DNA from: Candidatus Soleaferrea massiliensis AP7
GTDB taxonomy: Bacteria > Bacillota > Clostridia > Oscillospirales > Ruminococcaceae
Direction of reading: 5' to 3'
Assembly: GCF_000820765.1 (NCBI RefSeq)
Contig: NZ_CCYH01000027.1
Coordinates: 1-64,000, forward strand
Length of the DNA stretch: 64,000 nucleotides
The position numbers and the translations under genes are program-made. The notes beneath the pieces are model-generated. The model had not been told where the DNA came from, did no database searches, and worked only from the letters and a program-made list of their open reading frames with translations. Positions 1 to 64,000 of this stretch are shown here, piece after piece (position 1 is the stretch's first letter; the number at the start of each line of letters is the position of its first letter).

Positions 1-338
1 GGTTACTTCTTTGGCCGGCAAAGAAGTAACTGCCACATTGCCAAGTGCCACTTGGTAAACAGCGTAAGGCCACTGAGCTTCAGCGGTACAAATCCACCTT
101 GCTAAGGAGCCCTTGACAAATAAAGTACAGCAGCCGCGCCACCACAGAACAGTATCCAAGATTCCAAGCGGAACTTGGCGGTAACTGGAAGACTGCTGAG
201 TCTCAGCGACACAACAACCATCCCGCAAAAATAAAAAACCAGCCCACACCGGGTTTAAGAAACTGAAACGCAGAAGGACGTCGTGCGGCAACGCATGCCG
301 TCCTTCTGCGTTTCATGACAGGTTTTCGCGGGAATATC
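1..338. other. Left-edge non-coding stretch rich in small inverted repeats
   Basis: No convincing gene is visible. The first bases form a dyad (GTTACTTCTTT at 2-12 and AAAGAAGTAAC at 20-30), and further short dyads follow (CCAAGT/ACTTGG near 42-56, CTGAGTCTCAG near 197-207). Frame 1 is open from the window edge to a stop near 105, so the tail of a gene beginning outside cannot be excluded, but the translation matches nothing I know. The density of small hairpins suggests structured intergenic or repeat DNA. Confidence 0.4.
265..317 (+). terminator. Long perfect hairpin, probable terminator
   Basis: Sixteen-base arms at 265-280 and 299-314 are perfect complements around an 18-base loop that contains a further TGCG/CGCA pairing. 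Only a short T run follows, so termination is plausible but not certain. It separates the left-edge stretch from the promoter at 339. Confidence 0.5.
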
Positions 339-368
339 TTGTCAATCCCCAGTGCTTTGTGGTATACT
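339..368 (+). promoter_or_regulatory. Sigma-A promoter for the FkbM methyltransferase gene
   Basis: TTGTCA at 339-344, an 18-base spacer and TATACT at 363-368. This lies 38 bases before the proposed TTG start at 406. Confidence 0.6.
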
Positions 369-405
369 ATATATCGTATTGCGAAAAAACGGGAGGAATG
401 TCGGC

Positions 406-1482
406 TTGCTGGATTTTATAACGGAACAGGAAGACCTTTGGCAGCGCCTGCAGCGCGCGGAAAAACCGGTCGTACTGTATGGGATGGGAGACGGCGCGGA
501 TAAGATTATGAAGGTATGCGCCGCTTACGGCATCCCGATAGCCGATGTTTTTGCAAGCGACGAATATGTGCGCGGCCACTCATTCCGCGGCTACGAGGTT
601 CTGCGGTTCGGCGATGTTTTGAAGAAGCACGGACGCTGCATCGTTCTGCTGGCATTCGGCAGCGCGGACTCAAGGCTGATCGAACGGTTTGAATGGATGC
701 GGCGGCATACCGAATTCTATGCGCCGGATGTGCCGGTGATTGGGGGCGGCCTGTTCAACGCGGCCTATGTCAGGGAACACGCATCCGAACTGCGGAGTGC
801 CTATGAATTGATGGCGGACGAGCAGTCCCGCCGGGTGTTTGCGGCGACGGTCAACTACAAGCTCAGCGGGAAGATCGATTACCTGCAGCAGGTCACCACG
901 CCGAAGGCAGAGGTCTATACCAGCCTGCTCAACGTCGACGAACGGGAGGTGTTTGTCGATCTCGGCGCGTATGACGGCGATACGATTGAGGAGTTCCTCC
1001 AATACACAAAGGGACAATTCGAAAGCATCCTTGCGGCCGAGCCTGACCCGAAGAACTATCAAAAGCTCCTGCAGCATATTGAAAAGGCCGGATGGAAGCG
1101 CGTTATCCCGATAAACCTTGGCATCTGGTCCGGGAAAGACACGCTGTCCTTCCAGGGCAAAGCGGGCCGCAACTCTGCGCTCGGCGAAAACGGCGGAATT
1201 CAGGTGCCGGTGGATTCGATCGATCATATTTTGCAGGACAGATGCCCGACCCTGATTAAAATGGATGTGGAAGGCGCCGAGTATCGGGCGCTTGAGGGCG
1301 CAGCCGAAACGATCCGGCGGCATCACCCGAACTGGATGATTTCCGCCTACCACCGCAACGAGGATCTGTTTGCGCTGCCGCTGCTCTTACACCGATTGGA
1401 TCAGGACTGCAGTATCTATCTGAGGCATCATCCATATATTCCGGCGTGGGAGACCAATTTATACGCCGCGGCGCGGCGATGA
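406..1482 (+). CDS. FkbM family methyltransferase with N-terminal nucleotide-binding-like domain
   Basis: Probable SAM-dependent O-methyltransferase of the FkbM family, 358 aa. The C-terminal half has the SAM-binding motif VFVDLGAYDGDT (about residues 182-193) and the later LIKMDVEGAE block (about 283) that is characteristic of FkbM enzymes. The first 150 residues carry VVLYGMGDGA (about 22-31), like the Rossmann-type modules found at the N-terminus of some glycan-modifying FkbM proteins. I chose the TTG at 406 because GGGAGGA (391-397) sits 8 bases before it; an in-frame ATG at 352 has no ribosome site and lies upstream of the -10 box. The gene appears to be monocistronic. The substrate is unknown; such enzymes often methylate sugars or peptides of surface or secondary-metabolite pathways, which is inference here. 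Confidence 0.8.
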   Translation: MLDFITEQEDLWQRLQRAEKPVVLYGMGDGADKIMKVCAAYGIPIADVFASDEYVRGHSFRGYEVLRFGDVLKKHGRCIVLLAFGSADSRLIERFEWMRRHTEFYAPDVPVIGGGLFNAAYVREHASELRSAYELMADEQSRRVFAATVNYKLSGKIDYLQQVTTPKAEVYTSLLNVDEREVFVDLGAYDGDTIEEFLQYTKGQFESILAAEPDPKNYQKLLQHIEKAGWKRVIPINLGIWSGKDTLSFQGKAGRNSALGENGGIQVPVDSIDHILQDRCPTLIKMDVEGAEYRALEGAAETIRRHHPNWMISAYHRNEDLFALPLLLHRLDQDCSIYLRHHPYIPAWETNLYAAARR

Positions 1483-1645
1483 ACCCGATGAGGACAGAAG
1501 GAAAATCCGAAGGACCCGGCTGGCATCCAACAGACGCGTCAGGTGTTTCCGGAACGGCTGGAGAAGGGAGACGCATTCCTATATGGCTGTGCGGTGTTGA
1601 AATGACCGGAATCCACTGGAATCGATAAAAATATCCCATTTATTA

Positions 1646-1674
1646 TTGACAAATTGGATTAGATATTCTACAAT
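1646..1674 (+). promoter_or_regulatory. Promoter of the LacI-family regulator
   Basis: TTGACA at 1646-1651, a 17-base spacer and TACAAT at 1669-1674, about 59 bases before the start codon at 1733. Confidence 0.7.
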
Positions 1675-1732
1675 ATTACATATATTATTCATATTGTGTC
1701 GGCAGAAATCAGGACGGCTGAAAGAGGTAGTT

Positions 1733-2773
1733 ATGAAGACTTTAACCATGAAGGATATTGCAAATCTGGCAGGCGTGGGGCTTACAACGGTTTCCCGCGT
1801 CATCAATAACGAACCATATGTCAACGAGCATACCCGGCAGCGGGTTATGGAGGTCATCAACAAGTACAACTACATCCCGAACAACAGCGCGCGCAACCTG
1901 AAAAGAACGCGTTCCAATACCATCGGTGTGCTGGTCAAGGGCATCACCAACCCGTTCTTCTCCAGGATGATCAAGGTGATTGAAAGCGAGATTACCAAGC
2001 ACGATTATACGATGACGCTGCATCAGGTTGACATCAACGACGATGAGATTGCGAACGCCATCAGCCTGGTCAATGAAAAAAGGCTGGCAGGCCTGATCTT
2101 TCTGGGCGGTAATTTCAGCCACTCGCAGGATCGTTTCCTGCAGCTGAAGGTCCCGTTTGTGCTGACCACCATTATGGTTGACAGTGATAAGGTGGACAAG
2201 GATGTCTTTTCCAGCGTCTCGATCAACGATACGAAGGAATCCTTCGATGCGGTCAACTACCTTTGCAGGCTGGGCCATCGCAAGATCGCGATCATAGCGG
2301 CAAGCCAGAACGATACCAGTATCGGCCGGCTGCGTCTGGACGGTTACCGTCTGGCGCTGGTCAGGAACGGCATCGATTTTGATGAAAACCTGCTGGAGCA
2401 TGGTGAATTCACTCTGGAGTCCGGCTATATCGCCATGAACCGTCTGCTGGACCGCTGCGAGGGCATCACCTGCGTCTATGCGATTTCCGATTTTCTGGCG
2501 CTCGGCGCGAGCCGCGCGATTCTGGAACGGGGACTGCGCATCCCGGAAGACATTTCGGTCATGGGCTTCGACGGCATCGATCTCGGCGAATATTCGACCC
2601 CGTCGATCACGACAATCGCGCAGCCCGGTGAAGAGATGGCGCTGCAGAGCGTCAAAATCCTGTTTGATCTGATCTATAAAAAGAATACCAACCAGCACGT
2701 CATCTTTAAAGCAAAGCTGATTGAGCGGGAAAGCTGCCGTGAGGTGCAGCAGGCTTCTGTTCAGACGAATTGA
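1733..2773 (+). CDS. LacI family transcriptional regulator
   Basis: DNA-binding regulator of the LacI/GalR family, 346 aa. Residues 6-50 are the signature helix-turn-helix and hinge (MKDIANLAG, VSRVINN, then NNSARNLKR). The remainder is a periplasmic-binding-protein-like effector domain beginning TIGVLVKGITNPFF. The start at 1733 follows AGAGGTAG and fits family length; an upstream extension to 1646 would run over the promoter. The gene is alone, between its own promoter and a terminator, with no sugar-utilisation operon beside it. The convergent neighbour is galE, so control of galactose or another sugar is possible but unproven. The effector is unknown. Confidence 0.92.
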   Translation: MKTLTMKDIANLAGVGLTTVSRVINNEPYVNEHTRQRVMEVINKYNYIPNNSARNLKRTRSNTIGVLVKGITNPFFSRMIKVIESEITKHDYTMTLHQVDINDDEIANAISLVNEKRLAGLIFLGGNFSHSQDRFLQLKVPFVLTTIMVDSDKVDKDVFSSVSINDTKESFDAVNYLCRLGHRKIAIIAASQNDTSIGRLRLDGYRLALVRNGIDFDENLLEHGEFTLESGYIAMNRLLDRCEGITCVYAISDFLALGASRAILERGLRIPEDISVMGFDGIDLGEYSTPSITTIAQPGEEMALQSVKILFDLIYKKNTNQHVIFKAKLIERESCREVQQASVQTN

Positions 2774-2892
2774 CAGCTCTTTGGCAGAATTAGCTGCCCA
2801 AGTTATTATAAAACGAATGAGAAAATTGACCAATACAAATTGGCAAAAGGATTTTAAAGGAATTATTGCCGGCAATTCTACAGAATTTTAAA

Positions 2893-2928
2893 GAATGCTC
2901 CAAACTGAAGGCAGGAGCATTCTTTTTT
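2893..2928 (+). terminator. Terminator of the LacI-type gene
   Basis: GAATGCTCC at 2893-2901 pairs with GGAGCATTC at 2914-2922 and is followed by six T residues. Confidence 0.85.
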
Positions 2929-3007
2929 ATAATATGGAGGATGGTTCACCTTCCATCGACAGGTTTCTTCCTTATTAATATAATGAAAGGATGCGCACCT
3001 GTAAACA

Positions 3008-3048
3008 CAAAAAAAGAATATCCCGCGCCACTTTGACGCGGGATATTC
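3008..3048 (-). terminator. Terminator of galE
   Basis: Read on the minus strand, GAATATCCCGCG (3048-3037) pairs with CGCGGGATATTC (3027-3016), and a T-rich tract follows (A-rich at 3008-3015 on the plus strand). Confidence 0.85.
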
Positions 3049-3083
3049 TCTTGCTTTCATTTTGCCTCTTAAGATTTGCTATA

Positions 3084-4091
3084 TTATAAACCATTCGGAT
3101 TGTTCTGCGTAAAGCGCCAAGTGTCGGCGCACATCTCTTCGATGCCGCGGGTAGCTTCCCAGCCGAGTTCCTCCCTTGCCTTGGTCGGATCAGCATAGCA
3201 CTCCGCGATATCGCCGGGACGGCGGGGAGCGATCTTCTTTTTGATTGAAACGCCGCTTGCCTTTTCGAACGCTGCAACCACCTGAAGGACGCTGTAACCG
3301 TTGCCGGTGCCGAGATTGTAGGTCATGACGCCGTCCGTTGCCAGGACTTTGTCGACCGCTTTCAGATGTCCAAGCGCCAGGTCCACAACATGGATGTAGT
3401 CGCGGACGCCGGTGCCGTCGGGTGTCGGATAGTCGTCGCCGTAAACGCTCAGGCATTCCAGCTTGCCGACTGCAACCTGCGCGATATAGGGCATCAAATT
3501 GTTTGGGATGCCGTTCGGATCCTCGCCGATGCGGCCGGATTTATGCGCGCCGATCGGGTTGAAGTAGCGAAGCAGCACAATGCTCCATTCCTTGTCGGCA
3601 ACATACAGATCTCTCAGGATGTTCTCGATCATCAGTTTGGTGCTGCCGTACGGGTTGGTGGTTGAAAGGGGGAAATCCTCCCTGATCGGCACCGATTTCG
3701 GTGTACCGTAAACGGTTGCCGAGGAGCTGAATACGATCTTCTTACAGCCGTATTTCTCCATGACCTCGCACAGGATCAATGTGCCTGTGATGTTGTTGTG
3801 ATAGTATTTCAAAGGGATGCGGACCGATTCCCCGACTGCCTTAAGGCCGGCGAAATGGATAACCGCATCAATCTTGTTTTCTGCGAACACTTTTTCAAGG
3901 GCTTCCTTGTCCAGCAGGTCAACCTCATAGAATTTGACCTCTTTGCCGGTCAGCTCCTTGATTCTGTTTAACGCTTCCGGTTTGGAGTTGACGAAATTGT
4001 CAACAACAACGATGTCTTTGCCGGCGTTCAGCAATTCCACACAGGTATGGGAACCGATATAACCTGTGCCGCCTGTCACTAAGATTGCCAT
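3084..4091 (-). CDS. galE: UDP-glucose 4-epimerase
   Basis: Interconverts UDP-galactose and UDP-glucose with bound NAD, linking galactose catabolism to cell-surface glycan precursors; cytoplasmic. The 335-aa length is normal. The NAD motif GGTGYIG is at residues 7-13. The short-chain dehydrogenase catalytic residues are visible as SSSATVYG (122-129) and the Y148-x3-K152 pair within NPYGSTK. The start at 4091 is preceded by AGGAG at a good distance; the longer open frame to 4148 lacks one. It stands alone, with a strong promoter and its own terminator, and without galK or galT nearby. This suggests a role in glycan precursor supply as much as in Leloir catabolism (inference). Confidence 0.95.
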
Positions 4092-4493
4092 AGAAAACAC
4101 TCCTTTTCTGATTCCAGTGAAGCCGATCGTTATGATGGATTCCAACAAGCTGCCAGACTGACAAATTTACCGCCTGACGGCCTTTTCACGATACAGCAGT
4201 TTTCTGAGTGCCTTTTGTTTACAAACCCAGTATAACACATCCTGAGACGCTGTCAATCAATTCTGGAAAAGTGGATAGATAAATCTATTATCTCGCAACA
4301 ATAATACATAAAACGAAAAGAATTTAGAAAGATGGCTTTTATTTTACGATTGAAAATTATATAATAAGATAGAGAATAGAATCCCCGATAAACCGTTCTT
4401 TTATGCTTGAATTTAAAAATATCGTGATTTTTTTATAGGAAAAGCGCACAAAAATTTTGTTTTGGAAAAAACTTTCGAAAGTGAGGAACACAC
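4092..4493. other. Divergent intergenic region between galE and the HD-domain gene
   Basis: The left part holds the galE promoter. From about 4258 to 4480 the sequence is strongly A+T-rich with no open frame of note and no clear TTGACA/TATAAT pair for the downstream gene, though AT-rich -10-like blocks occur near 4355-4375. Confidence 0.5.
4229..4256 (-). promoter_or_regulatory. galE promoter
   Basis: On the minus strand TTGACA (4256-4251), a 16-base spacer and TATACT (4234-4229). Confidence 0.75.
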
Positions 4494-5159
4494 ATGTCCC
4501 ATGTTACATTTAAGCAGGTTCAGAATCATGCCGAGATCAAAACCTACATCCAGAAAGCGGATGAAGCGCTGGAAAAACAAGGATACACAGAGCATTCCTT
4601 TGCGCATGTCACCAAGGTTGCCGAAACGGCGAAGGATCTGCTCATCCGGCTGGGATATTCCGAGCGGGAAGCCGAGCTTGCGCAGATCGCCGGTTTTCTG
4701 CACGATATCGGCAACGTCATCAACCGGGTGGACCATGCGCAGAGCAGCGCGGTGATGGCGTTCCGCATCCTTGACCGGATGAAGATGCCGCCGGATGAGG
4801 TGGCTACGGTGATTGCGGCCATCGGCAACCACGATGAGGAAACCGCCTTTGCGGTCAGCCCAATCGCGGCTGCGCTGATCCTGGCGGATAAAAGCGATGT
4901 GCGCCGCACCCGCGTGCGCAACCGCGATTTTGCGACCTTCGACATCCATGACCGGGTCAACTACGCGGTTGAAGATTCGAGGCTGATTCTGGACGCCGAC
5001 ACGCGCAGCATCACGCTGGATTTAAAGATCGACACGAAGATCTGTTCGGTGGTGGATTACTTCGAAATCTTCCTGAACCGCATGCTGCTGTGCAGGCGCG
5101 CGGCGGACTTTCTGGAGTGCCAGTTCCGGCTGAATGTGAACGGCACGGCGCTGCTGTGA
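4494..5159 (+). CDS. HD-domain phosphohydrolase family protein
   Basis: Putative metal-dependent phosphohydrolase of the HD superfamily, 221 aa, soluble. Candidate metal ligands are H34/H38 in EHSFAHV, H70-D71 in FLHDIGN, H113 in GNHDEE and D132 in LADKSD. The order fits an HD fold acting on nucleotides or phosphoesters. There is no RelA, GGDEF or other partner domain, so the substrate cannot be told. GTGAGGA at 4481-4487 supports the start at 4494. The gene is monocistronic between an AT-rich leader and a bidirectional terminator at 5419. The last 80 residues have no recognised motif. Confidence 0.8.
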   Translation: MSHVTFKQVQNHAEIKTYIQKADEALEKQGYTEHSFAHVTKVAETAKDLLIRLGYSEREAELAQIAGFLHDIGNVINRVDHAQSSAVMAFRILDRMKMPPDEVATVIAAIGNHDEETAFAVSPIAAALILADKSDVRRTRVRNRDFATFDIHDRVNYAVEDSRLILDADTRSITLDLKIDTKICSVVDYFEIFLNRMLLCRRAADFLECQFRLNVNGTALL

Positions 5160-5418
5160 TAACTTCCATTCTGATGAAATACTTTTTTCAGTGTGATGGA
5201 TCTCATAATCCTGGTTTGATATTGTCTGTGGCTATTGGTACCCGAGTGATATTTTTACGGTTTCAAGCCGATTCTGTATACTTGTCAATGAAACTGAAAG
5301 AGATACATCCAGTGAAAGATACAGATCAGGATAGATATGGACTGAGAAGGATACAGACAAGGGGAGACACAGACCGGGATCCATACAGAAAGACCGTAAG
5401 ATGCGTTTTGAAAGCATG
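5160..5418. repeat. Degenerate short tandem repeats between convergent genes
   Basis: No gene. From about 5290 to 5400 a purine-rich motif of the type AGATACAGA recurs about every 14-18 bases with many substitutions. It looks like a decayed tandem array. The first part (5160-5290) shows nothing recognisable. Confidence 0.45.
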
Positions 5419-5447
5419 AAAAAAGGCGGCCGTTCAGCCGCCTTTTT
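5419..5447. terminator. Bidirectional terminator
   Basis: An A run, GGCGGC (5425-5430), a six-base loop, GCCGCC (5437-5442) and a T run. It serves both the HD-domain gene (+) and the deaminase gene (-). Confidence 0.85.
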
Positions 5448-5465
5448 ACTGCCGGGGAACTGCTG

Positions 5466-5957
5466 TCAATATCCAAGCAGTCCATCCAGGGATTCATCCT
5501 GCAGAACCCAGGCCTCGTTGACGTCGATTGTCCGGTATTCATCCTTGGTATCGCGGACGACGACCGTCTGAATACCGGCGTTGATAATCATGCGTTTGCA
5601 CATTGCGCAGGGATTGGCATCCTTGACGATCTCTCCGGTCCCGTATTCCTTGCCGACCAGAAACAATGTCCCCCCGATCATATCGTTGCGGCTGGCGGCG
5701 ATGATGGCATTCTGTTCGGCGTGCACCGACCGGCACAGCTCGTAGCGCTCGCCGCGCGGGATGTTGAGCTTTTCCCGCGTGCAGACGCCCAGGTCCGAAC
5801 AGTTTTTGCGTCCGCGCGGCGCGCCGACATATCCGGTCGAGATGATCTGGTCGTGCTTGACGATGATCGCGCCGAAGTTCCGCCGGATGCAGGTGCCCCG
5901 TTCCGCTACGGTCTCCGCGATATCCAAATAATAGTTGATTTTATCTCTGCGTTCCAT
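5466..5957 (-). CDS. dCMP deaminase (deoxycytidylate/cytidine deaminase family)
   Basis: Zinc-dependent deaminase, probably converting dCMP to dUMP for thymidylate synthesis; the ComEB-type proteins of Firmicutes belong to the same family. Length is 163 aa. Zinc and catalytic residues are clear: H79-A-E81 in SVHAEQN, and C117 and C120 in PCAMCK. A further Cys-rich stretch (C23, C53, C59) is typical of dCMP rather than free-cytidine deaminases. The ATG at 5957 was chosen because it begins the conserved MERRDK segment; GAGGAAG lies about 12 bases upstream, rather far, so a nearby GTG remains possible. It is divergent from ksgA and has its own strong promoter. Confidence 0.9.
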   Translation of the reverse strand: MERRDKINYYLDIAETVAERGTCIRRNFGAIIVKHDQIISTGYVGAPRGRKNCSDLGVCTREKLNIPRGERYELCRSVHAEQNAIIAASRNDMIGGTLFLVGKEYGTGEIVKDANPCAMCKRMIINAGIQTVVVRDTKDEYRTIDVNEAWVLQDESLDGLLGY

Positions 5958-6015
5958 ACTGCATTTCACTTCCTCTTTGTCCGGACACAACGCCCGGTAC
6001 GTTTCTTTATCCTCT

Positions 6016-6044
6016 ATCATAATATGTACGTGCAGTTTTGTCAA
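6016..6044 (-). promoter_or_regulatory. Promoter of the dCMP deaminase gene
   Basis: Minus strand TTGACA (6044-6039), a 17-base spacer and TATGAT (6021-6016). Confidence 0.75.
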
Positions 6045-6099
6045 ATCTGTGCTATACTATGGAAGAGAATTTCAAAAAATATGATTGCAGGAGGCAGCT

Positions 6100-6954
6100 A
6101 TGCAGAATTTATCCAACATCTCCACACTCAAGGAACTGCTTGGCCGGCATGGATTCCGATTTTCCAAAGGGCTTGGGCAGAACTTTCTGGTGAATCCGAC
6201 GGTCTGTCCAAGGATTGCCGAGGAGGGCGGCGCGAAAAGTGGCGTAGGCGTCATCGAGGTCGGGTCCGGCGTCGGTGTGCTGACGGTGGAGCTGGCCGCC
6301 CGTGCGGACAAGGTGGTCTGCATCGAGCTGGACAGCCGGCTGATGCCGGTGCTGGATGAAACGCTCAGCGGGTTTGACAATATCCGCGTCATCAATGAGG
6401 ACGTGCTGAAGGTCGATCTGAAAAAACTCATTGCGGAGGAATTTCCGGATATGCCGGTCGCCGTCTGTGCCAACCTGCCGTATTATATCACCTCGCCGAT
6501 TATCATGACGCTGCTGGAGGAGCGGCTTCCAATCGATTCGATCACCGTCATGGTGCAGAAGGAGGCTGCGAAGCGCATCTGTGCGAAGCCCGGCACGCGG
6601 GATGTTGGAGCGGTCAGCATCGCCGTGCAGTATTACAGCGAACCGAGGCTGCTGTTCCATGTCTCACGCGGCAGCTTCTTGCCGTCCCCGGATGTGGATT
6701 CTTCGGTTATCCGGCTGGACATCCGAAAAGAACCGCCCATTGCGGTCACGGATGAAGCGTGGTTTTTTCAGGTGGTGCGGGCCGCGTTTTCGCAGCGGCG
6801 AAAGACCGTTCTCAACGCGCTTTCCTCTTCGCTTGGCATTTCAAAAGAGAAGGTGTCTGAAGCTTTAGAGCGTGCGGGTGTCGCAGCGTCGAGCCGGGCC
6901 GAACAGCTTTCGATGCTTGATTTTCAAAAAATTTACCAGAATCTTCATGCCTGA
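6100..6954 (+). CDS. rsmA: 16S rRNA dimethyladenosine transferase
   Basis: RsmA (KsgA) dimethylates two adjacent adenosines in helix 45 of 16S rRNA during late 30S assembly, using SAM. The 284-aa protein has the family opening FSKGLGQNFL (21-30), the SAM motif EVGSGVG (53-59) and the catalytic NLPY (125-128). The ATG at 6100 is preceded by a perfect AGGAGG at 6089-6094; the TTG at 6085 in the same frame lies upstream of that site. A strong terminator follows at 6982. It has no tatD or rnmV beside it, unlike many Firmicutes. Confidence 0.95.
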   Translation: MQNLSNISTLKELLGRHGFRFSKGLGQNFLVNPTVCPRIAEEGGAKSGVGVIEVGSGVGVLTVELAARADKVVCIELDSRLMPVLDETLSGFDNIRVINEDVLKVDLKKLIAEEFPDMPVAVCANLPYYITSPIIMTLLEERLPIDSITVMVQKEAAKRICAKPGTRDVGAVSIAVQYYSEPRLLFHVSRGSFLPSPDVDSSVIRLDIRKEPPIAVTDEAWFFQVVRAAFSQRRKTVLNALSSSLGISKEKVSEALERAGVAASSRAEQLSMLDFQKIYQNLHA

Positions 6955-6981
6955 GCTGCCAGAAAACACAGGATAATCGTA

Positions 6982-7023
6982 CAGATATTTTCTCCGTTTT
7001 TGGAGAGAATATCTGTTTTTTTG
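6982..7023 (+). terminator. Terminator of rsmA
   Basis: CAGATATTTTCTCC (6982-6995) pairs with GGAGAGAATATCTG (7002-7015), followed by eight T residues. Confidence 0.9.
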
Positions 7024-7090
7024 TCTGTATATGTTCCCGCCGAAAGCGAACAATAAAACTGCACGAAATATAGAAAGGATGTGCAGACTT

Positions 7091-7276
7091 ATGAGCTTTA
7101 GAGATCGCAAAAAAAATGTGGAACATGCCAACCGCGTAAACAACGACCTGAAATGCTATGAAGGCTTCAGCCCACTTATCGAGAACCGTTATGGTTCCCA
7201 CAACTATGCGCTGAACCCGATTGAACAGACGTTGGAAAGCTACCGGGCCAAGAATGAAATGCCCGGCAAGGATTAA
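7091..7276 (+). CDS. Small hypothetical protein
   Basis: Not recognised. A 61-aa basic/polar protein starting MSFRDRKKN, rich in Asn and Tyr, with no signal peptide, membrane helix or Cys. The start at 7091 follows AAAGGAT at a usual distance; the open frame extends upstream without a better site. It is 15 bases before the next gene, which with the third small gene forms an apparent three-gene unit (7091-7977) ended by a terminator. Soluble small proteins of this sort in clostridia are often sporulation-associated; that is only a guess from size and company. Confidence 0.6.
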   Translation: MSFRDRKKNVEHANRVNNDLKCYEGFSPLIENRYGSHNYALNPIEQTLESYRAKNEMPGKD

Positions 7277-7291
7277 ACGCGGAGGGACAGC

Positions 7292-7729
7292 ATGAAGAAA
7301 AAGGATGATATCGAGCTTCTGGACGAAATCTATCAAAATGCGCATATGGGCATGGAGTCCATCGATGCGCTGCTGCCGAAGGTCGACAACAACAACAAGC
7401 TTTACAATGAGCTGAAAACACAGCGGGACCGCTATTTAAATTACTGCGGTCAGGCGGAAGACATGCTGAAGGGATATCAGAAAAGCCCGAAGGATGTCGG
7501 CGCCATGGAGAAATTTTCGGTGAAAACGGGCATTGCCATGAACACGATCATCCAGCACGATACGCCGCATATGGCACGGATGGTGATCGAGGGCAATACC
7601 ATGGGAATTGTCAAGATGACGGGACATCTCAAACGCCATCTTCACTGCGATTCCAATATCGTGAAGCTTGGCAGGGATGTCGTCAAATGTCAGCAGCAGA
7701 ACATCGAGGAGATGAAACGCTACCTGTAG
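7292..7729 (+). CDS. Hypothetical helical protein, possibly ferritin-like
   Basis: A 145-aa soluble protein with predominantly helical composition (DIELLDEIYQNAHMGMESID, later MARMVIEGNTMG). I do not recognise the family with confidence. Spaced acidic and His residues in long amphipathic helices (E8, E11, H18, E22; H89, H93) recall four-helix bundles of spore-coat or ferritin-like proteins, but no complete ExxH pair set can be shown. CGGAGG lies just before the start. It sits between two smaller unknown genes, probably in one transcript. Confidence 0.65.
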   Translation: MKKKDDIELLDEIYQNAHMGMESIDALLPKVDNNNKLYNELKTQRDRYLNYCGQAEDMLKGYQKSPKDVGAMEKFSVKTGIAMNTIIQHDTPHMARMVIEGNTMGIVKMTGHLKRHLHCDSNIVKLGRDVVKCQQQNIEEMKRYL

Positions 7730-7794
7730 CCAGGCGCTGATTTTTTAAAATCAGCATATCAATGGTATTTTGTGCAGACTGGAGAGAAAAAAAC

Positions 7795-7977
7795 ATGTCA
7801 GATGAAAAGATTATCAGGGGAAATGACACCAAGATTGACCCAAATGAATATGTTTATCCGACGTATATCACCCAGGCGATCACGCAGATAAACGGACGGG
7901 GCGAAGGCCGCGTGCCGCTGGTGAACGAATGGAACGTATGCTACAATAGACGTTTTGTTGAGGTCAACAAGAAGTAA
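7795..7977 (+). CDS. Small conserved hypothetical protein
   Basis: A 60-aa protein ending in NRRFVEVNKK, with the central segment INGRGEGRVPLVNEWNV. GGAGAG at 7781-7786 supports the ATG at 7795. No signal peptide, membrane segment or catalytic motif is visible, and no function is assigned. It is the last gene of the 7091-7977 group and is followed at once by a terminator. Confidence 0.6.
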   Translation: MSDEKIIRGNDTKIDPNEYVYPTYITQAITQINGRGEGRVPLVNEWNVCYNRRFVEVNKK

Positions 7978-7990
7978 CACAGCAAAAAAA

Positions 7991-8026
7991 GGGCGGGATG
8001 GAATATCATTTCATCCCGCTCTTTTT
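7991..8026 (+). terminator. Terminator after the small-protein cluster
   Basis: GGGCGGGATGGAA and TTTCATCCCGCTC pair with few wobbles (7991-8003, 8010-8022), followed by T residues. Confidence 0.8.
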
Positions 8027-8508
8027 GCAGCTTTAGCGTAACAAAGCCACCGGTTCTGCGGAGAGAACACAAAGCTTTAGCTTTCAGGATAAGGGAAGCG
8101 AAGAACAACAATCATTTCGTACAAAGTGAGAAGCTGTGAGAGATAAACTGCTTTTAACAGCTGCAGTGCGTGCGATGCGATTGACGAATTATTCAGTGCC
8201 TTTTAAGAGGACAGCCCCCTTCCAAGGCTGGAACATACCACCAGTTCAACTGATGGTTTTGATTGTGAGTGAGAACGGCTGTAGAATCATTCTGAGGGAA
8301 AAGGACATTGCGGAAAAACCATCTTTACCACAGGATAGCGCTGCAACTGGTGGCTCCAATTGTAAGTTGCATGGTGACTGTTTGCTGAAGACCGGCAGTC
8401 AAATTATATGGAATAAGCAGCACTTGGATAGAGGCGGTTATTTCCATGTTCGTTTTTTCACTGGAGAAAAAAACTTTTTGCGACAGATAGTTTCCGAAAA
8501 GTGCCTAC
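8027..8508. other. Intergenic stretch without recognised gene
   Basis: About 480 bases before the promoter at 8509. The frame of the downstream gene is open from 8136, but codon usage there is unlike its neighbours and no ribosome site precedes it. I see no repeats, RNA gene or riboswitch that I can name. Confidence 0.4.
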
Positions 8509-8537
8509 TTGACTTCTATTTTCCACTGCTTTATGAT
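8509..8537 (+). promoter_or_regulatory. Promoter of the redox/ABC-transporter operon
   Basis: TTGACT (8509-8514), a 17-base spacer and TATGAT (8532-8537), 49 bases before the start at 8586. Confidence 0.75.
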
Positions 8538-8585
8538 AAGATAAGGATAACGAAATGCAGGCATCTCTGCAGAAAGGAAAAGATC

Positions 8586-9197
8586 ATGACCGCAAAGGAT
8601 TGTTTAAAGATACTGCGCACGGTGAAGGATGCCGCCTTCGCCACGGTCGACGGGGAGGGAAGGCCGCAGGTCCGTATCATCGATGTCATGCTCGTCGAGG
8701 ATGAACGGCTTTATTTCTGTACCGCACGGGGAAAGGATTTCTACCGGCAGCTGCTGGATACGGGGTGGACAGCCGTCACCGCCATGAACCATAATTTTCA
8801 GATGGTGCGGCTGAGCGGGCAGGCCGAACAGCTTCGGGAACAAAAGAAATGGATTGACCGTATCTTTGAGGAGAACCCGGTCATGAACGAGGTGTATCCC
8901 GGTCAGAGCCGGTACATACTGGAACCCTTCTGTATTGAAGCCGGACAGCTGGAATTCTTCGATTTGGGGAAAACGCCGATCTATCGGGAGAGCTTTGCGA
9001 TCGGAAACGCCCCAAAGCCTGTCAAAGGGTTCGTTATCACGGAAGACTGCATCGGCTGCGGGACATGCCTGCAAAGCTGTCCGCAGGCATGTATCGAGGC
9101 GGGAAATCCCTATCTCATCCGGCAGGAACACTGCCTGCACTGCGGACTTTGCGTTGAAGCCTGTCCTGCCGGGGCCATTCAGAGAAGGGATGTGTAA
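8586..9197 (+). CDS. Split-barrel flavin-binding domain fused to a 2[4Fe-4S] ferredoxin
   Basis: Putative flavin-dependent redox protein, 203 aa. Residues 1-125 resemble the pyridoxamine-5-phosphate-oxidase-like split barrel (TVKDAAFATVDGEGRPQVR near the start). Residues 148-203 are a bacterial ferredoxin with two cysteine sets: C155, C158, C161 and C165, then C183, C186, C189 and C193, predicting two [4Fe-4S] clusters. AAAGGA at 8573-8578 and the promoter fix the ATG at 8586. The stop is two bases from the next start, so translation is probably coupled to the ABC transporter. The electron acceptor is unknown; it may reductively process a compound that the transporter imports (inference). Confidence 0.85.
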   Translation: MTAKDCLKILRTVKDAAFATVDGEGRPQVRIIDVMLVEDERLYFCTARGKDFYRQLLDTGWTAVTAMNHNFQMVRLSGQAEQLREQKKWIDRIFEENPVMNEVYPGQSRYILEPFCIEAGQLEFFDLGKTPIYRESFAIGNAPKPVKGFVITEDCIGCGTCLQSCPQACIEAGNPYLIRQEHCLHCGLCVEACPAGAIQRRDV

Positions 9198-9199
9198 AA

Positions 9200-10738
9200 A
9201 TGTTACAAGAAATGTGGTCGATGCTCACACAGCGCACCGGATTTTTTCTGAATCTGGCGTGGGAGCATCTGGAAATCTCGCTGCTTGCGATCCTGATCGC
9301 CATTGTTGTCGGCGGGCTTGTCGGCATTTTGATCAGTGAATATCAAAAATCCTCAAAGCCCGCGCTGGGCGTCATCAATTTTCTCTACACGATCCCATCG
9401 ATTTCGATGCTGGGTTTCTTAATCCCGTTTTCAGGAATCGGCAACGCCACCGCGGTCATTGCCCTGACGGTGTACGCCTTGCTGCCGATGGTGCGCAACA
9501 CCCACACGGGCATCACCAACATTGACCCGGCGCTGCTGGAAGCGGCAAAGGGCATGGGAAGCACAAGGCTGCAGATCCTCTTTAAAATCAAGCTTCCGCT
9601 TGCCATGCCGGTCGTGATGTCGGGTATCCGCAACATGGTCACGATGACGATTGCGTTGACGGGTATCGCCTCCTTCATCGGAGCCGGCGGCCTGGGCGTT
9701 GCGATCTATCGGGGTATCACAACGAACAACGCGGCCATGACCATGCTGGGAAGCCTGCTGATAGCGGCGCTTGCGCTGATCATGGATGTGATCCTCGGCT
9801 TCATAGAGAAACGGATGAAGAAACGCTCCGCCAAGTCGAAGCGGACGAACCGGATTCTTGCCGTAGCTGCGGTGGTTCTGTGCGCGGGCGTTGTCGGCGG
9901 CGGCATCCTTGCGTCCCAGAAGAAGGACACCATCCACATTGCGACCAAACCGATGACTGAGCAGTATGTGCTCGGTGAGATGCTCGATATCCTGATTGAG
10001 CAGGACACGGAGCTGGATGTGCAGCTGACACAGGGCGTCGGCGGCGGAACCTCCAACATCCAGCCTGCCATGGAAAAAGGGGAATTTGATCTCTACCCCG
10101 AATATACGGGCACCGGCTGGAATATGGTCCTGAAAAGGGAAGGGCTCTATACAGAGAACCTGTTCGACGAGATGCAGGCCGCATATCAGGACGAGCTGCA
10201 GCTGCAGTGGATTGGCATGTATGGATTCAACAACACCTATGGCCTGGCAGTCCGGCGTGAAATCGCGGAACAGTACGGGCTCAAGACCTATTCCGATTTG
10301 AAAGCGGCCGCGGGTCAGCTCACCTTCGGTGCGGAATATGATTTCTTCGAGCGTGAGGACGGCTATGACGCGCTGTGTGAAACCTATGGCCTGCGCTTCA
10401 AAAACACCGTGGATCTGGATATCGGGCTGAAATATCAGGCCATCAACCAGGGCAAAATCGATGTCATGGTCATCTTTACAACGGATGGACAGCTCAGCGT
10501 GTCCGATGTCGTCGTGTTGGAGGATGACCAGAGCTTCTATCCATCCTACCTGTGCGGAAACGTCATCCGCACCGAGGTGCTGGAGCGGCATCCGGAGCTG
10601 GAGAGCGTTTTCGAAAAGCTGACCGGCATCCTGTCCGACGACGCCATGGCGCAGATCAACTACGAGGTGGAGACGGAGGGGAAGGAACCCAGAGCCGTTG
10701 CGGAAGCCTTTCTGCAAAATGCGGGCTTACTACAGTGA
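9200..10738 (+). CDS. Fused ABC permease and substrate-binding protein, OpuC/EgtU type
   Basis: A 512-aa membrane protein of an importer for quaternary amines or related zwitterions. Residues 1-215 form a permease with about five helices and the EAA-like coupling segment GITNIDPALLEAAKGMG. A further helix (about 220-236) is followed by an extracellular binding domain from about 245 (IATKPMTEQYVLGEMLDIL, then GGGTSNIQPAM, DLYPEYTGTGW and IFTTDGQLS). This fused arrangement is shared by glycine-betaine/carnitine/choline systems and by the ergothioneine importer EgtU; I cannot choose the ligand by eye. It is coupled to the upstream redox gene and to the ATPase gene 11 bases downstream. Confidence 0.88.
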   Translation: MLQEMWSMLTQRTGFFLNLAWEHLEISLLAILIAIVVGGLVGILISEYQKSSKPALGVINFLYTIPSISMLGFLIPFSGIGNATAVIALTVYALLPMVRNTHTGITNIDPALLEAAKGMGSTRLQILFKIKLPLAMPVVMSGIRNMVTMTIALTGIASFIGAGGLGVAIYRGITTNNAAMTMLGSLLIAALALIMDVILGFIEKRMKKRSAKSKRTNRILAVAAVVLCAGVVGGGILASQKKDTIHIATKPMTEQYVLGEMLDILIEQDTELDVQLTQGVGGGTSNIQPAMEKGEFDLYPEYTGTGWNMVLKREGLYTENLFDEMQAAYQDELQLQWIGMYGFNNTYGLAVRREIAEQYGLKTYSDLKAAAGQLTFGAEYDFFEREDGYDALCETYGLRFKNTVDLDIGLKYQAINQGKIDVMVIFTTDGQLSVSDVVVLEDDQSFYPSYLCGNVIRTEVLERHPELESVFEKLTGILSDDAMAQINYEVETEGKEPRAVAEAFLQNAGLLQ

Positions 10739-10749
10739 GGAGGCGCAGC

Positions 10750-11550
10750 ATGAATACTGTGATTGCATTCAAAGATGTCAAAAAGGCATATGGCGACAAG
10801 GTCGTTTTGGAACACTTCAATCTGTCCGTCGAACAGGGGGAGTTTGTCACGATCATCGGCTCGTCCGGCTGCGGGAAGACGACCATCCTGAAGATGATCA
10901 ATGGGCTTATCAAGCCGACCGGCGGCAGCATCCTGCTGCATGGGCAGAACATTGAGGAGAAGGATATGATCCAGCTGCGCAGAAACATCGGCTATGCGAT
11001 TCAGGGCAGCGTGCTGTTTCCGCATATGACCGTGGAACAGAACATTTCCTATGTCCCGAACCTGCTGAACAAGAGAGATAAACAGCGGACCAGGAACGCC
11101 GTCAGCAAATGGATGAAGATTGTCGGCCTGGATGAGGAGCTGAAGGAACGCTATCCGTCCGAGCTGTCCGGCGGGCAGCAGCAGAGGGTAGGCATTGCCA
11201 GATCGCTTGCGGCGTCCCCGGACCTGCTGCTGATGGACGAGCCGTTTGGGGCCGTGGATGAGATCACCCGCGGACAGCTGCAGGTGGAACTGAAACAGAT
11301 CTACGAGAAAACGGGCATCACGGTTCTGTTTGTCACCCACGATATTTCGGAAGCCCTGAAGCTCGGCACAAAGGTGCTGGTCATGGATCATGGCGTGATC
11401 CAGCAGTACGCGCCGCCCGATGTGCTCCTGCATGCTCCGGCGACGGAGTTTGTGAGGCGGCTGGTGGAGAAGGAACGCCGTGTCTGCCGTCTGCCGGAGG
11501 AAAAGCTTTTGGACTGCGCATACAGCGGCGCATCCAGCGCCATAGAATAA
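10750..11550 (+). CDS. ABC transporter ATP-binding protein, OpuCA/EgtV type
   Basis: The 266-aa ATPase that energises the preceding permease. Walker A is GSSGCGKTT (37-45), the signature is LSGGQ (139-143), Walker B is LLLMDEP (159-165) and the switch histidine is H197. The C-terminal extension is short and lacks the two CBS domains present in osmotically regulated OpuCA/OpuA subunits, arguing against simple osmosensing. AGGAGG at 10738-10743 overlaps the upstream stop and fixes the ATG at 10750; the frame is open upstream to 10552, but only as a shadow of the previous gene. It is the last gene of a three-gene operon, followed by a terminator. Confidence 0.92.
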   Translation: MNTVIAFKDVKKAYGDKVVLEHFNLSVEQGEFVTIIGSSGCGKTTILKMINGLIKPTGGSILLHGQNIEEKDMIQLRRNIGYAIQGSVLFPHMTVEQNISYVPNLLNKRDKQRTRNAVSKWMKIVGLDEELKERYPSELSGGQQQRVGIARSLAASPDLLLMDEPFGAVDEITRGQLQVELKQIYEKTGITVLFVTHDISEALKLGTKVLVMDHGVIQQYAPPDVLLHAPATEFVRRLVEKERRVCRLPEEKLLDCAYSGASSAIE

Positions 11551-11572
11551 TGCACCGATGATAGGAAGCAAA

Positions 11573-11613
11573 GGACGGGGACGCCTGAAAGATGGCGATG
11601 CCCGTCCTTTTTT
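11573..11613 (+). terminator. Terminator of the redox/ABC-transporter operon
   Basis: GGACGGG (11573-11579) and CCCGTCC (11601-11607), followed by six T residues. Confidence 0.85.
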
Positions 11614-11801
11614 CTGTTCATGAAACCATATGATGGAACGTTATGCCAAATTAAAACGATGAACACCGTCATAAAGAAGTATACCACCCGTATGCAATCT
11701 GTTTTTATCGTACCGCAGATATTATCCCCATGTGGTCATCTGTCCACAGCATACCAGAGCATTTCGGTCAGCCCGCTTAGAAGTTGGAGCGAGAGAAACA
11801 A
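11614..11801. other. Intergenic stretch, nothing recognised
   Basis: Part of a 480-base gap before the lipoprotein gene. No gene or repeat is evident until the paired operators at 11802-11872. Confidence 0.4.
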
Positions 11802-11872
11802 ATATACTACAGATGTAGAAAAATTAATAAATTATTCAAAAAGGTGTTTACTTTTCTACATCTGTAGTATAT
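11802..11872. promoter_or_regulatory. Pair of BlaI/MecI/CopY-like operators in inverted orientation
   Basis: A perfect 21-base inverted repeat: arms 11802-11822 and 11852-11872. Each arm contains the near-dyad CTACA-N2-TGTAG, matching the TACA-N2-TGTA core recognised by BlaI/MecI and CopY family repressors (established knowledge). The right copy overlaps the spacer and -10 of the lipoprotein promoter; the left copy lies about 50 bases upstream. No BlaI/CopY-type regulator is encoded in this window. Confidence 0.7.
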
Positions 11873-11875
11873 AAT
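11847..11875 (+). promoter_or_regulatory. Promoter of the lipoprotein gene
   Basis: TTTACT (11847-11852), a 17-base spacer and TATAAT (11870-11875). The spacer and -10 are covered by the right-hand operator, which would give steric repression. Confidence 0.7.
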
Positions 11876-12031
11876 AAAATAAAAGGATTTCTCTGTGGGA
11901 AACATCCTTTCATTCAGAATGAAGAAGCGGATTCCAGAATGGAGAACGCTGCTGATTGGTTCAATTTCCTGCCGAGAAGAAACGTTTTGCAATAGTAGAC
12001 CATTCTTTCCATTAAAGAGGAGGCTTTTGAA

Positions 12032-12592
12032 ATGAAAAAGTGTTTCCGTGTTATTCTGGCGTTTGTTTTTATCAGTATGGTACTGACCGGCTGCAGCTCC
12101 AGGCAGAAGGGCGAGCCCATCACCGCAAATGTTTATCGTTTTACACCGTATGCAGATTGGGAAATGGAAACGGAACATCCCGATAATGGAGCGGATTATT
12201 TCGGCATTGTTTTTCTAATAAAACCCAGTGAAGCAGGACTTTGTGTAGCCTATACCGACCGGACAGTTCATACAAATGTTCCGGAGGCGAAAAAGAGAGC
12301 AGAACTGGCGGGACAATCGGTCGGAACAATTTCCTATGAAGATATAGTGAAGGATGAATGTGTAATCGGGGGACGTCAAATGTACCGCGTTGTCATGAAA
12401 TGTATCAATTCAGATCCGGGTTTAGATCTGGATTTAAATCCAAATCCGGCAGAAATGTGGATTCATGTATATTATTTTGATACGGATCATGGTCTTGGCG
12501 AGGTCAGCATCTCTTACAATGCGGATGTCGATTACGATCCGCAAGAAGATCTCAATCAGGTGCTGAATTCATTGGAGTTTCTGGAAGAATAA
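12032..12592 (+). CDS. Putative lipoprotein, unknown function
   Basis: A 186-aa exported protein anchored to the membrane. It has a basic start, a hydrophobic stretch (residues 6-18) and a lipobox LTGC with the lipid-modified cysteine at 21. The mature part contains no motif I recognise; it is acidic, with a repeated DLDLNPNP-like stretch around residues 130-137. The composition is lower in G+C than the flanks, hinting at different ancestry. AGAGGAGG lies before the ATG. The gene is monocistronic and controlled by the inverted operator pair at 11802-11872, so its expression probably answers a cell-wall antibiotic or a metal, depending on the repressor (inference). It is followed by a weak hairpin at 12713. 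Confidence 0.75.
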   Translation: MKKCFRVILAFVFISMVLTGCSSRQKGEPITANVYRFTPYADWEMETEHPDNGADYFGIVFLIKPSEAGLCVAYTDRTVHTNVPEAKKRAELAGQSVGTISYEDIVKDECVIGGRQMYRVVMKCINSDPGLDLDLNPNPAEMWIHVYYFDTDHGLGEVSISYNADVDYDPQEDLNQVLNSLEFLEE

Positions 12593-12708
12593 AGCCGTAT
12601 ACATATGAGTGGACACTGCGCGTTGGTGGGACAGAGCTGTGTATGGACAGAATCATGGCAGCCGAAAGGACGGGAAACCATAGCGGGTCCATATCGAATT
12701 TTATCTGC

Positions 12709-12741
12709 AAAAGCCGCCGCTTAAAAAAGCAGGCGGCTTTT
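12709..12741. terminator. Weak bidirectional hairpin terminator
   Basis: AAAA-GCCGCC (12713-12718), a 13-base loop and GGCGGC-TTTT (12732-12737). Confidence 0.55.
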
Positions 12742-12972
12742 GATGTATTTGCTTATTGTGACAGCTTCGTTCCCAATACAGTACGCATAAAAATCCATGC
12801 ATATGCCGCCTGTAGGCTGAACTGCTGTCATTGATTCCTGCTGGCAGACAGATCCCGCCCCGAAAATACCTGCGGCCATCTTCCAACAAAGTGGTTTAAC
12901 CCGCTTTTCCGCTCACTGATTGCAAAAGGTGCTTATCATGATTTTTTGTCCGAATCATTTTCCAGAAAGCTC
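12742..12972. other. Intergenic stretch upstream of feo, nothing recognised
   Basis: No open frame with a ribosome site and no named RNA element between the hairpin at 12709 and the feo promoter at 12973. Confidence 0.4.
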
Positions 12973-13001
12973 TTGACAAATTGGTTAGACGATGCTAACA
13001 T
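12973..13001 (+). promoter_or_regulatory. feo operon promoter
   Basis: TTGACA (12973-12978), a 17-base spacer and TAACAT (12996-13001). Confidence 0.8.
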
Positions 13002-13060
13002 ATATACGGTTAGGAAAGCCTAACCGTATATATGTCCTTGAAGGTTAGCTTAGACTTACC
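12983..13060. promoter_or_regulatory. DtxR/IdeR-like operators of the feo operon
   Basis: A perfect 14-base inverted repeat, TATATACGGTTAGG (13001-13014) and CCTAACCGTATATA (13019-13032), begins at the end of the -10 box. Its core GGTTAGG-AAAG-CCTAACC resembles the DtxR/IdeR box (TTAGG...CCTAACC). A second dyad GTTAG (12984-12988)/CTAAC (12995-12999) lies inside the promoter spacer, and a partial third (GGTTAG...TTACC, 13043-13060) lies downstream. Iron-dependent repression is the natural reading. No Fur-type box is seen. Confidence 0.7.
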
Positions 13061-13079
13061 GAAAAAGAGAGGGATGAAC

Positions 13080-13292
13080 ATGATGCCATTGACGTTTGCC
13101 AATGTTGGTGAGGAGAACATGATCCGAAAGGTGGGGGGCAATCCCCAAGTTAAAGCACATCTTGAAAACCTCGGCTTTGTGCCGGGGGGAAATGTAACGG
13201 TGATTTCGACCATAGGCGGAAATCTCATTGTCAATGTCAAGGAGTCACGCATTGCCATCAGCAAAGAGATGGCAAAGAAGATCATGGTGTGA
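13080..13292 (+). CDS. feoA: FeoA-like protein (first copy)
   Basis: A 70-aa SH3-like cytoplasmic protein that assists FeoB-dependent ferrous iron import. The core VKAHLENLGFVPGGNVTVISTIGGNLIVNVKE shows the FeoA pattern (leader, LGF turn, glycine-rich loop). The start at 13080 was preferred because GAGAGGG at 13067-13073 is six bases before it; ATGs at 13074 and 13083 are alternatives. It is the first gene of a feoA-feoA-feoB operon; two FeoA copies are common in clostridia. Confidence 0.85.
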   Translation: MMPLTFANVGEENMIRKVGGNPQVKAHLENLGFVPGGNVTVISTIGGNLIVNVKESRIAISKEMAKKIMV

Positions 13293-13329
13293 GAATTGGC
13301 ATAGTATCATAAAGTCAGGAGGCTGCAGT

Positions 13330-13551
13330 ATGAAAACATTGAAAGAAGTAAAGGTTGGAAACACAGTCACGGTCGTGAAGCTCCATGGAGAGGGCGCCGT
13401 CAAGCGCCGCATCATGGATATGGGGCTTACCAAAGGCACTGCCGTTCAGGTGCGGAAGGTGGCTCCGCTGGGAGACCCCGTGGAGGTGACCGTCCGCGGA
13501 TATGAGCTTTCCCTGCGCAAATCGGACGCGGAAATGATCGAAGTGGAGTAG
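13330..13551 (+). CDS. feoA: FeoA-like protein (second copy)
   Basis: A 73-aa FeoA-family protein: MKTLKEVKVGNTVTVVKLHGEGAVKRRIMDMGLTKGTAVQVRK carries the typical GxVKRRxxxMG element and the later GDPVEVTVRGYELSLRK. AGGAGG at 13317-13322 fixes the ATG at 13330. It differs strongly from the first copy, which lacks the RRIMDMG element, so the two are probably not interchangeable. It is followed 77 bases later by feoB, with a palindrome between them. Confidence 0.9.
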   Translation: MKTLKEVKVGNTVTVVKLHGEGAVKRRIMDMGLTKGTAVQVRKVAPLGDPVEVTVRGYELSLRKSDAEMIEVE

Positions 13552-13589
13552 CTTGCACCGCGTAGAAGCTCATTTTTTGGGCTTGTTAG

Positions 13590-13603
13590 TTAGTTATAAC
13601 TAA
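13590..13603. promoter_or_regulatory. Perfect 14-base palindrome before feoB
   Basis: TTAGTTATAACTAA lies 26 bases before the feoB start, inside the operon. The TTAG...CTAA ends resemble the half-sites at the operon head, so an internal iron-dependent control site is possible, though not shown. Confidence 0.45.
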
Positions 13604-13628
13604 TTACATATGGAAAGGAAGAACGGTT

Positions 13629-16046
13629 ATGGAAATTAGAATCGCTCTTGCGGGAAACCCAAACAGCGGCAAAACCACGCTGTTCAACGCGTTAACCGGG
13701 TCTAACCAGTTCGTGGGAAACTGGCCGGGCGTGACGGTGGAGAAGAAAGAGGGAAAGCTGAAAAAGCACGGAGATGTTGTGATTATGGACCTGCCGGGCA
13801 TCTATTCGCTGTCCCCTTACACACTGGAAGAGGTCGTGGCAAGAAACTACCTGATCAATGACCGGCCGGACGCCATCCTGAATGTCATAGACGGTACAAA
13901 TCTGGAACGCAACCTGTATCTGACCACGCAGCTGACCGAGCTGGGCATTCCGGTGGTTGTCGCGGTCAACATGATGGATGTCGTGCGCAGGAACGGCGAC
14001 AAGGTTTATATCGAGGAGCTGTCCCGCCAGCTTGGCTGCAAGGTGGTAGAGATCTCCGCGCTGAAGGGTTTGGGCGTCATGCAGGCGGCTGAAGAAGCTG
14101 TCCGCGCGGCCCAGGGAGAGAAAACCGTGCCGCAGCACAGCTTCAGCGGCGTTGTGGAGCACGCGCTCGCCCACATCGAAGAAGCAGCGGTTCACAACCT
14201 GCCGGCCGAACAGCAGCGCTGGTATGCGGTGAAGATCTTTGAGCGCGATGAAAAGGTGCTCGAGCAGCTGAAGCTCGACAAGACGGTGCTTGCACACATC
14301 GAGCAGGACATCAGGGCCGCGGAAGAGGAGCTGGATGACGATGCGGAGAGCATCATCACCAATGAGCGGTACGTCTACATTGCGTCGATCATCAAGGGCT
14401 GCTATAAGAAAAAGAACCTGGGCAGGCTCTCCGTCTCCGACAAGATCGACAAGGTCGTGACCAACCGTTTCGCGGCGCTTCCGATCTTTGCGGTGGTCAT
14501 GTTCATCGTATATTTTGTATCGGTTACGACGGTCGGCACCTGGGCGACGGACTGGGCCAACGACGGTTTGTTCGGGGACGGCTGGCATCTGTTCGGCATC
14601 GGTTCCTCTGCGTATGAGAAGGCGGCGGAGGAATATGCCGAACCCGGCGCAATCGTCGAGGCGTTTGAAGCGGCGGCGGAGGACGCCGGCATCGAACCCG
14701 ATCAGGCGGCCAGCCTGACCGCCACCGCGCGCCTGTACGACGACGAAGGCAACATAGAGGAAGAGATTCCGGTGGACTTTGCCGCCTATGAACAGGCGGC
14801 TGCGATGGAAGAACCCGATCCGGCTGCGTACGGCGTATGGGTACCAGGCATTCCGGGAATGGTTGAAGACGGGCTGAACGCGATAAACTGCGTTGACTGG
14901 CTCCAAAACCTGATTGTCAACGGCATCATCGCAGGTGTGGGCGCGGTGCTCGGCTTTGTGCCGCAGATGCTGGTGCTGTTTTTGTTCCTCGCATTTCTGG
15001 AGTCCTGCGGATACATGGCCCGTATCGCGTTTGTCATGGACCGCATCTTCCGCAAGTTCGGGCTTTCGGGCAAGTCCTTTATCCCGATGCTGATCGGAAC
15101 CGGCTGTGGTGTTCCGGGCATCATGGCTTCCCGTACAATTGAGAATGACCGCGACCGCAGGATGACCATCATGACGACCACCTTCATCCCCTGCGGCGCG
15201 AAGCTGCCGATCATCGCACTGATCGCCGGCGCGCTGTTCGGCGGCGCGTGGTGGGTCGCTCCAAGCGCCTACTTTGTCGGCATCGCGGCGATCGTCGTCT
15301 CCGGCGTCATGCTGAAAAAAACCAGGATGTTTGCCGGAGAACCGGCTCCGTTTGTCATGGAGCTTCCGGCCTACCATCTGCCGACGGTCATGAATGTTCT
15401 GCGTTCGATGTGGGAGCGCGGCTGGTCCTTTATTAAAAAGGCCGGTACCATCATCCTGCTCGCAACCATTCTGATCTGGTTTACCTCCAGCTTCGGATGG
15501 GAGAACGGCTCGTTCGGCATGGTCGGTATGGACAACAGCATCCTCGCCGCTATCGGCAATGCGATTGCGTGGATCTTCTCGCCGCTTGGCTGGGGCAACT
15601 GGCAGGCGTCCGTGGCGTCGATCACCGGCCTGATTGCAAAGGAGAACGTGGTCGGAACCTTCGGCGTCCTGTTCGGCGGATTCGAAGAGGTCGCGGAAAA
15701 CGGCTGGCAGATCTGGAGCAATATGCGCATGGCGTTTACACCGCTCGCCGCCTACTCATTCCTGGTATTCAACCTGCTGTGCGCGCCCTGCTTTGCCGCC
15801 ATCGGCGCGATCAAGCGTGAGATGAACAGCGCGAAGTGGACGTGGTTTGCGATCCTGTACCAGTGCGGCTTTGCTTACGCGGTTTCCCTGGTGGTGTATC
15901 AGCTGGGCATGCTCTTCACAGGACAGGGCAGTATCATCGGTTCCGTCGCGGCGTTTGCCATCGTTGCGGTGCTCGCATATATGCTGTTCCGACCGTACAA
16001 GGAGTCAGGTGCATTAAAGACAAAGGTCAAGGCGACATCTCATTAA
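13629..16046 (+). CDS. feoB: Ferrous iron transport protein B
   Basis: Membrane GTPase/transporter for Fe(II), 805 aa. The N-terminal G domain shows G1 GNPNSGKT (9-16), G3 DLPG (54-57) and G4 NMMD (114-117). A helical GDI-like segment follows (about 170-270). Membrane helices begin at about 287, with the gate-like repeats VLGFVPQMLVLFLFLAFLE, GTGCGVPG and FIPCGAK. Odd: between the first membrane helix and the DWLQNLIVNG segment there is an acidic, Ala-rich insertion of roughly 80 residues (about 327-409), absent from typical FeoB and predicted to face outside. It is third in the feo operon and followed by a Cys-rich small membrane protein. Confidence 0.96.
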   Translation: MEIRIALAGNPNSGKTTLFNALTGSNQFVGNWPGVTVEKKEGKLKKHGDVVIMDLPGIYSLSPYTLEEVVARNYLINDRPDAILNVIDGTNLERNLYLTTQLTELGIPVVVAVNMMDVVRRNGDKVYIEELSRQLGCKVVEISALKGLGVMQAAEEAVRAAQGEKTVPQHSFSGVVEHALAHIEEAAVHNLPAEQQRWYAVKIFERDEKVLEQLKLDKTVLAHIEQDIRAAEEELDDDAESIITNERYVYIASIIKGCYKKKNLGRLSVSDKIDKVVTNRFAALPIFAVVMFIVYFVSVTTVGTWATDWANDGLFGDGWHLFGIGSSAYEKAAEEYAEPGAIVEAFEAAAEDAGIEPDQAASLTATARLYDDEGNIEEEIPVDFAAYEQAAAMEEPDPAAYGVWVPGIPGMVEDGLNAINCVDWLQNLIVNGIIAGVGAVLGFVPQMLVLFLFLAFLESCGYMARIAFVMDRIFRKFGLSGKSFIPMLIGTGCGVPGIMASRTIENDRDRRMTIMTTTFIPCGAKLPIIALIAGALFGGAWWVAPSAYFVGIAAIVVSGVMLKKTRMFAGEPAPFVMELPAYHLPTVMNVLRSMWERGWSFIKKAGTIILLATILIWFTSSFGWENGSFGMVGMDNSILAAIGNAIAWIFSPLGWGNWQASVASITGLIAKENVVGTFGVLFGGFEEVAENGWQIWSNMRMAFTPLAAYSFLVFNLLCAPCFAAIGAIKREMNSAKWTWFAILYQCGFAYAVSLVVYQLGMLFTGQGSIIGSVAAFAIVAVLAYMLFRPYKESGALKTKVKATSH

Positions 16047-16059
16047 GGAGGGACCTGCC

Positions 16060-16230
16060 ATGTTAAGTTTCTTTGCTTCCTACGGAGGGACGATCATCAT
16101 TGGGGTGGTTCTGGCCGCCATTGTTGCCCTGATTGTCGCAAAGCTGATCAGGGACAGGAGAAAAGGAAAATCATCCTGCGGCTGCGGCTGCGAAAACTGC
16201 CCATCCTCCGGTATGTGCCATAAAAAATAG
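16060..16230 (+). CDS. FeoB-associated Cys-rich membrane protein
   Basis: A 56-aa protein. One membrane helix (about residues 12-30, GTIIIGVVLAAIVALIVAKL) is followed by a basic stretch and the tail SSCGCGCENCPSSGMCHKK with five cysteines (40, 42, 44, 47, 53). This is the signature of the small FeoB-associated family often encoded after feoB. AAGGAGGG just before the ATG at 16060 supports it. The gene begins 13 bases after feoB and is followed by a terminator, closing the feo operon. A role in receiving or buffering iron, or in thiol redox control of FeoB, is often supposed but not proven. Confidence 0.88.
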   Translation: MLSFFASYGGTIIIGVVLAAIVALIVAKLIRDRRKGKSSCGCGCENCPSSGMCHKK

Positions 16231-16258
16231 CTTTCATCCAATCATCTAAATTCTTCTG

Positions 16259-16297
16259 ATCCCGGCATGCGGAAATCAATCCGCATGCCGGGATTTT
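16259..16297 (+). terminator. Terminator of the feo operon
   Basis: CCCGGCATGCGG (16261-16272) and CCGCATGCCGGG (16281-16292), then a T-rich run. Confidence 0.9.
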
Positions 16298-16743
16298 ATT
16301 GTTCCGGAAATCACCCGCTGTGCCGGAGCGGTATCCCTGTATGTTAGGGCTTCAGGCATTGAGTAAAACGAACGAGCATGAAAATGGTTCGCCGCGGCTG
16401 AAAGGATGTCATATAACAACCGTCTCAGCAGTGGCAATGTGTTTGATGCGTGGGACATGTTGTTCCGTACTTCTCAAAATGCGAACCGGTTTTATGCCCC
16501 CTTATAGGAATGCTGTATACCATCCGTTCAACGGTCGATTTGATTGTCCAGCCGGATGATGAGGAGGAAACTCCCGGTGTCCGCGTACAGAGCAAGCCGG
16601 TGGAACAAACCGTACATGGGACGCAGTATATTTCATTTTAACGGTTGTGTTGCATGAGCTTTTCCTGCGTAGTGCCAGCCTTATGAACGCATATCAGCCG
16701 GACAGCCCACAAAAAGTGATAAATGAACTTTTTGTGAATGCTA
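16298..16743. other. Intergenic stretch, no supported gene
   Basis: A 63-codon open frame (16450-16641, ending VRVQSKPVEQTVHGTQYISF) has a protein-like tail but no ribosome site and no recognised homology. It may be a remnant. Nothing else is clear. Confidence 0.35.
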
Positions 16744-16774
16744 TTGACTTGGAGTTAAGTCCAGGTGTTATGCT
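16744..16774 (+). promoter_or_regulatory. MerR-type promoter with 19-base spacer and operator
   Basis: TTGACT (16744-16749) and TATGCT (16769-16774) are separated by 19 bases, the over-long spacing typical of MerR-activated promoters. The spacer holds the imperfect dyad CTTGGAG-TTAA-GTCCAGG (16748-16765), the 7-N4-7 layout of AdhR-type operators. An AdhR-like MerR gene is encoded at 21727. Confidence 0.65.
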
Positions 16775-16807
16775 GTTTACACAACAGGGAAACAGCATAA
16801 CACCTGG
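16761..16807. repeat. 18-base perfect inverted repeat overlapping the MerR-type promoter
   Basis: CCAGGTGTTATGCTGTTT (16761-16778) is repeated in reverse complement at 16790-16807 with an 11-base loop. It places a mirrored copy of the operator half-site and -10 downstream of the promoter. Confidence 0.8.
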
Positions 16808-16931
16808 AAAGAGGGAATACGATGCGGCCAGGGCGGGTTGGATAGGACGCTCCAGTGAAAAAGCGGGGCCGTCGCCTGTTGAAGATATGAGATTAAAAAA
16901 CGATCACAAGACAAGAAGAGGAGGACATTGC

Positions 16932-17462
16932 TTGAAGAATATACTTGTTTTATCCGGAAGTCCCCGAAAGGGCGGCAATTCCGATATACTCTGCGACCAG
17001 TTTATCAAAGGTGCGGATGAAGCCGGAAATGTGACGGAGAAGATCTATGTACGGGAACAGGATATCGGCTATTGTACAGCCTGCGACGCCTGCAGAAATC
17101 GCGGCGCGTGTGTGCAGAGGGACGATATGTCCGCAATTCTTGACAAAATGGTAGAAGCGGATGTCATTGTAATGGCGACGCCGGTATATTTTTATTCCAT
17201 GGATGCCCAGATGAAGACACTGATTGACCGTACGCTTCCGCGATACACCGAAATCGAGGATAAGGATTTTTACTTCATAGCGGCTGCGGCTGCGGGAAAG
17301 GCGGCGATGGAGCGGACGATAGACGGTTTTCAGGGGTTCACAGACTGTCTGCCCGGCGCAAAGGTAAAGGGCGTCGTTTATGGTTCAGGGGCTTGGCAGA
17401 AAGGGGATATCCGGCGCAGCAAAGCGATGGAGGAAGCATATCGGATGGGAAAAGGAGCATAG
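16932..17462 (+). CDS. Flavodoxin-fold NAD(P)H-dependent reductase with cysteine cluster
   Basis: A 176-aa flavoprotein of the NADPH-dependent FMN reductase/iron-sulfur flavoprotein group. The FMN phosphate loop is GSPRKGGNSD (9-18). Then come cysteines C48, C51, C54 and C60 in the segment CTACDACRNRGAC, a spacing that could hold an Fe-S cluster or act in thiol chemistry. The second flavin contact MATPVYFYSMDAQMKTLIDR is clear. The start is a TTG at 16932, six bases after GAGGAGGA (16918-16925); the frame is open 285 bases upstream but that part is non-coding leader. The leader of about 150 bases carries the MerR-type promoter. It probably reduces quinones or electrophiles (inference). Confidence 0.85.
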   Translation: MKNILVLSGSPRKGGNSDILCDQFIKGADEAGNVTEKIYVREQDIGYCTACDACRNRGACVQRDDMSAILDKMVEADVIVMATPVYFYSMDAQMKTLIDRTLPRYTEIEDKDFYFIAAAAAGKAAMERTIDGFQGFTDCLPGAKVKGVVYGSGAWQKGDIRRSKAMEEAYRMGKGA

Positions 17463-17845
17463 TACGCCCCGTGTTCGCCAATTCCGCGATGGAATTGCCT
17501 TTAAACCCAGCGGCTGAAAAAACTGATCCGAAATGCCGCCGGGACATCCGGACGGCATGGACAGGATCAGAATCTAAACAACGGAAACCTTCTTTCAATA
17601 TAAAGACAATATGGGGGATTCTATATGCTGTATCATCCTTCAAAGGAGACATACAGGACCTGTCTTTGGATTTCACATGCACTGCGGTGCCTGTCGTTCC
17701 ATCCTGAGAACGGCTATGAAAAGATCGGCTTTCAGAATGACGAAGATTTGTGGTCCCAGGTATTTCTTCTGGTCGGCAACGGTTATCTGGTGCGGTAAAC
17801 CGGCATTCCTGTTATATAGCGGCTGTGTTCGCTGTATATCTGTTT
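17463..17845. other. Intergenic stretch with a possible gene remnant
   Basis: No supported gene. A 57-codon frame at 17625-17798 (ending LLVGNGYLVR) has a protein-like second half with FHPENGYEKIGFQNDEDLW, reminiscent of an acetyltransferase tail. It has no ribosome site and is far too short; it may be a fragment of a deleted gene. Confidence 0.35.
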
Positions 17846-17985
17846 ATGAACCTGACGTTCTGCAGTGAGCATGTCCATTGATGAACCTGACGTTCTGCAG
17901 TGAGCATGTCCATTGATGAACCTGACATTCTGCAGTGAACGCATCCATGGAGGAACTTGACATGCTGCGGCGAGCGTGTCGATGA
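17846..17985. repeat. Four tandem copies of a 35-base repeat
   Basis: Units at 17846-17880, 17881-17915, 17916-17950 and 17951-17985. The first two are identical (beginning ATGAACCTGACGTTCTGCAG), the third differs at a few bases and the fourth is more diverged. The decay runs left to right. No protein is encoded across it on the plus strand. The remaining bases to 18259 show only a weak promoter-like pair (TTAGAC...TATCAT, about 18126-18158). Confidence 0.85.
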
Positions 17986-18259
17986 GAACCCGGCGAAACG
18001 GGTCTTGGATATGCCAGACAAGACAGGTACATATCCACGGATCGACTTCTGCGCCGGACGCCGAAGATAAAAATCAGCGGACAAGATACGTACATATTCA
18101 CGAATTGATCGATCTGCGGGCGGATGTTAGACTTTTCCCGGGGAATATGGTATCATCATGATGACTGGCCGGATGCGCATGCGTCATATGAACAGATGAA
18201 GAGATGCATGGGCGTCATGCGTATCTATCTTGTATAGAAAACAGAAAGGGGAGAACGCA

Positions 18260-19417
18260 ATGAAGTATCGAACACTTGGACGGACGGGCCTGCAGGTCAG
18301 CGAAATCGGATTGGGCTGCGAAGGCTTTTCCGGCCGGGATGAGACGTTTACGAAAGAAATGTTTGGCCTTGCTTTGGAACACGGCGTCAATTGTATGGAT
18401 CTGTACAGCCCGGACCCGGAGATGCGCAGCCGAATCGGAAGGATGCTGCGGGGAAAAAGGGAATCGTTCGTCATGCAGGCACATCTGTGCACCGTCTGGA
18501 AGGACGGGCAGTACCAGCGCACCCGGGATATGGAAGAGGTCAAAGCCTCCTTTGAGGACCTGCTTACAAGGCTGCAGACCGATTATATCGATATCGGCAT
18601 GATCCATTATGTGGATTCCGTCGATGAATGGAAGGAAATTGCGGATGGGGAGGTCATGCAGTATGCCTTCCGGCTCAAGGCGGAAGGCAGGATTCGGCAT
18701 GTCGGTATCAGCAGCCACAATCCGGCTGCGGCGCTGGCGGCGGTCGGAAGCGGGCTGGTCGATGTGCTGATGTTCAGCGTGAATCCCTGCTACGACCTGC
18801 TGCCGCCCGATGAGAACTGTGAGTCATTGTGGCTGGAAAGCAGCTATGAAAAGCCGCTTCTGAATATGGACCCGGACCGTGAAAAGCTGTATGAAACCTG
18901 CCAGCGGCTCGGCGTGGGCATCACGGTCATGAAGGCGTTTGGCGGCGGGGACCTGCTGAGCCCCCATTCCCCCGCCGGAATGGCGCTGACGGTCAACCAG
19001 TGCATCCACTATGCCCTGACGCGTCCGGCGGTGGCTTCGGTGATGTCCGGTGTCCGGTCCGCCGAAGAGCTGCAGGCGAACCTCGATTACGAAACCGCAT
19101 CGGACAGCGAGCGGGACTATGCGTCCGCCTTCGCTGCCCTTCCAAAAATCAGCTGGCAGGGGCACTGCATGTACTGCGGCCACTGCGCGCCCTGCCCGCA
19201 GGGCATCGATGTGGCGACGGTGACTAAGTTCCTGAACCTTTCGAAGGCGCAGGGAGCGGTTCCGGAAACGGTCCGGGAACACTATGCCGCCCTTGCGCAT
19301 ACGGCGGACGCCTGTATACAATGCGGCGCGTGTGAAAGCCGCTGCCCGTTCGGTGTGCCGATCCGGGAAAATATGAAGGAAGCCGCCGCCTTATTTACGG
19401 GATCATCCGCCAAGTGA
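18260..19417 (+). CDS. Aldo/keto reductase with C-terminal ferredoxin-type 2[4Fe-4S] domain
   Basis: A 385-aa cytoplasmic oxidoreductase. Residues 1-290 are an aldo/keto reductase barrel (MKYRTLGRTGLQVSEIGLG at the start; RIRHVGISSHN; MSGVRSAEELQ in the cofactor region). Two cysteine sets follow: CMYCGHCAPCPQG (from about 303) and CIQCGACESRCPFG (from about 352), predicting two [4Fe-4S] clusters. The usual catalytic tyrosine region reads MDLYSPDPE, so the Tyr position should be checked against the family. AAGGGGAG six bases before the ATG at 18260 fixes the start. Such ferredoxin-fused enzymes probably exchange electrons with ferredoxin rather than using NADPH alone (inference). A terminator follows. 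Confidence 0.9.
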   Translation: MKYRTLGRTGLQVSEIGLGCEGFSGRDETFTKEMFGLALEHGVNCMDLYSPDPEMRSRIGRMLRGKRESFVMQAHLCTVWKDGQYQRTRDMEEVKASFEDLLTRLQTDYIDIGMIHYVDSVDEWKEIADGEVMQYAFRLKAEGRIRHVGISSHNPAAALAAVGSGLVDVLMFSVNPCYDLLPPDENCESLWLESSYEKPLLNMDPDREKLYETCQRLGVGITVMKAFGGGDLLSPHSPAGMALTVNQCIHYALTRPAVASVMSGVRSAEELQANLDYETASDSERDYASAFAALPKISWQGHCMYCGHCAPCPQGIDVATVTKFLNLSKAQGAVPETVREHYAALAHTADACIQCGACESRCPFGVPIRENMKEAAALFTGSSAK

Positions 19418-19448
19418 AGCGGATGCCGCAGTGCTGCCATCTGCCCCC

Positions 19449-19489
19449 ACCGGCGCATCAATGATTGCGAAGCTCTTTGCGCCGGTTTT
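19449..19489 (+). terminator. Terminator after the first aldo/keto reductase
   Basis: ACCGGCGCA (19449-19457) pairs with TGCGCCGGT (19478-19486), followed by TTT. Confidence 0.65.
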
Positions 19490-19570
19490 CAGGGAAGACA
19501 ATTTAACAGCGCGCTTCGCAACTCCGGTGATATCGGACGAAACATGATAAATTGATGGAGGAATATTTGT

Positions 19571-20125
19571 ATGTCAACAATTGCATTGAAAAGAACAGCA
19601 ATCAGGAATAAGTCTATCATGACAGTGCTGACGGTCGTGGCGGCCATCGTGCTGCCGCAGGTCTTTCACGCGGTCGGAATGGTCTCCGGCACCGGCGCCA
19701 TGCTCGGCTCGGCCTTTCTGCCGATGCACCTGCCGGTGCTGCTGGCGGGACTGATGGGCGGCCCGGCCGTCGGCGTCATTGCCGGCGCTCTCAGCCCGGT
19801 GATCAGCGCCGGCATTTCCGGCATGCCCGCCGCCGCGGTGCTGCCGTTCATGGTGATTGAGCTTGCCGGATACGGACTGGTCGGCGGGTTCCTGGCAAAA
19901 ACCAAGCTGCCGGTTTTCGCCAAATTGGTGCTGACGCAGGCCGCAGGCAGGGCACTCAGAGCCGCCGCCGTGCTTATCGCGGTCTACGGGCTAGGCAGCC
20001 AGGCGGTCCAGGCGGTGCAGATCTGGAACATGGTGACCACGGGACTTCCCGGCATCCTGCTGCAGTGGGCGCTGATCCCGCTTCTGATTTACCGCATAGA
20101 GGGGATGAAAAAGCGTCATGACTGA
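19571..20125 (+). CDS. ECF transporter S component
   Basis: A 184-aa integral membrane protein with about five or six hydrophobic helices and the Gly/Ala/Pro-rich composition of substrate-binding S components (FLPMHLPVLLAGLMGGPAVGVIAGALSPVISAGISGMPA). S components capture vitamins or metal chelates and use a shared EcfAA'T energy module, not encoded here. The substrate cannot be inferred; no riboswitch is seen in the 150-base leader. GGAGGAA lies eight bases before the ATG. The end overlaps the next start by eight bases, so it is translated together with the DUF1893 gene. Confidence 0.8.
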   Translation: MSTIALKRTAIRNKSIMTVLTVVAAIVLPQVFHAVGMVSGTGAMLGSAFLPMHLPVLLAGLMGGPAVGVIAGALSPVISAGISGMPAAAVLPFMVIELAGYGLVGGFLAKTKLPVFAKLVLTQAAGRALRAAAVLIAVYGLGSQAVQAVQIWNMVTTGLPGILLQWALIPLLIYRIEGMKKRHD

Positions 20126-20552
20126 TTGGGAACGCGCGAGGAACCTTTTAAAGGATGGAAGCTATACCTGCGTCCTGTGCAGGGGAGAGGTCCTGCACAC
20201 CAGCACCAAGCGCGGCGTTGCGCCCCTGGTGGATTGGATCGATCTGGGCGCCGACCTGCACGGCTGCTCTGCCGCGGATAAGATTGTGGGCAAGGCGGCG
20301 GCGCTGCTCTTTGTGCTGGCGGGCGTCAAAGCCGTGTATGCGCCGGTCATGAGCCGGGAGGCCACACAGGTGTTTTCCCGGTACGGCATCCTTTACGAAT
20401 GCGACACAACCTGCGAAGGAATCATCAACCGGCTTGGAACGGGATCCTGCCCGATGGAACAGGCCGTTCGGGATATCGAGGAGCCGATGAAGGCTCTGGA
20501 GGCTGTCCGACGCACCATGGAGCAGCTCAGAAGCAAACAGGAAGGAAAGTGA
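20118..20552 (+). CDS. DUF1893 family protein
   Basis: A 144-aa soluble protein of the DUF1893 family, which has a cytidine-deaminase-like fold (family knowledge). The body is [28 protein letters not shown], then [31 protein letters not shown]. Cysteines at about 18, 21 and 50 lie near the expected pocket, but the HAE and PCxxC zinc motifs of true deaminases are missing. The C-terminal 35 residues form a charged helix. It overlaps the ECF S-component gene by eight bases and is seven bases before the second aldo/keto reductase, so a functional link with them is likely although its reaction is unknown. Confidence 0.82.
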
Positions 20553-20559
20553 AACGAAT

Positions 20560-21684
20560 ATGAAGAAATTGGGATTCGGCCTGATGCGCCTGCCGCTCAT
20601 CGATGAAAACGATCCGGCAAGCGTGGACATGGACCAGACCATACAGATGGTGGACACCTTTCTGAAACGCGGATTCACCTATTTTGACACGGCATATATG
20701 TATCACAACTTCAAAAGCGAGACGGCGGCCCGCGAAGCGCTGGTGAAGCGGCATCCGCGGGACAGCTTTACGCTGACCTCCAAGCTGCCGACAATGTTTT
20801 TGAAGACCAAAGAGGATATGGCGCGGATTTTTGACGAACAGCTGGAAAAGTGCGGCGTCGATTATTTCGACTACTATCTTCTGCACAATTTGAATATCTC
20901 ACATTATGCGGTCGCGCAGAAGCTGGGCTGCTTTGATTTTATCCAGCGCAAGAAGCGGGAGGGGAAGATCAGGCGGATCGGATTTTCCTATCACGACAAC
21001 GCGCAGCTGCTGGATGAAATCCTGTGCGCGCATCCGGAAGTGGATGTGGTTCAGCTCCAGCTCAACTACCTGGACTGGGACGATCCGAGCATCCAGTCCC
21101 GTAAATGCTACGAGGTGGCGAGAAAGCACGGCAAAGAGGTCATCGTCATGGAACCGGTTAAAGGCGGAACGCTGGCCAAGGTGCCGCCGCAGGCCGAAAA
21201 GCTCTTCAAAGAGTATGCGCCCGGCCGGTCCGCCGCATCCTGGGCGGTCCGCTTCGCGGCAAGTCATGACGGCATCCTGACGGTACTCAGCGGCATGAGC
21301 AGCATGGAGCAGCTCGAGGACAACACCGGCTATATGCAGGATTTTATCCCGCTCAGCGAGGAAGAACGCGCCGTTGTCAGAAGGACGGTGGAAATTATCA
21401 ACGATTCCATCACAGTGCCCTGCACCGCCTGCGGCTACTGCGTCGAGGGCTGTCCCAAACGCATTCCGATCCCGCAGTATTTCGCGCTGTACAATGCGGA
21501 GAAGCAGGCGGGAAGCAAGGGATTTTCCCTCCAGCAGGCTTATTATGAAAACTATACGCACACCCACGGCAAAGCATCCGACTGCATTGCCTGCCGGCAG
21601 TGCGAACGCCAGTGTCCGCAGCATATTGCCATCATAGACGGGCTCAAGGCGGTCGCGGATGCCTTTGAAGAGGATATGCAGTAG
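20560..21684 (+). CDS. Aldo/keto reductase with ferredoxin-type domain (second copy)
   Basis: A 374-aa enzyme of the same architecture as the protein at 18260 but of a different subgroup. The barrel shows [27 protein letters not shown] (with the Tyr and Asp of the active site), [11 protein letters not shown] and EPVKGG. The ferredoxin part carries [18 protein letters not shown] (from about 287) and [15 protein letters not shown] (from about 342). This is the widespread clostridial 'predicted oxidoreductase of the aldo/keto reductase family' type. It is in an operon with the ECF S component and DUF1893 genes upstream and the MerR regulator 42 bases downstream. The substrate is unknown; aldehyde or quinone reduction is likely. 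Confidence 0.92.
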
Positions 21685-21726
21685 GAATTTGTTATAGATA
21701 GAAGAATGAAAAGGGGAGGTCATTCC

Positions 21727-22119
21727 ATGACCATCGCAGAGGTAAGCAAACGGTTTGGGCTGACAGCGGATACGCTGCGTTACTACGAGCGCATCGGGCT
21801 GATTCCGGCGGTGCCGCGCACATCGGGCGGCATCCGCAGCTATACGGAGGAGGACTGCAACTGGATCAACTTTGCGAAATGCATGCGGGGCGCCGGCCTG
21901 CAGGTGGAGGCACTCATCGAATATGTTGCGTTATTCCAGAAGGGCGATTCCACCCGGGAAGCCAGAAAGCAGATTTTGATCGAGCAGCGCGACCAGCTCC
22001 GCGAACGGGTTGAACAGATGCAGCAGACGCTGAAGCGCCTGGACGGAAAGATTGAAGGGTATGAACAGTGGATTGCATCGTCCGATGAAAAGCTGCGCTC
22101 TTCCCAGAGTAAGCAATGA
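21727..22119 (+). CDS. MerR family regulator, AdhR type
   Basis: A 130-aa activator. Residues 1-70 are the winged helix-turn-helix (MTIAEVSKRFGLTADTLRYYERIGL) and 80-120 a dimerising coiled coil. Cysteine 52 lies in NFAKCMRGAGL, exactly the position of the single redox/aldehyde-reactive Cys of Bacillus AdhR; there is another Cys at 44, and no metal-binding C-terminal cluster. It is thus expected to sense electrophiles such as aldehydes or quinones. GGGGAGGT before 21727 decides the start. It is the last gene after the second aldo/keto reductase; its likely target includes the promoter at 16744. Confidence 0.9.
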   Translation: MTIAEVSKRFGLTADTLRYYERIGLIPAVPRTSGGIRSYTEEDCNWINFAKCMRGAGLQVEALIEYVALFQKGDSTREARKQILIEQRDQLRERVEQMQQTLKRLDGKIEGYEQWIASSDEKLRSSQSKQ

Positions 22120-22169
22120 CCGGCGATCAAAGGGAAGCGGGAACCAAGTAGGAACCATATTTTCTTTCT

Positions 22170-22550
22170 AGATGATGGCTCATCCTGCAAAGCGTATAAA
22201 CGCCGGATGGTTCGGTCGGTTCCGTATATGCTGTGTATTCCTCCCTAAGAATACACGGCATATGCTGATGTTCGGGATTTGTTTAAACATAAAGACGATG
22301 GTTTAATCTGTAAAGCGGATAACCATCAAACTGCTTAATTGTTCGGTCGGTTCCATATAGGTCTTTACTTTCCCGCAACAATATACGACATATGCCGGCG
22401 TGCAGGAATTGTTCTGCATATGAAGATGATGGTTCATCCTGCAAAGCGGATAAGTTTAAAACAACCCAGCCTGTACCTGATCGGCTTTTCACTTTCCTAT
22501 GGAGAATACACGGCATATATAGGCTTTCATAAATTGTTCTGCATAAATTG
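22170..22550. repeat. Three degenerate tandem copies of a roughly 127-base repeat
   Basis: Copies begin at about 22170, 22293 and 22424. Shared landmarks in order are GATGGTTCATCCTGCAAAGC (with changes), GGTTCGGTCGGTTCC or a derivative, GAATACACGGCATAT and, in the last two copies, AATTGTTCTGCATA. Divergence is about one base in four. No frame is conserved between copies. It fills the whole gap between the MerR gene and the DUF1905 gene. Confidence 0.65.
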
Positions 22551-22606
22551 TGCCGGTCCTGATTGAATGGATGCCAGTTGGGCAATCTAATGCCGGAGGT
22601 GTTTCT

Positions 22607-22882
22607 ATGAATCCAAAGGTCTACGAGTTTGAGACGACCATCTACAAGGTTCCGGAAATCGACGGCGCATATGTGGAGTTCCCCTATGATGTGCGGGAAG
22701 AGTTCGGCAAAGGGCGTGTGCGGGTATCCGCGACGTTTGACGGCGTATCCTATGAGGGCAGCCTGGTGCGGATGAAAACGAAGCTTCACATCCTGGGCCT
22801 GCGCAAGGATATCCGGGAGCAAATTGGAAAAGGACCCGGCGATACGGTGAAGGTTACCATTCGTGAAAAAACCGAACATTAA
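22607..22882 (+). CDS. DUF1905 domain protein
   Basis: A 91-aa small beta-rich protein: [43 protein letters not shown], then the ending [15 protein letters not shown], which is the DUF1905 pattern. These proteins are widespread and often fused or adjacent to YdeI/OmpD-associated domains; the function is unknown. GGAGGT at 22595-22600 sets the start at 22607. It is monocistronic and followed at once by a terminator. Confidence 0.82.
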
Positions 22883-22928
22883 AAGCGTACTGCCGCACAG
22901 AAAAAAATGATGCGGCAGTACGCTTTTT
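22881..22928 (+). terminator. Terminator after the DUF1905 gene
   Basis: AAAAGCGTACTGCCGCA (22881-22897) pairs with TGCGGCAGTACGCTTTTT (22911-22928). Confidence 0.9.
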
Positions 22929-22978
22929 ATGTTATAATAAGAGCCAAATATCTTGGAACCGTGAAGGAGGATGCCTGT

Positions 22979-24496
22979 ATGAACCAGGAACTGCGCAGCC
23001 GGCTGGACAGCTGGCATGAACAGGATCAATATGAATCCATCGTAAAGACCATCAGGGAAATCCCGGAAGAGGAACGGGATTATGAGATGACCGGGCATCT
23101 GGCGCGGGCGCTCAACAACCTTTCGGAATATGAGGAAGCCGCGGCGCTGCTGCTCTCGGTTCAGGAAGCGGGGAAGGATGATCCGCTCTGGCATTTTCGC
23201 CTTGGATACGCCTATTATTATCTGGACCGCGAAGAGGAAGCCGCCCGGGAATTTGAACGCACACTGGAATTGGATGCGTCGGATGAGGATGCGCGCGAGA
23301 TGCTCGATTGGTGCAGGGAGGAATTGGAAGAGCACACATCCCGTCCCCTCGAACTCTATGAGGAAGAGGAAATCCGTGCTGTCGAAGCGCACATTGAACG
23401 CCACTTTGGAACGTTCGAAAGCGTCTTTCACGAACTGGCGTCGCCGGATATCCATGTCGATCTCGCCGTCATCCAGCCGGATGAAAAACGCGATTACATC
23501 ACGCTGGTCACCATGGGGATGGGCGCGCACCGCATGTCGGTGCCGGACGCGCTGTCCGAAGCCGGTTTTGACCGTGCGGAACTGCTCATCTGCCTGCCGA
23601 AGGACTGGGACCTGCGGAATCACGATGAAAAATGGTACTGGCCGCTGCGCTGGCTGAAGATACTGGCACGGCTGCCCGGCGATGAGGACACCTGGCTGGG
23701 ATGGGGGCACACGGTGGAGAACGGCGGGCCGTTTGCAGAAAACACGGATCTGGCCGGTGTTCTGCTGACAAACCCGTTTGCGCCGTTAAGCCCCGCTGAT
23801 GCGCAGGTTCCGGACCGCGAAGCAGCGGTCTGTACGCTGCCAGGCGGCGAAAAGGTACGGTTTTACCAGGTGATTCCGCTCTATCAGGAAGAGATGGATT
23901 ACAAGATTGCCAGCGATACCGAAAGCATTCTGGAGCGGTTTGGAGAGACGCTTTCCCCGGTACTGAATATCGGCCGGCCGTGTGTCTGCCGCACCTGCGA
24001 ACTGGAGGCCGGCGATTTCAAGAACAGCGCGTATGCTTCCTGTGAAACGGCCGTCACCCTGTGGCATCAGCCCGATGTGACGCTCAGCATCGATTTTCCC
24101 GCCGAGGAGGACAGGGAGACCTGTTTAAGACAGTACCTGCCCGTCCTGCGGGAGCGGGTTGCATGGCTGCAGGACAGCCGCACAGCCATTGTAAAGGCTT
24201 TGCTGGACGAAAATATGCTTTCATTGGCGGAGGATTGGGCCAGCAGTGCAGAGGAAGCCGAGGATGAGGAGCAGGAGTGCTATATCATGGAGGATGGGGA
24301 AAAGGTGTTCCTGCCCATCACACAGGAGAATTTCTGTGACAGTCTGCGGTTTGAGGGAATTCACATCGATTTTCCGGGAGAACTGCCGGAAATGGAATTG
24401 TACCTCTACTGTTCCCCGGATTACTTTGCCGGCCACTGCATCTGGGTTTCCATCGATGAAGCGGGACAGATTACCTGCAATGGACTGGCAGGATAA
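22979..24496 (+). CDS. TPR protein with Suppressor-of-fused-like domain
   Basis: A 505-aa acidic cytoplasmic protein in three parts. Residues 10-115 are tetratricopeptide-like (LARALNNLSEYEEAAALLLS, then LGYAYYYLDREEEAAREFERTLELD). Residues about 130-330 match the bacterial Suppressor-of-fused fold (IERHFGTFESVFHELASPDIHVDLAVIQP; TLVTMGMGAHRMSVP; LLICLPKDWDL). Residues 340-505 are an unassigned C-terminal domain with several Cys and the end DYFAGHCIWVSIDEAGQITC. Bacterial SUFU proteins are frequent immunity proteins of polymorphic toxin systems (family knowledge), but no toxin gene is visible here. AAGGAGG eight bases upstream fixes the ATG at 22979. Confidence 0.82.
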   Translation: MNQELRSRLDSWHEQDQYESIVKTIREIPEEERDYEMTGHLARALNNLSEYEEAAALLLSVQEAGKDDPLWHFRLGYAYYYLDREEEAAREFERTLELDASDEDAREMLDWCREELEEHTSRPLELYEEEEIRAVEAHIERHFGTFESVFHELASPDIHVDLAVIQPDEKRDYITLVTMGMGAHRMSVPDALSEAGFDRAELLICLPKDWDLRNHDEKWYWPLRWLKILARLPGDEDTWLGWGHTVENGGPFAENTDLAGVLLTNPFAPLSPADAQVPDREAAVCTLPGGEKVRFYQVIPLYQEEMDYKIASDTESILERFGETLSPVLNIGRPCVCRTCELEAGDFKNSAYASCETAVTLWHQPDVTLSIDFPAEEDRETCLRQYLPVLRERVAWLQDSRTAIVKALLDENMLSLAEDWASSAEEAEDEEQECYIMEDGEKVFLPITQENFCDSLRFEGIHIDFPGELPEMELYLYCSPDYFAGHCIWVSIDEAGQITCNGLAG

Positions 24497-24574
24497 AGCG
24501 CTGTACGCAAGCCAAACACGGCCCTGCCGCGTAAAAAGGAATGCGGGACGCCTAAACAGGAGAGGAGAGAATCT

Positions 24575-25012
24575 ATGAATCAATGGAACAAGATGGATCC
24601 GTCACAGTGTCCGGATATGGAAACGATCAGCCGCAGCGTGGACAACAAGCTGTGGGAGGACCTGTGCGGGTATCTGCATATACAATACCAGGCAAAACCG
24701 CTGATTTCATACAGCCGGTGTGCCAGTATGCCGGGATGGAATGTAAAATACCGCAAAGCGGGCCGCGGCCTGTGTACGTTGTATCCGTCTCAGGGGACCT
24801 TTACCGTGCTTGTCGTGATAGGAGACCGCGAGCGCGGGGAAGCAGAGCTTATACTCCCATCATGTACGCCGTACCTGCAGCGGCTGTACCATGATACCGC
24901 AGAGGGCATGGGTCAAAAATGGCTGATGATCGATGTAAAGGACGAACAAATTCTTACCGATGTGAAGAAAATGATTGCAGTTCGCAGAGAACCGGGAAGC
25001 CGGAAAAAGTAA
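24575..25012 (+). CDS. DUF3788 family protein
   Basis: A 145-aa soluble protein: WEDLCGYLHIQYQAKPLISYSRCASMPGWNVKYRKAGRGLCTLYPSQG shows the DUF3788 pattern (a YSxC...PGWNVKYRK core), and KWLMIDVKDEQILTDVKKMI ends it. The family is related in shape to DUF1801/YdhG-like proteins; the function is unknown. AGGAGAGGAG lies before the ATG. It starts 79 bases after the SUFU-like gene, perhaps in one transcript. The gene belongs to a run of mobile-looking accessory genes (22607-27486). Confidence 0.75.
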   Translation: MNQWNKMDPSQCPDMETISRSVDNKLWEDLCGYLHIQYQAKPLISYSRCASMPGWNVKYRKAGRGLCTLYPSQGTFTVLVVIGDRERGEAELILPSCTPYLQRLYHDTAEGMGQKWLMIDVKDEQILTDVKKMIAVRREPGSRKK

Positions 25013-25169
25013 CATGCATTTGATAAGGTTAAACTGGTATCCGATTGATGCGAACGATGCTGTCCGAAATGGGGCTGTGCTTTTTGCTCTGACGCTATTC
25101 GGCTTCGATGCCGCATGCGCAGCGGATTTCGCTTTTGCTGTGTGATATAAAACGGGAGAGGTGAACGCG

Positions 25170-25904
25170 TTGAAAGATATCTACGAGGAATTCGCATATG
25201 ACTACGATGAATTTGGAAACATTGAGGATTATCTTGGCAGTGAAAAGGCGTTTTTTGAACAGCTGTTTGCCGAGAACAACGTAGAAACCGTATTGGACTG
25301 CGCCTGCGGAACCGGGCAGCATCTATATATGCTGTCTGAAATGGGATACCGTGTCTTTGGCTCCGACTATTCGGCCTCCATGCTGGATGTAGCGGCTAAA
25401 AATCTGGAAAAGCATCGCAGAGAAATCCCTTTGCGCCAATGTGATTTCAGGTTTTTACAGAAGGCATACACAGAAAAATTCGATGCGGTTGTCTGTCTCA
25501 CAACAGCGCTGCCCCATCTGCATACCGATGAAGACCTGGTTACGGCGCTTGTGTCCATGAAGGACAGACTTAAAGCGAATGGACTGCTTGTATTGACACA
25601 GGGAACAACGCATAATACATTATCGCTGCCGTCGATCGAGGTGGTGGTGAACAGGGATGATTTTTCCCGCATCTTTGTCAAAGAGCACGACAGCCGGTTT
25701 CAGACCATACACATCTTAGATCTGTACCATTCTCAGAAGCGGCGGGAAAACAGGCAGTACGACATTGTCTACAGGATTCTTCTGGATGACGATTACAGGC
25801 GGCTGTTGACGGCTGCCGGATTTGAACGGATCCAGATTTACGGTGATTACGATCGAAGTCCCTATGATCAGCAAAGCGGACGGCTTATCGTCGTTGCGCG
25901 ATGA
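25170..25904 (+). CDS. Class I SAM-dependent methyltransferase
   Basis: A 244-aa methyltransferase. Motif I is VLDCACGTGQH (41-51), followed by GYRVFGSDYSASMLDVA (motif II) and DAVVCLTTALPHLHTDED. It matches the general methyltransferase-11/25 type; the substrate is unknown, probably a small molecule. The TTG at 25170 is preferred, eight bases after GGGAGAGG; the GTG at 25161 overlaps that ribosome site. It follows the DUF3788 gene after 157 bases and precedes the transglutaminase gene by 90 bases. Confidence 0.82.
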   Translation: MKDIYEEFAYDYDEFGNIEDYLGSEKAFFEQLFAENNVETVLDCACGTGQHLYMLSEMGYRVFGSDYSASMLDVAAKNLEKHRREIPLRQCDFRFLQKAYTEKFDAVVCLTTALPHLHTDEDLVTALVSMKDRLKANGLLVLTQGTTHNTLSLPSIEVVVNRDDFSRIFVKEHDSRFQTIHILDLYHSQKRRENRQYDIVYRILLDDDYRRLLTAAGFERIQIYGDYDRSPYDQQSGRLIVVAR

Positions 25905-25994
25905 TCAGAATGAGCTTCATCCTGGAGCAGACAGAAAAAGACCGCCATGCAAAGTGTGCGGACGGTGCGGAAGAATCAAGGAGGTTTTATCTGG

Positions 25995-26576
25995 ATGGAT
26001 TTGAATAGCTTTCTGCTGGAAACGGAATATGTCGATTATCGTTCTTCCATTATCGTCGGCAAAGCGGCGGAATTGTTCACCGAAAGCATGTCTGAGACCG
26101 AAAAAGCAAGAATTGCCTACGCGTTTGTGCGTGATGAAATCCCGCACTCTTTTGACTGCGACGCTTCAGTCATCACGGCAAAGGCATCCGATGTTTTAAA
26201 GTATCAGACGGGCATCTGCCACGCAAAGGCCAATCTGCTGGCCGCGCTTCTGCGTTCACAGGGAATACCGGCGGGCTTTTGCTTCCAGCATATCACGCTT
26301 GCGGACGACGATTCATTGGGTTACTGCGTCCACGCGTTCAATGCGGTCTGGGTGGAAAATCGATGGATCAAGCTGGATGCCAGGGGAAATACAAAGGGGA
26401 TAAACGCTCGGTTCTCCTTGGCAGAGCCTGTTCTTGCATTTAAAAACCGGCCAGAGTACGATGAGTATTTTTGGAAAGGCATCTTTTCCCGTCCGCATCC
26501 TGCATCGATGGAAATGCTTGAGCGGGCGAGAGATTTGCAGGATATCATCGAACAGATCCCCGATACGTTGGCATAG
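25995..26576 (+). CDS. Transglutaminase-like cysteine protease family protein
   Basis: A 193-aa protein of the transglutaminase-like fold with the full triad: C75 in TGICHAKANLLAALLRSQGIPA, H113 in GYCVHAFNAV and D128 in RWIKLDARGN. No signal peptide is present, so it acts in the cytoplasm. Such stand-alone proteins are found widely in clostridia, with unknown substrates; peptide or amide hydrolysis is more likely than cross-linking. AGGAGG ten bases upstream supports the ATG at 25995. Confidence 0.85.
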   Translation: MDLNSFLLETEYVDYRSSIIVGKAAELFTESMSETEKARIAYAFVRDEIPHSFDCDASVITAKASDVLKYQTGICHAKANLLAALLRSQGIPAGFCFQHITLADDDSLGYCVHAFNAVWVENRWIKLDARGNTKGINARFSLAEPVLAFKNRPEYDEYFWKGIFSRPHPASMEMLERARDLQDIIEQIPDTLA

Positions 26577-26997
26577 AACCCTGATATTGCGGAGGATTAA
26601 AAGCAGAATTGGCAGTCCGCTCTATTTCCTGCACGCCATCTTTATGCTCCCGATATCATGGGCGATTCCAAGCAGAAACGAAGCGTATTGATGAAGGTTT
26701 ACAGTCTCCACAGCGGTTTGCAGTGGAATTCTTATCCAACAAAGCGGGGCAGAATTGTAGCTTATAAAGGTTAAACTGTTTAGAAAGACAGCAAAATCAG
26801 CAGAAGATGCAAAACAACTTTTGCATGAATACCAGACACAATATTTTTAATTAGAATGCTGCAGAAAGGGGGGAAGCAGATGTATATCATCCGTCCGCCG
26901 TGCTAACTTTCCATATGGATTCGAGGACCTCCATATAGAATCTGCATACGGTCAACCGATCACAAAATTCAGATATTTAAATTATGGAGGTATCACA
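26577..26997. other. Intergenic stretch with possible remnants
   Basis: No supported gene in about 420 bases. A short open segment ending at about 26850 (KTAKSAEDAKQLLHEYQTQYF) looks like the C-terminus of a lost gene. The base composition is AT-richer than the surroundings. AGGAGG-like bases immediately before 26998 belong to the GNAT gene. Confidence 0.35.
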
Positions 26998-27486
26998 ATG
27001 AAAAAGAGTTCTTTAACGCTCCGTCCCGTCAGCGACGCGGATATCGATATGTTGGCTGGATGGTTGAACAAGCCGTATATTTTAACATGGTATCATGACG
27101 CGGACGAATGGCTTACCGAAATAAACGGAAGGCTTAGCGTCTACGCATGGCTCCATCATTTTATCGTCATGGAGGGGGATACCCCCATCGGTTTTTGTCA
27201 GTATTACGACTGCTACGACGCCAGGGAGCTGGAAGACTGGTACCATGTCACCCGGCGCGGCGATACATACAGCATCGACTATTTGATAGGCGACGAAGCC
27301 TATCTTGGCAAAGGCTATGGAAAATCCCTGATAGCGCTTTTAACCGATACCATTCGGCAAAAGGAAGGCGCAAGACGCATCATCGTACAGCCGGACAGGG
27401 CGAACCACGCCTCCAACCATGTATTGATGGCAAACGGCTATCTGTATGATGAACAGATGGAGTATTACTGTAAACTGCTGGATTAG
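26998..27486 (+). CDS. GNAT family acetyltransferase, aminoglycoside 6'-acetyltransferase-like
   Basis: A 162-aa acetyl-CoA-dependent acetyltransferase. The acetyl-CoA loop is LGKGYGK (103-109) after IDYLIGDEAY; substrate-side elements are LNKPYILTWYHDADEW and GFCQYYDCYD. The layout, including the PDRANHASNHVLMANGY segment near the end, matches AAC(6')-type and siderophore-type GNATs. Antibiotic acetylation is possible but cannot be claimed from sequence. TGGAGG lies before the ATG. It is a single gene ended by a terminator convergent with the flavodiiron gene. Confidence 0.82.
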   Translation: MKKSSLTLRPVSDADIDMLAGWLNKPYILTWYHDADEWLTEINGRLSVYAWLHHFIVMEGDTPIGFCQYYDCYDARELEDWYHVTRRGDTYSIDYLIGDEAYLGKGYGKSLIALLTDTIRQKEGARRIIVQPDRANHASNHVLMANGYLYDEQMEYYCKLLD

Positions 27487-27524
27487 CCGCTTTAAAGCTG
27501 AAACCGGCAAAGAGGGATAAACAC

Positions 27525-27554
27525 AAAGCCGGGCATCCAAGATGCCCGGCTTTT
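27525..27554. terminator. Bidirectional terminator between GNAT and flavodiiron genes
   Basis: AAA-GCCGGGCATC (27528-27537), a 3-base loop and GATGCCCGGC (27541-27550)-TTTT. Confidence 0.85.
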
Positions 27555-27611
27555 CTGTATCTGTATAGCGGTCAATCGGACCGCATCCATTCAGGAATCT
27601 CTTGACGGGAT

Positions 27612-28814
27612 TTAAAGGCTCTGCGCAAATTCCCGGCCCAGCTCCTTGGCTTTCTGAAGATCTTCTTCCGATGGAACAAAACAGACCTTGTAACCGTCGC
27701 CGAATACCTTCATCTTCAAGCCGTTTAGGCGGGCGGCAATGTTTGGAACCGCCTCGCCGCTCCATCCAAAGGAACCGAAAGCAAGACAAGGCTTTTTCTG
27801 GTTGTTGATGGCGTCCACGTGGCTCAAAAGCACCCATACCGGCGGCACCGCATCGCGGTTGATGGTCGGGGAGCCGACTGCAAACGCGTCACAGCTGTTT
27901 AAAAGGGCCGAAAGCTGTGCCATATCGTGTTCGATGATGTTGCAGACATCGACGCGGGCATCGCTGTAAACCTCCAGAATACCCTCCTTGATCTTTTCTG
28001 CCAGCTTGCCGGTGTTGCCATAGGCACTGCAGTAGAAGACAGGGATGGTCTTGACCGGATTCTTCTGCGGCTGGCTCCAGACCTTGTACATCTCCTTGGC
28101 ATATTCCAGCAGGCCGTTTTTGGTCAGAATCGGGCCGTGGCTGTTGGCCACGAATTCGATATCCAGCCCTTCCATCTTCTGAAGCCCTGCGAGCACATAC
28201 GGCTTGAACGGGCCGAAGATGGCGTCGTAGTATCCCTTAAACGCCTTTTCATAGGCATCCTTGTAAACGATGTTGTAATCGAAAACCAGCGGCTCGCAGT
28301 AGTGACTGCCCAAAAAGTCACAGGAGAACAGGACCTTGTCGTCCTTGTCCCAGGTGAACATCGAATCCGGCCAGTGCAGCATCGGCGCGCTGATGAATTT
28401 GAGCTCCTTGCCGCCAAGATCCAGCGTGTCTCCGTCCTTGGCAACCCGCACCTTCAAATCCTTGTTGTTGGTGATGTTTTTGAGATAGATCGATCCGGCG
28501 GTCGAGACGACAATCGTCGCGTTTGGAATCAGCTCGGCCAGCTTCGCCAACGCGCCGGAATGGTCGGGCTCGCAGTGGTTCAGGATGATGTAGTCAATTT
28601 CCTCGAGCCTGCATACGCTCCTGATGTTCTCGAGATAGGCATCGAAATATGTAAGATGGCAGGTTTCAACCAGCGCTGTTTTCTCCTTGCCTTTGACGAT
28701 GTAGGAGTTGTATGAGGTGCCGTAATCGGTGGCCATGACGATATCAAATACCCGCAGGTTCGGGTTTAAAATTCCCACAGAATAGATGTTGTCGGTGATT
28801 TTGCAGACTGACAT
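27612..28814 (-). CDS. Flavodiiron protein (FprA, A-type flavoprotein)
   Basis: A 400-aa cytoplasmic O2 (or NO) reductase that protects anaerobes. The metallo-beta-lactamase-like domain has the diiron ligands H80, E82, D84 and H85 in NHCEPDHSG, H147 in MLHWPDS, D166 in SCDFLG and H226 in NSHGP. The flavodoxin domain begins near residue 255 with FYCSAYGNTGKLAEKI and holds the FMN. The small rubredoxin gene 116 bases upstream in the same direction is its likely electron donor. Between the two lies a GC-rich hairpin that may reduce read-through. Confidence 0.95.
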   Translation of the reverse strand: MSVCKITDNIYSVGILNPNLRVFDIVMATDYGTSYNSYIVKGKEKTALVETCHLTYFDAYLENIRSVCRLEEIDYIILNHCEPDHSGALAKLAELIPNATIVVSTAGSIYLKNITNNKDLKVRVAKDGDTLDLGGKELKFISAPMLHWPDSMFTWDKDDKVLFSCDFLGSHYCEPLVFDYNIVYKDAYEKAFKGYYDAIFGPFKPYVLAGLQKMEGLDIEFVANSHGPILTKNGLLEYAKEMYKVWSQPQKNPVKTIPVFYCSAYGNTGKLAEKIKEGILEVYSDARVDVCNIIEHDMAQLSALLNSCDAFAVGSPTINRDAVPPVWVLLSHVDAINNQKKPCLAFGSFGWSGEAVPNIAARLNGLKMKVFGDGYKVCFVPSEEDLQKAKELGREFAQSL

Positions 28815-28898
28815 AGACGTCCCTCCGTTTGAGATTTTTTTAACAATGAAACCTTTAAAGAATCGCCCTCTCTGGCAGGGGCGGTTTATAAGCGGTGG

Positions 28899-28923
28899 AA
28901 AGGGGGCGTCACGCCCCCTTTTT
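28899..28923. terminator. Hairpin between rubredoxin and flavodiiron genes
   Basis: AAAGGGGGCGT and ACGCCCCCTTT with a one-base loop. On the minus strand the downstream T run is short, so it may attenuate rather than stop transcription into the flavodiiron gene. Confidence 0.6.
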
Positions 28924-28930
28924 CGGACAC

Positions 28931-29089
28931 TTAGTTTTTGTCAAACATGTCCTTGGTCGCGCCGCAGAGCGGACAGACAAAGTCTTCCGGGACGTCTTCC
29001 CATTTGGTACCGGGAGCGATGCCGTATTCCGGCGCGCCGTCCTCTTCGTTATAAACCCAACCGCATAATGTGCAAACATAGCTTTCCAT
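28931..29089 (-). CDS. Rubredoxin
   Basis: A 52-aa electron carrier with a single Fe(Cys)4 site: C6 and C9 in CTLCGW, C39 and C42 in CPLCGA. The conserved aromatic and acidic residues between them are normal. The start at 29089 is chosen because AAAGGAG lies seven bases upstream; the ATG at 29095 is too close. It is the first gene of a rubredoxin-flavodiiron unit, the classic anaerobic oxygen-scavenging chain (NADH to rubredoxin reductase to rubredoxin to FprA). Confidence 0.96.
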   Translation of the reverse strand: MESYVCTLCGWVYNEEDGAPEYGIAPGTKWEDVPEDFVCPLCGATKDMFDKN

Positions 29090-29195
29090 AATCATGCTCC
29101 TTTCGGATAATTGTGATATCAAAATGGTAGACTGTTTTCGCAATATTGGGAATGCATCCGCCATTTTTTCACTCTGTTGTGTTGAATCTGCTAAA

Positions 29196-29225
29196 ATTAT
29201 ACCATAAAAGTATACATCCAGTAAA
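29196..29225 (-). promoter_or_regulatory. Rubredoxin promoter
   Basis: Minus strand TTTACT (29225-29220), an 18-base spacer and TATAAT (29201-29196). Confidence 0.65.
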
Positions 29226-29269
29226 TAGACCAATTGGACGAACATCTTTGTTATTTTTGATCCTTTTTA

Positions 29270-29560
29270 TCTATTTTATACACCAAGCGGGATCAAAAGG
29301 CATCCTGCATTTCTGCCGGTACATGGAGAACGAAGCTGTCAGCGGTATTCTGCCGAGCGCAATGCGTTTCCCTATACGAAATATGGCGAGTGCGATATAT
29401 AGAGAACAAATCTGCCGGCGTATTCCGTGTGTACAATACGTTTCCCTGTATAAGAAATGATGGAGACAGTACGAGATGGACAAAGGTGCCGCAGTGTTCT
29501 GCCGGTTCATCCGGGTCCATTTATCTAGTATCATCATACTACCGCAAGAATACGCATGTT
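29270..29560. repeat. Degenerate repeat block downstream of uvrA
   Basis: Two similar stretches of about 65 bases (roughly 29335-29390 and 29405-29465) share GTATTC, CAATRCGTTTCCCT and ATA-GAAAT-ATGG landmarks. No gene is supported. The style resembles the repeat block at 22170-22550, but identity between the blocks is not established by eye. Confidence 0.4.
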
Positions 29561-29568
29561 ATTGTGAA

Positions 29569-32391
29569 TTATTCGAAATATTTTTTCAAATATTTACCCG
29601 TGTAGGATTTTTCACAGTGGGCAATCTCCTCCGGCTTGCCGCAGACCACAACCTCACCGCCGCGGTCGCCGCCCTCAGGTCCGAGATCGATGACATAATC
29701 GGCGATTTTAATGACGTCCAGGTTGTGTTCGATGACCACCACGGTGTTGCCGGAGTCCACCAGCTTCTGAAGCACATCGATCAGCTGATGCACATCGGCG
29801 GTATGCAGGCCGGTGGTCGGCTCGTCCAGGATGTAGATGGTGCGCCCGGTTGAGCGCTTGGACAGCTCGGTCGCAAGCTTGACGCGCTGCGCCTCGCCGC
29901 CGGACAGCGTCGTTGCGGGCTGACCCACCTTGACATATCCGAGTCCCACGTCGTAGAGCGTCTGCAGCTTCCGCTTGACCTTCGGGATGTTCTCGAAGAA
30001 CCCCAGCGCTTCCTCCACCGTCATCTCCAGCACGTCATGGATGCTCTTGCCCTTGTATTTGATATCGAGCGTTTCGCGGTTGTAGCGCTTGCCCTTGCAG
30101 ACCTCGCAGGGGACGAATATATCGGGCAGGAAGTGCATCTCAATCTTGATGATGCCGTCGCCCTCGCAGGCTTCGCACCGGCCGCCCTTGACGTTGAACG
30201 AGAACCGTCCCGCCGAGTAGCCGCGCATCTTCGCGTCGTTGGTGTTCGCGAAGATTTCACGGATGTCGCCGAAAACGCCGGTATAGGTGGCGGGATTGGA
30301 ACGCGGCGTGCGGCCGATCGGGGACTGGTCGATGTCGATGACCTTGTCCAGGTTTTCGATGCCGAGGATCTCGCTGTGCGCGCCGGCCTTCTTGCGCGCG
30401 CCGTTCAGCTCGGTCGCCAGCGTCTTATACAGGATTTCATTGATCAATGAACTTTTTCCGGAGCCGGATACGCCGGTGACCACCGTGAAGGTTCCGAGCG
30501 GAATCGACGCGTCGATCTCCTTCAGGTTGTTTTCGGCGGCGCCCTTGACGGTCAGGAACTTTCCATTGCCTTCGCGCTTGTGTTCCGGAATTGGAATGAA
30601 CTTTTTGCCGCTCAGATACTGGCCGGTCTGTGAGTTTTTGCATTTTTTGATCTTGTCGATCGTACCGGCGCAGACGATCTCGCCGCCGTGTACGCCCGCG
30701 CCGGGGCCGACGTCGACGATGTAGTCCGCGGCGTTCATCGTGTCCTCGTCGTGCTCCACGACGATCAGCGTGTTGCCGATGTCGCGCAGCCGCTTGAGCG
30801 TGGCGATCAGCTTGTCGTTGTCGCGCTGATGCAGGCCGATGCTCGGCTCGTCGAGAATGTACAGCACGCCGACCAGCGAGGAGCCGATCTGCGTGGCGAG
30901 CCGGATGCGCTGGTTCTCTCCGCCCGACAGCGTGCTTGCGTTGCGCGCAAGGGTCAGATAATCCAGGCCGACGCTTTTCAGGAAGCCCAGGCGCTCGCGG
31001 ACCTCCTTGAGGATGCTGTGCGCGATCATCTCGTCGCGTTCGGACAGCTTCAGGTTTTTCACAAAGTCCAGCGCATCGTTGATGCTCATCCGACAGAACG
31101 CGCTGATGTTGATGCCGCCGACCGTCACGGACAGCGCGCTTTTGTTGAGGCGTTCGCCGTGGCATTCCGGACAGAGCACGGCGTTCATATAGGAGGTGAT
31201 TTCGGTGCGCATCCATTCGCTGTTGGTTTCGCGGAACCGGCGTTCCAGATTGTTGACGATGCCCTCGAAATCGGTGTAGTAGGTGCCGTTCACGACGCCG
31301 TTTTCGCGCTTCATCGAAAAGCGTTCGCCGCCCGAGCCGTACAGGATGATGTCCAGTATCCGCTTCGGCAGTTTTTTGACCGGGACGTCCAGCGAGAAGT
31401 CATAGTGCTTCGCAAGCCCCTCCATATACATCTGCGCGATGCCGCCTTCGGCGTAGTACCATCCGCTTGCCCGGATCGCTCCCTCCCGGATGGTCAGATT
31501 CTTATTGGGGATGACGATATCCGGATCGACCTTGAGGAAGGTGCCGAGTCCCGAGCATTTCTGACAGGCGCCGAACGGGTTGTTGAAGGAGAACATCCGC
31601 GGCGTCAGCTCCTCGATGCTGATGTTGTGCTCCGGGCAGGCGTAGTTCTGTGAGAACATCATCTCCTTGCCGTCCACGACATCGACGATGATGAGTCCGC
31701 CGCTGAGTCCCAGTGCCGTTTCAATCGAGTCGGAAAGGCGCGATGCGATCTCCGGCTTGACGACGAGACGATCCACAACGACCTCAATCGTATGCTTCTG
31801 ATTTTTGTTCAGCTTGATTTCTTCCGATAAATCGTACAGATTGCCGTCCACCCGCACGCGGACAAAGCCGGAGCGGCGCGCGGCGTCCAGCTCCTTGATG
31901 TGCTCGCCCTTGCGTCCGCGGACGACCGGCGCCATGATCTGGATTTTGCTGCCCTCGGGCAGTGCCATGGTCTTGTCCACCATCTGGTCCACCGTCTGCT
32001 GTTTAATGGGTTTTCCGCAGACCGGGCAGTGCGGTATACCGATCCGCGCGTAGAGCAGGCGCAGATAGTCGTAGATCTCCGTCACCGTGCCGACGGTGGA
32101 ACGCGGGTTCTTCGAGGTGGTCTTCTGATCGATCGAGATGGCAGGGGAGAGACCTTCGATGTAGTCGACATCTGGCTTCTCCATCTGGCCGAGGAACTGG
32201 CGGGCATAGGAGGACAGGCTTTCCACATATCGGCGCTGTCCGTCCGCGTAGATGGTATCGAATGCCAGAGAGGATTTTCCCGAACCGGAAAGGCCGGTGA
32301 CAACGACCAGCTTGTCACGCGGGATTTCAATATCGATGTTCTTCAGGTTGTGCTCCCTGGCGCCCTTTATAATAATTTTATCAATAGACAA
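29569..32391 (-). CDS. uvrA: UvrABC excision nuclease subunit A
   Basis: DNA damage-recognition ATPase of nucleotide excision repair, 940 aa, normal length. Two ABC modules are visible: the first Walker [10 protein letters not shown] (33-41) with the insertion and zinc finger around CPVCGKPI, the second Walker [10 protein letters not shown] (near 640) with the C-terminal zinc finger CEACEGDG...CEVCKGKRY, and LSGGEAQR and LSGGENQR signatures. It pairs with uvrB 91 bases upstream on the same strand, giving a uvrB-uvrA operon; uvrC is not in the window. The start is [16 protein letters not shown]. Confidence 0.98.
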
Positions 32392-32419
32392 TTAAAAACC
32401 TCCCAAACGCTGATTCAAC

Positions 32420-32441
32420 CCGCCGCCCGGCCGGGCGGCGG
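32420..32441. repeat. 22-base perfect GC palindrome between uvrB and uvrA
   Basis: An uninterrupted palindrome, CCGCCGCCCGG followed at once by CCGGGCGGCGG, lies within the 91-base intergenic gap. It has no adjacent T run on the minus strand. Confidence 0.9.
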
Positions 32442-32482
32442 ATGCTTCGCAGGGCCTGCCTGCGACGTATATAACAATTTTC

Positions 32483-34468
<1,986 letters not shown>

Positions 34469-34697
34469 AAAACTAGCTCCTAAAATACTGTGATCAATCA
34501 CAAAATATGGCGTTTTCCCGTCTCTATCTAATCGCGTCATTCGCTTCATTCGTCATAATAGTGTCATAGACCAGCCGGATCATGATGATACAGCGAACAG
34601 GTCCTCAAAAAACCGCTGAATTCGGCAGGTTCTGAGAAAAGTTCGCAACGAAAAAGCCCGCTTGGCGGCTTCTTATGATCAACTGGTTTTACAGTTC
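34469..34697 (-). other. uvrB leader with a hairpin
   Basis: The transcript from the promoter at 34726 would carry about 220 untranslated bases. Near its start AAGCC...GGCTT followed by five T (about 34673-34652 on the minus strand) resembles a weak intrinsic terminator, so attenuation is possible. Confidence 0.35.
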
Positions 34698-34726
34698 ATT
34701 ATAACACAAAATAAAAGTTTATTCAA
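34698..34726 (-). promoter_or_regulatory. uvrB-uvrA promoter
   Basis: Minus strand TTGAAT (34726-34721), a 17-base spacer and TATAAT (34703-34698). Confidence 0.75.
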
Positions 34727-35197
34727 TTGGACAGGTATCTAGTTCATCCCCGGGACGACCACACATTTTTTGTAAGTTATGGTTGCTTAATATGCGATTC
34801 CATGATGATCTATGTAAAATTTGGTATTGAAAGTTTGATCCACCCTCATCCTTTAACATGAAGATGTGGGCATAAAAATGATACAATTGCATTTTCTCAA
34901 TGGAGGGAAAAGAAAGGCTTTCTTTCAGAGAAGTTATTTTTCAGTATACCCAATATCTTGTATATTTTGATGCTGCAATGAAAGGCGCGCGCGGCGGTAT
35001 GTACATGCCAGGCTCTCGGCACGCGGCTTTGTTTCCTGAAGCGGAAAAAATTATGATGGGCGCATGGCGGACGAAAATTTCTGAAGAAATGCGTGGATAT
35101 CGTTCAGTATGTCTTTTCGATAAGAAAACCATCTGATGATACCATTTCCGTCATGAATTAAAAAGTGGCGCGGTTTATTCTGACTCTTTAGATCGTT
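34727..35197. other. Intergenic stretch with a doubtful 78-codon frame
   Basis: About 470 bases without a supported gene. The frame 34900-35136 (MEGKERLSFREVIF..., with RGYRSVCLFDKKTI at its end) has no ribosome site and no recognised family, so it may be a remnant. Confidence 0.35.
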
Positions 35198-35246
35198 AAA
35201 AAACAAAACGGCGGCTTTGAAATTTCTCCAAAATCGCCGTTTTGTT
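35198..35246 (-). terminator. Terminator of the MATE exporter gene
   Basis: AACAAAACGGCG (35202-35213) and CGCCGTTTTGTT (35235-35246); read on the minus strand a T-rich run follows. Confidence 0.75.
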
Positions 35247-35326
35247 ATCTGTATGTAATTTGGTATCAGCAGTCGTCTTCCGATCTGCAGGCTTATCGTT
35301 TTCATACGAGTGCTGTCTCTTTGGCG

Positions 35327-36727
35327 TCAATAGATGGATTCTCTGTCAACTGACGCCGCTGCGGCCGGTAGGAACTTGCTTTTATATGCGGCCAATTCCT
35401 TATGAAGATGGACGGCCATCCATACAGTGACCACCGCAGAAATCACGTCCGCAATCGGCTGAGCGAAGAGGACGCCGTTCAGTCCAAAAAAACGCGGCAG
35501 AATCAGAATGAGAGGTATCAAGCAGATTCCCTGTCTGCAGGCGCCGAGGATACTGCCCTCCTTTGCTTTCCCCATGACAAGAAACAAAAACGAATATACC
35601 GTATAAAAGCCGAAGAGTATAAACGTCATACCGTTTGCCCGCAATGCAAGCGAACCGACACGAATCATTTCCGTATCGCCTTTTGTAAAGAACGCCATGA
35701 TCTCTTCGGAGAATATGGCGGCAGCGAAACCAAAGATGGCGCAGAATACAGTGGACCAGAGGATGGAAGTTTTCATCGCGTCACGCAGACGGTCAAACTT
35801 TTTTGCCCCATAGCTAAATCCGGCGATTGGCTGGAACCCTTTCAGAAATCCAAATACAACAAGGCTTCCCATAGACATGATTTTGGTAAACGGCCCCATT
35901 GCGGCAAGCGCGGAACCTCCCAATTCCTTTGCCGCATTGTCTGTCATACCGATCGAAAAACTGGTCAGCAGCTGGAAAACCAGTGTGGGAATTCCAATCT
36001 TTAAAATCTCGGACATGATCTTTTTGGAAAAACTGCATTCTCTCACGCGAAAATGGAATATACTCTTTTTCCGGAAAATATAGCACAAATAAACCAACGT
36101 GGACACGATTTGTGAAATGGCAGTGGCGATGGCGGCACCGGTAACGCCGAAGTTTAACGCATAGATGAGTACAGGGTCCAATATCACATTCAATACAGCC
36201 CCCATCATAAGCGCAAACATGGCCGTTTTTGCGGCTCCTTCACTGGATACGATGTTGTTCATCGTGACATTGAATACATTAAAAATTGAAAAGGTGATAT
36301 AAATACTGGAATAGGCAATGGCATCGGGCATGACGCTTTCAATTGCGCCGAATCGGCTCAGTATGGGCTTCAGGAAAACAACCATGCAGAAAATAGCAAT
36401 TGCCCCAATGAAAATACTGCTGTACACGGCTGTGCTGGCCACTTTGTTCGCCGTATCTTTGTCTCCTCGGCCAAGCAGCCTCGACAGATAGGCAGCAGCG
36501 CCATTACCAAACAGCAGCCCTAAGCCCACCACAATCTGCCCCAGAGGAAAGGCCACCGTAACCGCTCCCATTTGGTCGGTTCCCAGCCCTCCCACAAAGT
36601 AGGAGTCCGCCAAATTGTAGAGGGCATTGATCAGCATACCGATCATGGTTGGCAGTCCCAACGCCAGAAGTGCTTTTGGTATTGGCGCGCTCCCCAGCAA
36701 TTCTATTTTTGTGTTGCGTCCATTCAT
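35327..36727 (-). CDS. MATE family multidrug efflux protein
   Basis: A 466-aa integral membrane antiporter of the MATE/MOP family with about 12 helices. Signature parts: ALLALGLPTMIGMLINALYNLADSYFVGGLG at the N-terminus and the symmetrical second half starting near residue 235 (KIGIPTLVFQLLTSFSIGM). It exports cationic drugs or metabolites using a Na+ or H+ gradient (family knowledge). The ATG at 36727 follows AAAGGAG. It is divergent from a PadR-type repressor gene, with two operators lying across both promoters, a typical drug-inducible pair. Confidence 0.92.
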   Translation of the reverse strand: MNGRNTKIELLGSAPIPKALLALGLPTMIGMLINALYNLADSYFVGGLGTDQMGAVTVAFPLGQIVVGLGLLFGNGAAAYLSRLLGRGDKDTANKVASTAVYSSIFIGAIAIFCMVVFLKPILSRFGAIESVMPDAIAYSSIYITFSIFNVFNVTMNNIVSSEGAAKTAMFALMMGAVLNVILDPVLIYALNFGVTGAAIATAISQIVSTLVYLCYIFRKKSIFHFRVRECSFSKKIMSEILKIGIPTLVFQLLTSFSIGMTDNAAKELGGSALAAMGPFTKIMSMGSLVVFGFLKGFQPIAGFSYGAKKFDRLRDAMKTSILWSTVFCAIFGFAAAIFSEEIMAFFTKGDTEMIRVGSLALRANGMTFILFGFYTVYSFLFLVMGKAKEGSILGACRQGICLIPLILILPRFFGLNGVLFAQPIADVISAVVTVWMAVHLHKELAAYKSKFLPAAAASVDRESIY

Positions 36728-36744
36728 GTTGACTCTCCTTTCAC

Positions 36745-36773
36745 TTGACAAAACACGTAAATTATAGTACTAT
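36745..36773 (+). promoter_or_regulatory. Promoter of the PadR gene
   Basis: TTGACA (36745-36750), a 17-base spacer and TACTAT (36768-36773); the -10 overlaps the left operator. Confidence 0.75.
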
Positions 36774-36822
36774 AAATTATAGTAATTGTGTGATAGAAAC
36801 CATACTACTATAATTTATACTA
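36768..36822. promoter_or_regulatory. Twin PadR-type operators
   Basis: Two 17-base dyads: TACTATAA-A-TTATAGTA at 36768-36784 (perfect) and TACTATAA-T-TTATACTA at 36806-36822 (one mismatch pair), 38 bases centre to centre. Each covers the -10 region of one of the two divergent promoters. Confidence 0.8.
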
Positions 36823-36830
36823 GTTGTCAA
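36802..36830 (-). promoter_or_regulatory. Promoter of the MATE exporter gene
   Basis: Minus strand TTGACA (36830-36825), a 17-base spacer and TAGTAT (36807-36802); mirror image of the PadR gene promoter. Confidence 0.7.
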
Positions 36831-36848
36831 TAGAAAAAGGAGGTTATT

Positions 36849-37385
36849 ATGGCAACCATAGATTTGATCGTATTGGGAATATTAAAAAAAGAATCCTTGA
36901 GCGCTTATGACATTCAAAAGCTGGTGGAGTATCGCAACATCTCGAAGTGGGTAAAAATCAGTACGCCTTCGATATACAAAAAGGTGATTCAGCTGGAGGA
37001 GAAGGGCTGCATCAAAGGACAATCAATAAAAGAGGGGAAAATGCCGGAGAAAGTCGTTTATTCCCTGACAGACACCGGTGAAAAGGTATTTGAAAGTCTG
37101 ATGTATGAGATCGCTTCGCAGCCCATTCATTTATTTTTGGATTTTAATGCTGTGATCGTAAATCTGTCAAGCCTTTCACCAGAGGGCCAGAAAGCATGCC
37201 TGACCTACATTGAGGACAATGTAAAGACCCTAAAGGCGTATCTGGAAGATAATATTAGAGAAAAAGAACATGCGTCGGATATCCCTGAAACAGGTATGGC
37301 CGTCTTAAAGCAGCAGTATGTATTGGTGCAAACCATCGAATCATGGATTGCGCCGCTGAAAGAGAAAGCGCTTTTTTTAGATTGA
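36849..37385 (+). CDS. PadR family transcriptional regulator
   Basis: A 178-aa repressor. Residues 1-85 form the PadR winged helix (MATIDLIVLGILKKESLSAYDIQKLVE; STPSIYKKVIQLEEKGCIKG; VYSLTDTGEKVFESLM), followed by a helical C-terminal dimerisation region of the Vir_act_alpha_C kind. AAGGAGG precedes the ATG. It is divergent from the MATE exporter and expected to repress both genes by binding the twin dyads between them until a drug ligand binds. No effector can be named. Confidence 0.92.
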   Translation: MATIDLIVLGILKKESLSAYDIQKLVEYRNISKWVKISTPSIYKKVIQLEEKGCIKGQSIKEGKMPEKVVYSLTDTGEKVFESLMYEIASQPIHLFLDFNAVIVNLSSLSPEGQKACLTYIEDNVKTLKAYLEDNIREKEHASDIPETGMAVLKQQYVLVQTIESWIAPLKEKALFLD

Positions 37386-37606
37386 GATTGACGAAAACCG
37401 CACGGATTCTCTGTTTTTTACCGCCTGGTAAAAATGTACCGGCGGTCTGACAAACGATGCTTCTCTGGGGCAAACGGTACAGCCTAGAAAGCTGCACTCC
37501 CGCCCAAAAGTATTTTTGGTTACCAAAGAGCCATTGATAGGATTTTCGAAACTGAAGAAGCAAAGGACGACTGCCGGCGGCCCCGTTTTTTCTAAGCAGT
37601 TTGATA

Positions 37607-38509
37607 TTAAATGGATGGATCGTTTTTATGTACCTGCGATTTAAGACCAGACTGTTTTCGTCCGTAATATTCACCGAATGCCGCTCCGCCCAGAATGAGA
37701 AAGGCGCCTGCAAACTGAATCAATGCCAGCCGTTCCTGCAGGAAAGCCGCAGAGAAGAAAAGTGCTGAGAGTGGTTCCAAATAGCCGCACAGAGCAACCG
37801 ACTGCGCGGTCAGGTGTCCGATTGAGGAAAAATACAGATAGCATCCGATACCGGTGTTGACAACGCCGAGGAACAGAACAGGAAGAAGATCTCCAGCGGC
37901 GACAGGAATGCAAAAGCCCTGTTTTAGAAAGGTGAAAATCGCTACCGTGACAAAGCTGGATGACAGCTGCCAAACAGCGTTTTCGAGTCCGGTGATGCTT
38001 GCTGAAAGTTTATTGAATACGACCATCACAGCATACATGACCGCAGACAAAATGCCGCAGATCAATCCCCAAGAGAACCCGCCCTGCAGCAGATCGTTTC
38101 CATTTATCAGAAAGATGCCAAGGAGGGCGGCAATGATGCCTGTGATCTTTGTTGCTGTCAGCTTTTCTCTGAAAAGAAACGGTGCGGCCGCCATCACGAT
38201 GACGGGACCGAAATAGTATGTCAGCGTTGCCAGACTGACGCCTATTTGATGATAGCCCTCGTATAAAAACATCCAGCTTGCACCCATCGCGGCTCCGGAG
38301 ATCATCAAATACAAGGTGTGTTTTTTATTCTGGGGCAGTTGAAATCTTTTTTGGGTTATACAGTATATCAGGAGTAAAAATATGCTGCCGATCATGGTTC
38401 TTAAAAAAACAGTCTCATAGCTTGTCAGGGAGATATAGCTGGCTACAAGTCCATTGGAACCGAAAAGCAGCAGTGCAAAGATGTATTTGATATAGTTTTT
38501 TCTCATCAT
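37607..38509 (-). CDS. DMT superfamily (EamA/RhaT-type) exporter
   Basis: A 300-aa inner-membrane protein of ten helices in two EamA repeats: IFALLLFGSNGLVASYI at the start, PFLFREKLTATKITGIIAALLGIFLI closing the first repeat and ALFFSAAFLQERLALIQFAGAFLILGG in the second. The role is export of amino acids or other small metabolites (family knowledge). The tandem ATGs at 38509 and 38506 are both possible starts. It is divergent from a LysR-type gene, a common arrangement in which the regulator controls the exporter. Confidence 0.88.
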   Translation of the reverse strand: MMRKNYIKYIFALLLFGSNGLVASYISLTSYETVFLRTMIGSIFLLLIYCITQKRFQLPQNKKHTLYLMISGAAMGASWMFLYEGYHQIGVSLATLTYYFGPVIVMAAAPFLFREKLTATKITGIIAALLGIFLINGNDLLQGGFSWGLICGILSAVMYAVMVVFNKLSASITGLENAVWQLSSSFVTVAIFTFLKQGFCIPVAAGDLLPVLFLGVVNTGIGCYLYFSSIGHLTAQSVALCGYLEPLSALFFSAAFLQERLALIQFAGAFLILGGAAFGEYYGRKQSGLKSQVHKNDPSI

Positions 38510-38624
38510 GTCACCATCCCAACTTGTAATTTCTTAACGGATAGTATATCATATCTGTATATATCAGAAAAACGAATGTTTATCATCTGTTATATGACAA
38601 TCTATCATAATGAGGGAAACGATC

Positions 38625-39491
38625 ATGGGAATTCAAAAATATATGGCATTTGTGAAAGCGGCGGAGTGCGGGAGCTTTACAAGGGCGGCTGAATTGTTAA
38701 ACTATTCACAATCAGGCGTCAGCCGTATGATAGCGGACTTGGAAGCGCAATGGGGAATATCTTTGCTGGACCGGGGCCGGTCCGGTGTTGCGTTGACTTC
38801 AGACGGCCTCAGACTGCTTCCTTATGTACAGTGCATCTGTAATGATTACCGTCAGCTCCAAATGCAGGTGGACGACTTGAACGGAATGCAGTCAGGCCTG
38901 ATTCGAATCGGTACCTTTTCCAGTGTAGCCACCCATTGGCTTCCTAAAATCATCCAGGAATTTCAAAAGGACTATCCCAATATTGAATACGAACTGCTTT
39001 TGGGAGATTACACGGAGATTGAAAAGTGGATTCTGGAGGGACGGGTGGATTGTGGTTTTCTCCGGCTGCCTGCGAGGCCGGAACTCGAAACCATCTTTTT
39101 AAAACGGGACCGGCTGCTGGCGGTACTGCCGGAGAACCATACGTATGTGGCCTGTGACAGATTTCCGCTGTCCGCATTATGCAGGGACCCTTTTGTGCTT
39201 TTGGAAAAGGGCGCAAAGGCTGAAATATCGGAGGTCTTTGACAAGAACCATATCACTCCGAATGTACGCTTTACGACGTGGGATGACTATGCTGTTATGT
39301 CCATGGTGGAGAGCGGGCTGGGGATCAGCATTCTGCCGGAACTCATTTTACAGCGCATACCATATAAAGTGGTATGCAAGGAATTGGAAATACCGGCTTA
39401 TCGCGACATCGGATTCGCCATGAGAGACAGTAAAACGGTATCCGTGGCAGTCAGACGGTTTCTGGAATATCTGCCTTACAGAGATAGATAA
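38625..39491 (+). CDS. LysR family transcriptional regulator
   Basis: A 288-aa regulator. The N-terminal helix-turn-helix is complete (FVKAAECGSFTRAAELLNYSQSGVSRMIADLEAQWGISLLDR, residues 8-49), followed by a periplasmic-binding-like effector domain. GAGGG at 38612-38616 sets the ATG at 38625. It is divergent from the DMT exporter and probably activates it in response to the exported compound (inference from arrangement). No T-N11-A motif was confirmed in the 115-base gap. Confidence 0.92.
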   Translation: MGIQKYMAFVKAAECGSFTRAAELLNYSQSGVSRMIADLEAQWGISLLDRGRSGVALTSDGLRLLPYVQCICNDYRQLQMQVDDLNGMQSGLIRIGTFSSVATHWLPKIIQEFQKDYPNIEYELLLGDYTEIEKWILEGRVDCGFLRLPARPELETIFLKRDRLLAVLPENHTYVACDRFPLSALCRDPFVLLEKGAKAEISEVFDKNHITPNVRFTTWDDYAVMSMVESGLGISILPELILQRIPYKVVCKELEIPAYRDIGFAMRDSKTVSVAVRRFLEYLPYRDR

Positions 39492-39637
39492 TAGGAATTT
39501 CCGGAGGATGCAAGCCGGATGCCAAAAAACAGATGGCATTTCCAAGACTCTTAGTCTTACAGACAGATTGTGATGGATATCGCAGATTAAGGACGGCGCG
39601 GTTCTGCGCTGCAGCGGAAGCATTTCACCTGTAAAAT

Positions 39638-39672
39638 AGCGGAAGGCCACAGATTCCCTGCAGCCTTCCGCT
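39638..39672 (-). terminator. Terminator downstream of radC
   Basis: AGCGGAAGGC (39638-39647) and GCCTTCCGCT (39663-39672); on the minus strand TATTTTA follows. Confidence 0.7.
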
Positions 39673-39699
39673 ATAAATGCTTTATTGTGAAATTTGCAA

Positions 39700-40398
39700 T
39701 TAAAACCCGGTGAAAGATGGGTCAAATGCGCCTGAGTCTGCCAATGAAACAAAATCATCCTCTGCGACAATGATATGATCCAATAGCTGAATGTTTAATG
39801 TCTCCAAAACTTCCTTGATCTTCAGTGTTGTATCGATATCATCGTTGGAGGGAATGGCCAGTCCCAATGGATGATTATGTGCAACGATGCAGGCCGTTGC
39901 GTTGTCTTTGAGTGCCAGCTCGACAATTTTGCGTATGGAAATGGCAACAGCATTTACATTTCCTTCAATGATCTTGCTGCAGTTGATAACCTTGGACTTG
40001 TTGTCCAGACTCAGCAGATAAGCAGCCTCGTTCGTACGGCCTATAAACTTTGGAAGAAGGAATTCTCCAGCTTGCTCGGTGGAATTGATGACATGTCCAT
40101 TCTTGTATTTGTCATCCAGATAAGCGCGGGAGAGAGGCGCAATCAATTTAAGCAGTGAAGCGGAGTTTTCCGATATGCCCTTCACCTTGACAAGTTCCTC
40201 ATAAGGAGCATCCAATACATTGGACAGAGAACCGAAAGCATCCAGAAGCGCATGTGCGATTGGATTTGTATCTTTCTGTGGAATCGAATAGAAAAGCAGC
40301 AATTCCAAGATGTTATGATCTTCAAAATCATCCATTCCGCTTTGTAAAAAACGCTTTTTCAGCCGTTCCCGATGTCCTTTGTGTGGATTTTCTGTCAA
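39700..40398 (-). CDS. radC: RadC-like JAB domain protein
   Basis: A 232-aa protein. The N-terminal helix-hairpin-helix region (FEDHNILELLLFYSIPQKD, residues 25-43) precedes a JAMM metalloprotease-like domain with the complete motif H174-x-H176-x7-S184-x2-D187 in AHNHPLGLAIPSNDD. Its DNA repair role in bacteria is doubted; the biochemical activity is unresolved (family knowledge). It lies 35 bases downstream of pyrE on the same strand, so the two are probably co-transcribed from the pyrE promoter. Confidence 0.92.
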   Translation of the reverse strand: MTENPHKGHRERLKKRFLQSGMDDFEDHNILELLLFYSIPQKDTNPIAHALLDAFGSLSNVLDAPYEELVKVKGISENSASLLKLIAPLSRAYLDDKYKNGHVINSTEQAGEFLLPKFIGRTNEAAYLLSLDNKSKVINCSKIIEGNVNAVAISIRKIVELALKDNATACIVAHNHPLGLAIPSNDDIDTTLKIKEVLETLNIQLLDHIIVAEDDFVSLADSGAFDPSFTGF

Positions 40399-40433
40399 TT
40401 CCAGTACCTTCTGTCCTTTAAAATTTCTATCTG

Positions 40434-41021
40434 TTATTTGGTCGGCAGTTTACGGCTGCCGGGTTTCACCAAATCAATTTTGCCTTCTTTGCACAGGGGG
40501 CAGTTCTCAGCTTCCCAAGCCTCTACATCCACTGCGATGACGCTCTCAAATGGGACGCCAAAATCGATCTTTCCATTGGTGCGGTCTACAATGGATCCGA
40601 CGCCAACGATATCCCCACCGGCCTGTTTGACCAGTTCAATGACCTCGCGCACCGAACCGCCGGTGGTGACAACATCTTCTACAATCAGAACCTTCATACC
40701 TTCATGAACCTGGAATCCACGGCGCAATGTCATTTTACCGTCTTCACGCTCTGCAAAGAAGTTCTCACAGCCAAGTGTGCGGCTGACTTCATAGGCCATC
40801 TGGATTGCTCCCAAAGCCGGACCGATGACAACCTCAACACCCTTGTCCTTGTATTTTTCAGCAAGAGCGGCGCAGAGCTCTTCGCTGTATTTGGTATGCC
40901 GGAAGATCTTAGCGCACTGCAGGTATTTATTGCTGTGTTTGCCGCTGGTCAGCAGAAAATGTCCCTCCAGCAGAACACCAGCTTCTTTTAAAATTTCCAA
41001 AACCCGTTCTTTTGTAATCAC
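40434..41021 (-). CDS. pyrE: Orotate phosphoribosyltransferase
   Basis: Makes OMP from orotate and PRPP in pyrimidine synthesis; 195 aa. The PRPP motif is [14 protein letters not shown] (111-124), and the orotate side includes [13 protein letters not shown]. The C-terminal [18 protein letters not shown] extension is that of the long clostridial/archaeal type. The GTG at 41021 is preferred because GGGGG (41033-41037) lies at a good distance; a TTG at 41027 is only three bases from it. There are no other pyr genes nearby. Confidence 0.94.
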
Positions 41022-41070
41022 AATCAATTACCCCCTGTATTTGTCATGAACCCACCTGAAAATGATCTGT

Positions 41071-41133
41071 AGGTCATATTATTTCTATTATATAATATTT
41101 CTAGCGTCAAGTAAATAGGCCATTTTATGACCT
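41071..41133. promoter_or_regulatory. 8-base inverted repeat flanking the pyrE promoter
   Basis: AGGTCATA at 41071-41078 and TATGACCT at 41126-41133 bracket the promoter symmetrically. It may be an operator pair, or may be chance in AT-rich DNA. Confidence 0.35.
41087..41115 (-). promoter_or_regulatory. pyrE promoter
   Basis: Minus strand TTTACT (41115-41110), a 17-base spacer and TATAAT (41092-41087). Confidence 0.65.
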
Positions 41134-41257
41134 TTTTGTCACTTATGTGTTACTTTCAGATAGTGTATATGCAGATAACTCTTTTGTGAGACTCGGTTGT
41201 TGTCTATAACTGTGTCAAAAGTAAGAACTGTCATAGATCGACGAAAAAGCAAATAGA

Positions 41258-41485
41258 TTGACAATATCCTTATGAGCGCGGTATAATAATACTGTTCATA
41301 AAGAATCACGGAAATCCCTGTGCGAATGTCGAGTGAACATGAAATCTCCAGGAGGTTCGCAGTGTCGTATTGATGGGATTTTTTGAATATTGACGGTGTT
41401 TGATGGTAAGATTGAGATGCTGTTTATCACCTTCGCATAGAAGAAGCTGTAAAATGGCCTGTTAGGCTGGTTCTTTGTGTATGCG
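41258..41485 (+). promoter_or_regulatory. CRISPR leader with promoter
   Basis: TTGACA (41258-41263), an 18-base spacer and TATAAT (41282-41287) lie about 200 bases before the first repeat. Downstream the leader contains the segment TGTGCGAA...GTTCGCA (about 41320-41361), an inverted repeat found in leaders of subtype I-C arrays as I know them. No open frame is present. Confidence 0.65.
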
Positions 41486-42161
41486 GTCGCACCCTTTGCG
41501 GGTGCGTGGATTGAAATGCGGAATCCTTAATTGGAGCAACATCAGGCGGAAAGTCGCACCCTTTGCGGGTGCGTGGATTGAAATTCTTTGTGCGTCCGGG
41601 AGATTTCGCAGGCTTCGCGTCGCACCCTTTGCGGGTGCGTGGATTGAAATAACTCGTCTATGCTTTTAGGTTCGGCGCAATCGGGTCGCACCCTTTGCGG
41701 GTGCGTGGATTGAAATAGCGCATCGATCAGTCGATCGACCACTACCCATTGGTCGCACCCTTTGCGGGTGCGTGGATTGAAATTAGATAGCCGAAAAGAG
41801 GATTCTTTTTTATGTGGGTGCAGTCGCACCCTTTGCGGGTGCGTGGATTGAAATGCGTCCACCGTGATGACCGTATCCTCCGGTCCCGTCGCACCCTTTG
41901 CGGGTGCGTGGATTGAAATCCGATGCTTTGCGTCACCATACACCTGAACTTCTGTCGCACCCTTTGCGGGTGCGTGGATTGAAATCGGGCGTCGGCGGCA
42001 TGGGCTTTAACATCGGCCTGTCGCACCCTTTGCGGGTTCGTGGATTAAAATTCCACAACGCCGTCTTCGCTCGTTTTAACCAGCCGTCGCACCCCTTTGT
42101 GGGTGCTTGGATTAAATTTGTTGAAGCAAGTCGTATCCTTCATAAGTACGTAAATTGAAAT
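41486..42161 (+). CRISPR. Type I-C-like CRISPR array, 11 repeats and 10 spacers, without cas genes in the window
   Basis: The 32-base repeat begins GTCGCACCCTTTGCGGGTGC and ends GTGGATTGAAAT, the subtype I-C pattern. It is perfect at 41486, 41553, 41619, 41685, 41752, 41823, 41888 and 41954. Copies at 42020 (two changes), 42086 (several) and 42130 (many, but ending in ATTGAAAT) are degenerate, marking the old, leader-distal end. Spacers are 33-39 bases, except the last, only about 12 bases, so a deletion has joined repeats 10 and 11. The leader is to the left, so transcription is on the plus strand. None of cas1 to cas8c is encoded here: pyrE and radC lie to one side, an RluA-type enzyme to the other. 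Confidence 0.97.
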
Positions 42162-42245
42162 CAATCTGTCTGATTCCCACAAGTCACAAAACAGGATTGT
42201 GCAAACAGTCCGGATCTTTATCAGTACTAAAGAATAAACAACAAA

Positions 42246-42279
42246 AAATCCCCGCAGATGATCTTGGTCTGCGAGGCTT
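42246..42279 (+). terminator. Terminator after the CRISPR array
   Basis: CCCCGCAGA (42250-42258) pairs with TCTGCGAGG (42268-42276) with one mismatch, followed by CTTTTT. Confidence 0.6.
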
Positions 42280-42312
42280 TTTGTTTGCTAAAATTTCATT
42301 TTAGCAAACAAA
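42280..42312. repeat. 15-base perfect AT-rich inverted repeat
   Basis: Arms TTTGTTTGCTAAAAT (42280-42294) and ATTTTAGCAAACAAA (42298-42312) around a three-base loop, upstream of the RluA-type gene and a TATAAT-like box (42342-42347). It could be an operator, or part of the terminator structure. Confidence 0.75.
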
Positions 42313-42384
42313 TTCATCATAAAAATAAGATGGAAAATTGATATAATATTTTGAATAGCGGAATTTGAAGAAAAGGGAGAGAGT

Positions 42385-43350
42385 ATGAAGACTTTTGTCA
42401 TTGGGCAAAACGACTGCAACCAGCGCATCGATAAGTTTATCACCAAAGCCGTGCCGAAGCTGCCCCAGGGGCTTTTATACAAATATATTCGCACCAAACG
42501 TATCAAAATGAATGGCAAGCGCTGTAAAAACGATACCCGCCTGCAGCTTGGAGATACGGTTTCCCTTTATATCAACGATGAATTTTTTGAAACGAATCCC
42601 GGCGGTCTTGATTTTTTACGGGCCGGCACGCACATTGATGTGGTCTATGAGGATGAAAACATTCTGCTGGTCGATAAGCGCCCGGGGCTTATCGTGCACG
42701 AGGACCAGCAGGAACAGGTTGACACACTGATCAACCGGATCAAACATTATCTGTATGAAAAAGGGGAATATGATCCTGAGGATGAACATTCCTTTGCTCC
42801 GAGTTTGTGCAACCGAATTGACCGGAACACCGGCGGTATTGTGATTGCGGCCAAGAACGCGCCGTCGCTTCGAATACTGAATGAAAAGATAAAATGCAGA
42901 GAACTGAGAAAATGGTATCTCTGCATTGTACACGGGATATTGCCGCAGAAGAGAGGCGTGCTGAAGGGCTATTTGACGAAGGATGAGCAGAACAATACCG
43001 TCACGGTGTTCGAGTCTCCAAGACCTGGAGCAAAGACGATTCTGACCAAGTACAGGGTTTTGTCTGAAAAGCGGCTGTTCAGCCTGGTTGAAGTTGAGCT
43101 TCTCACAGGGCGGACACACCAGATTCGGGCGCATTTCGCGTCGATCGGCCATCCACTGCTGGGCGATACCAAGTATGGCCGCAATCGGATGAACAAGGGA
43201 ACGGGATTTAAACATCAGGCCCTGTATTCGTATAAGCTCACGTTTGATTTTCAAACCGATGCCGGTGTGCTTGATTACCTGAACGGCCGGACCTTTACAG
43301 TTGAGGACGTATGGTTTGCGCGGGATTTTGAAGCGGGAAAAATAATTTGA
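42385..43350 (+). CDS. RluA family pseudouridine synthase
   Basis: A 321-aa RNA-modifying enzyme. An N-terminal S4 RNA-binding domain (residues 10-65: [32 protein letters not shown]) precedes the catalytic domain with D146 in NRIDRNTGG and the later [11 protein letters not shown]. It is distinct from the RluD-like protein at 56725 and is probably an RluC/RluB-like enzyme for 23S rRNA; the target base is not known. A ribosome site GGGAGAG precedes the ATG. The strong promoter of miaB begins at its stop codon. Confidence 0.92.
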
Positions 43351-43376
43351 CAGAACCCCGGCAGGTTCGGTATAAT
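43347..43376 (+). promoter_or_regulatory. miaB promoter
   Basis: TTGACA (43347-43352) overlaps the preceding stop codon; an 18-base spacer and TATAAT (43371-43376) follow. Confidence 0.75.
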
Positions 43377-43483
43377 AAAACAATATGTTTTACAAATTCC
43401 GACCGGATGTCATATCTTTCGAAACTGCCATTGAAACGTGCTGTATGGCGGTTTGATAAACGACAAGGAGGAAACAATTCCTT

Positions 43484-44905
43484 ATGGTAAAATCCGTAAG
43501 CACCGTTCCAGAAGAAATACTGGATGAACAGCGCGCCTTTATGAAGCGTGTTTATGATATCAATATGACTGCATGCCAGCAAAGCGGCTCAAGTCCGTAT
43601 GCGTTTGTACACAGCTATGGCTGTCAGCAGAATGTTGCCGACGCCGAGCACATCAAGGGCATGCTTGCGGAGATGGGATACCGCATGACCGATGAAATTG
43701 GGCAGGCGGATGTCGTCATCTACAACACCTGTGCCGTACGGGAAAACGCGGAAGACCGTGTGTTCGGCAATGTCGGCGCTCTCAAAAACCAGAAACGGCG
43801 GAATCCATCGATGATTATCGGGCTGTGCGGCTGCATGATGCAGCAGGAACACATCGCTCAGCGGATTAAAAAGAGCTTTCCTTTCGTAGACCTCGTATTC
43901 GGAACCCATGCGCTGCACGCGTTTCCGGAGCTGCTGTACGAGGCGTTGACCAGCGGGCACCGCGTTTTTGAAACCACCGGGTCGGACGGCGTCATAGCGG
44001 AAGGACTGCCGACCAAACGCGACGGCCATATCAAGGCATGGGTTCCGATTATGTATGGATGCGACAACTTCTGTACCTACTGCATTGTTCCATATGTGCG
44101 CGGCCGAGAGCGCAGCCGGTCCTCGGAAGCGATATTAAAAGAGGTAAAAGAGCTGATAAACGAGGGCTTTAAGGAGATAACATTATTAGGGCAGAATGTC
44201 AACTCCTATGGCAGCAAAGAGGACGAGATATCCTTTGCGGAGCTGCTGCGAAGGATTGCGGCCATCGATGGGGATTTCCGTGTCCGCTTTATGACTTCCC
44301 ATCCAAAGGACGCCACAAAAGAACTGATTGACACCATCGCCGCATGCGATAAAATCTGCAGCCACATCCATCTGCCGGTGCAAAGCGGTTCCAACCGGAT
44401 TCTGAAACAGATGAACCGCCGCTATACAGCAGAGGATTATCTGGACATCATCCGCTATGCAAAGGAAAAAATCCCGGGCGTGACCTTTACCAGCGATATC
44501 ATGGTGGGATTCCCATCCGAAACCTATGAGGACTTCAAACAGACGCTCGCGCTTGTCAAGCAGGTCGAATATGACGCGCTCTTCACCTTCCTCTATTCCA
44601 AGCGCGTCGGCACCAAAGCCGCCGCTATGGAGGACCTTACGACCGACGCGGAGAAATCCCGCTGGTTCCGGGAGCTTTTGGAGGTGCAGGGTGAAATCGG
44701 CAGGAAGCGCAACGCTTCCTATGTCGGACAAACACTGCGTGTGCTGGCGGATGGGAAGGGGCGCTCCGGGGAGGGCTTTTTGACCGGACGCAGCGAAAGT
44801 AATACCATCGTTGATTTCGAAGCGGATGATAGCCTGATTGGCCAGTTTGTTCATGTAAAGATCACTGAAGCACGAAACGCGGCGCTGTCGGGCGTGCTGG
44901 TTTGA
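43484..44905 (+). CDS. miaB: tRNA-2-methylthio-N6-dimethylallyladenosine synthase
   Basis: Radical-SAM methylthiotransferase acting on i6A37 of tRNAs, 473 aa. The N-terminal UPF0004 domain has C47 in SYGCQQN and further cysteines C83 and C117 for the auxiliary cluster. The radical-SAM motif is CDNFCTYC (about 191-198), and a C-terminal TRAM domain (about 400-470) contacts RNA. It heads the conserved clostridial series miaB-ylbF-mutS-mutL-miaA. The substrate i6A is made by MiaA, encoded at 50945, so both steps of the ms2i6A37 pathway lie in this region. Confidence 0.97.
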   Translation: MVKSVSTVPEEILDEQRAFMKRVYDINMTACQQSGSSPYAFVHSYGCQQNVADAEHIKGMLAEMGYRMTDEIGQADVVIYNTCAVRENAEDRVFGNVGALKNQKRRNPSMIIGLCGCMMQQEHIAQRIKKSFPFVDLVFGTHALHAFPELLYEALTSGHRVFETTGSDGVIAEGLPTKRDGHIKAWVPIMYGCDNFCTYCIVPYVRGRERSRSSEAILKEVKELINEGFKEITLLGQNVNSYGSKEDEISFAELLRRIAAIDGDFRVRFMTSHPKDATKELIDTIAACDKICSHIHLPVQSGSNRILKQMNRRYTAEDYLDIIRYAKEKIPGVTFTSDIMVGFPSETYEDFKQTLALVKQVEYDALFTFLYSKRVGTKAAAMEDLTTDAEKSRWFRELLEVQGEIGRKRNASYVGQTLRVLADGKGRSGEGFLTGRSESNTIVDFEADDSLIGQFVHVKITEARNAALSGVLV

Positions 44906-45086
44906 GCATACTTAGAAAGGTTCTGTCCCGGCGTGGGCGTCGGTGCGCCCCGAAGTTTACGGCGGCAAAAGGGCTGGGCAAATAGGGTTCATTTGCTTTA
45001 CGAAACCTTTGCCGGCGGATGTAAATCAAATTGAGGACTGCTTTGCGAACATGACCGAATATCGCTGAACGCAGCAGGGATGCTGC

Positions 45087-45131
45087 ATTCAGATGCAAGG
45101 GCTTTTTGGAAGAGAGCCTTTGCATCTGAAT
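45087..45131. repeat. 17-base hairpin between miaB and ylbF
   Basis: ATTCAGATGCAAGGGCT (45087-45103) and AGCCTTTGCATCTGAAT (45115-45131) pair with one wobble around 11 bases. No T run follows on either strand, so it may be an RNA-processing or regulatory stem. Confidence 0.75.
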
Positions 45132-45177
45132 AAAAAGAGATTTGTTCAGTATATTACAGTCAAAGGAGTTATGGATT

Positions 45178-45582
45178 ATGGATATCATTCAAATGGCAAA
45201 GGACATGGGCAAGGCCATCCAGGCCGATGAGAGATACATCGCGCTGATGAGCGCCAAAAAAGCAAACGACGAGGATAAAGAGCTGCAGGAGCTGATCGGC
45301 AAATTCAACCTCGTGCGTCTGGACCTCAACAACGAGGTCAGCAAGGAAGATAAAGATCAGAAGAAGCTCGAGGAGCTCAATGAAGAGCTGCAGAAGGTCT
45401 ATCAGCAGGTCATGAGCAATCCGAATATGGCTGCGTTCAACACCGCCAAGGTGGAGATGGACACGCTGCTGAACCAGGTCAACCAGGTGCTGAGCCTGTG
45501 CGTCAACGGTCAGGATCCGGATACCATCGATCTGGATGCGCAGTGCTCCGGCAGCTGCTCGAGCTGTTCGGGCTGCCACTAA
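45178..45582 (+). CDS. YlbF/YmcA family protein
   Basis: A 134-aa helical protein of the YlbF family, which in Bacillus helps control RNase Y and development (family knowledge). The body MAKDMGKAIQADERYIALMSAKKANDEDKELQELIGKFNLVR is typical. Odd: the C-terminus is cysteine-rich, CSGSCSSCSGCH, resembling the Fe-S-binding tails of YmcA/YlbF complexes. AAAGGAG nine bases upstream sets the ATG at 45178. It sits between miaB and mutS as in many clostridia. Confidence 0.9.
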   Translation: MDIIQMAKDMGKAIQADERYIALMSAKKANDEDKELQELIGKFNLVRLDLNNEVSKEDKDQKKLEELNEELQKVYQQVMSNPNMAAFNTAKVEMDTLLNQVNQVLSLCVNGQDPDTIDLDAQCSGSCSSCSGCH

Positions 45583-45603
45583 ACTTCATAGAAGCTGATC
45601 GTC

Positions 45604-45629
45604 GGCCTGCCGGTTTTCTCCGGCGGGCC
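45604..45629 (+). terminator. Hairpin between ylbF and mutS
   Basis: GGCCTGCCGG and CCGGCGGGCC around six bases, without a following T run; possibly a weak attenuator. Confidence 0.4.
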
Positions 45630-45675
45630 GGGACCATATCATAAGAGAATCCATGCAAAAGGGAGAACGACAATT

Positions 45676-48300
45676 ATGGCAGAGCTTTCACCCATGATGA
45701 AACAGTATACCAACATCAAAAAGCAGTACCAAGATGAAATCCTGTTTTATCGGCTCGGCGACTTTTACGAGATGTTTTTCGACGATGCGATCAAAGCGTC
45801 GAAGGAACTGGAACTGACCCTGACCGGCAGGGACTGCGGACAGGAAGAGAAGGCCCCGATGTGTGGCGTACCCTATCACAGCTACGAGGCATATGTCAAG
45901 CGGCTGGTGGAGAAGGGGTACAAGGTCGCCATCTGCGAGCAGGTGGAGGACCCGGCAAAGTGTAAGGGCATCGTCAAGCGGGAGGTCGTACGGGTCATCA
46001 CGCCGGGTACGATCATTGAAACCAGTATGCTCGACGAAACCAGCAACAACTTCCTGTGCTGCATCTATCTCAATGAGAAGAAAAAGGCAGGCGTCTGCTT
46101 TGCGGATATCTCCACCGGACAGATCTACATCACCGAGCTGGTGGACAAGAATATCCAGAACCGGCTGATGAATGAGATCGGGCGGTTCACGCCTTCGGAG
46201 ATCATCTTCAATCCGCGGGTGCTGAAATGCAAGAAGCTCACGGACTTCATCAAGGTCACGCTGAACTGCACGGTGGATTATTATGAGGAAGAGGACTTTG
46301 CGCTGGAGCCCAATACCCGTGAGGTCCTGAACCATTTTAAAAAACCGCTGCCGGATATCGGGCTGGACGACAAGGATACGGCGATACAGTGCCTGGGCGT
46401 GCTGCTCTCCTATGTCTCCAAGACGCAGATGTCCGGTCTGGAACGGCTGCACACCGTCAACTTTTACAACGACAACCAGTTTATGAATCTCGATCTGGTC
46501 GCGCGCCGGAATCTGGAGCTCACCGAAACGATGCGTTCCAAAGAGAAGAAAGGCTCCCTGCTGTGGGTGCTTGACAGGACCAAAACCGCCATGGGGAAAC
46601 GGCTCATCAAAACCTATCTGGAACAGCCGCTTTTGAATCCCGCGCTGATCAACAACCGGCTCAACGCGGTCCAGGTGCTTTATCAGGAAAATGTCCTGCT
46701 GCAGAGCCTGACCGAGCTGCTGACCCATGTCTTCGATATGGAACGGCTGATGACCAAGATCGTCTATGGCAATGCGAACGCAAGGGAGGTCAGGGCGCTG
46801 GCCTTTACGTCGAGGGTGCTTCCTCAGATCAAGCAGAGCATCGAAGGCATCGACACCATTATGCTGCGGGAAATCTATCAGAATATCGACACCCTGGAAG
46901 ATATCCATGACATGATAGAAAACGCGATCGTCGACGACCCGCCGGTCAACCTCAAGGACGGGCATGTGATCCGTACGGGATACAACCGCGAGCTTGACGA
47001 ACTCAGGGACATTGTCCGGCACTCTAAACAGTATCTGACCAATTTGGAGTCGTCGGAGAAGGAGAAAACCGGCATCAAGAATCTGAAGATCGGCTACAAC
47101 AAGGTTTTCGGATATTACATAGAGGTAACCAAGTCCAATCTGCCGCTGGTACCAAAGGCGTACATCCGCAAGCAGACGCTGGCGAACTGTGAGCGGTACA
47201 TCACCGAAGAGTTAAAGGAGCTGGAAAGCAAAATACTTGGAGCCAATGAAAAGATCGTCCTGCTCGAGCAGGACCTCTTTGAACAGATACGCAAGGAGAT
47301 TGCGGCGCAGCTCTACCGCATCCAGCTGACCGCACAGGCCGTCGCCAAGCTGGATGTGCTCTGTTCGTTCGCGTCGGTCAGCGTCAAGCAGGGTTACTGC
47401 TGCCCGACCATCACGCTGGGCGATGAGATCATCATCAAGGATGGCCGCCATCCGGTGGTTGAAGCGGTGCAGAGCGGCTCGCTGTTTGTGGCGAACGACA
47501 CCGACCTCAACTGCGCGGACCGGCAGATCGCCGTGATCACCGGACCGAACATGGCAGGAAAATCCACCTATATGCGCCAGGTGGCCCTGATCACCCTGAT
47601 GGCGCAGATCGGCTGCTTTGTGCCGGCTAAGTCGGCGCAGATCGGCATTGTGGACGGCATCTATACCCGTGTCGGCGCATCCGACGATCTGGCGAGCGGG
47701 CAGTCCACCTTCATGGTCGAGATGAACGAGGTTGCGAACATCCTTCGAAACGCGACCAGAAAGAGCCTGCTGATCCTCGATGAGATCGGCCGCGGCACCT
47801 CGACCTTCGACGGCATGAGCATTGCGCGCGCGATTCTGGAATACATCGCGGATTCCAAAAAGTTGGGCGCCAAAACGCTGTTTGCCACCCACTACCACGA
47901 GCTGACCGAGCTGGAGGAGATGTTCGACTGCATCAAGAACTACAACATCGCGGTCAAGAAGCGCGGGGACGACATCATCTTTCTGAGAAGGATTATCCCG
48001 GGCGGCACCGACGACAGCTACGGCATCGAGGTTTCGAAGCTGGCGGGCATCCCGAACGAGGTGGTCAAGCGCGCCTATGAGATTCTGGACAATCTGGAAA
48101 ACGGCATCGGCATCAACCTGCCGAAGAACGTCAAGGTCAAAAAGCGGGAGTACAATCCGGACCAGTTCATCATCCAGAATCCGCAGGATAATGAGGTGAT
48201 CAAGCGGCTGGGGGAAATCGACACCAACGTCCTTTCCCCGCTGGAAGCGCTCAACATCCTGCATGAGCTCAAGCTGATCAGCGGTAAGAAGGACGGCTGA
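45676..48300 (+). CDS. mutS: DNA mismatch repair protein MutS
   Basis: Recognises mismatches and loops in DNA; 874 aa, full length. The N-terminal mismatch domain has FYEMF (about residue 31) including the Phe that wedges into the mispair. Walker A is GPNMAGKST near residue 622, DEIGRGTST follows, and the C-terminal tail includes YEILDNLE. It acts with MutL 145 bases downstream. The start at 45676 follows GGGAG. Confidence 0.98.
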   Translation: MAELSPMMKQYTNIKKQYQDEILFYRLGDFYEMFFDDAIKASKELELTLTGRDCGQEEKAPMCGVPYHSYEAYVKRLVEKGYKVAICEQVEDPAKCKGIVKREVVRVITPGTIIETSMLDETSNNFLCCIYLNEKKKAGVCFADISTGQIYITELVDKNIQNRLMNEIGRFTPSEIIFNPRVLKCKKLTDFIKVTLNCTVDYYEEEDFALEPNTREVLNHFKKPLPDIGLDDKDTAIQCLGVLLSYVSKTQMSGLERLHTVNFYNDNQFMNLDLVARRNLELTETMRSKEKKGSLLWVLDRTKTAMGKRLIKTYLEQPLLNPALINNRLNAVQVLYQENVLLQSLTELLTHVFDMERLMTKIVYGNANAREVRALAFTSRVLPQIKQSIEGIDTIMLREIYQNIDTLEDIHDMIENAIVDDPPVNLKDGHVIRTGYNRELDELRDIVRHSKQYLTNLESSEKEKTGIKNLKIGYNKVFGYYIEVTKSNLPLVPKAYIRKQTLANCERYITEELKELESKILGANEKIVLLEQDLFEQIRKEIAAQLYRIQLTAQAVAKLDVLCSFASVSVKQGYCCPTITLGDEIIIKDGRHPVVEAVQSGSLFVANDTDLNCADRQIAVITGPNMAGKSTYMRQVALITLMAQIGCFVPAKSAQIGIVDGIYTRVGASDDLASGQSTFMVEMNEVANILRNATRKSLLILDEIGRGTSTFDGMSIARAILEYIADSKKLGAKTLFATHYHELTELEEMFDCIKNYNIAVKKRGDDIIFLRRIIPGGTDDSYGIEVSKLAGIPNEVVKRAYEILDNLENGIGINLPKNVKVKKREYNPDQFIIQNPQDNEVIKRLGEIDTNVLSPLEALNILHELKLISGKKDG

Positions 48301-48445
48301 CGCACAAATTCGAGACAGTATCTTGGCGTTACTCATCTGTTTTGGTCGAAGCTTTAGTCGTTTTTCAAAAAGGAAACATACATTTTTCAAAATAAGAATA
48401 TCGAACAAATGATTACAGAAGACAGAATAAGCGAGGTGAGTTTGA

Positions 48446-50494
48446 TTGGCAAATATCCGTGTTCTGGACAAGCAGGTCGCCGAACAGATTGCGGCGGGAG
48501 AGGTCATTGAACGGCCGGCGTCGGTGGTCAAGGAGCTTGTCGAAAACGCCATCGATGCGGGTGCGACAACCATCACCGTCGAAATCAGGCGGGGCGGTGT
48601 GACCTTCCTGCGCGTGACCGACAACGGAAAGGGCATCGAGCCGGATGACGTGCCGACGGCGTTTCTGCGGCACGCAACCAGCAAGGTGCAGACCAGCGAG
48701 GACCTCGACACGATCTTTACGCTGGGTTTCCGCGGCGAGGCGCTCGCATCCATCTGCGCGGTGTCCAAAGTGGAGCTTTTGACCAAAACAGCCGGGCAGC
48801 AGAACGGCACCCGTTACGTCGTGCACGGCGGCGAAGAGGTTTTCCGCGATGAAGCGGGCTGCCCGGACGGCACCACCGTCGTCGTGCGGGATATCTTCTA
48901 CAATGTACCCGCGCGCATGAAATTCCTGAAAAAAGATGTGACCGAAGCGAACGCGATTGCGTCAATCGTCGACAAGATGGCGCTGGCCAACGAGCAGATA
49001 TCCTTCCGGCTCATCAACAACGGCACCGAAAAGCTCTTTACGCCGGGGGACAGCAACCCGCTGTCAGCCGTCTATGCGGTGTTCGGGCGGGAATTTGCCG
49101 GTTCGCTGGTCAAGGTGGATTATGAGGAGAACGGCCTGCGCGTCCATGGATTCATCAGCCGGCCCTCCGCTTCACGGCCCAACCGGCGGATGCAGCACTT
49201 CTTCATCAACCGGCGGTACATCAAGTCACAGGTGCTGATGGCCTCGCTGGAGGAAGCGTACAAGCACGCCATCATGGTTGGGAAGTTTCCGGCCTGCGTC
49301 CTGAACATTGAGATTCCGCCGAACACCGTCGACGTCAACGTACATCCCGCCAAGCTCGAGGTGCGCTTTGCGGATGAACGCCGCGTCTTCCAGCTGCTGT
49401 ATGCGGCGGTCAGAAATACACTGATGAGCGCGGAAGATCATGTGCCGATCAGGATTGCCGACCAGCAGAAGGCATTTACATCCGCTCAGCCGAAAGCGCC
49501 TGAACAGCTGCATATGACGGCGCAGGCCTATAAGGAAGCATTCGGCGCGCAGCCGGCGGAAAAGCCGCGGCCATCCTGTGAGCCGGCTGAGGATGGCTCT
49601 GTAATCGGACAGCGCCGTTCCCAGTATGAAGCGGCGATACCCGCGGAAAAATCCAAAGCACAGGGGCAAACCATTCTGCGGCAGCCCACCGCTGTTGTCT
49701 ATGAAAGCAGTCGTTCCTGGCCCGAAACCGCCGCCGAGGATGCGCAAAATCAGCAGATGAAAACCGAGGAGATTGAGTGGCGAAGGATCGAGCGGGAGCA
49801 GGCCGCGTCGTTGACCCAGCCTGTGATGCCGATGGAAACTCAGCGTACGAACCTGGAGACAGGCGGGTCACAGGATGCTCCCGAACATACAGGGGGTTCG
49901 GAGAATACCGGCTTCTCGGACATCGACGAATACCGCGTGATCGGCGAAGCGTTCTGTACCTACATTGTCGTGGAGCATCATGACGAGCTGCTGCTGATCG
50001 ACAAGCATGCGGCGCATGAACGCATCCTGTATGAACAGATACTGGAAGGTGCAAAGGAGCACAAACAGGTGCTGCTCGCGCCGGTGACGGTCAGCCTGAG
50101 CCGGGAGGAGTATGACGCGGCCATCCGTCATCTGGAGCTGTTTGACGAGGTCGGGTTTGAAACCGAGGACTTTGGGGAAGGCATGCTGATTGTGCGGTCG
50201 GTCCCAATCAGTCTCAGCGAAAAGAGCGTGTCGGATATCATCTGCGAAATTGCGGATGAGATGGCAAATCATAAGCGGAAGATCCTTCCCGAAGACCTGG
50301 ACTGGCTGTATCATTCGGTTGCCTGCCGCGCGGCGATCAAGGCGAACGACCGCAGCTCCAAGCTGGAGCTCAGACAGCTGGTATCCATTTTGAAGGAGCA
50401 TCCGGATATTCAGCACTGCCCGCACGGCCGGCCCATCTATCTGAAGCTCACCCAAAAGGAGCTGGAAAAACAGTTTGGACGGTTGGGCTCATGA
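48446..50494 (+). CDS. mutL: DNA mismatch repair protein MutL
   Basis: Mismatch repair ATPase and, in Gram-positives, nicking endonuclease; 682 aa. The GHKL ATPase domain is clear (IAAGEVIERPASVVKELVENAIDAGA; DNGKGI; GFRGEALASI). A disordered, Gln/Pro-rich linker (about 335-490) leads to the dimerising endonuclease domain with the motif DKHAAHER (Lys where DQHA is usual) and the C-terminal zinc-site elements CRAAIKAND and CPHGRP. The start is a TTG at 48446 with GAGGTGAG before it. Confidence 0.97.
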   Translation: MANIRVLDKQVAEQIAAGEVIERPASVVKELVENAIDAGATTITVEIRRGGVTFLRVTDNGKGIEPDDVPTAFLRHATSKVQTSEDLDTIFTLGFRGEALASICAVSKVELLTKTAGQQNGTRYVVHGGEEVFRDEAGCPDGTTVVVRDIFYNVPARMKFLKKDVTEANAIASIVDKMALANEQISFRLINNGTEKLFTPGDSNPLSAVYAVFGREFAGSLVKVDYEENGLRVHGFISRPSASRPNRRMQHFFINRRYIKSQVLMASLEEAYKHAIMVGKFPACVLNIEIPPNTVDVNVHPAKLEVRFADERRVFQLLYAAVRNTLMSAEDHVPIRIADQQKAFTSAQPKAPEQLHMTAQAYKEAFGAQPAEKPRPSCEPAEDGSVIGQRRSQYEAAIPAEKSKAQGQTILRQPTAVVYESSRSWPETAAEDAQNQQMKTEEIEWRRIEREQAASLTQPVMPMETQRTNLETGGSQDAPEHTGGSENTGFSDIDEYRVIGEAFCTYIVVEHHDELLLIDKHAAHERILYEQILEGAKEHKQVLLAPVTVSLSREEYDAAIRHLELFDEVGFETEDFGEGMLIVRSVPISLSEKSVSDIICEIADEMANHKRKILPEDLDWLYHSVACRAAIKANDRSSKLELRQLVSILKEHPDIQHCPHGRPIYLKLTQKELEKQFGRLGS

Positions 50495-50944
50495 TCGTGT
50501 AACGGCTTATAACACTTATATCGGTTACATAAGGCTGAGATATATAAACTGGATTGTAACGGTTTTGCGGTACGATTTCCGTTACCATTCCGCTGCCCGG
50601 TACATTTTATGAATCCGTCATCATCTGCAGGTACGGTGTTTCCCAGCAATTTCATAAACATTTATTGACGTACTGTCGCACAAAAGGACAGGGAATAACC
50701 TGAACCCAAACGTTAAAGCGGAGACAGCATCACAGCCGGATAACCAATCCTGCCGGCTCTGGCAATGATACCGTTATATCCATCGTTTCAGAGTTTTATC
50801 GCGCGGCATGCCTGTTCGGCCGCGTTCAATACCGGGCCTAAATGCTGTACGGGTATTAGTCAAAATGATAAAATAATTCTATGAGACTTGTTTTTATGAA
50901 AGATCATGGTATGATAATGATAGAACACAAACCGGAGTGAGAGT
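50495..50944. other. Intergenic stretch between mutL and miaA
   Basis: About 450 bases without a supported gene. Short echoes such as GTAACGG/CGTTAC dyads (about 50515-50585) occur. A promoter-like TTGTTT...TATGAT pair (about 50888-50915) may serve miaA. Confidence 0.4.
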
Positions 50945-51880
50945 ATGATCAATCTTGTCGCAGTGGTCGGACCGACGGCGTCCGGCAAAACGGCGCTGGG
51001 CGTCGCGCTGGCACAGCGGTATCATGGGGAGATTGTCTCCGCCGATTCGATGCAGATCTACAGGGAGATGCAGATCGGCACCGCGAAGCCGTCCGCTGAA
51101 GAGATGCGGGGCATCCCGCACCATCTGATGGATTTTGTCGATCCCGCAGAGAATTTCAGCGCGGCGGATTATGTCCGGTGTGCGAAGCCGGTCATTTCCG
51201 GCATCCACGCGCGGGGGAAGCTGCCGGTACTGGTCGGCGGCACCGGCCTTTATGTGCGCGCGCTGCTCGAAAACATCCAGTTCAAAGAGGCCGAAAGCGA
51301 TTCCGCTGTTCGGCTCAGGCTGGAGGAAGAGGGCCGCGCATACGGACCGCTCACGCTTTGGGAAAGGCTCAAAGCAGTGGATCCCGTCCTTGCTGAAAAG
51401 CTGCATCCGAACAATCAGGGCCGGGTTATCCGCGCTCTGGAGGTGTACGAGCTGACCGGCATCCCGATGAGTGAGCATCAGCGCCGCTCGAGACTCGCGC
51501 CGAGAGAATACAATACCTGTATGATCGGCCTTGCGTACCGCGACCGGCAGAAGCTGTATGACCGCATCAACCTGCGGGTTGAGAAGATGATGGATGCGGG
51601 GCTTTTGCAGGAAGCACAGCGCCTGTACCGTCAGAGTCTCAGCCGGACAGCCAGGCAGGCCATCGGCTACAAGGAGCTGTTCCGCTATTTCGACGGGGAG
51701 CTTTCTTTGGAAGAGGCGGTCGATAAGATCAAGCAGGAGAGCCGCCGGTATGCGAAACGACAGCTGACCTGGTTTCGCCGGGAAGAACATATAAATTGGA
51801 TTTATATGGATGATATGGACGAAATAGAAAATTTATTGGAAATTTGCGGAAAAAGTATGGAAATTTGTGGGATACTATGA
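50945..51880 (+). CDS. miaA: tRNA dimethylallyltransferase
   Basis: Transfers the dimethylallyl group to A37 of tRNAs reading UNN codons; 311 aa. The P-loop is GPTASGKT (9-16), followed by DSMQIY (35-40) and VGGTGLYV (about 97-104). The C-terminal half has the QAIGYKE segment. The product is the substrate of MiaB encoded upstream. The hfq gene follows 56 bases later, the widespread miaA-hfq pair. Confidence 0.97.
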
Positions 51881-51936
51881 TATCATGTAGGAGAACCAAG
51901 CGGATAGCCGCGAACTATTTGGAAGGAAGTGCAAAG

Positions 51937-52197
51937 ATGATGAACAAACCAATCAATCTGCAGGACGTGTTTTTAAATCAGGCAAGAAAGGACAAGATTC
52001 CGGTCACCATTTACCTGACCAACGGATTCCAGTTCAAAGGCGTGGTCAAGGGCTTCGACAACTTTACCGTGGTGCTGGACTGCGAGAGCAAACAGAATCT
52101 TGTATATAAGCATGCCATCTCCACAATCATCCCTTCACGATCGATCAACATTGTGGAGGCGGTCGAGAAGGAAGCGCAGGCAAACGGAGAGAGATAG
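51937..52197 (+). CDS. hfq: RNA chaperone Hfq
   Basis: An 86-aa Sm-like ring protein binding small RNAs and mRNAs. Sm1 is [26 protein letters not shown] and Sm2 is YKHAISTI. The ATG at 51937 (or the next at 51940) follows GGAAGGAAG. It lies between miaA and a membrane adaptor gene, and its stop is one base before the next start. The tail after Sm2 is short, as in Firmicutes. Confidence 0.96.
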
Positions 52198-52198
52198 G

Positions 52199-53437
52199 AT
52201 GGAGAAGATTGTCAGACGGCTGGCGGTAATCCTCATCATCCTGATCGTGCTCGGCATCGGCGGATATCAGCTGTTTCGCTACCTGAATCCGCCGTACAAG
52301 TTTGAAACGGCCTATCAGGCGACGATGGATGATTTTGTGGAGGGCAAGGGCCTTATTATCCGCAATGAACAGCTCATTGAACAGCAGGCCGGCGATTACG
52401 CCGTTGCTTACACCCAGTCGGACGGCAGCAAGGTCGCCAAGGGCGGCAAGGTCGCGCAGCTGTATACCGATGACAGCGACATCCAGTACCAGACACAGAT
52501 TGACAGTATGAAGGAGGAGCTCGAGCTGCTTGAGAAAGCCGAGCAGTCGGCGGTCGTCTATCTGACCGATGCCGACATGACGGCCAAACAGCTCAGCGAA
52601 CAGCTCTATGGGCTGTCCGACCTGATGGACGGCACCTGTGCCGACAGGGCGGAGAGCGTGCACGGCGAGCTGCTGTTCGAGCTGAACCGCCGTCAGGTAT
52701 CCTTGGGCACGGTGAAGGATTTCTCCGAGCGCAAAAGTGCGCTGCAGACCCAGATTTCCGAACTGGAAGGCAAGCTCGGCGCGGGCGTGCAGGACATCAC
52801 CTCCGATGAGGCGGGCTACTTTACCAGCGTTGTGGACGGGTTTGAGGACCGTCTCAGTGTCTCGGACCTTGACCGGCTGAAGGTTTCCGACCTGGATGCG
52901 ATGATGGATGAAAAACAGCAGATCTCCGGCACGGCCGTGGGCAAGATCATTGTCGGTTATGACTGGCGCATTGCGGTGCCGGTCGATCCCGCGGATGCGG
53001 AGAAATTCTCCGAGGGCAGCACACTGACCGTCAGCTTCGAGGACCTGCCGGACGTCAAAGCGCCCGGAACGGTCGTCGGTCTCAAGCAGGACAATACCTC
53101 TGACAAGGCGTATGCGATCATCCGGCTGGATTATATGAACGCCGCGCTTTCCCGTATGCGCACCGCCGAGCTGAAGATCACGTTCGCGAGCTATACCGGC
53201 CTGCGCATCAATAAGGATGCGGTCCGGCTTCAGGACGGCACGGAGGGCGTTTATGTCAATGAACAGAATTATGCGGTCTTTAAGCGCATCAACATCATCT
53301 ATCGGACCGACGCGTACGTTCTGACCAGCGACAAAGGCATTTCAGAGGAGGAACTCAGCGCGTACAGCTGGGTGCAGCTCTATGACAATATCGTGGTGGA
53401 AGGCAGGGATTTGTATGAAGGAAAACCGCTTCGATGA
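52199..53437 (+). CDS. HlyD-like membrane-anchored adaptor protein
   Basis: A 412-aa protein with one N-terminal membrane helix (residues 5-25) and an outside part resembling the HlyD/efflux adaptor family: a barrel-like start, a coiled coil around 95-190 (EEELELLEKAEQ; SELEGKLG) and a C-terminal beta section with ITFASYTGLRINKDAVRL. Clostridia commonly have this gene beside sepF. The function is unknown; no ABC partner is encoded. It is coupled to hfq and to the next gene, which it overlaps by 23 bases. Confidence 0.85.
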   Translation: MEKIVRRLAVILIILIVLGIGGYQLFRYLNPPYKFETAYQATMDDFVEGKGLIIRNEQLIEQQAGDYAVAYTQSDGSKVAKGGKVAQLYTDDSDIQYQTQIDSMKEELELLEKAEQSAVVYLTDADMTAKQLSEQLYGLSDLMDGTCADRAESVHGELLFELNRRQVSLGTVKDFSERKSALQTQISELEGKLGAGVQDITSDEAGYFTSVVDGFEDRLSVSDLDRLKVSDLDAMMDEKQQISGTAVGKIIVGYDWRIAVPVDPADAEKFSEGSTLTVSFEDLPDVKAPGTVVGLKQDNTSDKAYAIIRLDYMNAALSRMRTAELKITFASYTGLRINKDAVRLQDGTEGVYVNEQNYAVFKRINIIYRTDAYVLTSDKGISEEELSAYSWVQLYDNIVVEGRDLYEGKPLR

Positions 53438-54149
53438 GGAGAAGCGCGCCCTTAGAGAACGTTTAAAAAGTGTTATGGACCAGGTTCACAATCAGATGGT
53501 AAAATCGAACAGAAGCATCGATGATCTGCGCGTGATGGCTGTCACTAAGACCATCGATCCCGAAATCATCAATGAGGCGATCCATCAGGGCATCGCGCTG
53601 CTCGGCGAAAACCGCGCGCAGGAGCTGCTGGAGAAGTACGAGATCTATGACAAACAGGGAGTCGACATCCATTTCATCGGGCATCTGCAGACCAACAAGG
53701 TCCGGCAGATCGCCGACAAGGTCTGTATGATCGAATCGGTCGACAGCCTGAAGCTGGCTTCGGAGATCGACAAGGAGATGGCGAAGCGCGACAGCGTTAT
53801 GGAAATTCTTGTCGAGGTCAACATTGGAGGCGAGCAGAGCAAATCCGGCATCGCCAAGGAGATGACCGAACAGCTTTTGGAACAGATTTCCTCGATGCGG
53901 CACCTCAGGGTGCGCGGACTCATGACAATTCCGCCGGTTTGCGAAAAAAAAGAGCAGGTTCTTCGATATTTTGAAGATATGTACCGGTTATTTGTTGACA
54001 TCAGGGCCAAAAACATGGATAATATAGATATGTCCTATCTGTCGATGGGCATGTCGGGCGATTATCTCGAAGCCATTCAGTGCGGCGCAAACATCATCCG
54101 TTTGGGTACGGCGCTGTTTGGACGGAGGAGCCGTCCGGTCAACGTGTAA
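53415..54149 (+). CDS. PLP homeostasis protein (YggS/PLPBP family)
   Basis: A 244-aa PLP-binding protein. It folds as a single barrel like the N-domain of alanine racemase: the PLP lysine lies in VMAVTKTIDPE (about residue 44), then LGENRAQELLEKYE, FIGHLQTNK, and SMGMSGDYLEAI...IRLGTALFGRR at the phosphate site. It balances PLP and does not have a known catalytic reaction. The ATG at 53415 overlaps the previous gene; this head-to-tail arrangement with sepF is conserved in Firmicutes. Confidence 0.94.
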   Translation: MKENRFDEEKRALRERLKSVMDQVHNQMVKSNRSIDDLRVMAVTKTIDPEIINEAIHQGIALLGENRAQELLEKYEIYDKQGVDIHFIGHLQTNKVRQIADKVCMIESVDSLKLASEIDKEMAKRDSVMEILVEVNIGGEQSKSGIAKEMTEQLLEQISSMRHLRVRGLMTIPPVCEKKEQVLRYFEDMYRLFVDIRAKNMDNIDMSYLSMGMSGDYLEAIQCGANIIRLGTALFGRRSRPVNV

Positions 54150-54168
54150 TGTAGGAGGAAAAATAGGG

Positions 54169-54600
54169 ATGAGCTTTTTTAACAAACTCTTTGGAAACCC
54201 CGACGACGAATTTGAGGAAGAGACAGTCGATGAAATAGAAGAAAAGGTTGAGGAGGAAAAACCGGCGCCGTCCTTCAGCGAGCCGGCCCGCAACCGCGCA
54301 AAGATCACCAACATCCACCCGACCACGCAGCTTCAGGTTGTGCTGGTCAAGCCGGAGCGCTTTGAGGAGGCAAGCTCGATTGCCGATCACCTGAACGCGA
54401 AGAAAACCGTAGTGCTGAACCTCGAGGCAGCCGGCAAGGACACCGCCCGCCGCCTGATTGACTTTCTAAGCGGCGTCGCCTACGCGAACAACGGCCAGGT
54501 CCAGAAGGTCTCCAGCAGCACCTTCATCATTACGGCGCACAACGTCGATCTGATGGGTGAGATTCTGGACGAGATTGAGAACGGCAACCTGTATTATTGA
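54169..54600 (+). CDS. sepF: Cell division protein SepF
   Basis: A 143-aa FtsZ-binding protein that shapes the division septum. The N-terminus MSFFNKLFG is the membrane-binding amphipathic helix, followed by an acidic linker and the core (LVKPERFEEASSIADHLNAKKTVVLNLE; RRLIDFLSGVAYA). AGGAGGA 11 bases before the start. The next gene begins one base after its stop. It belongs to the conserved sepF-ylmH-divIVA cluster. Confidence 0.95.
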   Translation: MSFFNKLFGNPDDEFEEETVDEIEEKVEEEKPAPSFSEPARNRAKITNIHPTTQLQVVLVKPERFEEASSIADHLNAKKTVVLNLEAAGKDTARRLIDFLSGVAYANNGQVQKVSSSTFIITAHNVDLMGEILDEIENGNLYY

Positions 54601-54601
54601 G

Positions 54602-55366
54602 ATGAACCTGAACCATCTGAATGAGGAGGACAGGCTGTTTATCTCCCGCATCGGCGACCTGTTCGCCATTTCGCAGACGCGGAATATTCCGAAGTACATA
54701 GGATTTTTGAATGAACGCGAGGTCTTTCTGGCCTCAGAGCTGATCCGGCAGCAGGGATTTACAGGCTGCCGGTTCTTCGGCGGCTACGAAGGCGCCGCCA
54801 GGGTGGTGCTTGGCGCGCTGCCGGATTATCTACAGGATTCGGAAGCGTCCTTCCCGGTGCGCTGCGTCGGCGTGCGCTACCCGAAGCAGTATGCCTTATC
54901 CCACCGCGACTTTCTCGGCACGCTGATGCATCTGAACATCGCGCGGGAATGCGTCGGGGATATTGTGGTCGGGGAAGGGCAGGCATACCTCTTTGTGCTG
55001 GAGCAGGTCGTGCCGCTGATTCTGGATGAGGTTGTCAAGATCGGCTCGGTCGGCGTGAAGTGCGAGGAGACGCAGCCGCCTGAAATCGAATCGGAGCAGG
55101 CCTTTGAGGAGATTTCCGGAACCATCGGCTCCGAAAGGCTGGATGCCGTTGTCGCGCTGGCCACAAGGCTCAGCCGACAGAAGAGCTGCGAGCTGATCAG
55201 CCGCGGGCTGGTCCAGTTACAGTATGAAACCGTCTCGAAGCCGGATATCCCGCTGAAAGAGGGGGATGTCTTTTCGATTCGCGGATATGGAAAATACAAA
55301 CTGAGCAGGATAGGCTCGCTCAGCAAAAAGGGCCACCTGCATATCACCATTGAACAATACCGTTAA
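54602..55366 (+). CDS. YlmH-like S4-domain RNA-binding protein
   Basis: A 254-aa protein with an N-terminal YlmH/Rqc-associated part (MNLNHLNEEDRLFISRIGDLF; FTGCRFFGGYEGA) and a C-terminal S4 RNA-binding domain from about 180 (RLDAVVALATRLSRQKSCELISRGLVQL). In Bacillus, YlmH is linked to ribosome quality control with RqcH/RqcP (established knowledge). The start follows the sepF stop directly. It lies between sepF and divIVA, the usual order. Confidence 0.92.
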   Translation: MNLNHLNEEDRLFISRIGDLFAISQTRNIPKYIGFLNEREVFLASELIRQQGFTGCRFFGGYEGAARVVLGALPDYLQDSEASFPVRCVGVRYPKQYALSHRDFLGTLMHLNIARECVGDIVVGEGQAYLFVLEQVVPLILDEVVKIGSVGVKCEETQPPEIESEQAFEEISGTIGSERLDAVVALATRLSRQKSCELISRGLVQLQYETVSKPDIPLKEGDVFSIRGYGKYKLSRIGSLSKKGHLHITIEQYR

Positions 55367-55382
55367 GGGGGTTAAGGATACG

Positions 55383-55937
55383 ATGACACCGAACAACATC
55401 AAAGAAGTCCGGTTCCGAAAGAGCTTCCGCGGCTACGATGTCAGAAGCGTCGAGGCCTACAAGGAAGAGGTTGCAAAGGCGTATGCGAATCTTCTGGAGG
55501 AGAAGGAAGATCTCGAAGAGAAGCTGCGGGTCGTTGCAGGCCGTCTGCAGGAGTACATCAAAGAAGAGGACAGCCTGAGCAAGGCGATTCTCTGCGCGCA
55601 GAAGACCGGCGACCAGCTTGTCGCTGAGGCGGAAGAGAAGGCTGCCCGGATTGTTGAGCACGCGAACCAGCAGACCGAGCAGATGATGGAAAATACCCGC
55701 CGCCAGATCGAACGGGAGCAGCTTTCGCTGAACCGTCTGCAGCATGAGGTTTCCAACTTCAAAAGCAAGCTGATTTCCATCTATAAGACCCATATCGAAC
55801 TGATCACGGCGCTTCCAGATGAGGAAGTGGACGAATCCGCGCGTTCGGTCAAGGTGGAAGAGAAGGCCGATGCGCCGGCGAAATCCCGTGCATCAGAGGA
55901 AAAGGCCGAGGAAGAAGAGAATCTGGCCTACAATTGA
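55383..55937 (+). CDS. DivIVA family cell division/polarity protein
   Basis: A 184-aa coiled-coil protein that marks curved membranes. The N-terminal lipid-binding part is RFRKSFRGYDVRSVEAY, followed by coiled coil to about 140 and an Ala/Glu-rich tail (VEEKADAPAKSRASEEKAEEEE). It interacts with partners in septum placement; the tail length is variable in the family. AAGG at a short distance precedes the ATG at 55383. It is the last gene before a 300-base gap. Confidence 0.93.
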   Translation: MTPNNIKEVRFRKSFRGYDVRSVEAYKEEVAKAYANLLEEKEDLEEKLRVVAGRLQEYIKEEDSLSKAILCAQKTGDQLVAEAEEKAARIVEHANQQTEQMMENTRRQIEREQLSLNRLQHEVSNFKSKLISIYKTHIELITALPDEEVDESARSVKVEEKADAPAKSRASEEKAEEEENLAYN

Positions 55938-55959
55938 ACGGTGCAGACCGCGCAGCGGA

Positions 55960-55996
55960 CAGCTGAAACGCGAATGGAAGGGCCGCGTTTCAGCTG
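55960..55996 (+). terminator. 13-base hairpin after divIVA
   Basis: CAGCTGAAACGCG (55960-55972) and CGCGTTTCAGCTG (55984-55996) are perfect complements; no T run follows. It is terminator-like or RNA-stabilising. The remaining bases to 56236 show no gene. Confidence 0.55.
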
Positions 55997-56236
55997 CCCG
56001 GTGCTGCAATGAAATATCAGGGCGGTTTGGGTGGAAAACCTGTCATTGGATGAAGCTGTGCTGTACGGCGCGTTTCCGAGGTTCAAAAGGGCCCCGCTTC
56101 GATATCCAGATGCGGATGCCCACTCCCGTATGATACCGTCCGTGCCGGATTATAGACAAGTCTGATAGGCCATTTATGGCAGAATATGCGGTGCGCCCGC
56201 TTCGGGCACGCCGCAAAATTTTCGTGGAGGAGTACT

Positions 56237-56728
56237 ATGGGAATCTATATCGCGCTCGTATCCATTGTCGTGCTGATCGGTGTCGATCAGCTGATTAAAT
56301 TTCTCGTGGATGCCAATATGGTCGTGGGCCAGAGCATCCCGGTGATACAAAATATCTTTCACCTGACCTATGTCGAGAACAAAGGCTCCGCTTTTGGATT
56401 GTTCAGCGGACACCGCGAATTCCTGATCATCATCGCCGTGGTGCTGCTGGCCGCTGGCGTCTGGCTGATGCTCAGCAGGAAGATCAAGGGCAACTTTGTC
56501 CTGACCTGTGCCGCCATGATCATTGCGGGCGGATTGGGCAACCTGATCGACCGCATCTTCCGCGGCGCCATCATCGACTACCTCGACTTTCCGTTCCTGA
56601 ATTTCTATATCTTCAACTTTGCGGACTGTCTGGTCGTGGTCGGCGTGATATGTTTCATAGTTTATTTATTATTTGGTGATTACTTTAAACGCAAAAAACA
56701 TGTAAAATTGGAGCGGGAATCGGTTTGA
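56237..56728 (+). CDS. lspA: Lipoprotein signal peptidase (signal peptidase II)
   Basis: A 163-aa membrane aspartyl protease with four helices that cuts prolipoprotein signal peptides. The VENKGSAFGLF motif (46-56) is complete, as are the catalytic Asp sites: GNLIDRIFRGAIIDYLDF (Asp114) and FNFADC (Asp130). The ATG at 56237 has GGAGGAG before it. The stop overlaps the next start by four bases (TTGA), the widespread lspA-rluD coupling. A client of this enzyme in the window is the lipoprotein at 12032. Confidence 0.96.
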   Translation: MGIYIALVSIVVLIGVDQLIKFLVDANMVVGQSIPVIQNIFHLTYVENKGSAFGLFSGHREFLIIIAVVLLAAGVWLMLSRKIKGNFVLTCAAMIIAGGLGNLIDRIFRGAIIDYLDFPFLNFYIFNFADCLVVVGVICFIVYLLFGDYFKRKKHVKLERESV

Positions 56729-57654
56729 AAGAACTGAAATTCGAATTGGAACCTGTCTTTTTGTCCCAGCGCATCGATAAGGCGCTGTCCGAACGGATGG
56801 ACGGCCACACGCGTTCCGCCATCCAGAGACTGCTGGATGACGGCTTGGTGTCGGTCGACGGAAGGACGGTTTCCAAAAATTATAAAATTAAGCCCTCCGA
56901 TCGATTGATATCGGTCACACTGCCCGAACCGAAGGCGCTGGACCTGCCGGCACAGGACAGGAAGCTTAACATCCTGTACGAGGACGACTGCCTGCTAGTG
57001 GTCAATAAGCCGAAAGGCATGGTCGTGCATCCCGCGCCGGGCAACGAGGACGGCACACTGGTCAACGCGCTGCTGTACCACTGCAGGGACAGCCTGTCCG
57101 GCATCGGCGGCGTGCTGCGCCCCGGTATCGTGCACCGGATCGACAAGGACACCAGCGGGCTGCTGATGGTGGCCAAGAACGACCAAGCGCACCTGTCGCT
57201 GGCCGGGCAGATCAAGGAGCATTCGTTCACCCGCCGCTATCATGCGGTGGTGTACGGAAATATCAAAGAGGATGCGGGAACGCTCAATTACCCGATTGGA
57301 CGGCATCCGGTCGACCGCAAACGGATGGCGGTCACGCAGAAAAACGCGCGCGAGGCCGTCACGCATTTCCGCGTGCTGGAACGTCTGGGCGGCTTCACCT
57401 ATCTGGAGCTGACGCTCGAAACCGGCCGCACCCATCAGATCCGCGTGCATCTGGCCCATATTGGACATCCGGTTGCGGGCGACCCTGTGTACGGCCCGAA
57501 AAAGTGCATCCGGGAACTGGAGGGGCAGTGTCTGCATGCCAAGATGGTCGGTTTCGTACATCCGGTAAGCGGCGAATATCTGGAATTTGACAGCGAGCTG
57601 CCGGATTATTTCCAAAACTTTTTGGATAAGCTTAGACGGATGCAGAATTCCTGA
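56725..57654 (+). CDS. rluD: Large-subunit pseudouridine synthase RluD type
   Basis: A 309-aa pseudouridine synthase. The S4 domain (15-75) precedes the catalytic Asp140 in HRIDKDTSG and the later [12 protein letters not shown]. It makes pseudouridines in helix 69 of 23S rRNA (family knowledge). It begins with TTG overlapping the lspA stop. It is the second RluA-family enzyme in the window; identity to the one at 42385 is low by eye. It ends the sepF-to-rluD cluster. Confidence 0.94.
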   Translation: MKELKFELEPVFLSQRIDKALSERMDGHTRSAIQRLLDDGLVSVDGRTVSKNYKIKPSDRLISVTLPEPKALDLPAQDRKLNILYEDDCLLVVNKPKGMVVHPAPGNEDGTLVNALLYHCRDSLSGIGGVLRPGIVHRIDKDTSGLLMVAKNDQAHLSLAGQIKEHSFTRRYHAVVYGNIKEDAGTLNYPIGRHPVDRKRMAVTQKNAREAVTHFRVLERLGGFTYLELTLETGRTHQIRVHLAHIGHPVAGDPVYGPKKCIRELEGQCLHAKMVGFVHPVSGEYLEFDSELPDYFQNFLDKLRRMQNS

Positions 57655-57864
57655 GTGCTCACGTGGAAAAGCAGTTGTTATACCGCGTGTGTTCGAATCA
57701 CATCAACTGTATCCGGCAGCAAAAAATGCCCTGTTTTTGTTGAAGCTTCGGGCGATGTAGCTGGAAATCCCGTCAAGTGAATCAGGTAAACCGGATGCTT
57801 TCAGCACTATGAATGAATAACAAGCAGTAAATGCTATCAATACAACCGAATGCGAGGAAGATGG

Positions 57865-58680
57865 ATGATACAATCACTCAGTGATATTCTGCTGATCACC
57901 GATATGGACGGTACGCTGATGTCCAAATCGACCGGTATCCTGCCGTGCAATCTGCAGGCGATCGAGCGGTTTGTGCGGAAGGGCGGCAGATTTACCGTGG
58001 CGACCGGCCGTGCGCCGCTGGCCGCGCGGTGCTATCTGGAAAAACTCCCGATCAATGAGCCGCTCGTGATGTTCAACGGCGGCGCAATCTATGATTACAA
58101 TAAAAAGGAATTCCTTTGGAATGCCGTTCTGCCTGGGCAGGCGCTCCGATATGGTCAGGAAATCCTCGATGCCTTTCCGGAAATTGGATCGGAAATCGTG
58201 CTGGGGGATTCCTTTCATATTGTGCGCCAGAATGCTTATATCGAGGAACTGCTTGCCATTGAATATGTCGAAGAAGCGCACATCACGCGCGGCGGCGTTG
58301 ACCGCGGCGGTTTCAAGATGCTGTTTGCGGGCGAAAGCCGTCAGATCGAGCTGCTCAGGGAGTTCGTGAAGGAGAAGGGCTACGACGGCGTGGACTTTGT
58401 GCAGTCCGATCCGAACTACTATGAGATGCTGCCGCAGGGGCATACCAAGGGCACCTCTCTGCAGAAGCTGACCGCGATGCTCGGCATCCCGATGGAGCAC
58501 ACCGCGGCAATCGGCGACTATTACAACGATGAGGATATGCTGCGCAAGGCCGGTATCGGCGCTGTGGTCGGCGGCGCGCCGAAAGAGCTGCTTGCGGCGG
58601 CGGATTTTATCGCGCGGCCTTTTGATGAGGGGGCAGTCGCATCCCTGATCGAGCACCTTGAAGCGTTATATCCGATGTGA
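57865..58680 (+). CDS. Cof-type HAD family hydrolase
   Basis: A 271-aa HAD phosphatase of the Cof subfamily. The nucleophile motif is DMDGT (Asp13 and Asp15), the cap domain contains NGGAIYDY, and motifs III/IV show KGTSLQKLT and IGDYYNDEDML. Substrates are sugar phosphates or cofactors. The ATG at 57865 follows GAGGAAG; an upstream frame to 57850 is possible. It is a single gene between gaps of about 210 and 260 bases which hold nothing recognised. Confidence 0.92.
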   Translation: MIQSLSDILLITDMDGTLMSKSTGILPCNLQAIERFVRKGGRFTVATGRAPLAARCYLEKLPINEPLVMFNGGAIYDYNKKEFLWNAVLPGQALRYGQEILDAFPEIGSEIVLGDSFHIVRQNAYIEELLAIEYVEEAHITRGGVDRGGFKMLFAGESRQIELLREFVKEKGYDGVDFVQSDPNYYEMLPQGHTKGTSLQKLTAMLGIPMEHTAAIGDYYNDEDMLRKAGIGAVVGGAPKELLAAADFIARPFDEGAVASLIEHLEALYPM

Positions 58681-58938
58681 TATTTTCAGTATCCAGGCAG
58701 ACAGACCGTACTGGCCGGATTTCTTTCGTAATGGGCTGCATTCGTTGGACGGGGTTGTCCGACGTTTCGATAAACGGTGCCGCCCCAATGATATTCTATA
58801 AAACAAACGACAACCGCAGAGAGAAATATGCGGTGAAATAGAGAGACAAGCAAAGGGTTTAGACCGAACCTGAGATTCACAGATACATCCTGCCAAATGT
58901 GTCATATGGCGCAGAATCAGAAATGGAGTTGAAGATTT

Positions 58939-59787
58939 ATGAATGACAGTTTAAAAAGGGAGCTGGAGCTGACAGCCGGCAAGATCCGTCTGCATGCTGT
59001 CGATGCGATCTACCACGCGAAGTCCGGACATCCGGGCGGCTCGCTCTCGATCGCGGACATCCTTGCCTATCTGTATTTTGTTGAGATGCATGTCGATCCG
59101 AAGAACCCGAAATGGGAGGACCGCGACCGGCTGGTGCTTTCAAAGGGCCATGCCGCGCCCGCGCTCTATGCGGCGCTTGCGCTCAAGGGTTTCTTTCCGG
59201 TCAGCGAGCTTAAAAATCTGAGGAAGCCGGGCTGTATGCTGCAGGGGCATCCCGATATGAAGGGCACCCCGGGCATCGATATGTCAACCGGCTCATTGGG
59301 CCAGGGCATCTCCGCCGCCTGCGGCATTGCGCTGGCGGGCAAGCTGGACAACAAGGGCTACCGCGTCTATGCGGTCCTCGGAGACGGGGAGCTCCAGGAG
59401 GGCCAGGTCTGGGAAGCCGCGATGTTTGCGGCGCACCGGAAGCTGGACAATCTGTGCATCTTTGTCGACAACAACGGCCTGCAGATTGACGGCAAGGTCT
59501 GTGAGGTCTGTTCGCCGCATCCCATCACCGATAAATTTGCCGCATTCGGCTTTGAAACGCTGACCATCGACGCGCACAGCTTCGATGAAATCGAGCATGC
59601 GTTGCAGCACGCCCGTTCGGTCAAGGGCAAGCCGACCGCCATCATCGCCAACAGCACAAAGGGCAAGGGCGTTTCCTATATGGAGCACAACGTATCCTGG
59701 CACGGCGCCGCGCCGAACAAGGATCAGCACGCTGTCGCCATGAGCGAATTTGAAAGATTCAACGGGGAGGAGCAGTCATATGTCTGA
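58939..59787 (+). CDS. Transketolase N-terminal subunit
   Basis: A 282-aa thiamine-diphosphate-binding half of a split transketolase. The TPP-binding element is GDGELQEGQVWEA (from about 148) and DNNGLQIDG follows. The partner half is encoded next, overlapping by eight bases. The pair works in the non-oxidative pentose phosphate pathway, making ribose phosphates in anaerobes without an oxidative branch. The frame is intact and the start has GAG-rich bases upstream. Confidence 0.95.
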   Translation: MNDSLKRELELTAGKIRLHAVDAIYHAKSGHPGGSLSIADILAYLYFVEMHVDPKNPKWEDRDRLVLSKGHAAPALYAALALKGFFPVSELKNLRKPGCMLQGHPDMKGTPGIDMSTGSLGQGISAACGIALAGKLDNKGYRVYAVLGDGELQEGQVWEAAMFAAHRKLDNLCIFVDNNGLQIDGKVCEVCSPHPITDKFAAFGFETLTIDAHSFDEIEHALQHARSVKGKPTAIIANSTKGKGVSYMEHNVSWHGAAPNKDQHAVAMSEFERFNGEEQSYV

Positions 59788-60721
59788 ACAGAAAATCGCC
59801 ACCCGCCAGAGCTACGGGGAAACCCTCGTGGAGCTTGCGAAGGAACATGAAAACATCTATGTACTGGATGCGGACCTCTCCAAAGCAACCAAGACGGACA
59901 TCTTCGCCGCGCAGTTCCCGGAGCGCTTTATCGACTGCGGCATTGCGGAGGCCGACATGATGGGGGTCGCCGCCGGCCTTGCAACCTGCGGAAAAATTCC
60001 GTTTGCCAGCTCGTTCGCGATGTTTGCGGCGGGCAGAGCCTACGAAATTATCCGCAACTCGATCGGCTATCCGCATCTGAACGTCAAGATCGGCGCCACC
60101 CATGCCGGCATCTCGGTCGGCGAGGACGGCGCAACCCATCAGTGCTGTGAGGACATTGCGCTGATGCGCACCATTCCGGGCATGACGATTCTGAACCCGT
60201 CCGACGATATCGAGGCGAGAGCCGCCGTCCGTGCGGCCGCCGCGCATGACGGACCGGTTTATATGCGGTTTGGAAGGCTGCCGGTGCCGGTGTTCAACAC
60301 CAATGAGGATTACCGCTTCGAGCTTGGCAAGGGCGTGCAGCTCAGAGACGGCTCAGACATCACGATTGTCGCAACGGGCCTGATGGTCTACGAGGCTTTG
60401 CAGGCCGCCGATCAGCTCAAGAAGGACGGCATCCATGCGAGGGTCGTCAACATTCACACGATTAAGCCGATCGACCGTGAAATCATCCTGAAAGCCGCCG
60501 AGGAAACCGGCAAAATTCTGACCGTGGAAGAGCACAACGTCATTGGCGGCCTCGGAGAGGCTGTCTGCGACGTGGTCTGCGGCGGATGCCCGGTTCCGGT
60601 CTACAAGATCGGCGTGCAGGACCGCTATGGCTACTCCGGACCGGCTGTCGAGCTGCTGAAGCTGTTTGGGCTGTCTTCGGACAACATCCAGGCGACGGTC
60701 AGGGAGATTCTGTCGAAATAA
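59780..60721 (+). CDS. Transketolase C-terminal subunit
   Basis: The 313-aa second half: pyrimidine-binding domain with IDCGIAEADMMGVAAGLA (the catalytic Glu region) and C-terminal domain (MVYEALQAADQLKKDGIHARVVNIHTIKPID). The ATG at 59780 overlaps the upstream stop; GGGGAGGAG lies before it. A long hairpin terminator follows at 60742. Split transketolase of this type is common in clostridia and archaea. Confidence 0.95.
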   Translation: MSEQKIATRQSYGETLVELAKEHENIYVLDADLSKATKTDIFAAQFPERFIDCGIAEADMMGVAAGLATCGKIPFASSFAMFAAGRAYEIIRNSIGYPHLNVKIGATHAGISVGEDGATHQCCEDIALMRTIPGMTILNPSDDIEARAAVRAAAAHDGPVYMRFGRLPVPVFNTNEDYRFELGKGVQLRDGSDITIVATGLMVYEALQAADQLKKDGIHARVVNIHTIKPIDREIILKAAEETGKILTVEEHNVIGGLGEAVCDVVCGGCPVPVYKIGVQDRYGYSGPAVELLKLFGLSSDNIQATVREILSK

Positions 60722-60741
60722 TATAAGAACAGAATGCATCG

Positions 60742-60787
60742 GTTCTGCCCTTCTGCGGGACTTCGCAGGGGGACAGAACGATGTTTT
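60742..60787 (+). terminator. Terminator of the transketolase pair
   Basis: GTTCTG...TGCG and CGCA...CAGAAC pair with internal bulges (60742-60779), and six T residues follow at 60784-60789. Confidence 0.7.
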
Positions 60788-61146
60788 TTATACGATCCAG
60801 CTCCATACGAAGGACATGAACAGACACGGCCGGATTTGGCTGCGCCAATGCAGCGCTTGTTCAGGATACAGCGGCCGGTCCGCGCGTTTTGAAGGACGCA
60901 TGCATGGCCTGTCCCGGTGAAATCTATGTTCCCGGTATGGATATTCCATTTAAAATCCCAGCGCTGAACAAAATTTACAGACGAGAACAGATGTTTTATT
61001 CACGGATGCAAGAGAGCCTGGCGATCCGGTATAACCGGACGGCTTCGCCGTTTGGCTATGCCGAGATGCCTTTTCAAAAGCAAGCTGATTTGCGGATTGC
61101 TTGATTCCGGTGCGCCCGTCGATTGACGGAAGGAATGAGTTTGTAA
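60788..61146. other. Intergenic stretch between transketolase and comEA, nothing recognised
   Basis: No open frame with a ribosome site. A few proline- and phenylalanine-rich codons occur by chance; no RNA gene is evident. Confidence 0.4.
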
Positions 61147-61674
61147 ATGGACAGGGATATGAAGGTGCTCATCACGGTGGCGGTGCTGTTCATCGTCGCG
61201 GTGGTGGCATACAACGCACTGTTCGCGCCGGACATCAAAGAGCCGGTTGTGGTCAATTACCTGTCGGGTGAAAGCGAAGCGGTCTCCGGCTGGAGTTCCG
61301 CCGGTTTTGTATCCGGCTCGTCTAATGAATCGTCCGGCGCAGCTTCAGCATTGTCGGAGGAATCGTCCGCACCGGATGGTTCTGCCGCGGAGTCTGAGCC
61401 GGTTTCCTCAAAATCATCGAATGAGGAGGAAGCGCCGCGCCAGACCAGCAGCGCGCCCGAGAAAATGCAGCCGGGCGAGGGGAAGATCGACATCAACACG
61501 GCAACCTCCGAAGAATTACAGCGGATTCCGGGCATCGGTCCGGCGACTGCCGAAAAGATTCTCGATTACCGTGCGGAAATCGGTGTGTTCACCAGCTTGG
61601 ACCAGCTTCTGGAGGTCAAGGGAATCGGTGAAAAGAAGCTTGAAACCATACGGGAATATGCGGTTATCGAGTGA
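61147..61674 (+). CDS. ComEA-like helix-hairpin-helix DNA-binding protein
   Basis: A 175-aa protein with an N-terminal membrane helix (residues 5-24), a Ser/Glu-rich linker (about 35-110) and two C-terminal helix-hairpin-helix repeats (INTATSEELQRIPGIGPATAEKILDYR; LLEVKGIGEKKLETIREYA). It binds double-stranded DNA at the cell surface during transformation. Odd: the SLBB domain usual between helix and HhH is missing, replaced by the low-complexity linker. No comEC is next to it. Confidence 0.87.
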   Translation: MDRDMKVLITVAVLFIVAVVAYNALFAPDIKEPVVVNYLSGESEAVSGWSSAGFVSGSSNESSGAASALSEESSAPDGSAAESEPVSSKSSNEEEAPRQTSSAPEKMQPGEGKIDINTATSEELQRIPGIGPATAEKILDYRAEIGVFTSLDQLLEVKGIGEKKLETIREYAVIE

Positions 61675-61784
61675 CCCGGTGCATCGTCTGCAAGGATCTG
61701 TTTTTTTAGGAGCGAAGAAGATACGCTTTCTTTCGTTTGGAGGAACATCAACATCCAACGGTAACCGTAAACAAGTAAGGTGGT

Positions 61785-62870
61785 ATGGATTTGAAAAAGA
61801 AGGTCATGGTCGGCATGAGCGGCGGTGTGGACAGTTCGGTCGCCGCCATGCTGCTGATGGAACAGGGCTACGATGTGGTGGGCGTCACATTCCGTCTGTG
61901 GCATCTGAACGATGAGTTCGACGAGCTGCGCGCGGAAACCTGCTGCTCCCTCGACGACGTCAACGATGCGCGCGAGGTCTGCTATACGCTCGGCATTCCG
62001 CATTATGTCTTCAACTACAAGGACCTGTTCCGCGAAAGGGTTGTCGACTACTTTGTGGAAGCTTACCGCAAGGGCCATACGCCGAATCCCTGCATCGCCT
62101 GCAACCGCCACATCAAGTTCGACGCGTTCCTGCAGAAGGCCGATGACCTGAGCGTGGACTGCATTGCAACCGGCCACTATGCGCGCATCCTGCAGGATGC
62201 GCAGACCGGCCGCTATGCCTTAAAAAAAGCGCTGAATCTGCCGAAGGACCAGAGCTATGTTCTCTTTACCCTGACGCAGAAACAGCTTGCGCGGACGCTC
62301 ATGCCGCTCGGTTCGTTTCGTTCCAAGGATGAGGTGCGCGGGATCGCCGAAAAAAACGGTCTGGTCGTCTCCCGTAAAAAGGAAAGCCAGGACATCTGCT
62401 TTGTGCCGGACGGCGATTACACGGCGTTTTTGGAGCGGTACACCGGAGAGCAGATGAAGCCGGGCCCGTTTGTGGATAAAGAGGGGAGAACGCTCGGTGA
62501 GCACCGCGGCATCTGGAACTATACGATCGGCCAGCGCAAGGGGCTGGGGCTCAGCTTCCCGCAGCCGATGTTTGTCGTGGACATCCGTCCCGAAGAAAAC
62601 GCGGTGGTGCTGGGAATTTCGGACGAGGTGTTTTCCGACCGGCTCACAGCAGGGGAACTCAACTGGATCGAGACGGATTCCCTAAAGGATGCGCGCCGCT
62701 GCAAGGCGAAGATCCGCTACGCGCACACACCGGCCGACGCCGTGGTCTCGATGCTGGATGACGGCACCGCCGAAGTGCGTTTTGACACGCCGCAGCGCGC
62801 CGTCACAAAAGGGCAGGCCGTTGTGTTTTACGACGACGACACCGTAATTGGGGGAGGTACCATTCAATGA
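61785..62870 (+). CDS. mnmA: tRNA-specific 2-thiouridylase
   Basis: Thiolates U34 of tRNA-Lys/Glu/Gln with ATP and a persulfide sulfur; 361 aa. The PP-loop is GMSGGVDSS (9-17). Catalytic cysteines are in TPNPCIACN (about 102) and SQDICFVPDG (about 205). The start is uncertain: the ATG at 61785 is only two bases from AAGGTGG, whereas the in-frame TTG at 61791 has eight-base spacing. No cysteine desulfurase gene is adjacent. The stop overlaps the nadA start by four bases (ATGA). Confidence 0.96.
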   Translation: MDLKKKVMVGMSGGVDSSVAAMLLMEQGYDVVGVTFRLWHLNDEFDELRAETCCSLDDVNDAREVCYTLGIPHYVFNYKDLFRERVVDYFVEAYRKGHTPNPCIACNRHIKFDAFLQKADDLSVDCIATGHYARILQDAQTGRYALKKALNLPKDQSYVLFTLTQKQLARTLMPLGSFRSKDEVRGIAEKNGLVVSRKKESQDICFVPDGDYTAFLERYTGEQMKPGPFVDKEGRTLGEHRGIWNYTIGQRKGLGLSFPQPMFVVDIRPEENAVVLGISDEVFSDRLTAGELNWIETDSLKDARRCKAKIRYAHTPADAVVSMLDDGTAEVRFDTPQRAVTKGQAVVFYDDDTVIGGGTIQ

Positions 62871-63787
62871 TTGCTGCTTTACAGGATACCATACGCAAGC
62901 TCAAGAAGGAAAAAAACATCGCGATACTGGCACACAGCTATCAGTCCACCGAAATTCTGGAGGTCGCCGACCTGGTCGGGGACTCCTTTCAGCTGAGCCT
63001 GGCCGCCAGGGATATCGACTGCGACACCGTGATACTGTGCGGCGTGCGGTTTATGGCCGATACGGTCAAGATCCTGTCGCCCGAAAAGAAGGTCATTCTG
63101 CCGGTCGGTATCGCAACCTGCCCGATGGCCGAGCAGATCGGTCCGCAGCGCGTGCTGCGGTATAAAGAAGAACATCCCGATCACAAGGTGGTCGCCTATA
63201 TCAACACGACGACCGAACTGAAAGCGGTGTGCGATGTCTGCGTGACCTCGTCGACCGCCAAGAAGATCGTCGACAACATCGATGAGAAGGACATTCTGTT
63301 CATCCCGGATTACAATCTCGGCTCCTATATCAAGAAGACCAGCCCGGACAAGAACATCATTCTGTGGAACGGCATGTGCCCGACCCACGCGGCTGTGACC
63401 GAACGCGATGTCGAAGAGATGCGCGCACGGTATCCCGACGCGCTGCTTCTGGTACATCCGGAGTGTCCGCCTGAGATTGTAAAACACGCGGATTACGCGG
63501 GCTCCACCTCCGGTATCGTCCAGTATGCCTTGGAAGTCGATCGGGACTGCATCATCGGCACCGAAATCAGCATCGCGAACTACCTTGCCATGCTGAAGCC
63601 CGAACGGAACTTCCCGGTACTCAGCAAGCGCCTGATCTGCCCGAACATGCGGGTGACCAATCTGGCCGACGTCTACAAGAGCCTGACCGGGGAGGGCGGC
63701 GAAGAGATTGTGCTGGATGAAGCGCTGCGCCTGGCCGCGAAAAAACCGATTGACGAGATGATCCGGCTGGGCAGTATGAACGCGTGA
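62867..63787 (+). CDS. nadA: Quinolinate synthase
   Basis: A 306-aa [4Fe-4S] enzyme condensing iminoaspartate with dihydroxyacetone phosphate for de novo NAD. Landmarks: ILAHSYQ, CGVRFMADTVKIL, CPMAEQ, WNGMCPTHA, HPECPPE and CPNM; the three cluster cysteines lie in CGVRFM, NGMCPTHA and CPNM. It is fused transcriptionally to mnmA by a four-base overlap; nadB and nadC are not present in this window, so the remaining pathway genes are elsewhere. Both enzymes of the pair depend on sulfur or Fe-S supply. Confidence 0.95.
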   Translation: MIAALQDTIRKLKKEKNIAILAHSYQSTEILEVADLVGDSFQLSLAARDIDCDTVILCGVRFMADTVKILSPEKKVILPVGIATCPMAEQIGPQRVLRYKEEHPDHKVVAYINTTTELKAVCDVCVTSSTAKKIVDNIDEKDILFIPDYNLGSYIKKTSPDKNIILWNGMCPTHAAVTERDVEEMRARYPDALLLVHPECPPEIVKHADYAGSTSGIVQYALEVDRDCIIGTEISIANYLAMLKPERNFPVLSKRLICPNMRVTNLADVYKSLTGEGGEEIVLDEALRLAAKKPIDEMIRLGSMNA

Positions 63788-63883
63788 AGTGGGGAATCGT
63801 TGGAAGGTTCTCTCTGTTCCGGCTAAGATTTGTCAAGAATCCGGAAAGATATTGGAAGATGTGATAAAGTTCGCAGAAAAAGC

Positions 63884-63912
63884 TTGACAAATCCACTGGA
63901 ATCGTTTATGAT
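63884..63912 (+). promoter_or_regulatory. Strong promoter before the right-edge gene
   Basis: TTGACA (63884-63889), a 17-base spacer and TATGAT (63907-63912). Confidence 0.8.
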
Positions 63913-63931
63913 AAGACTAACGAATTCAAAT

Positions 63932-63945
63932 GCGCTTTAAAGCGC
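63932..63945. promoter_or_regulatory. Palindromic operator candidate
   Basis: GCGCTTTAAAGCGC, a perfect 14-base palindrome, lies about 20 bases after the -10 box, in the leader of the right-edge gene. It could be a repressor site or a leader hairpin. Confidence 0.5.
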
Positions 63946-63975
63946 TAAAATATTGAGGAAAGGAGAGTACCTGAT

Positions 63976-64000
63976 ATGGCAACGTTAAAGTCCAATTGCA
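63976..64000 (+). CDS. Start of an unidentified gene cut by the window edge
   Basis: An ATG at 63976, with AAGGAGAG at 63959-63966 and a strong promoter upstream, opens a frame reading MATLKSNC before the window ends. Eight residues are too few to identify it. Confidence 0.6.

Follow-up and report, generated by a model that had tools for sequence, protein, structure and literature searches.

Gene order of the island and its MerR-type promoter

The window, that is the whole stretch of 64,000 nucleotides analysed here, comprises positions 1-64,000 of the forward strand of contig NZ_CCYH01000027.1 (GCF_000820765.1) from the 3.1-Mb genome of Candidatus Soleaferrea massiliensis AP7. Between 16932 and 22119, open reading frames together with Pfam and NCBIfam matches locate six genes, all on the + strand, where an earlier note on this DNA had placed them. 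An NADPH-dependent, flavodoxin-like FMN reductase (16932..17462; PF03358, 81.7 bits), which starts with TTG preceded by AAGAGGAGG, is followed after 794 bp by AKR1, a ferredoxin-type aldo/keto reductase whose active site is non-canonical (18257..19417; PF00248, 71.3 bits, plus Fer4). Downstream are encoded the S component, the membrane substrate-binding subunit, of an ECF transporter (19571..20125), a DUF1893 protein of the TM1506 family with a deaminase-like fold devoid of the zinc motif (20118..20552; PF08973, 147.4 bits, cut-off 27), AKR2, a canonical ferredoxin-type aldo/keto reductase (20560..21684; PF00248, 166.7 bits, plus Fer4 domains), and an NmlR/AdhR-like MerR regulator (21706..22119). 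The translational overlap of S component and DUF1893 that had been noticed amounts to 8 shared nucleotides, and both aldo/keto reductases carry the ferredoxin part ascribed to them. The 794-bp gap contains a 35-bp tandem repeat, so that a single transcript from the promoter described below is not certain. At E<=1e-10, AKR2 finds in its own genome solely itself and the adjoining AKR1, and DUF1893 is present in a single copy; the arrangement is thus beyond what chance would bring together.

Promoters activated by MerR family members possess a 19-20-bp spacer with a dyad. Such a promoter/operator, TTGACTTGGAGTTAAGTCCAGGTGTTATGCT, is found at 16744..16774 (+ strand), with the -35 element TTGACT, a 19-bp spacer including a dyad and the -10 element TATGCT. 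A near-perfect inverted repeat with arms of about 19-20 bp (16759..16809, no strand assigned) overlaps the -10 region; at full length it matches nothing in its own genome except itself, a match in C28 covering the promoter part alone. Throughout 2.2 Mb, the promoter pattern occurred at eight sites, seven of them immediately before DUF1893 operons and that of the window before the FMN reductase, and it did not occur in 1.37 Mb of shuffled DNA. Papillibacter cinnamivorans and Christensenella (L031, L052) have the promoter together with the operon. A weight matrix (score >=20) added five sites among 159 non-training loci, with none in 167 reversed and none in 144 downstream segments. In total, the promoter is seen at about 13 of 167 loci, at two of which (L040, L041) it lies 1.2-2.2 kb distant, and a minority of the S component-DUF1893-AKR operons carries a MerR-type promoter with the 19-bp spacer. 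The 3.1-Mb genome itself holds three sites, the other two preceding an iron-containing alcohol dehydrogenase and a cupin, and no site of the reversed pattern. A cupin of this type equally adjoins DUF1893 in L038, L039, L040 and L115; in L038-L040, cupin and DUF1893 are followed by a MerR gene (70-72 bits) on the opposite strand.

The regulator probably starts at its second methionine (21727), the position equivalent to the start of three related MerR proteins, a numbering that yields Cys44 and Cys52. The single Cys52 claimed in the earlier note is hence present, but it is not single. Cysteine occupies position 52 in all four proteins, window and relatives, none of which reaches the equivalog cut-off of 175 bits of the NmlR model NF041849 (147.8 bits for the window protein, 127.6, 131.2 and 126.8 for the others), although this is still the best model listed. 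The role of Cys52/54 in NmlR/AdhR regulators and the Bacillus subtilis AdhR regulon, with adhA, yraC and yraA and with methylglyoxal or formaldehyde, are described in passages of PMC4776306. The suggested AdhR-type regulation is backed by the conserved Cys52 position and by the MerR-type promoter before some DUF1893 operons. The promoter at 16744, its seven counterparts at further loci and the sites before alcohol dehydrogenase and cupin make an aldehyde/electrophile-type regulon, as read from these motifs, likely.

Linkage and natural fusions in relatives

The gene neighbourhood was analysed at 167 loci, 164 of them distinct as three pairs have identical sequence. The named database loci were taken from 541, of which they are the 80 most similar to the family of the window, a selection which biases the first of the counts below upward. 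The order set covers 40 of 48 non-own DUF1893 genomes and the phylum set 40 of 48 further genomes, those left out being mostly weaker-scoring ones. Of ten spirochaete hits, six were analysed as regions; the 80 named loci contain another two of these genomes (L032, L048). Final linkage profiles were rebuilt from the DUF1893 alignment A1 and from S components of 150-210 aa; AKR designates a homologue that exceeds 60 bits as well as 250 aa, with a separate check of the cluster cysteines.

An S component adjoins or is fused to DUF1893 at 54 of the 80 best database loci of 541 and at 19 of the 40 same-order loci; an AKR lies within 900 bp or is fused at 47/80 and 19/40, and both accompany DUF1893 at 34/80 and 14/40, respectively. 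Where S component and DUF1893 are separate neighbours, their reading frames overlap in 74 of 77 pairs, the overlap lengths being upper bounds because the first start codon was taken as start throughout. Gene offsets relative to DUF1893 are sharply peaked: across 116 loci, the S component is found at -1 in 62, and AKR2 at -2 (27), -1 (16) and +1 (15), as counted with first-pass profiles, which took in fusion proteins and labelled some AKR genes as DUF1893.

Natural fusions tie the same partners together. S component and DUF1893 are fused in L142, L202, L203 and L205 and, in opposite order, in L235; DUF1893, AKR and ferredoxin parts are joined in L129, L143 and L147, the last identical in sequence to L082. 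Pfam confirmation was run on L142, L202, L235, L129 and L143; in L235 the S domain scored 28.5 bits, slightly below the PF12822 cut-off of 30.7. An 860-aa frame with N-terminal DUF1893 (L119), in which a second Pfam domain was not found, was for this reason left out of the tally of fusions to known partners. Three spirochaete genomes encode DUF1893 joined to an ABC ATPase; the one checked with Pfam (L167) has genes for an ABC-3 permease, a Vut_1 transporter and a nucleoside phosphorylase as neighbours, and by its domain composition this fusion forms a second tie of DUF1893 to transport. The core of S component, DUF1893 and ferredoxin-type AKR, for which unlinked genes in relatives had been named as the refuting outcome, is therefore linked. 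As the coding sequences show, it constitutes a recurrent gene set with overlapping frames and with natural fusions of either pair.

The island as a whole, on the other hand, is not supported as a unit, and FMN reductase, AKR1 and MerR are no regular companions of the core. FMN reductase homologues occur within 4 kb at 7 of 167 loci and MerR homologues within 2.5 kb at 7 of 167, in each case four on the same strand; with same strand and >60 bits demanded, the counts become 2/167 and 4/167, respectively. AKR1-type genes are present at few of the loci. DUF1893 has no S component with it at 26 of the 80 best loci, 21/40 loci in the order, 32/40 in the phylum and 5/6 in the spirochaetes, and hence has a wider role; equally, sister S components (138-167 bits) adjoin other enzymes, so that S components of this type are not confined to the company of DUF1893. 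Among 90 other neighbour proteins of DUF1893, cupin (6), DUF362 (3) and ArsP_1 (2) are the families that recur in Pfam, and a clear metabolic theme did not emerge from these 90.

The infrequent company of FMN reductase, AKR1 and MerR might be taken to mean that the neighbourhood has no common function, anaerobic genes having come under one stress promoter with an S component-DUF1893 pair unrelated to the reductases. Sister S components with AKR genes and without DUF1893 (L280, L281) fit this reading, which is nevertheless very unlikely in view of the DUF1893-AKR-Fd fusions, the sharp AKR offsets and the confinement of AKR2 matches at E<=1e-10 to the cluster in its own genome.

Predicted folds and conserved residues

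The S component reaches 24.5 bits with PF12822 (cut-off 30.7), and 55 of 57 alignment rows, the window included, match this superfamily at E<=0.01; fused relatives score 54.4 and 61.2 bits. The model of the protein, predicted with pLDDT 95.1, has the S-component fold with approximately six membrane helices: in VIA-align, S components or their metal homologues take the first 20 places, with Z from 14.7 down to 9.9, 148-172 aligned residues and rmsd 2.9-4.5, ahead of MreD (Z 9.2) and Lnt (Z 7.7). Foldseek equally returned S components as best matches, at E 0.025 or worse and none <0.001. EcfT is encoded in the same genome at C44 (E 2.5e-51). Weak matches among the 57 rows concern PF07155, the riboflavin S family (6/57), and TIGR04518, of the folate family (28/57); no substrate-family model of Pfam or NCBIfam is matched at cut-off by the window protein. 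Riboswitches or other RNA clues to a substrate were not found within the 64-kb window, and a search at 20 loci detected only a tRNA.

These weak matches are compatible with a pure electrophile-defence operon, in which the reductases would detoxify aldehydes or quinones, the S component would import a known vitamin and DUF1893 would be an accessory binding protein. A flavin or a nicotinate-type precursor, needed by the reductases, would be examples of such a vitamin. The type of regulator and promoter and the iron-containing alcohol dehydrogenase and cupin in the predicted regulon point in the same direction. Yet the fusions of the S component are to DUF1893 and not to a cofactor enzyme, a vitamin riboswitch was not found at the 20 loci, and the window protein stays below the cut-off of every S-component model, so that the defence operon is a rather improbable alternative.

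Membership of the TM1506/DUF1893 family is seen in the PF08973 score and in the predicted model (pLDDT 96.6), which superimposes on 1vk9 with Z 19.8 (134 residues aligned, rmsd 1.9). A structure of this family has been available since 2004, the solved members being 1vk9 and 9e9a (Borrelia burgdorferi). Zinc-dependent deaminases of the cytidine deaminase superfamily bind the metal through PCxxC. This motif is present in none of 26 aligned sequences, whereby assignment as a zinc-dependent cytidine deaminase was rejected; the resemblance to deaminases consists in the fold alone, over residues 1-116. In 167 aligned rows, D54 is kept in 166, the most widely kept polar residue among those checked, and C111 in 162, E114 in 160 and P112 in 159; C111-P112-E114 are absent from the spirochaete forms L165-L169.

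The near-invariance of D54 recalls the auto-ADP-ribosylation of TM1506 on an aspartate that is stated in a review (PMC8946771, passage on TM1506). The role of DUF1893 might accordingly be regulation, or consumption of NAD in ADP-ribosylation, by which it would control transporters and reductase rather than act as an enzyme on the imported compound, and its three different fusion partners, S component, ABC ATPase and AKR, would suit such a role. The ADP-ribosylation comes, however, from this single review passage, no ADP-ribosyl hydrolase or target came to notice among the neighbours, and the high conservation of C111, P112 and E114 outside the spirochaete forms suggests a fuller site; a regulatory DUF1893 is consequently considered decidedly unlikely.

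In AKR2, the catalytic tetrad (D43-Y48-K75-H109) is complete and the eight cluster cysteines are present; of 71 AKR2-type rows, 68 retain the full tetrad and 70 the complete set of eight cysteines. AKR1 displays aspartate, a gap and two histidines at the tetrad positions, Tyr and Lys being absent, a D-HH pattern shared by 6 of 7 AKR1-type rows, the window AKR1 included. At the thresholds used, PDB matches to the AKR were single-domain AKR chains which cover the AKR part alone.

A proposed inducible uptake-and-processing module and its known counterparts

The reading preferred here, to which we give about an even chance, is that the locus represents an electrophile-inducible uptake-and-processing module. 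The NmlR/AdhR-like MerR protein would sense a reactive carbonyl or similar electrophile through Cys52 and turn on the promoter at 16744 for the FMN reductase and perhaps onwards through AKR1, S component, DUF1893, AKR2 and merR, as well as the two other sites of the genome before the iron-containing alcohol dehydrogenase and the cupin. Working with a shared EcfT/EcfA core from another locus, the S component would import a small molecule, vitamin-like or aromatic. DUF1893 would be tethered to the S component at the cytosolic face, where it would receive and probably modify this molecule, and AKR2 would use NAD(P)H to reduce a carbonyl, with its two 4Fe-4S clusters as the connection to the ferredoxin pool. 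Import and reduction of one and the same compound are plausible. The set of uptake protein, DUF1893 and iron-sulfur reductase, recurrent in gut-type Clostridia and lying here beside a promoter of the aldehyde-regulator type, points to an undescribed system.

A more far-reaching version, in which the deaminase-fold DUF1893 serves an ECF S component as its dedicated receiver in the cytosol and thereby defines a new type of importer, seems unlikely. The molecule might then be captured on the near-invariant aspartate, perhaps through an N-ribosyl transfer akin to the ADP-ribosylation ascribed to TM1506, and be handed over to the ferredoxin-driven AKR in a membrane-coupled, electrophile-induced pathway of reductive salvage or defence.

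Literature searches returned no paper on the S component-DUF1893-AKR module, on an S component fused to or paired with DUF1893 or a deaminase, on an AKR with ferredoxin domain and 4Fe-4S, on a keto reductase with DUF362 or on the 16744 promoter sequence with MerR; on an ECF S component together with an AKR nothing related was found, as judged by title, and on DUF1893/TM1506 nothing beyond the passage of PMC8946771 on TM1506 ADP-ribosylation. DUF1893 and an S-component family without named substrate hereby gain a testable context of partners, natural fusions, predicted inducer class and promoter, and a substrate, if found, would place a further reductive pathway, coupled to transport, in gut anaerobes.

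Several known systems can be set beside the module. With the NmlR/AdhR regulon of B. subtilis and relatives, in so far as it is presented in the passages of PMC4776306, it shares NmlR as best model, Cys52 and an alcohol dehydrogenase among the predicted targets. It differs in that the window MerR and its relatives lie below the curated NmlR cut-off (126.8-147.8 of 175 bits), that the alcohol dehydrogenase is of the iron type and that ferredoxin-type AKRs, ECF S component, DUF1893 and cupin are predicted targets. AKR2, with full tetrad and eight cysteines, conforms to aldo/keto reductases with a C-terminal dicluster ferredoxin domain, from which AKR1 departs by the lack of Tyr and Lys. Like RibU, ThiT, PanT, FolT and BioY, the S component has the fold, as predicted, a match to superfamily PF12822, below cut-off in the window protein, and an EcfT elsewhere in the genome; unlike them, it matches no named-substrate model at cut-off, and its frame overlaps DUF1893, to which it is fused in relatives. 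DUF1893, finally, resembles 1vk9 and 9e9a in its PF08973 score and, with respect to 1vk9, in its predicted fold; whereas these solved members have been entered as single proteins, the domain in the window is part of a putative transporter-reductase module.

A conserved core of S component, DUF1893 and aldo/keto reductase

The ECF S component (19571-20125), the DUF1893 protein (20118-20552) and the ferredoxin-type aldo/keto reductase AKR2 (20560-21684) represent a real, conserved module built of known parts, on which no paper was found in the literature searches made, and there is good evidence that S component, DUF1893 and reductase act jointly. All six genes described in the earlier note are present on the + strand at 16932-22119, and the note was right on the linkage of the three core genes. 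DUF1893 neighbourhoods were examined in 166 loci besides the window, comprising the best 80 of 541 named-genome matches, 40 regions from the order, 40 from the phylum and 6 from spirochaetes. An S component of the same family, counted with clean profiles if fused to DUF1893 or separated by a gap below 150 bp, was found in 54 of the best 80 named-genome matches, 19/40 order, 8/40 phylum and 1/6 spirochaete loci. Equally, an aldo/keto reductase homologue was fused to DUF1893 or located within 900 bp in 47/80, 19/40, 3/40 and 0/6 loci of the same sets, and both partners occurred together in 34/80, 14/40, 3/40 and 0/6. Where S component and DUF1893 are separate proteins, their frames overlap in 74 of the 77 pairs, the first start codon being taken as start. 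An initial pass over 116 loci placed the S component at offset -1 from DUF1893 in 62 loci and at -2 in one, and AKR2 at -2 (27 loci), -1 (16) or +1 (15), with two loci at most at any other offset. From these counts, overlaps and offsets, the core is therefore not unlinked in relatives within the order, with the core being uncommon beyond it (8 of 40 phylum loci).

The FMN reductase (16932-17462) and the MerR regulator (21706-22119), on the other hand, are largely unlinked, with homologues in 7 of 167 loci each (within 4 kb and 2.5 kb of DUF1893, respectively), four of the seven being on the same strand in either case. To count, as the earlier note did, these two genes and the second reductase AKR1 (18257-19417) as members of one island goes beyond the evidence, as does the idea of one compound both transported and reduced. 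By eye, a RadA-like gene lies one to three genes from DUF1893 in distant genomes (loci L223, L231, L233, L165 and L166). Following the six genes in the window are DUF1905 (22550-22882), a TPR protein (22907-24496) that also has SUFU and DUF2262 domains, and DUF3788 (24575-25012).

Fusion proteins and active sites

S component and DUF1893 share one frame in four loci from other genomes (L142, L202, L203, L205) and, in reversed order, in L235; DUF1893 and the reductase do so in L129, L143 and L147, the last identical in sequence to L082. Both fused domains were detected by Pfam in L142, L202, L129 and L143, and in L235 DUF1893 scored above the cut-off and the S component slightly below (28.5 versus 30.7 bits). 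In three spirochaete genomes (L167, L168, L169) DUF1893 is fused N-terminally to an ABC ATPase with an ABC-type permease downstream; L167, the one scanned with Pfam, has an ABC-3 permease and a Vut_1 transporter downstream and a nucleoside phosphorylase upstream. That DUF1893 is fused in either order, and to two kinds of transporter, speaks for its acting at a transporter in these cases. An 860-aa frame in another genome (L119:6980-9559) starts with DUF1893, its remaining approximately 700 residues having no Pfam match at E 0.001.

The fold of DUF1893 is deaminase-like, with 1vk9 as closest match (Z 19.8, 134 residues, rmsd 1.9) followed by AICAR transformylase, dCMP deaminase and similar proteins at Z 8 to 10. 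PCxxC, the zinc motif of cytidine deaminases, occurred in 0/26 aligned sequences. Among 167 rows, the conserved residues are D54 (166), C111 (162), E114 (160), P112 (159) and R105 (151), the C-P-x-E stretch being absent from the spirochaete forms L165-L169. A review describes auto-modification of TM1506 with ADP-ribose on an aspartate (PMC8946771).

The D-Y-K-H tetrad is intact in 68 of the 71 rows of AKR2 and its relatives, and 70 rows have the full set of eight cluster cysteines. A search of the own genome with AKR2 at E<=1e-10 gave two matches only, AKR2 itself and AKR1. The latter belongs to a small paralogous group with D, gap, H and H at the tetrad positions in six of seven rows, the seventh (L235) having an ordinary tetrad and no clusters. 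Because this pattern is conserved, the change in AKR1 looks, as judged from the alignment, like a different site and not like decay.

The S component and its wider family

Taken alone, the window S component remains under the Pfam cut-off (24.5 versus 30.7 bits). Its assignment can nevertheless be considered secure, because 55 of 57 rows in the alignment of relatives match the Pfam model and the predicted fold (pLDDT 95.1) resembles S components. S components filled the top 20 rows of a VIA-align search (Z 14.7 to 9.9); next came MreD (9.2), one further S component (8.7) and Lnt (7.7). Foldseek equally ranked S components first, but none of its hits fell below E 0.001.

A riboswitch, sought as a clue to the substrate in the window and 20 loci, was not found. 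Sister S components from the same order score 138-167 bits against the family profile, and their neighbours were called by Pfam in L278, L280, L284 and L285 and by eye in the other sister loci. In L280 the related S component overlaps a gene of AKR1 type, and RnfC and a probable RnfD follow; in L281 it lies beside AKR2. In L276, L278 and L282 the neighbour is a DUF362 iron-sulfur protein, accompanied by a P-loop kinase (AAA_33) in L276 and L278 and by a nearby F420-ligase-like gene in L278 and L282. Pairing with a small SAM methyltransferase is seen in L283, L284 and L285; L284 also has EcfT and what look by eye like two ABC ATPases. Cytosolic enzymes, several of them iron-sulfur proteins, are thus recurrent partners of the wider family, in keeping with import and subsequent processing. 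Among 295 genomes of the order, 189 have an S-component match (E<=0.001) versus 49 with DUF1893.

Promoter sites, MerR protein and likely signal

A MerR-type promoter (16744-16774; TTGACT-19 bp-TATGCT) lies 5' of the FMN reductase, its spacer containing a dyad. The -10 element of this promoter is overlapped by an inverted repeat (16759-16809) that is nearly perfect, has arms of about 19-20 bp and finds no second full-length match in the own genome. FMN reductase and AKR1 are 794 bp apart, and the intervening DNA contains a 35-bp tandem repeat of 3.9 copies (17846-17980). Searching 2.2 Mb for the promoter pattern with up to four substitutions from consensus gave nine matches representing eight sites, one dyad having matched on both strands; seven are directly 5' of DUF1893 operons and one is the window site, and 1.37 Mb of shuffled DNA contained no match. 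With a weight matrix built from the eight sites, five more loci among 159 scored at least 20, and none of 167 reversed or 144 downstream segments did so. Three of the five sites are directly 5' of the S component (L049, L062, L125) and two (L040, L041) 1.2-2.2 kb off. From this tally of thirteen loci, the majority of DUF1893 operons is thus without a recognisable site.

In the own 3.1-Mb genome, allowing up to three mismatches, three sites were found and none with the reversed pattern: the window site, a second about 120 bp 5' of an iron-containing alcohol dehydrogenase (best NCBIfam model PRK15138, 268 of 645 bits, well under the cut-off) and a third about 190 bp 5' of a cupin. A cupin of the same kind adjoins DUF1893 in L038, L039, L040 and L115 (Pfam on L039 and L115). 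In L038, L039 and L040, DUF1893 and the cupin are followed by a MerR-family gene on the opposite strand.

There is moderate evidence that the module is under electrophile-type regulation. The earlier note had recognised the type of regulator correctly; its single cysteine was an error, as the MerR protein has Cys44 and Cys52, numbered from the start common to relatives. The best model for all four same-strand MerR proteins is NmlR, each scoring under its cut-off, and all four have a cysteine at position 52. Methylglyoxal or formaldehyde causes AdhR of Bacillus subtilis to turn on adhA, yraC and yraA, its activity requiring Cys52 (PMC4776306). Judged from the NmlR match, Cys52 and the behaviour of AdhR, the best guess is that the signal would be of aldehyde or electrophile type, the B. 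subtilis regulator and the window MerR being related proteins with Cys52 in both.
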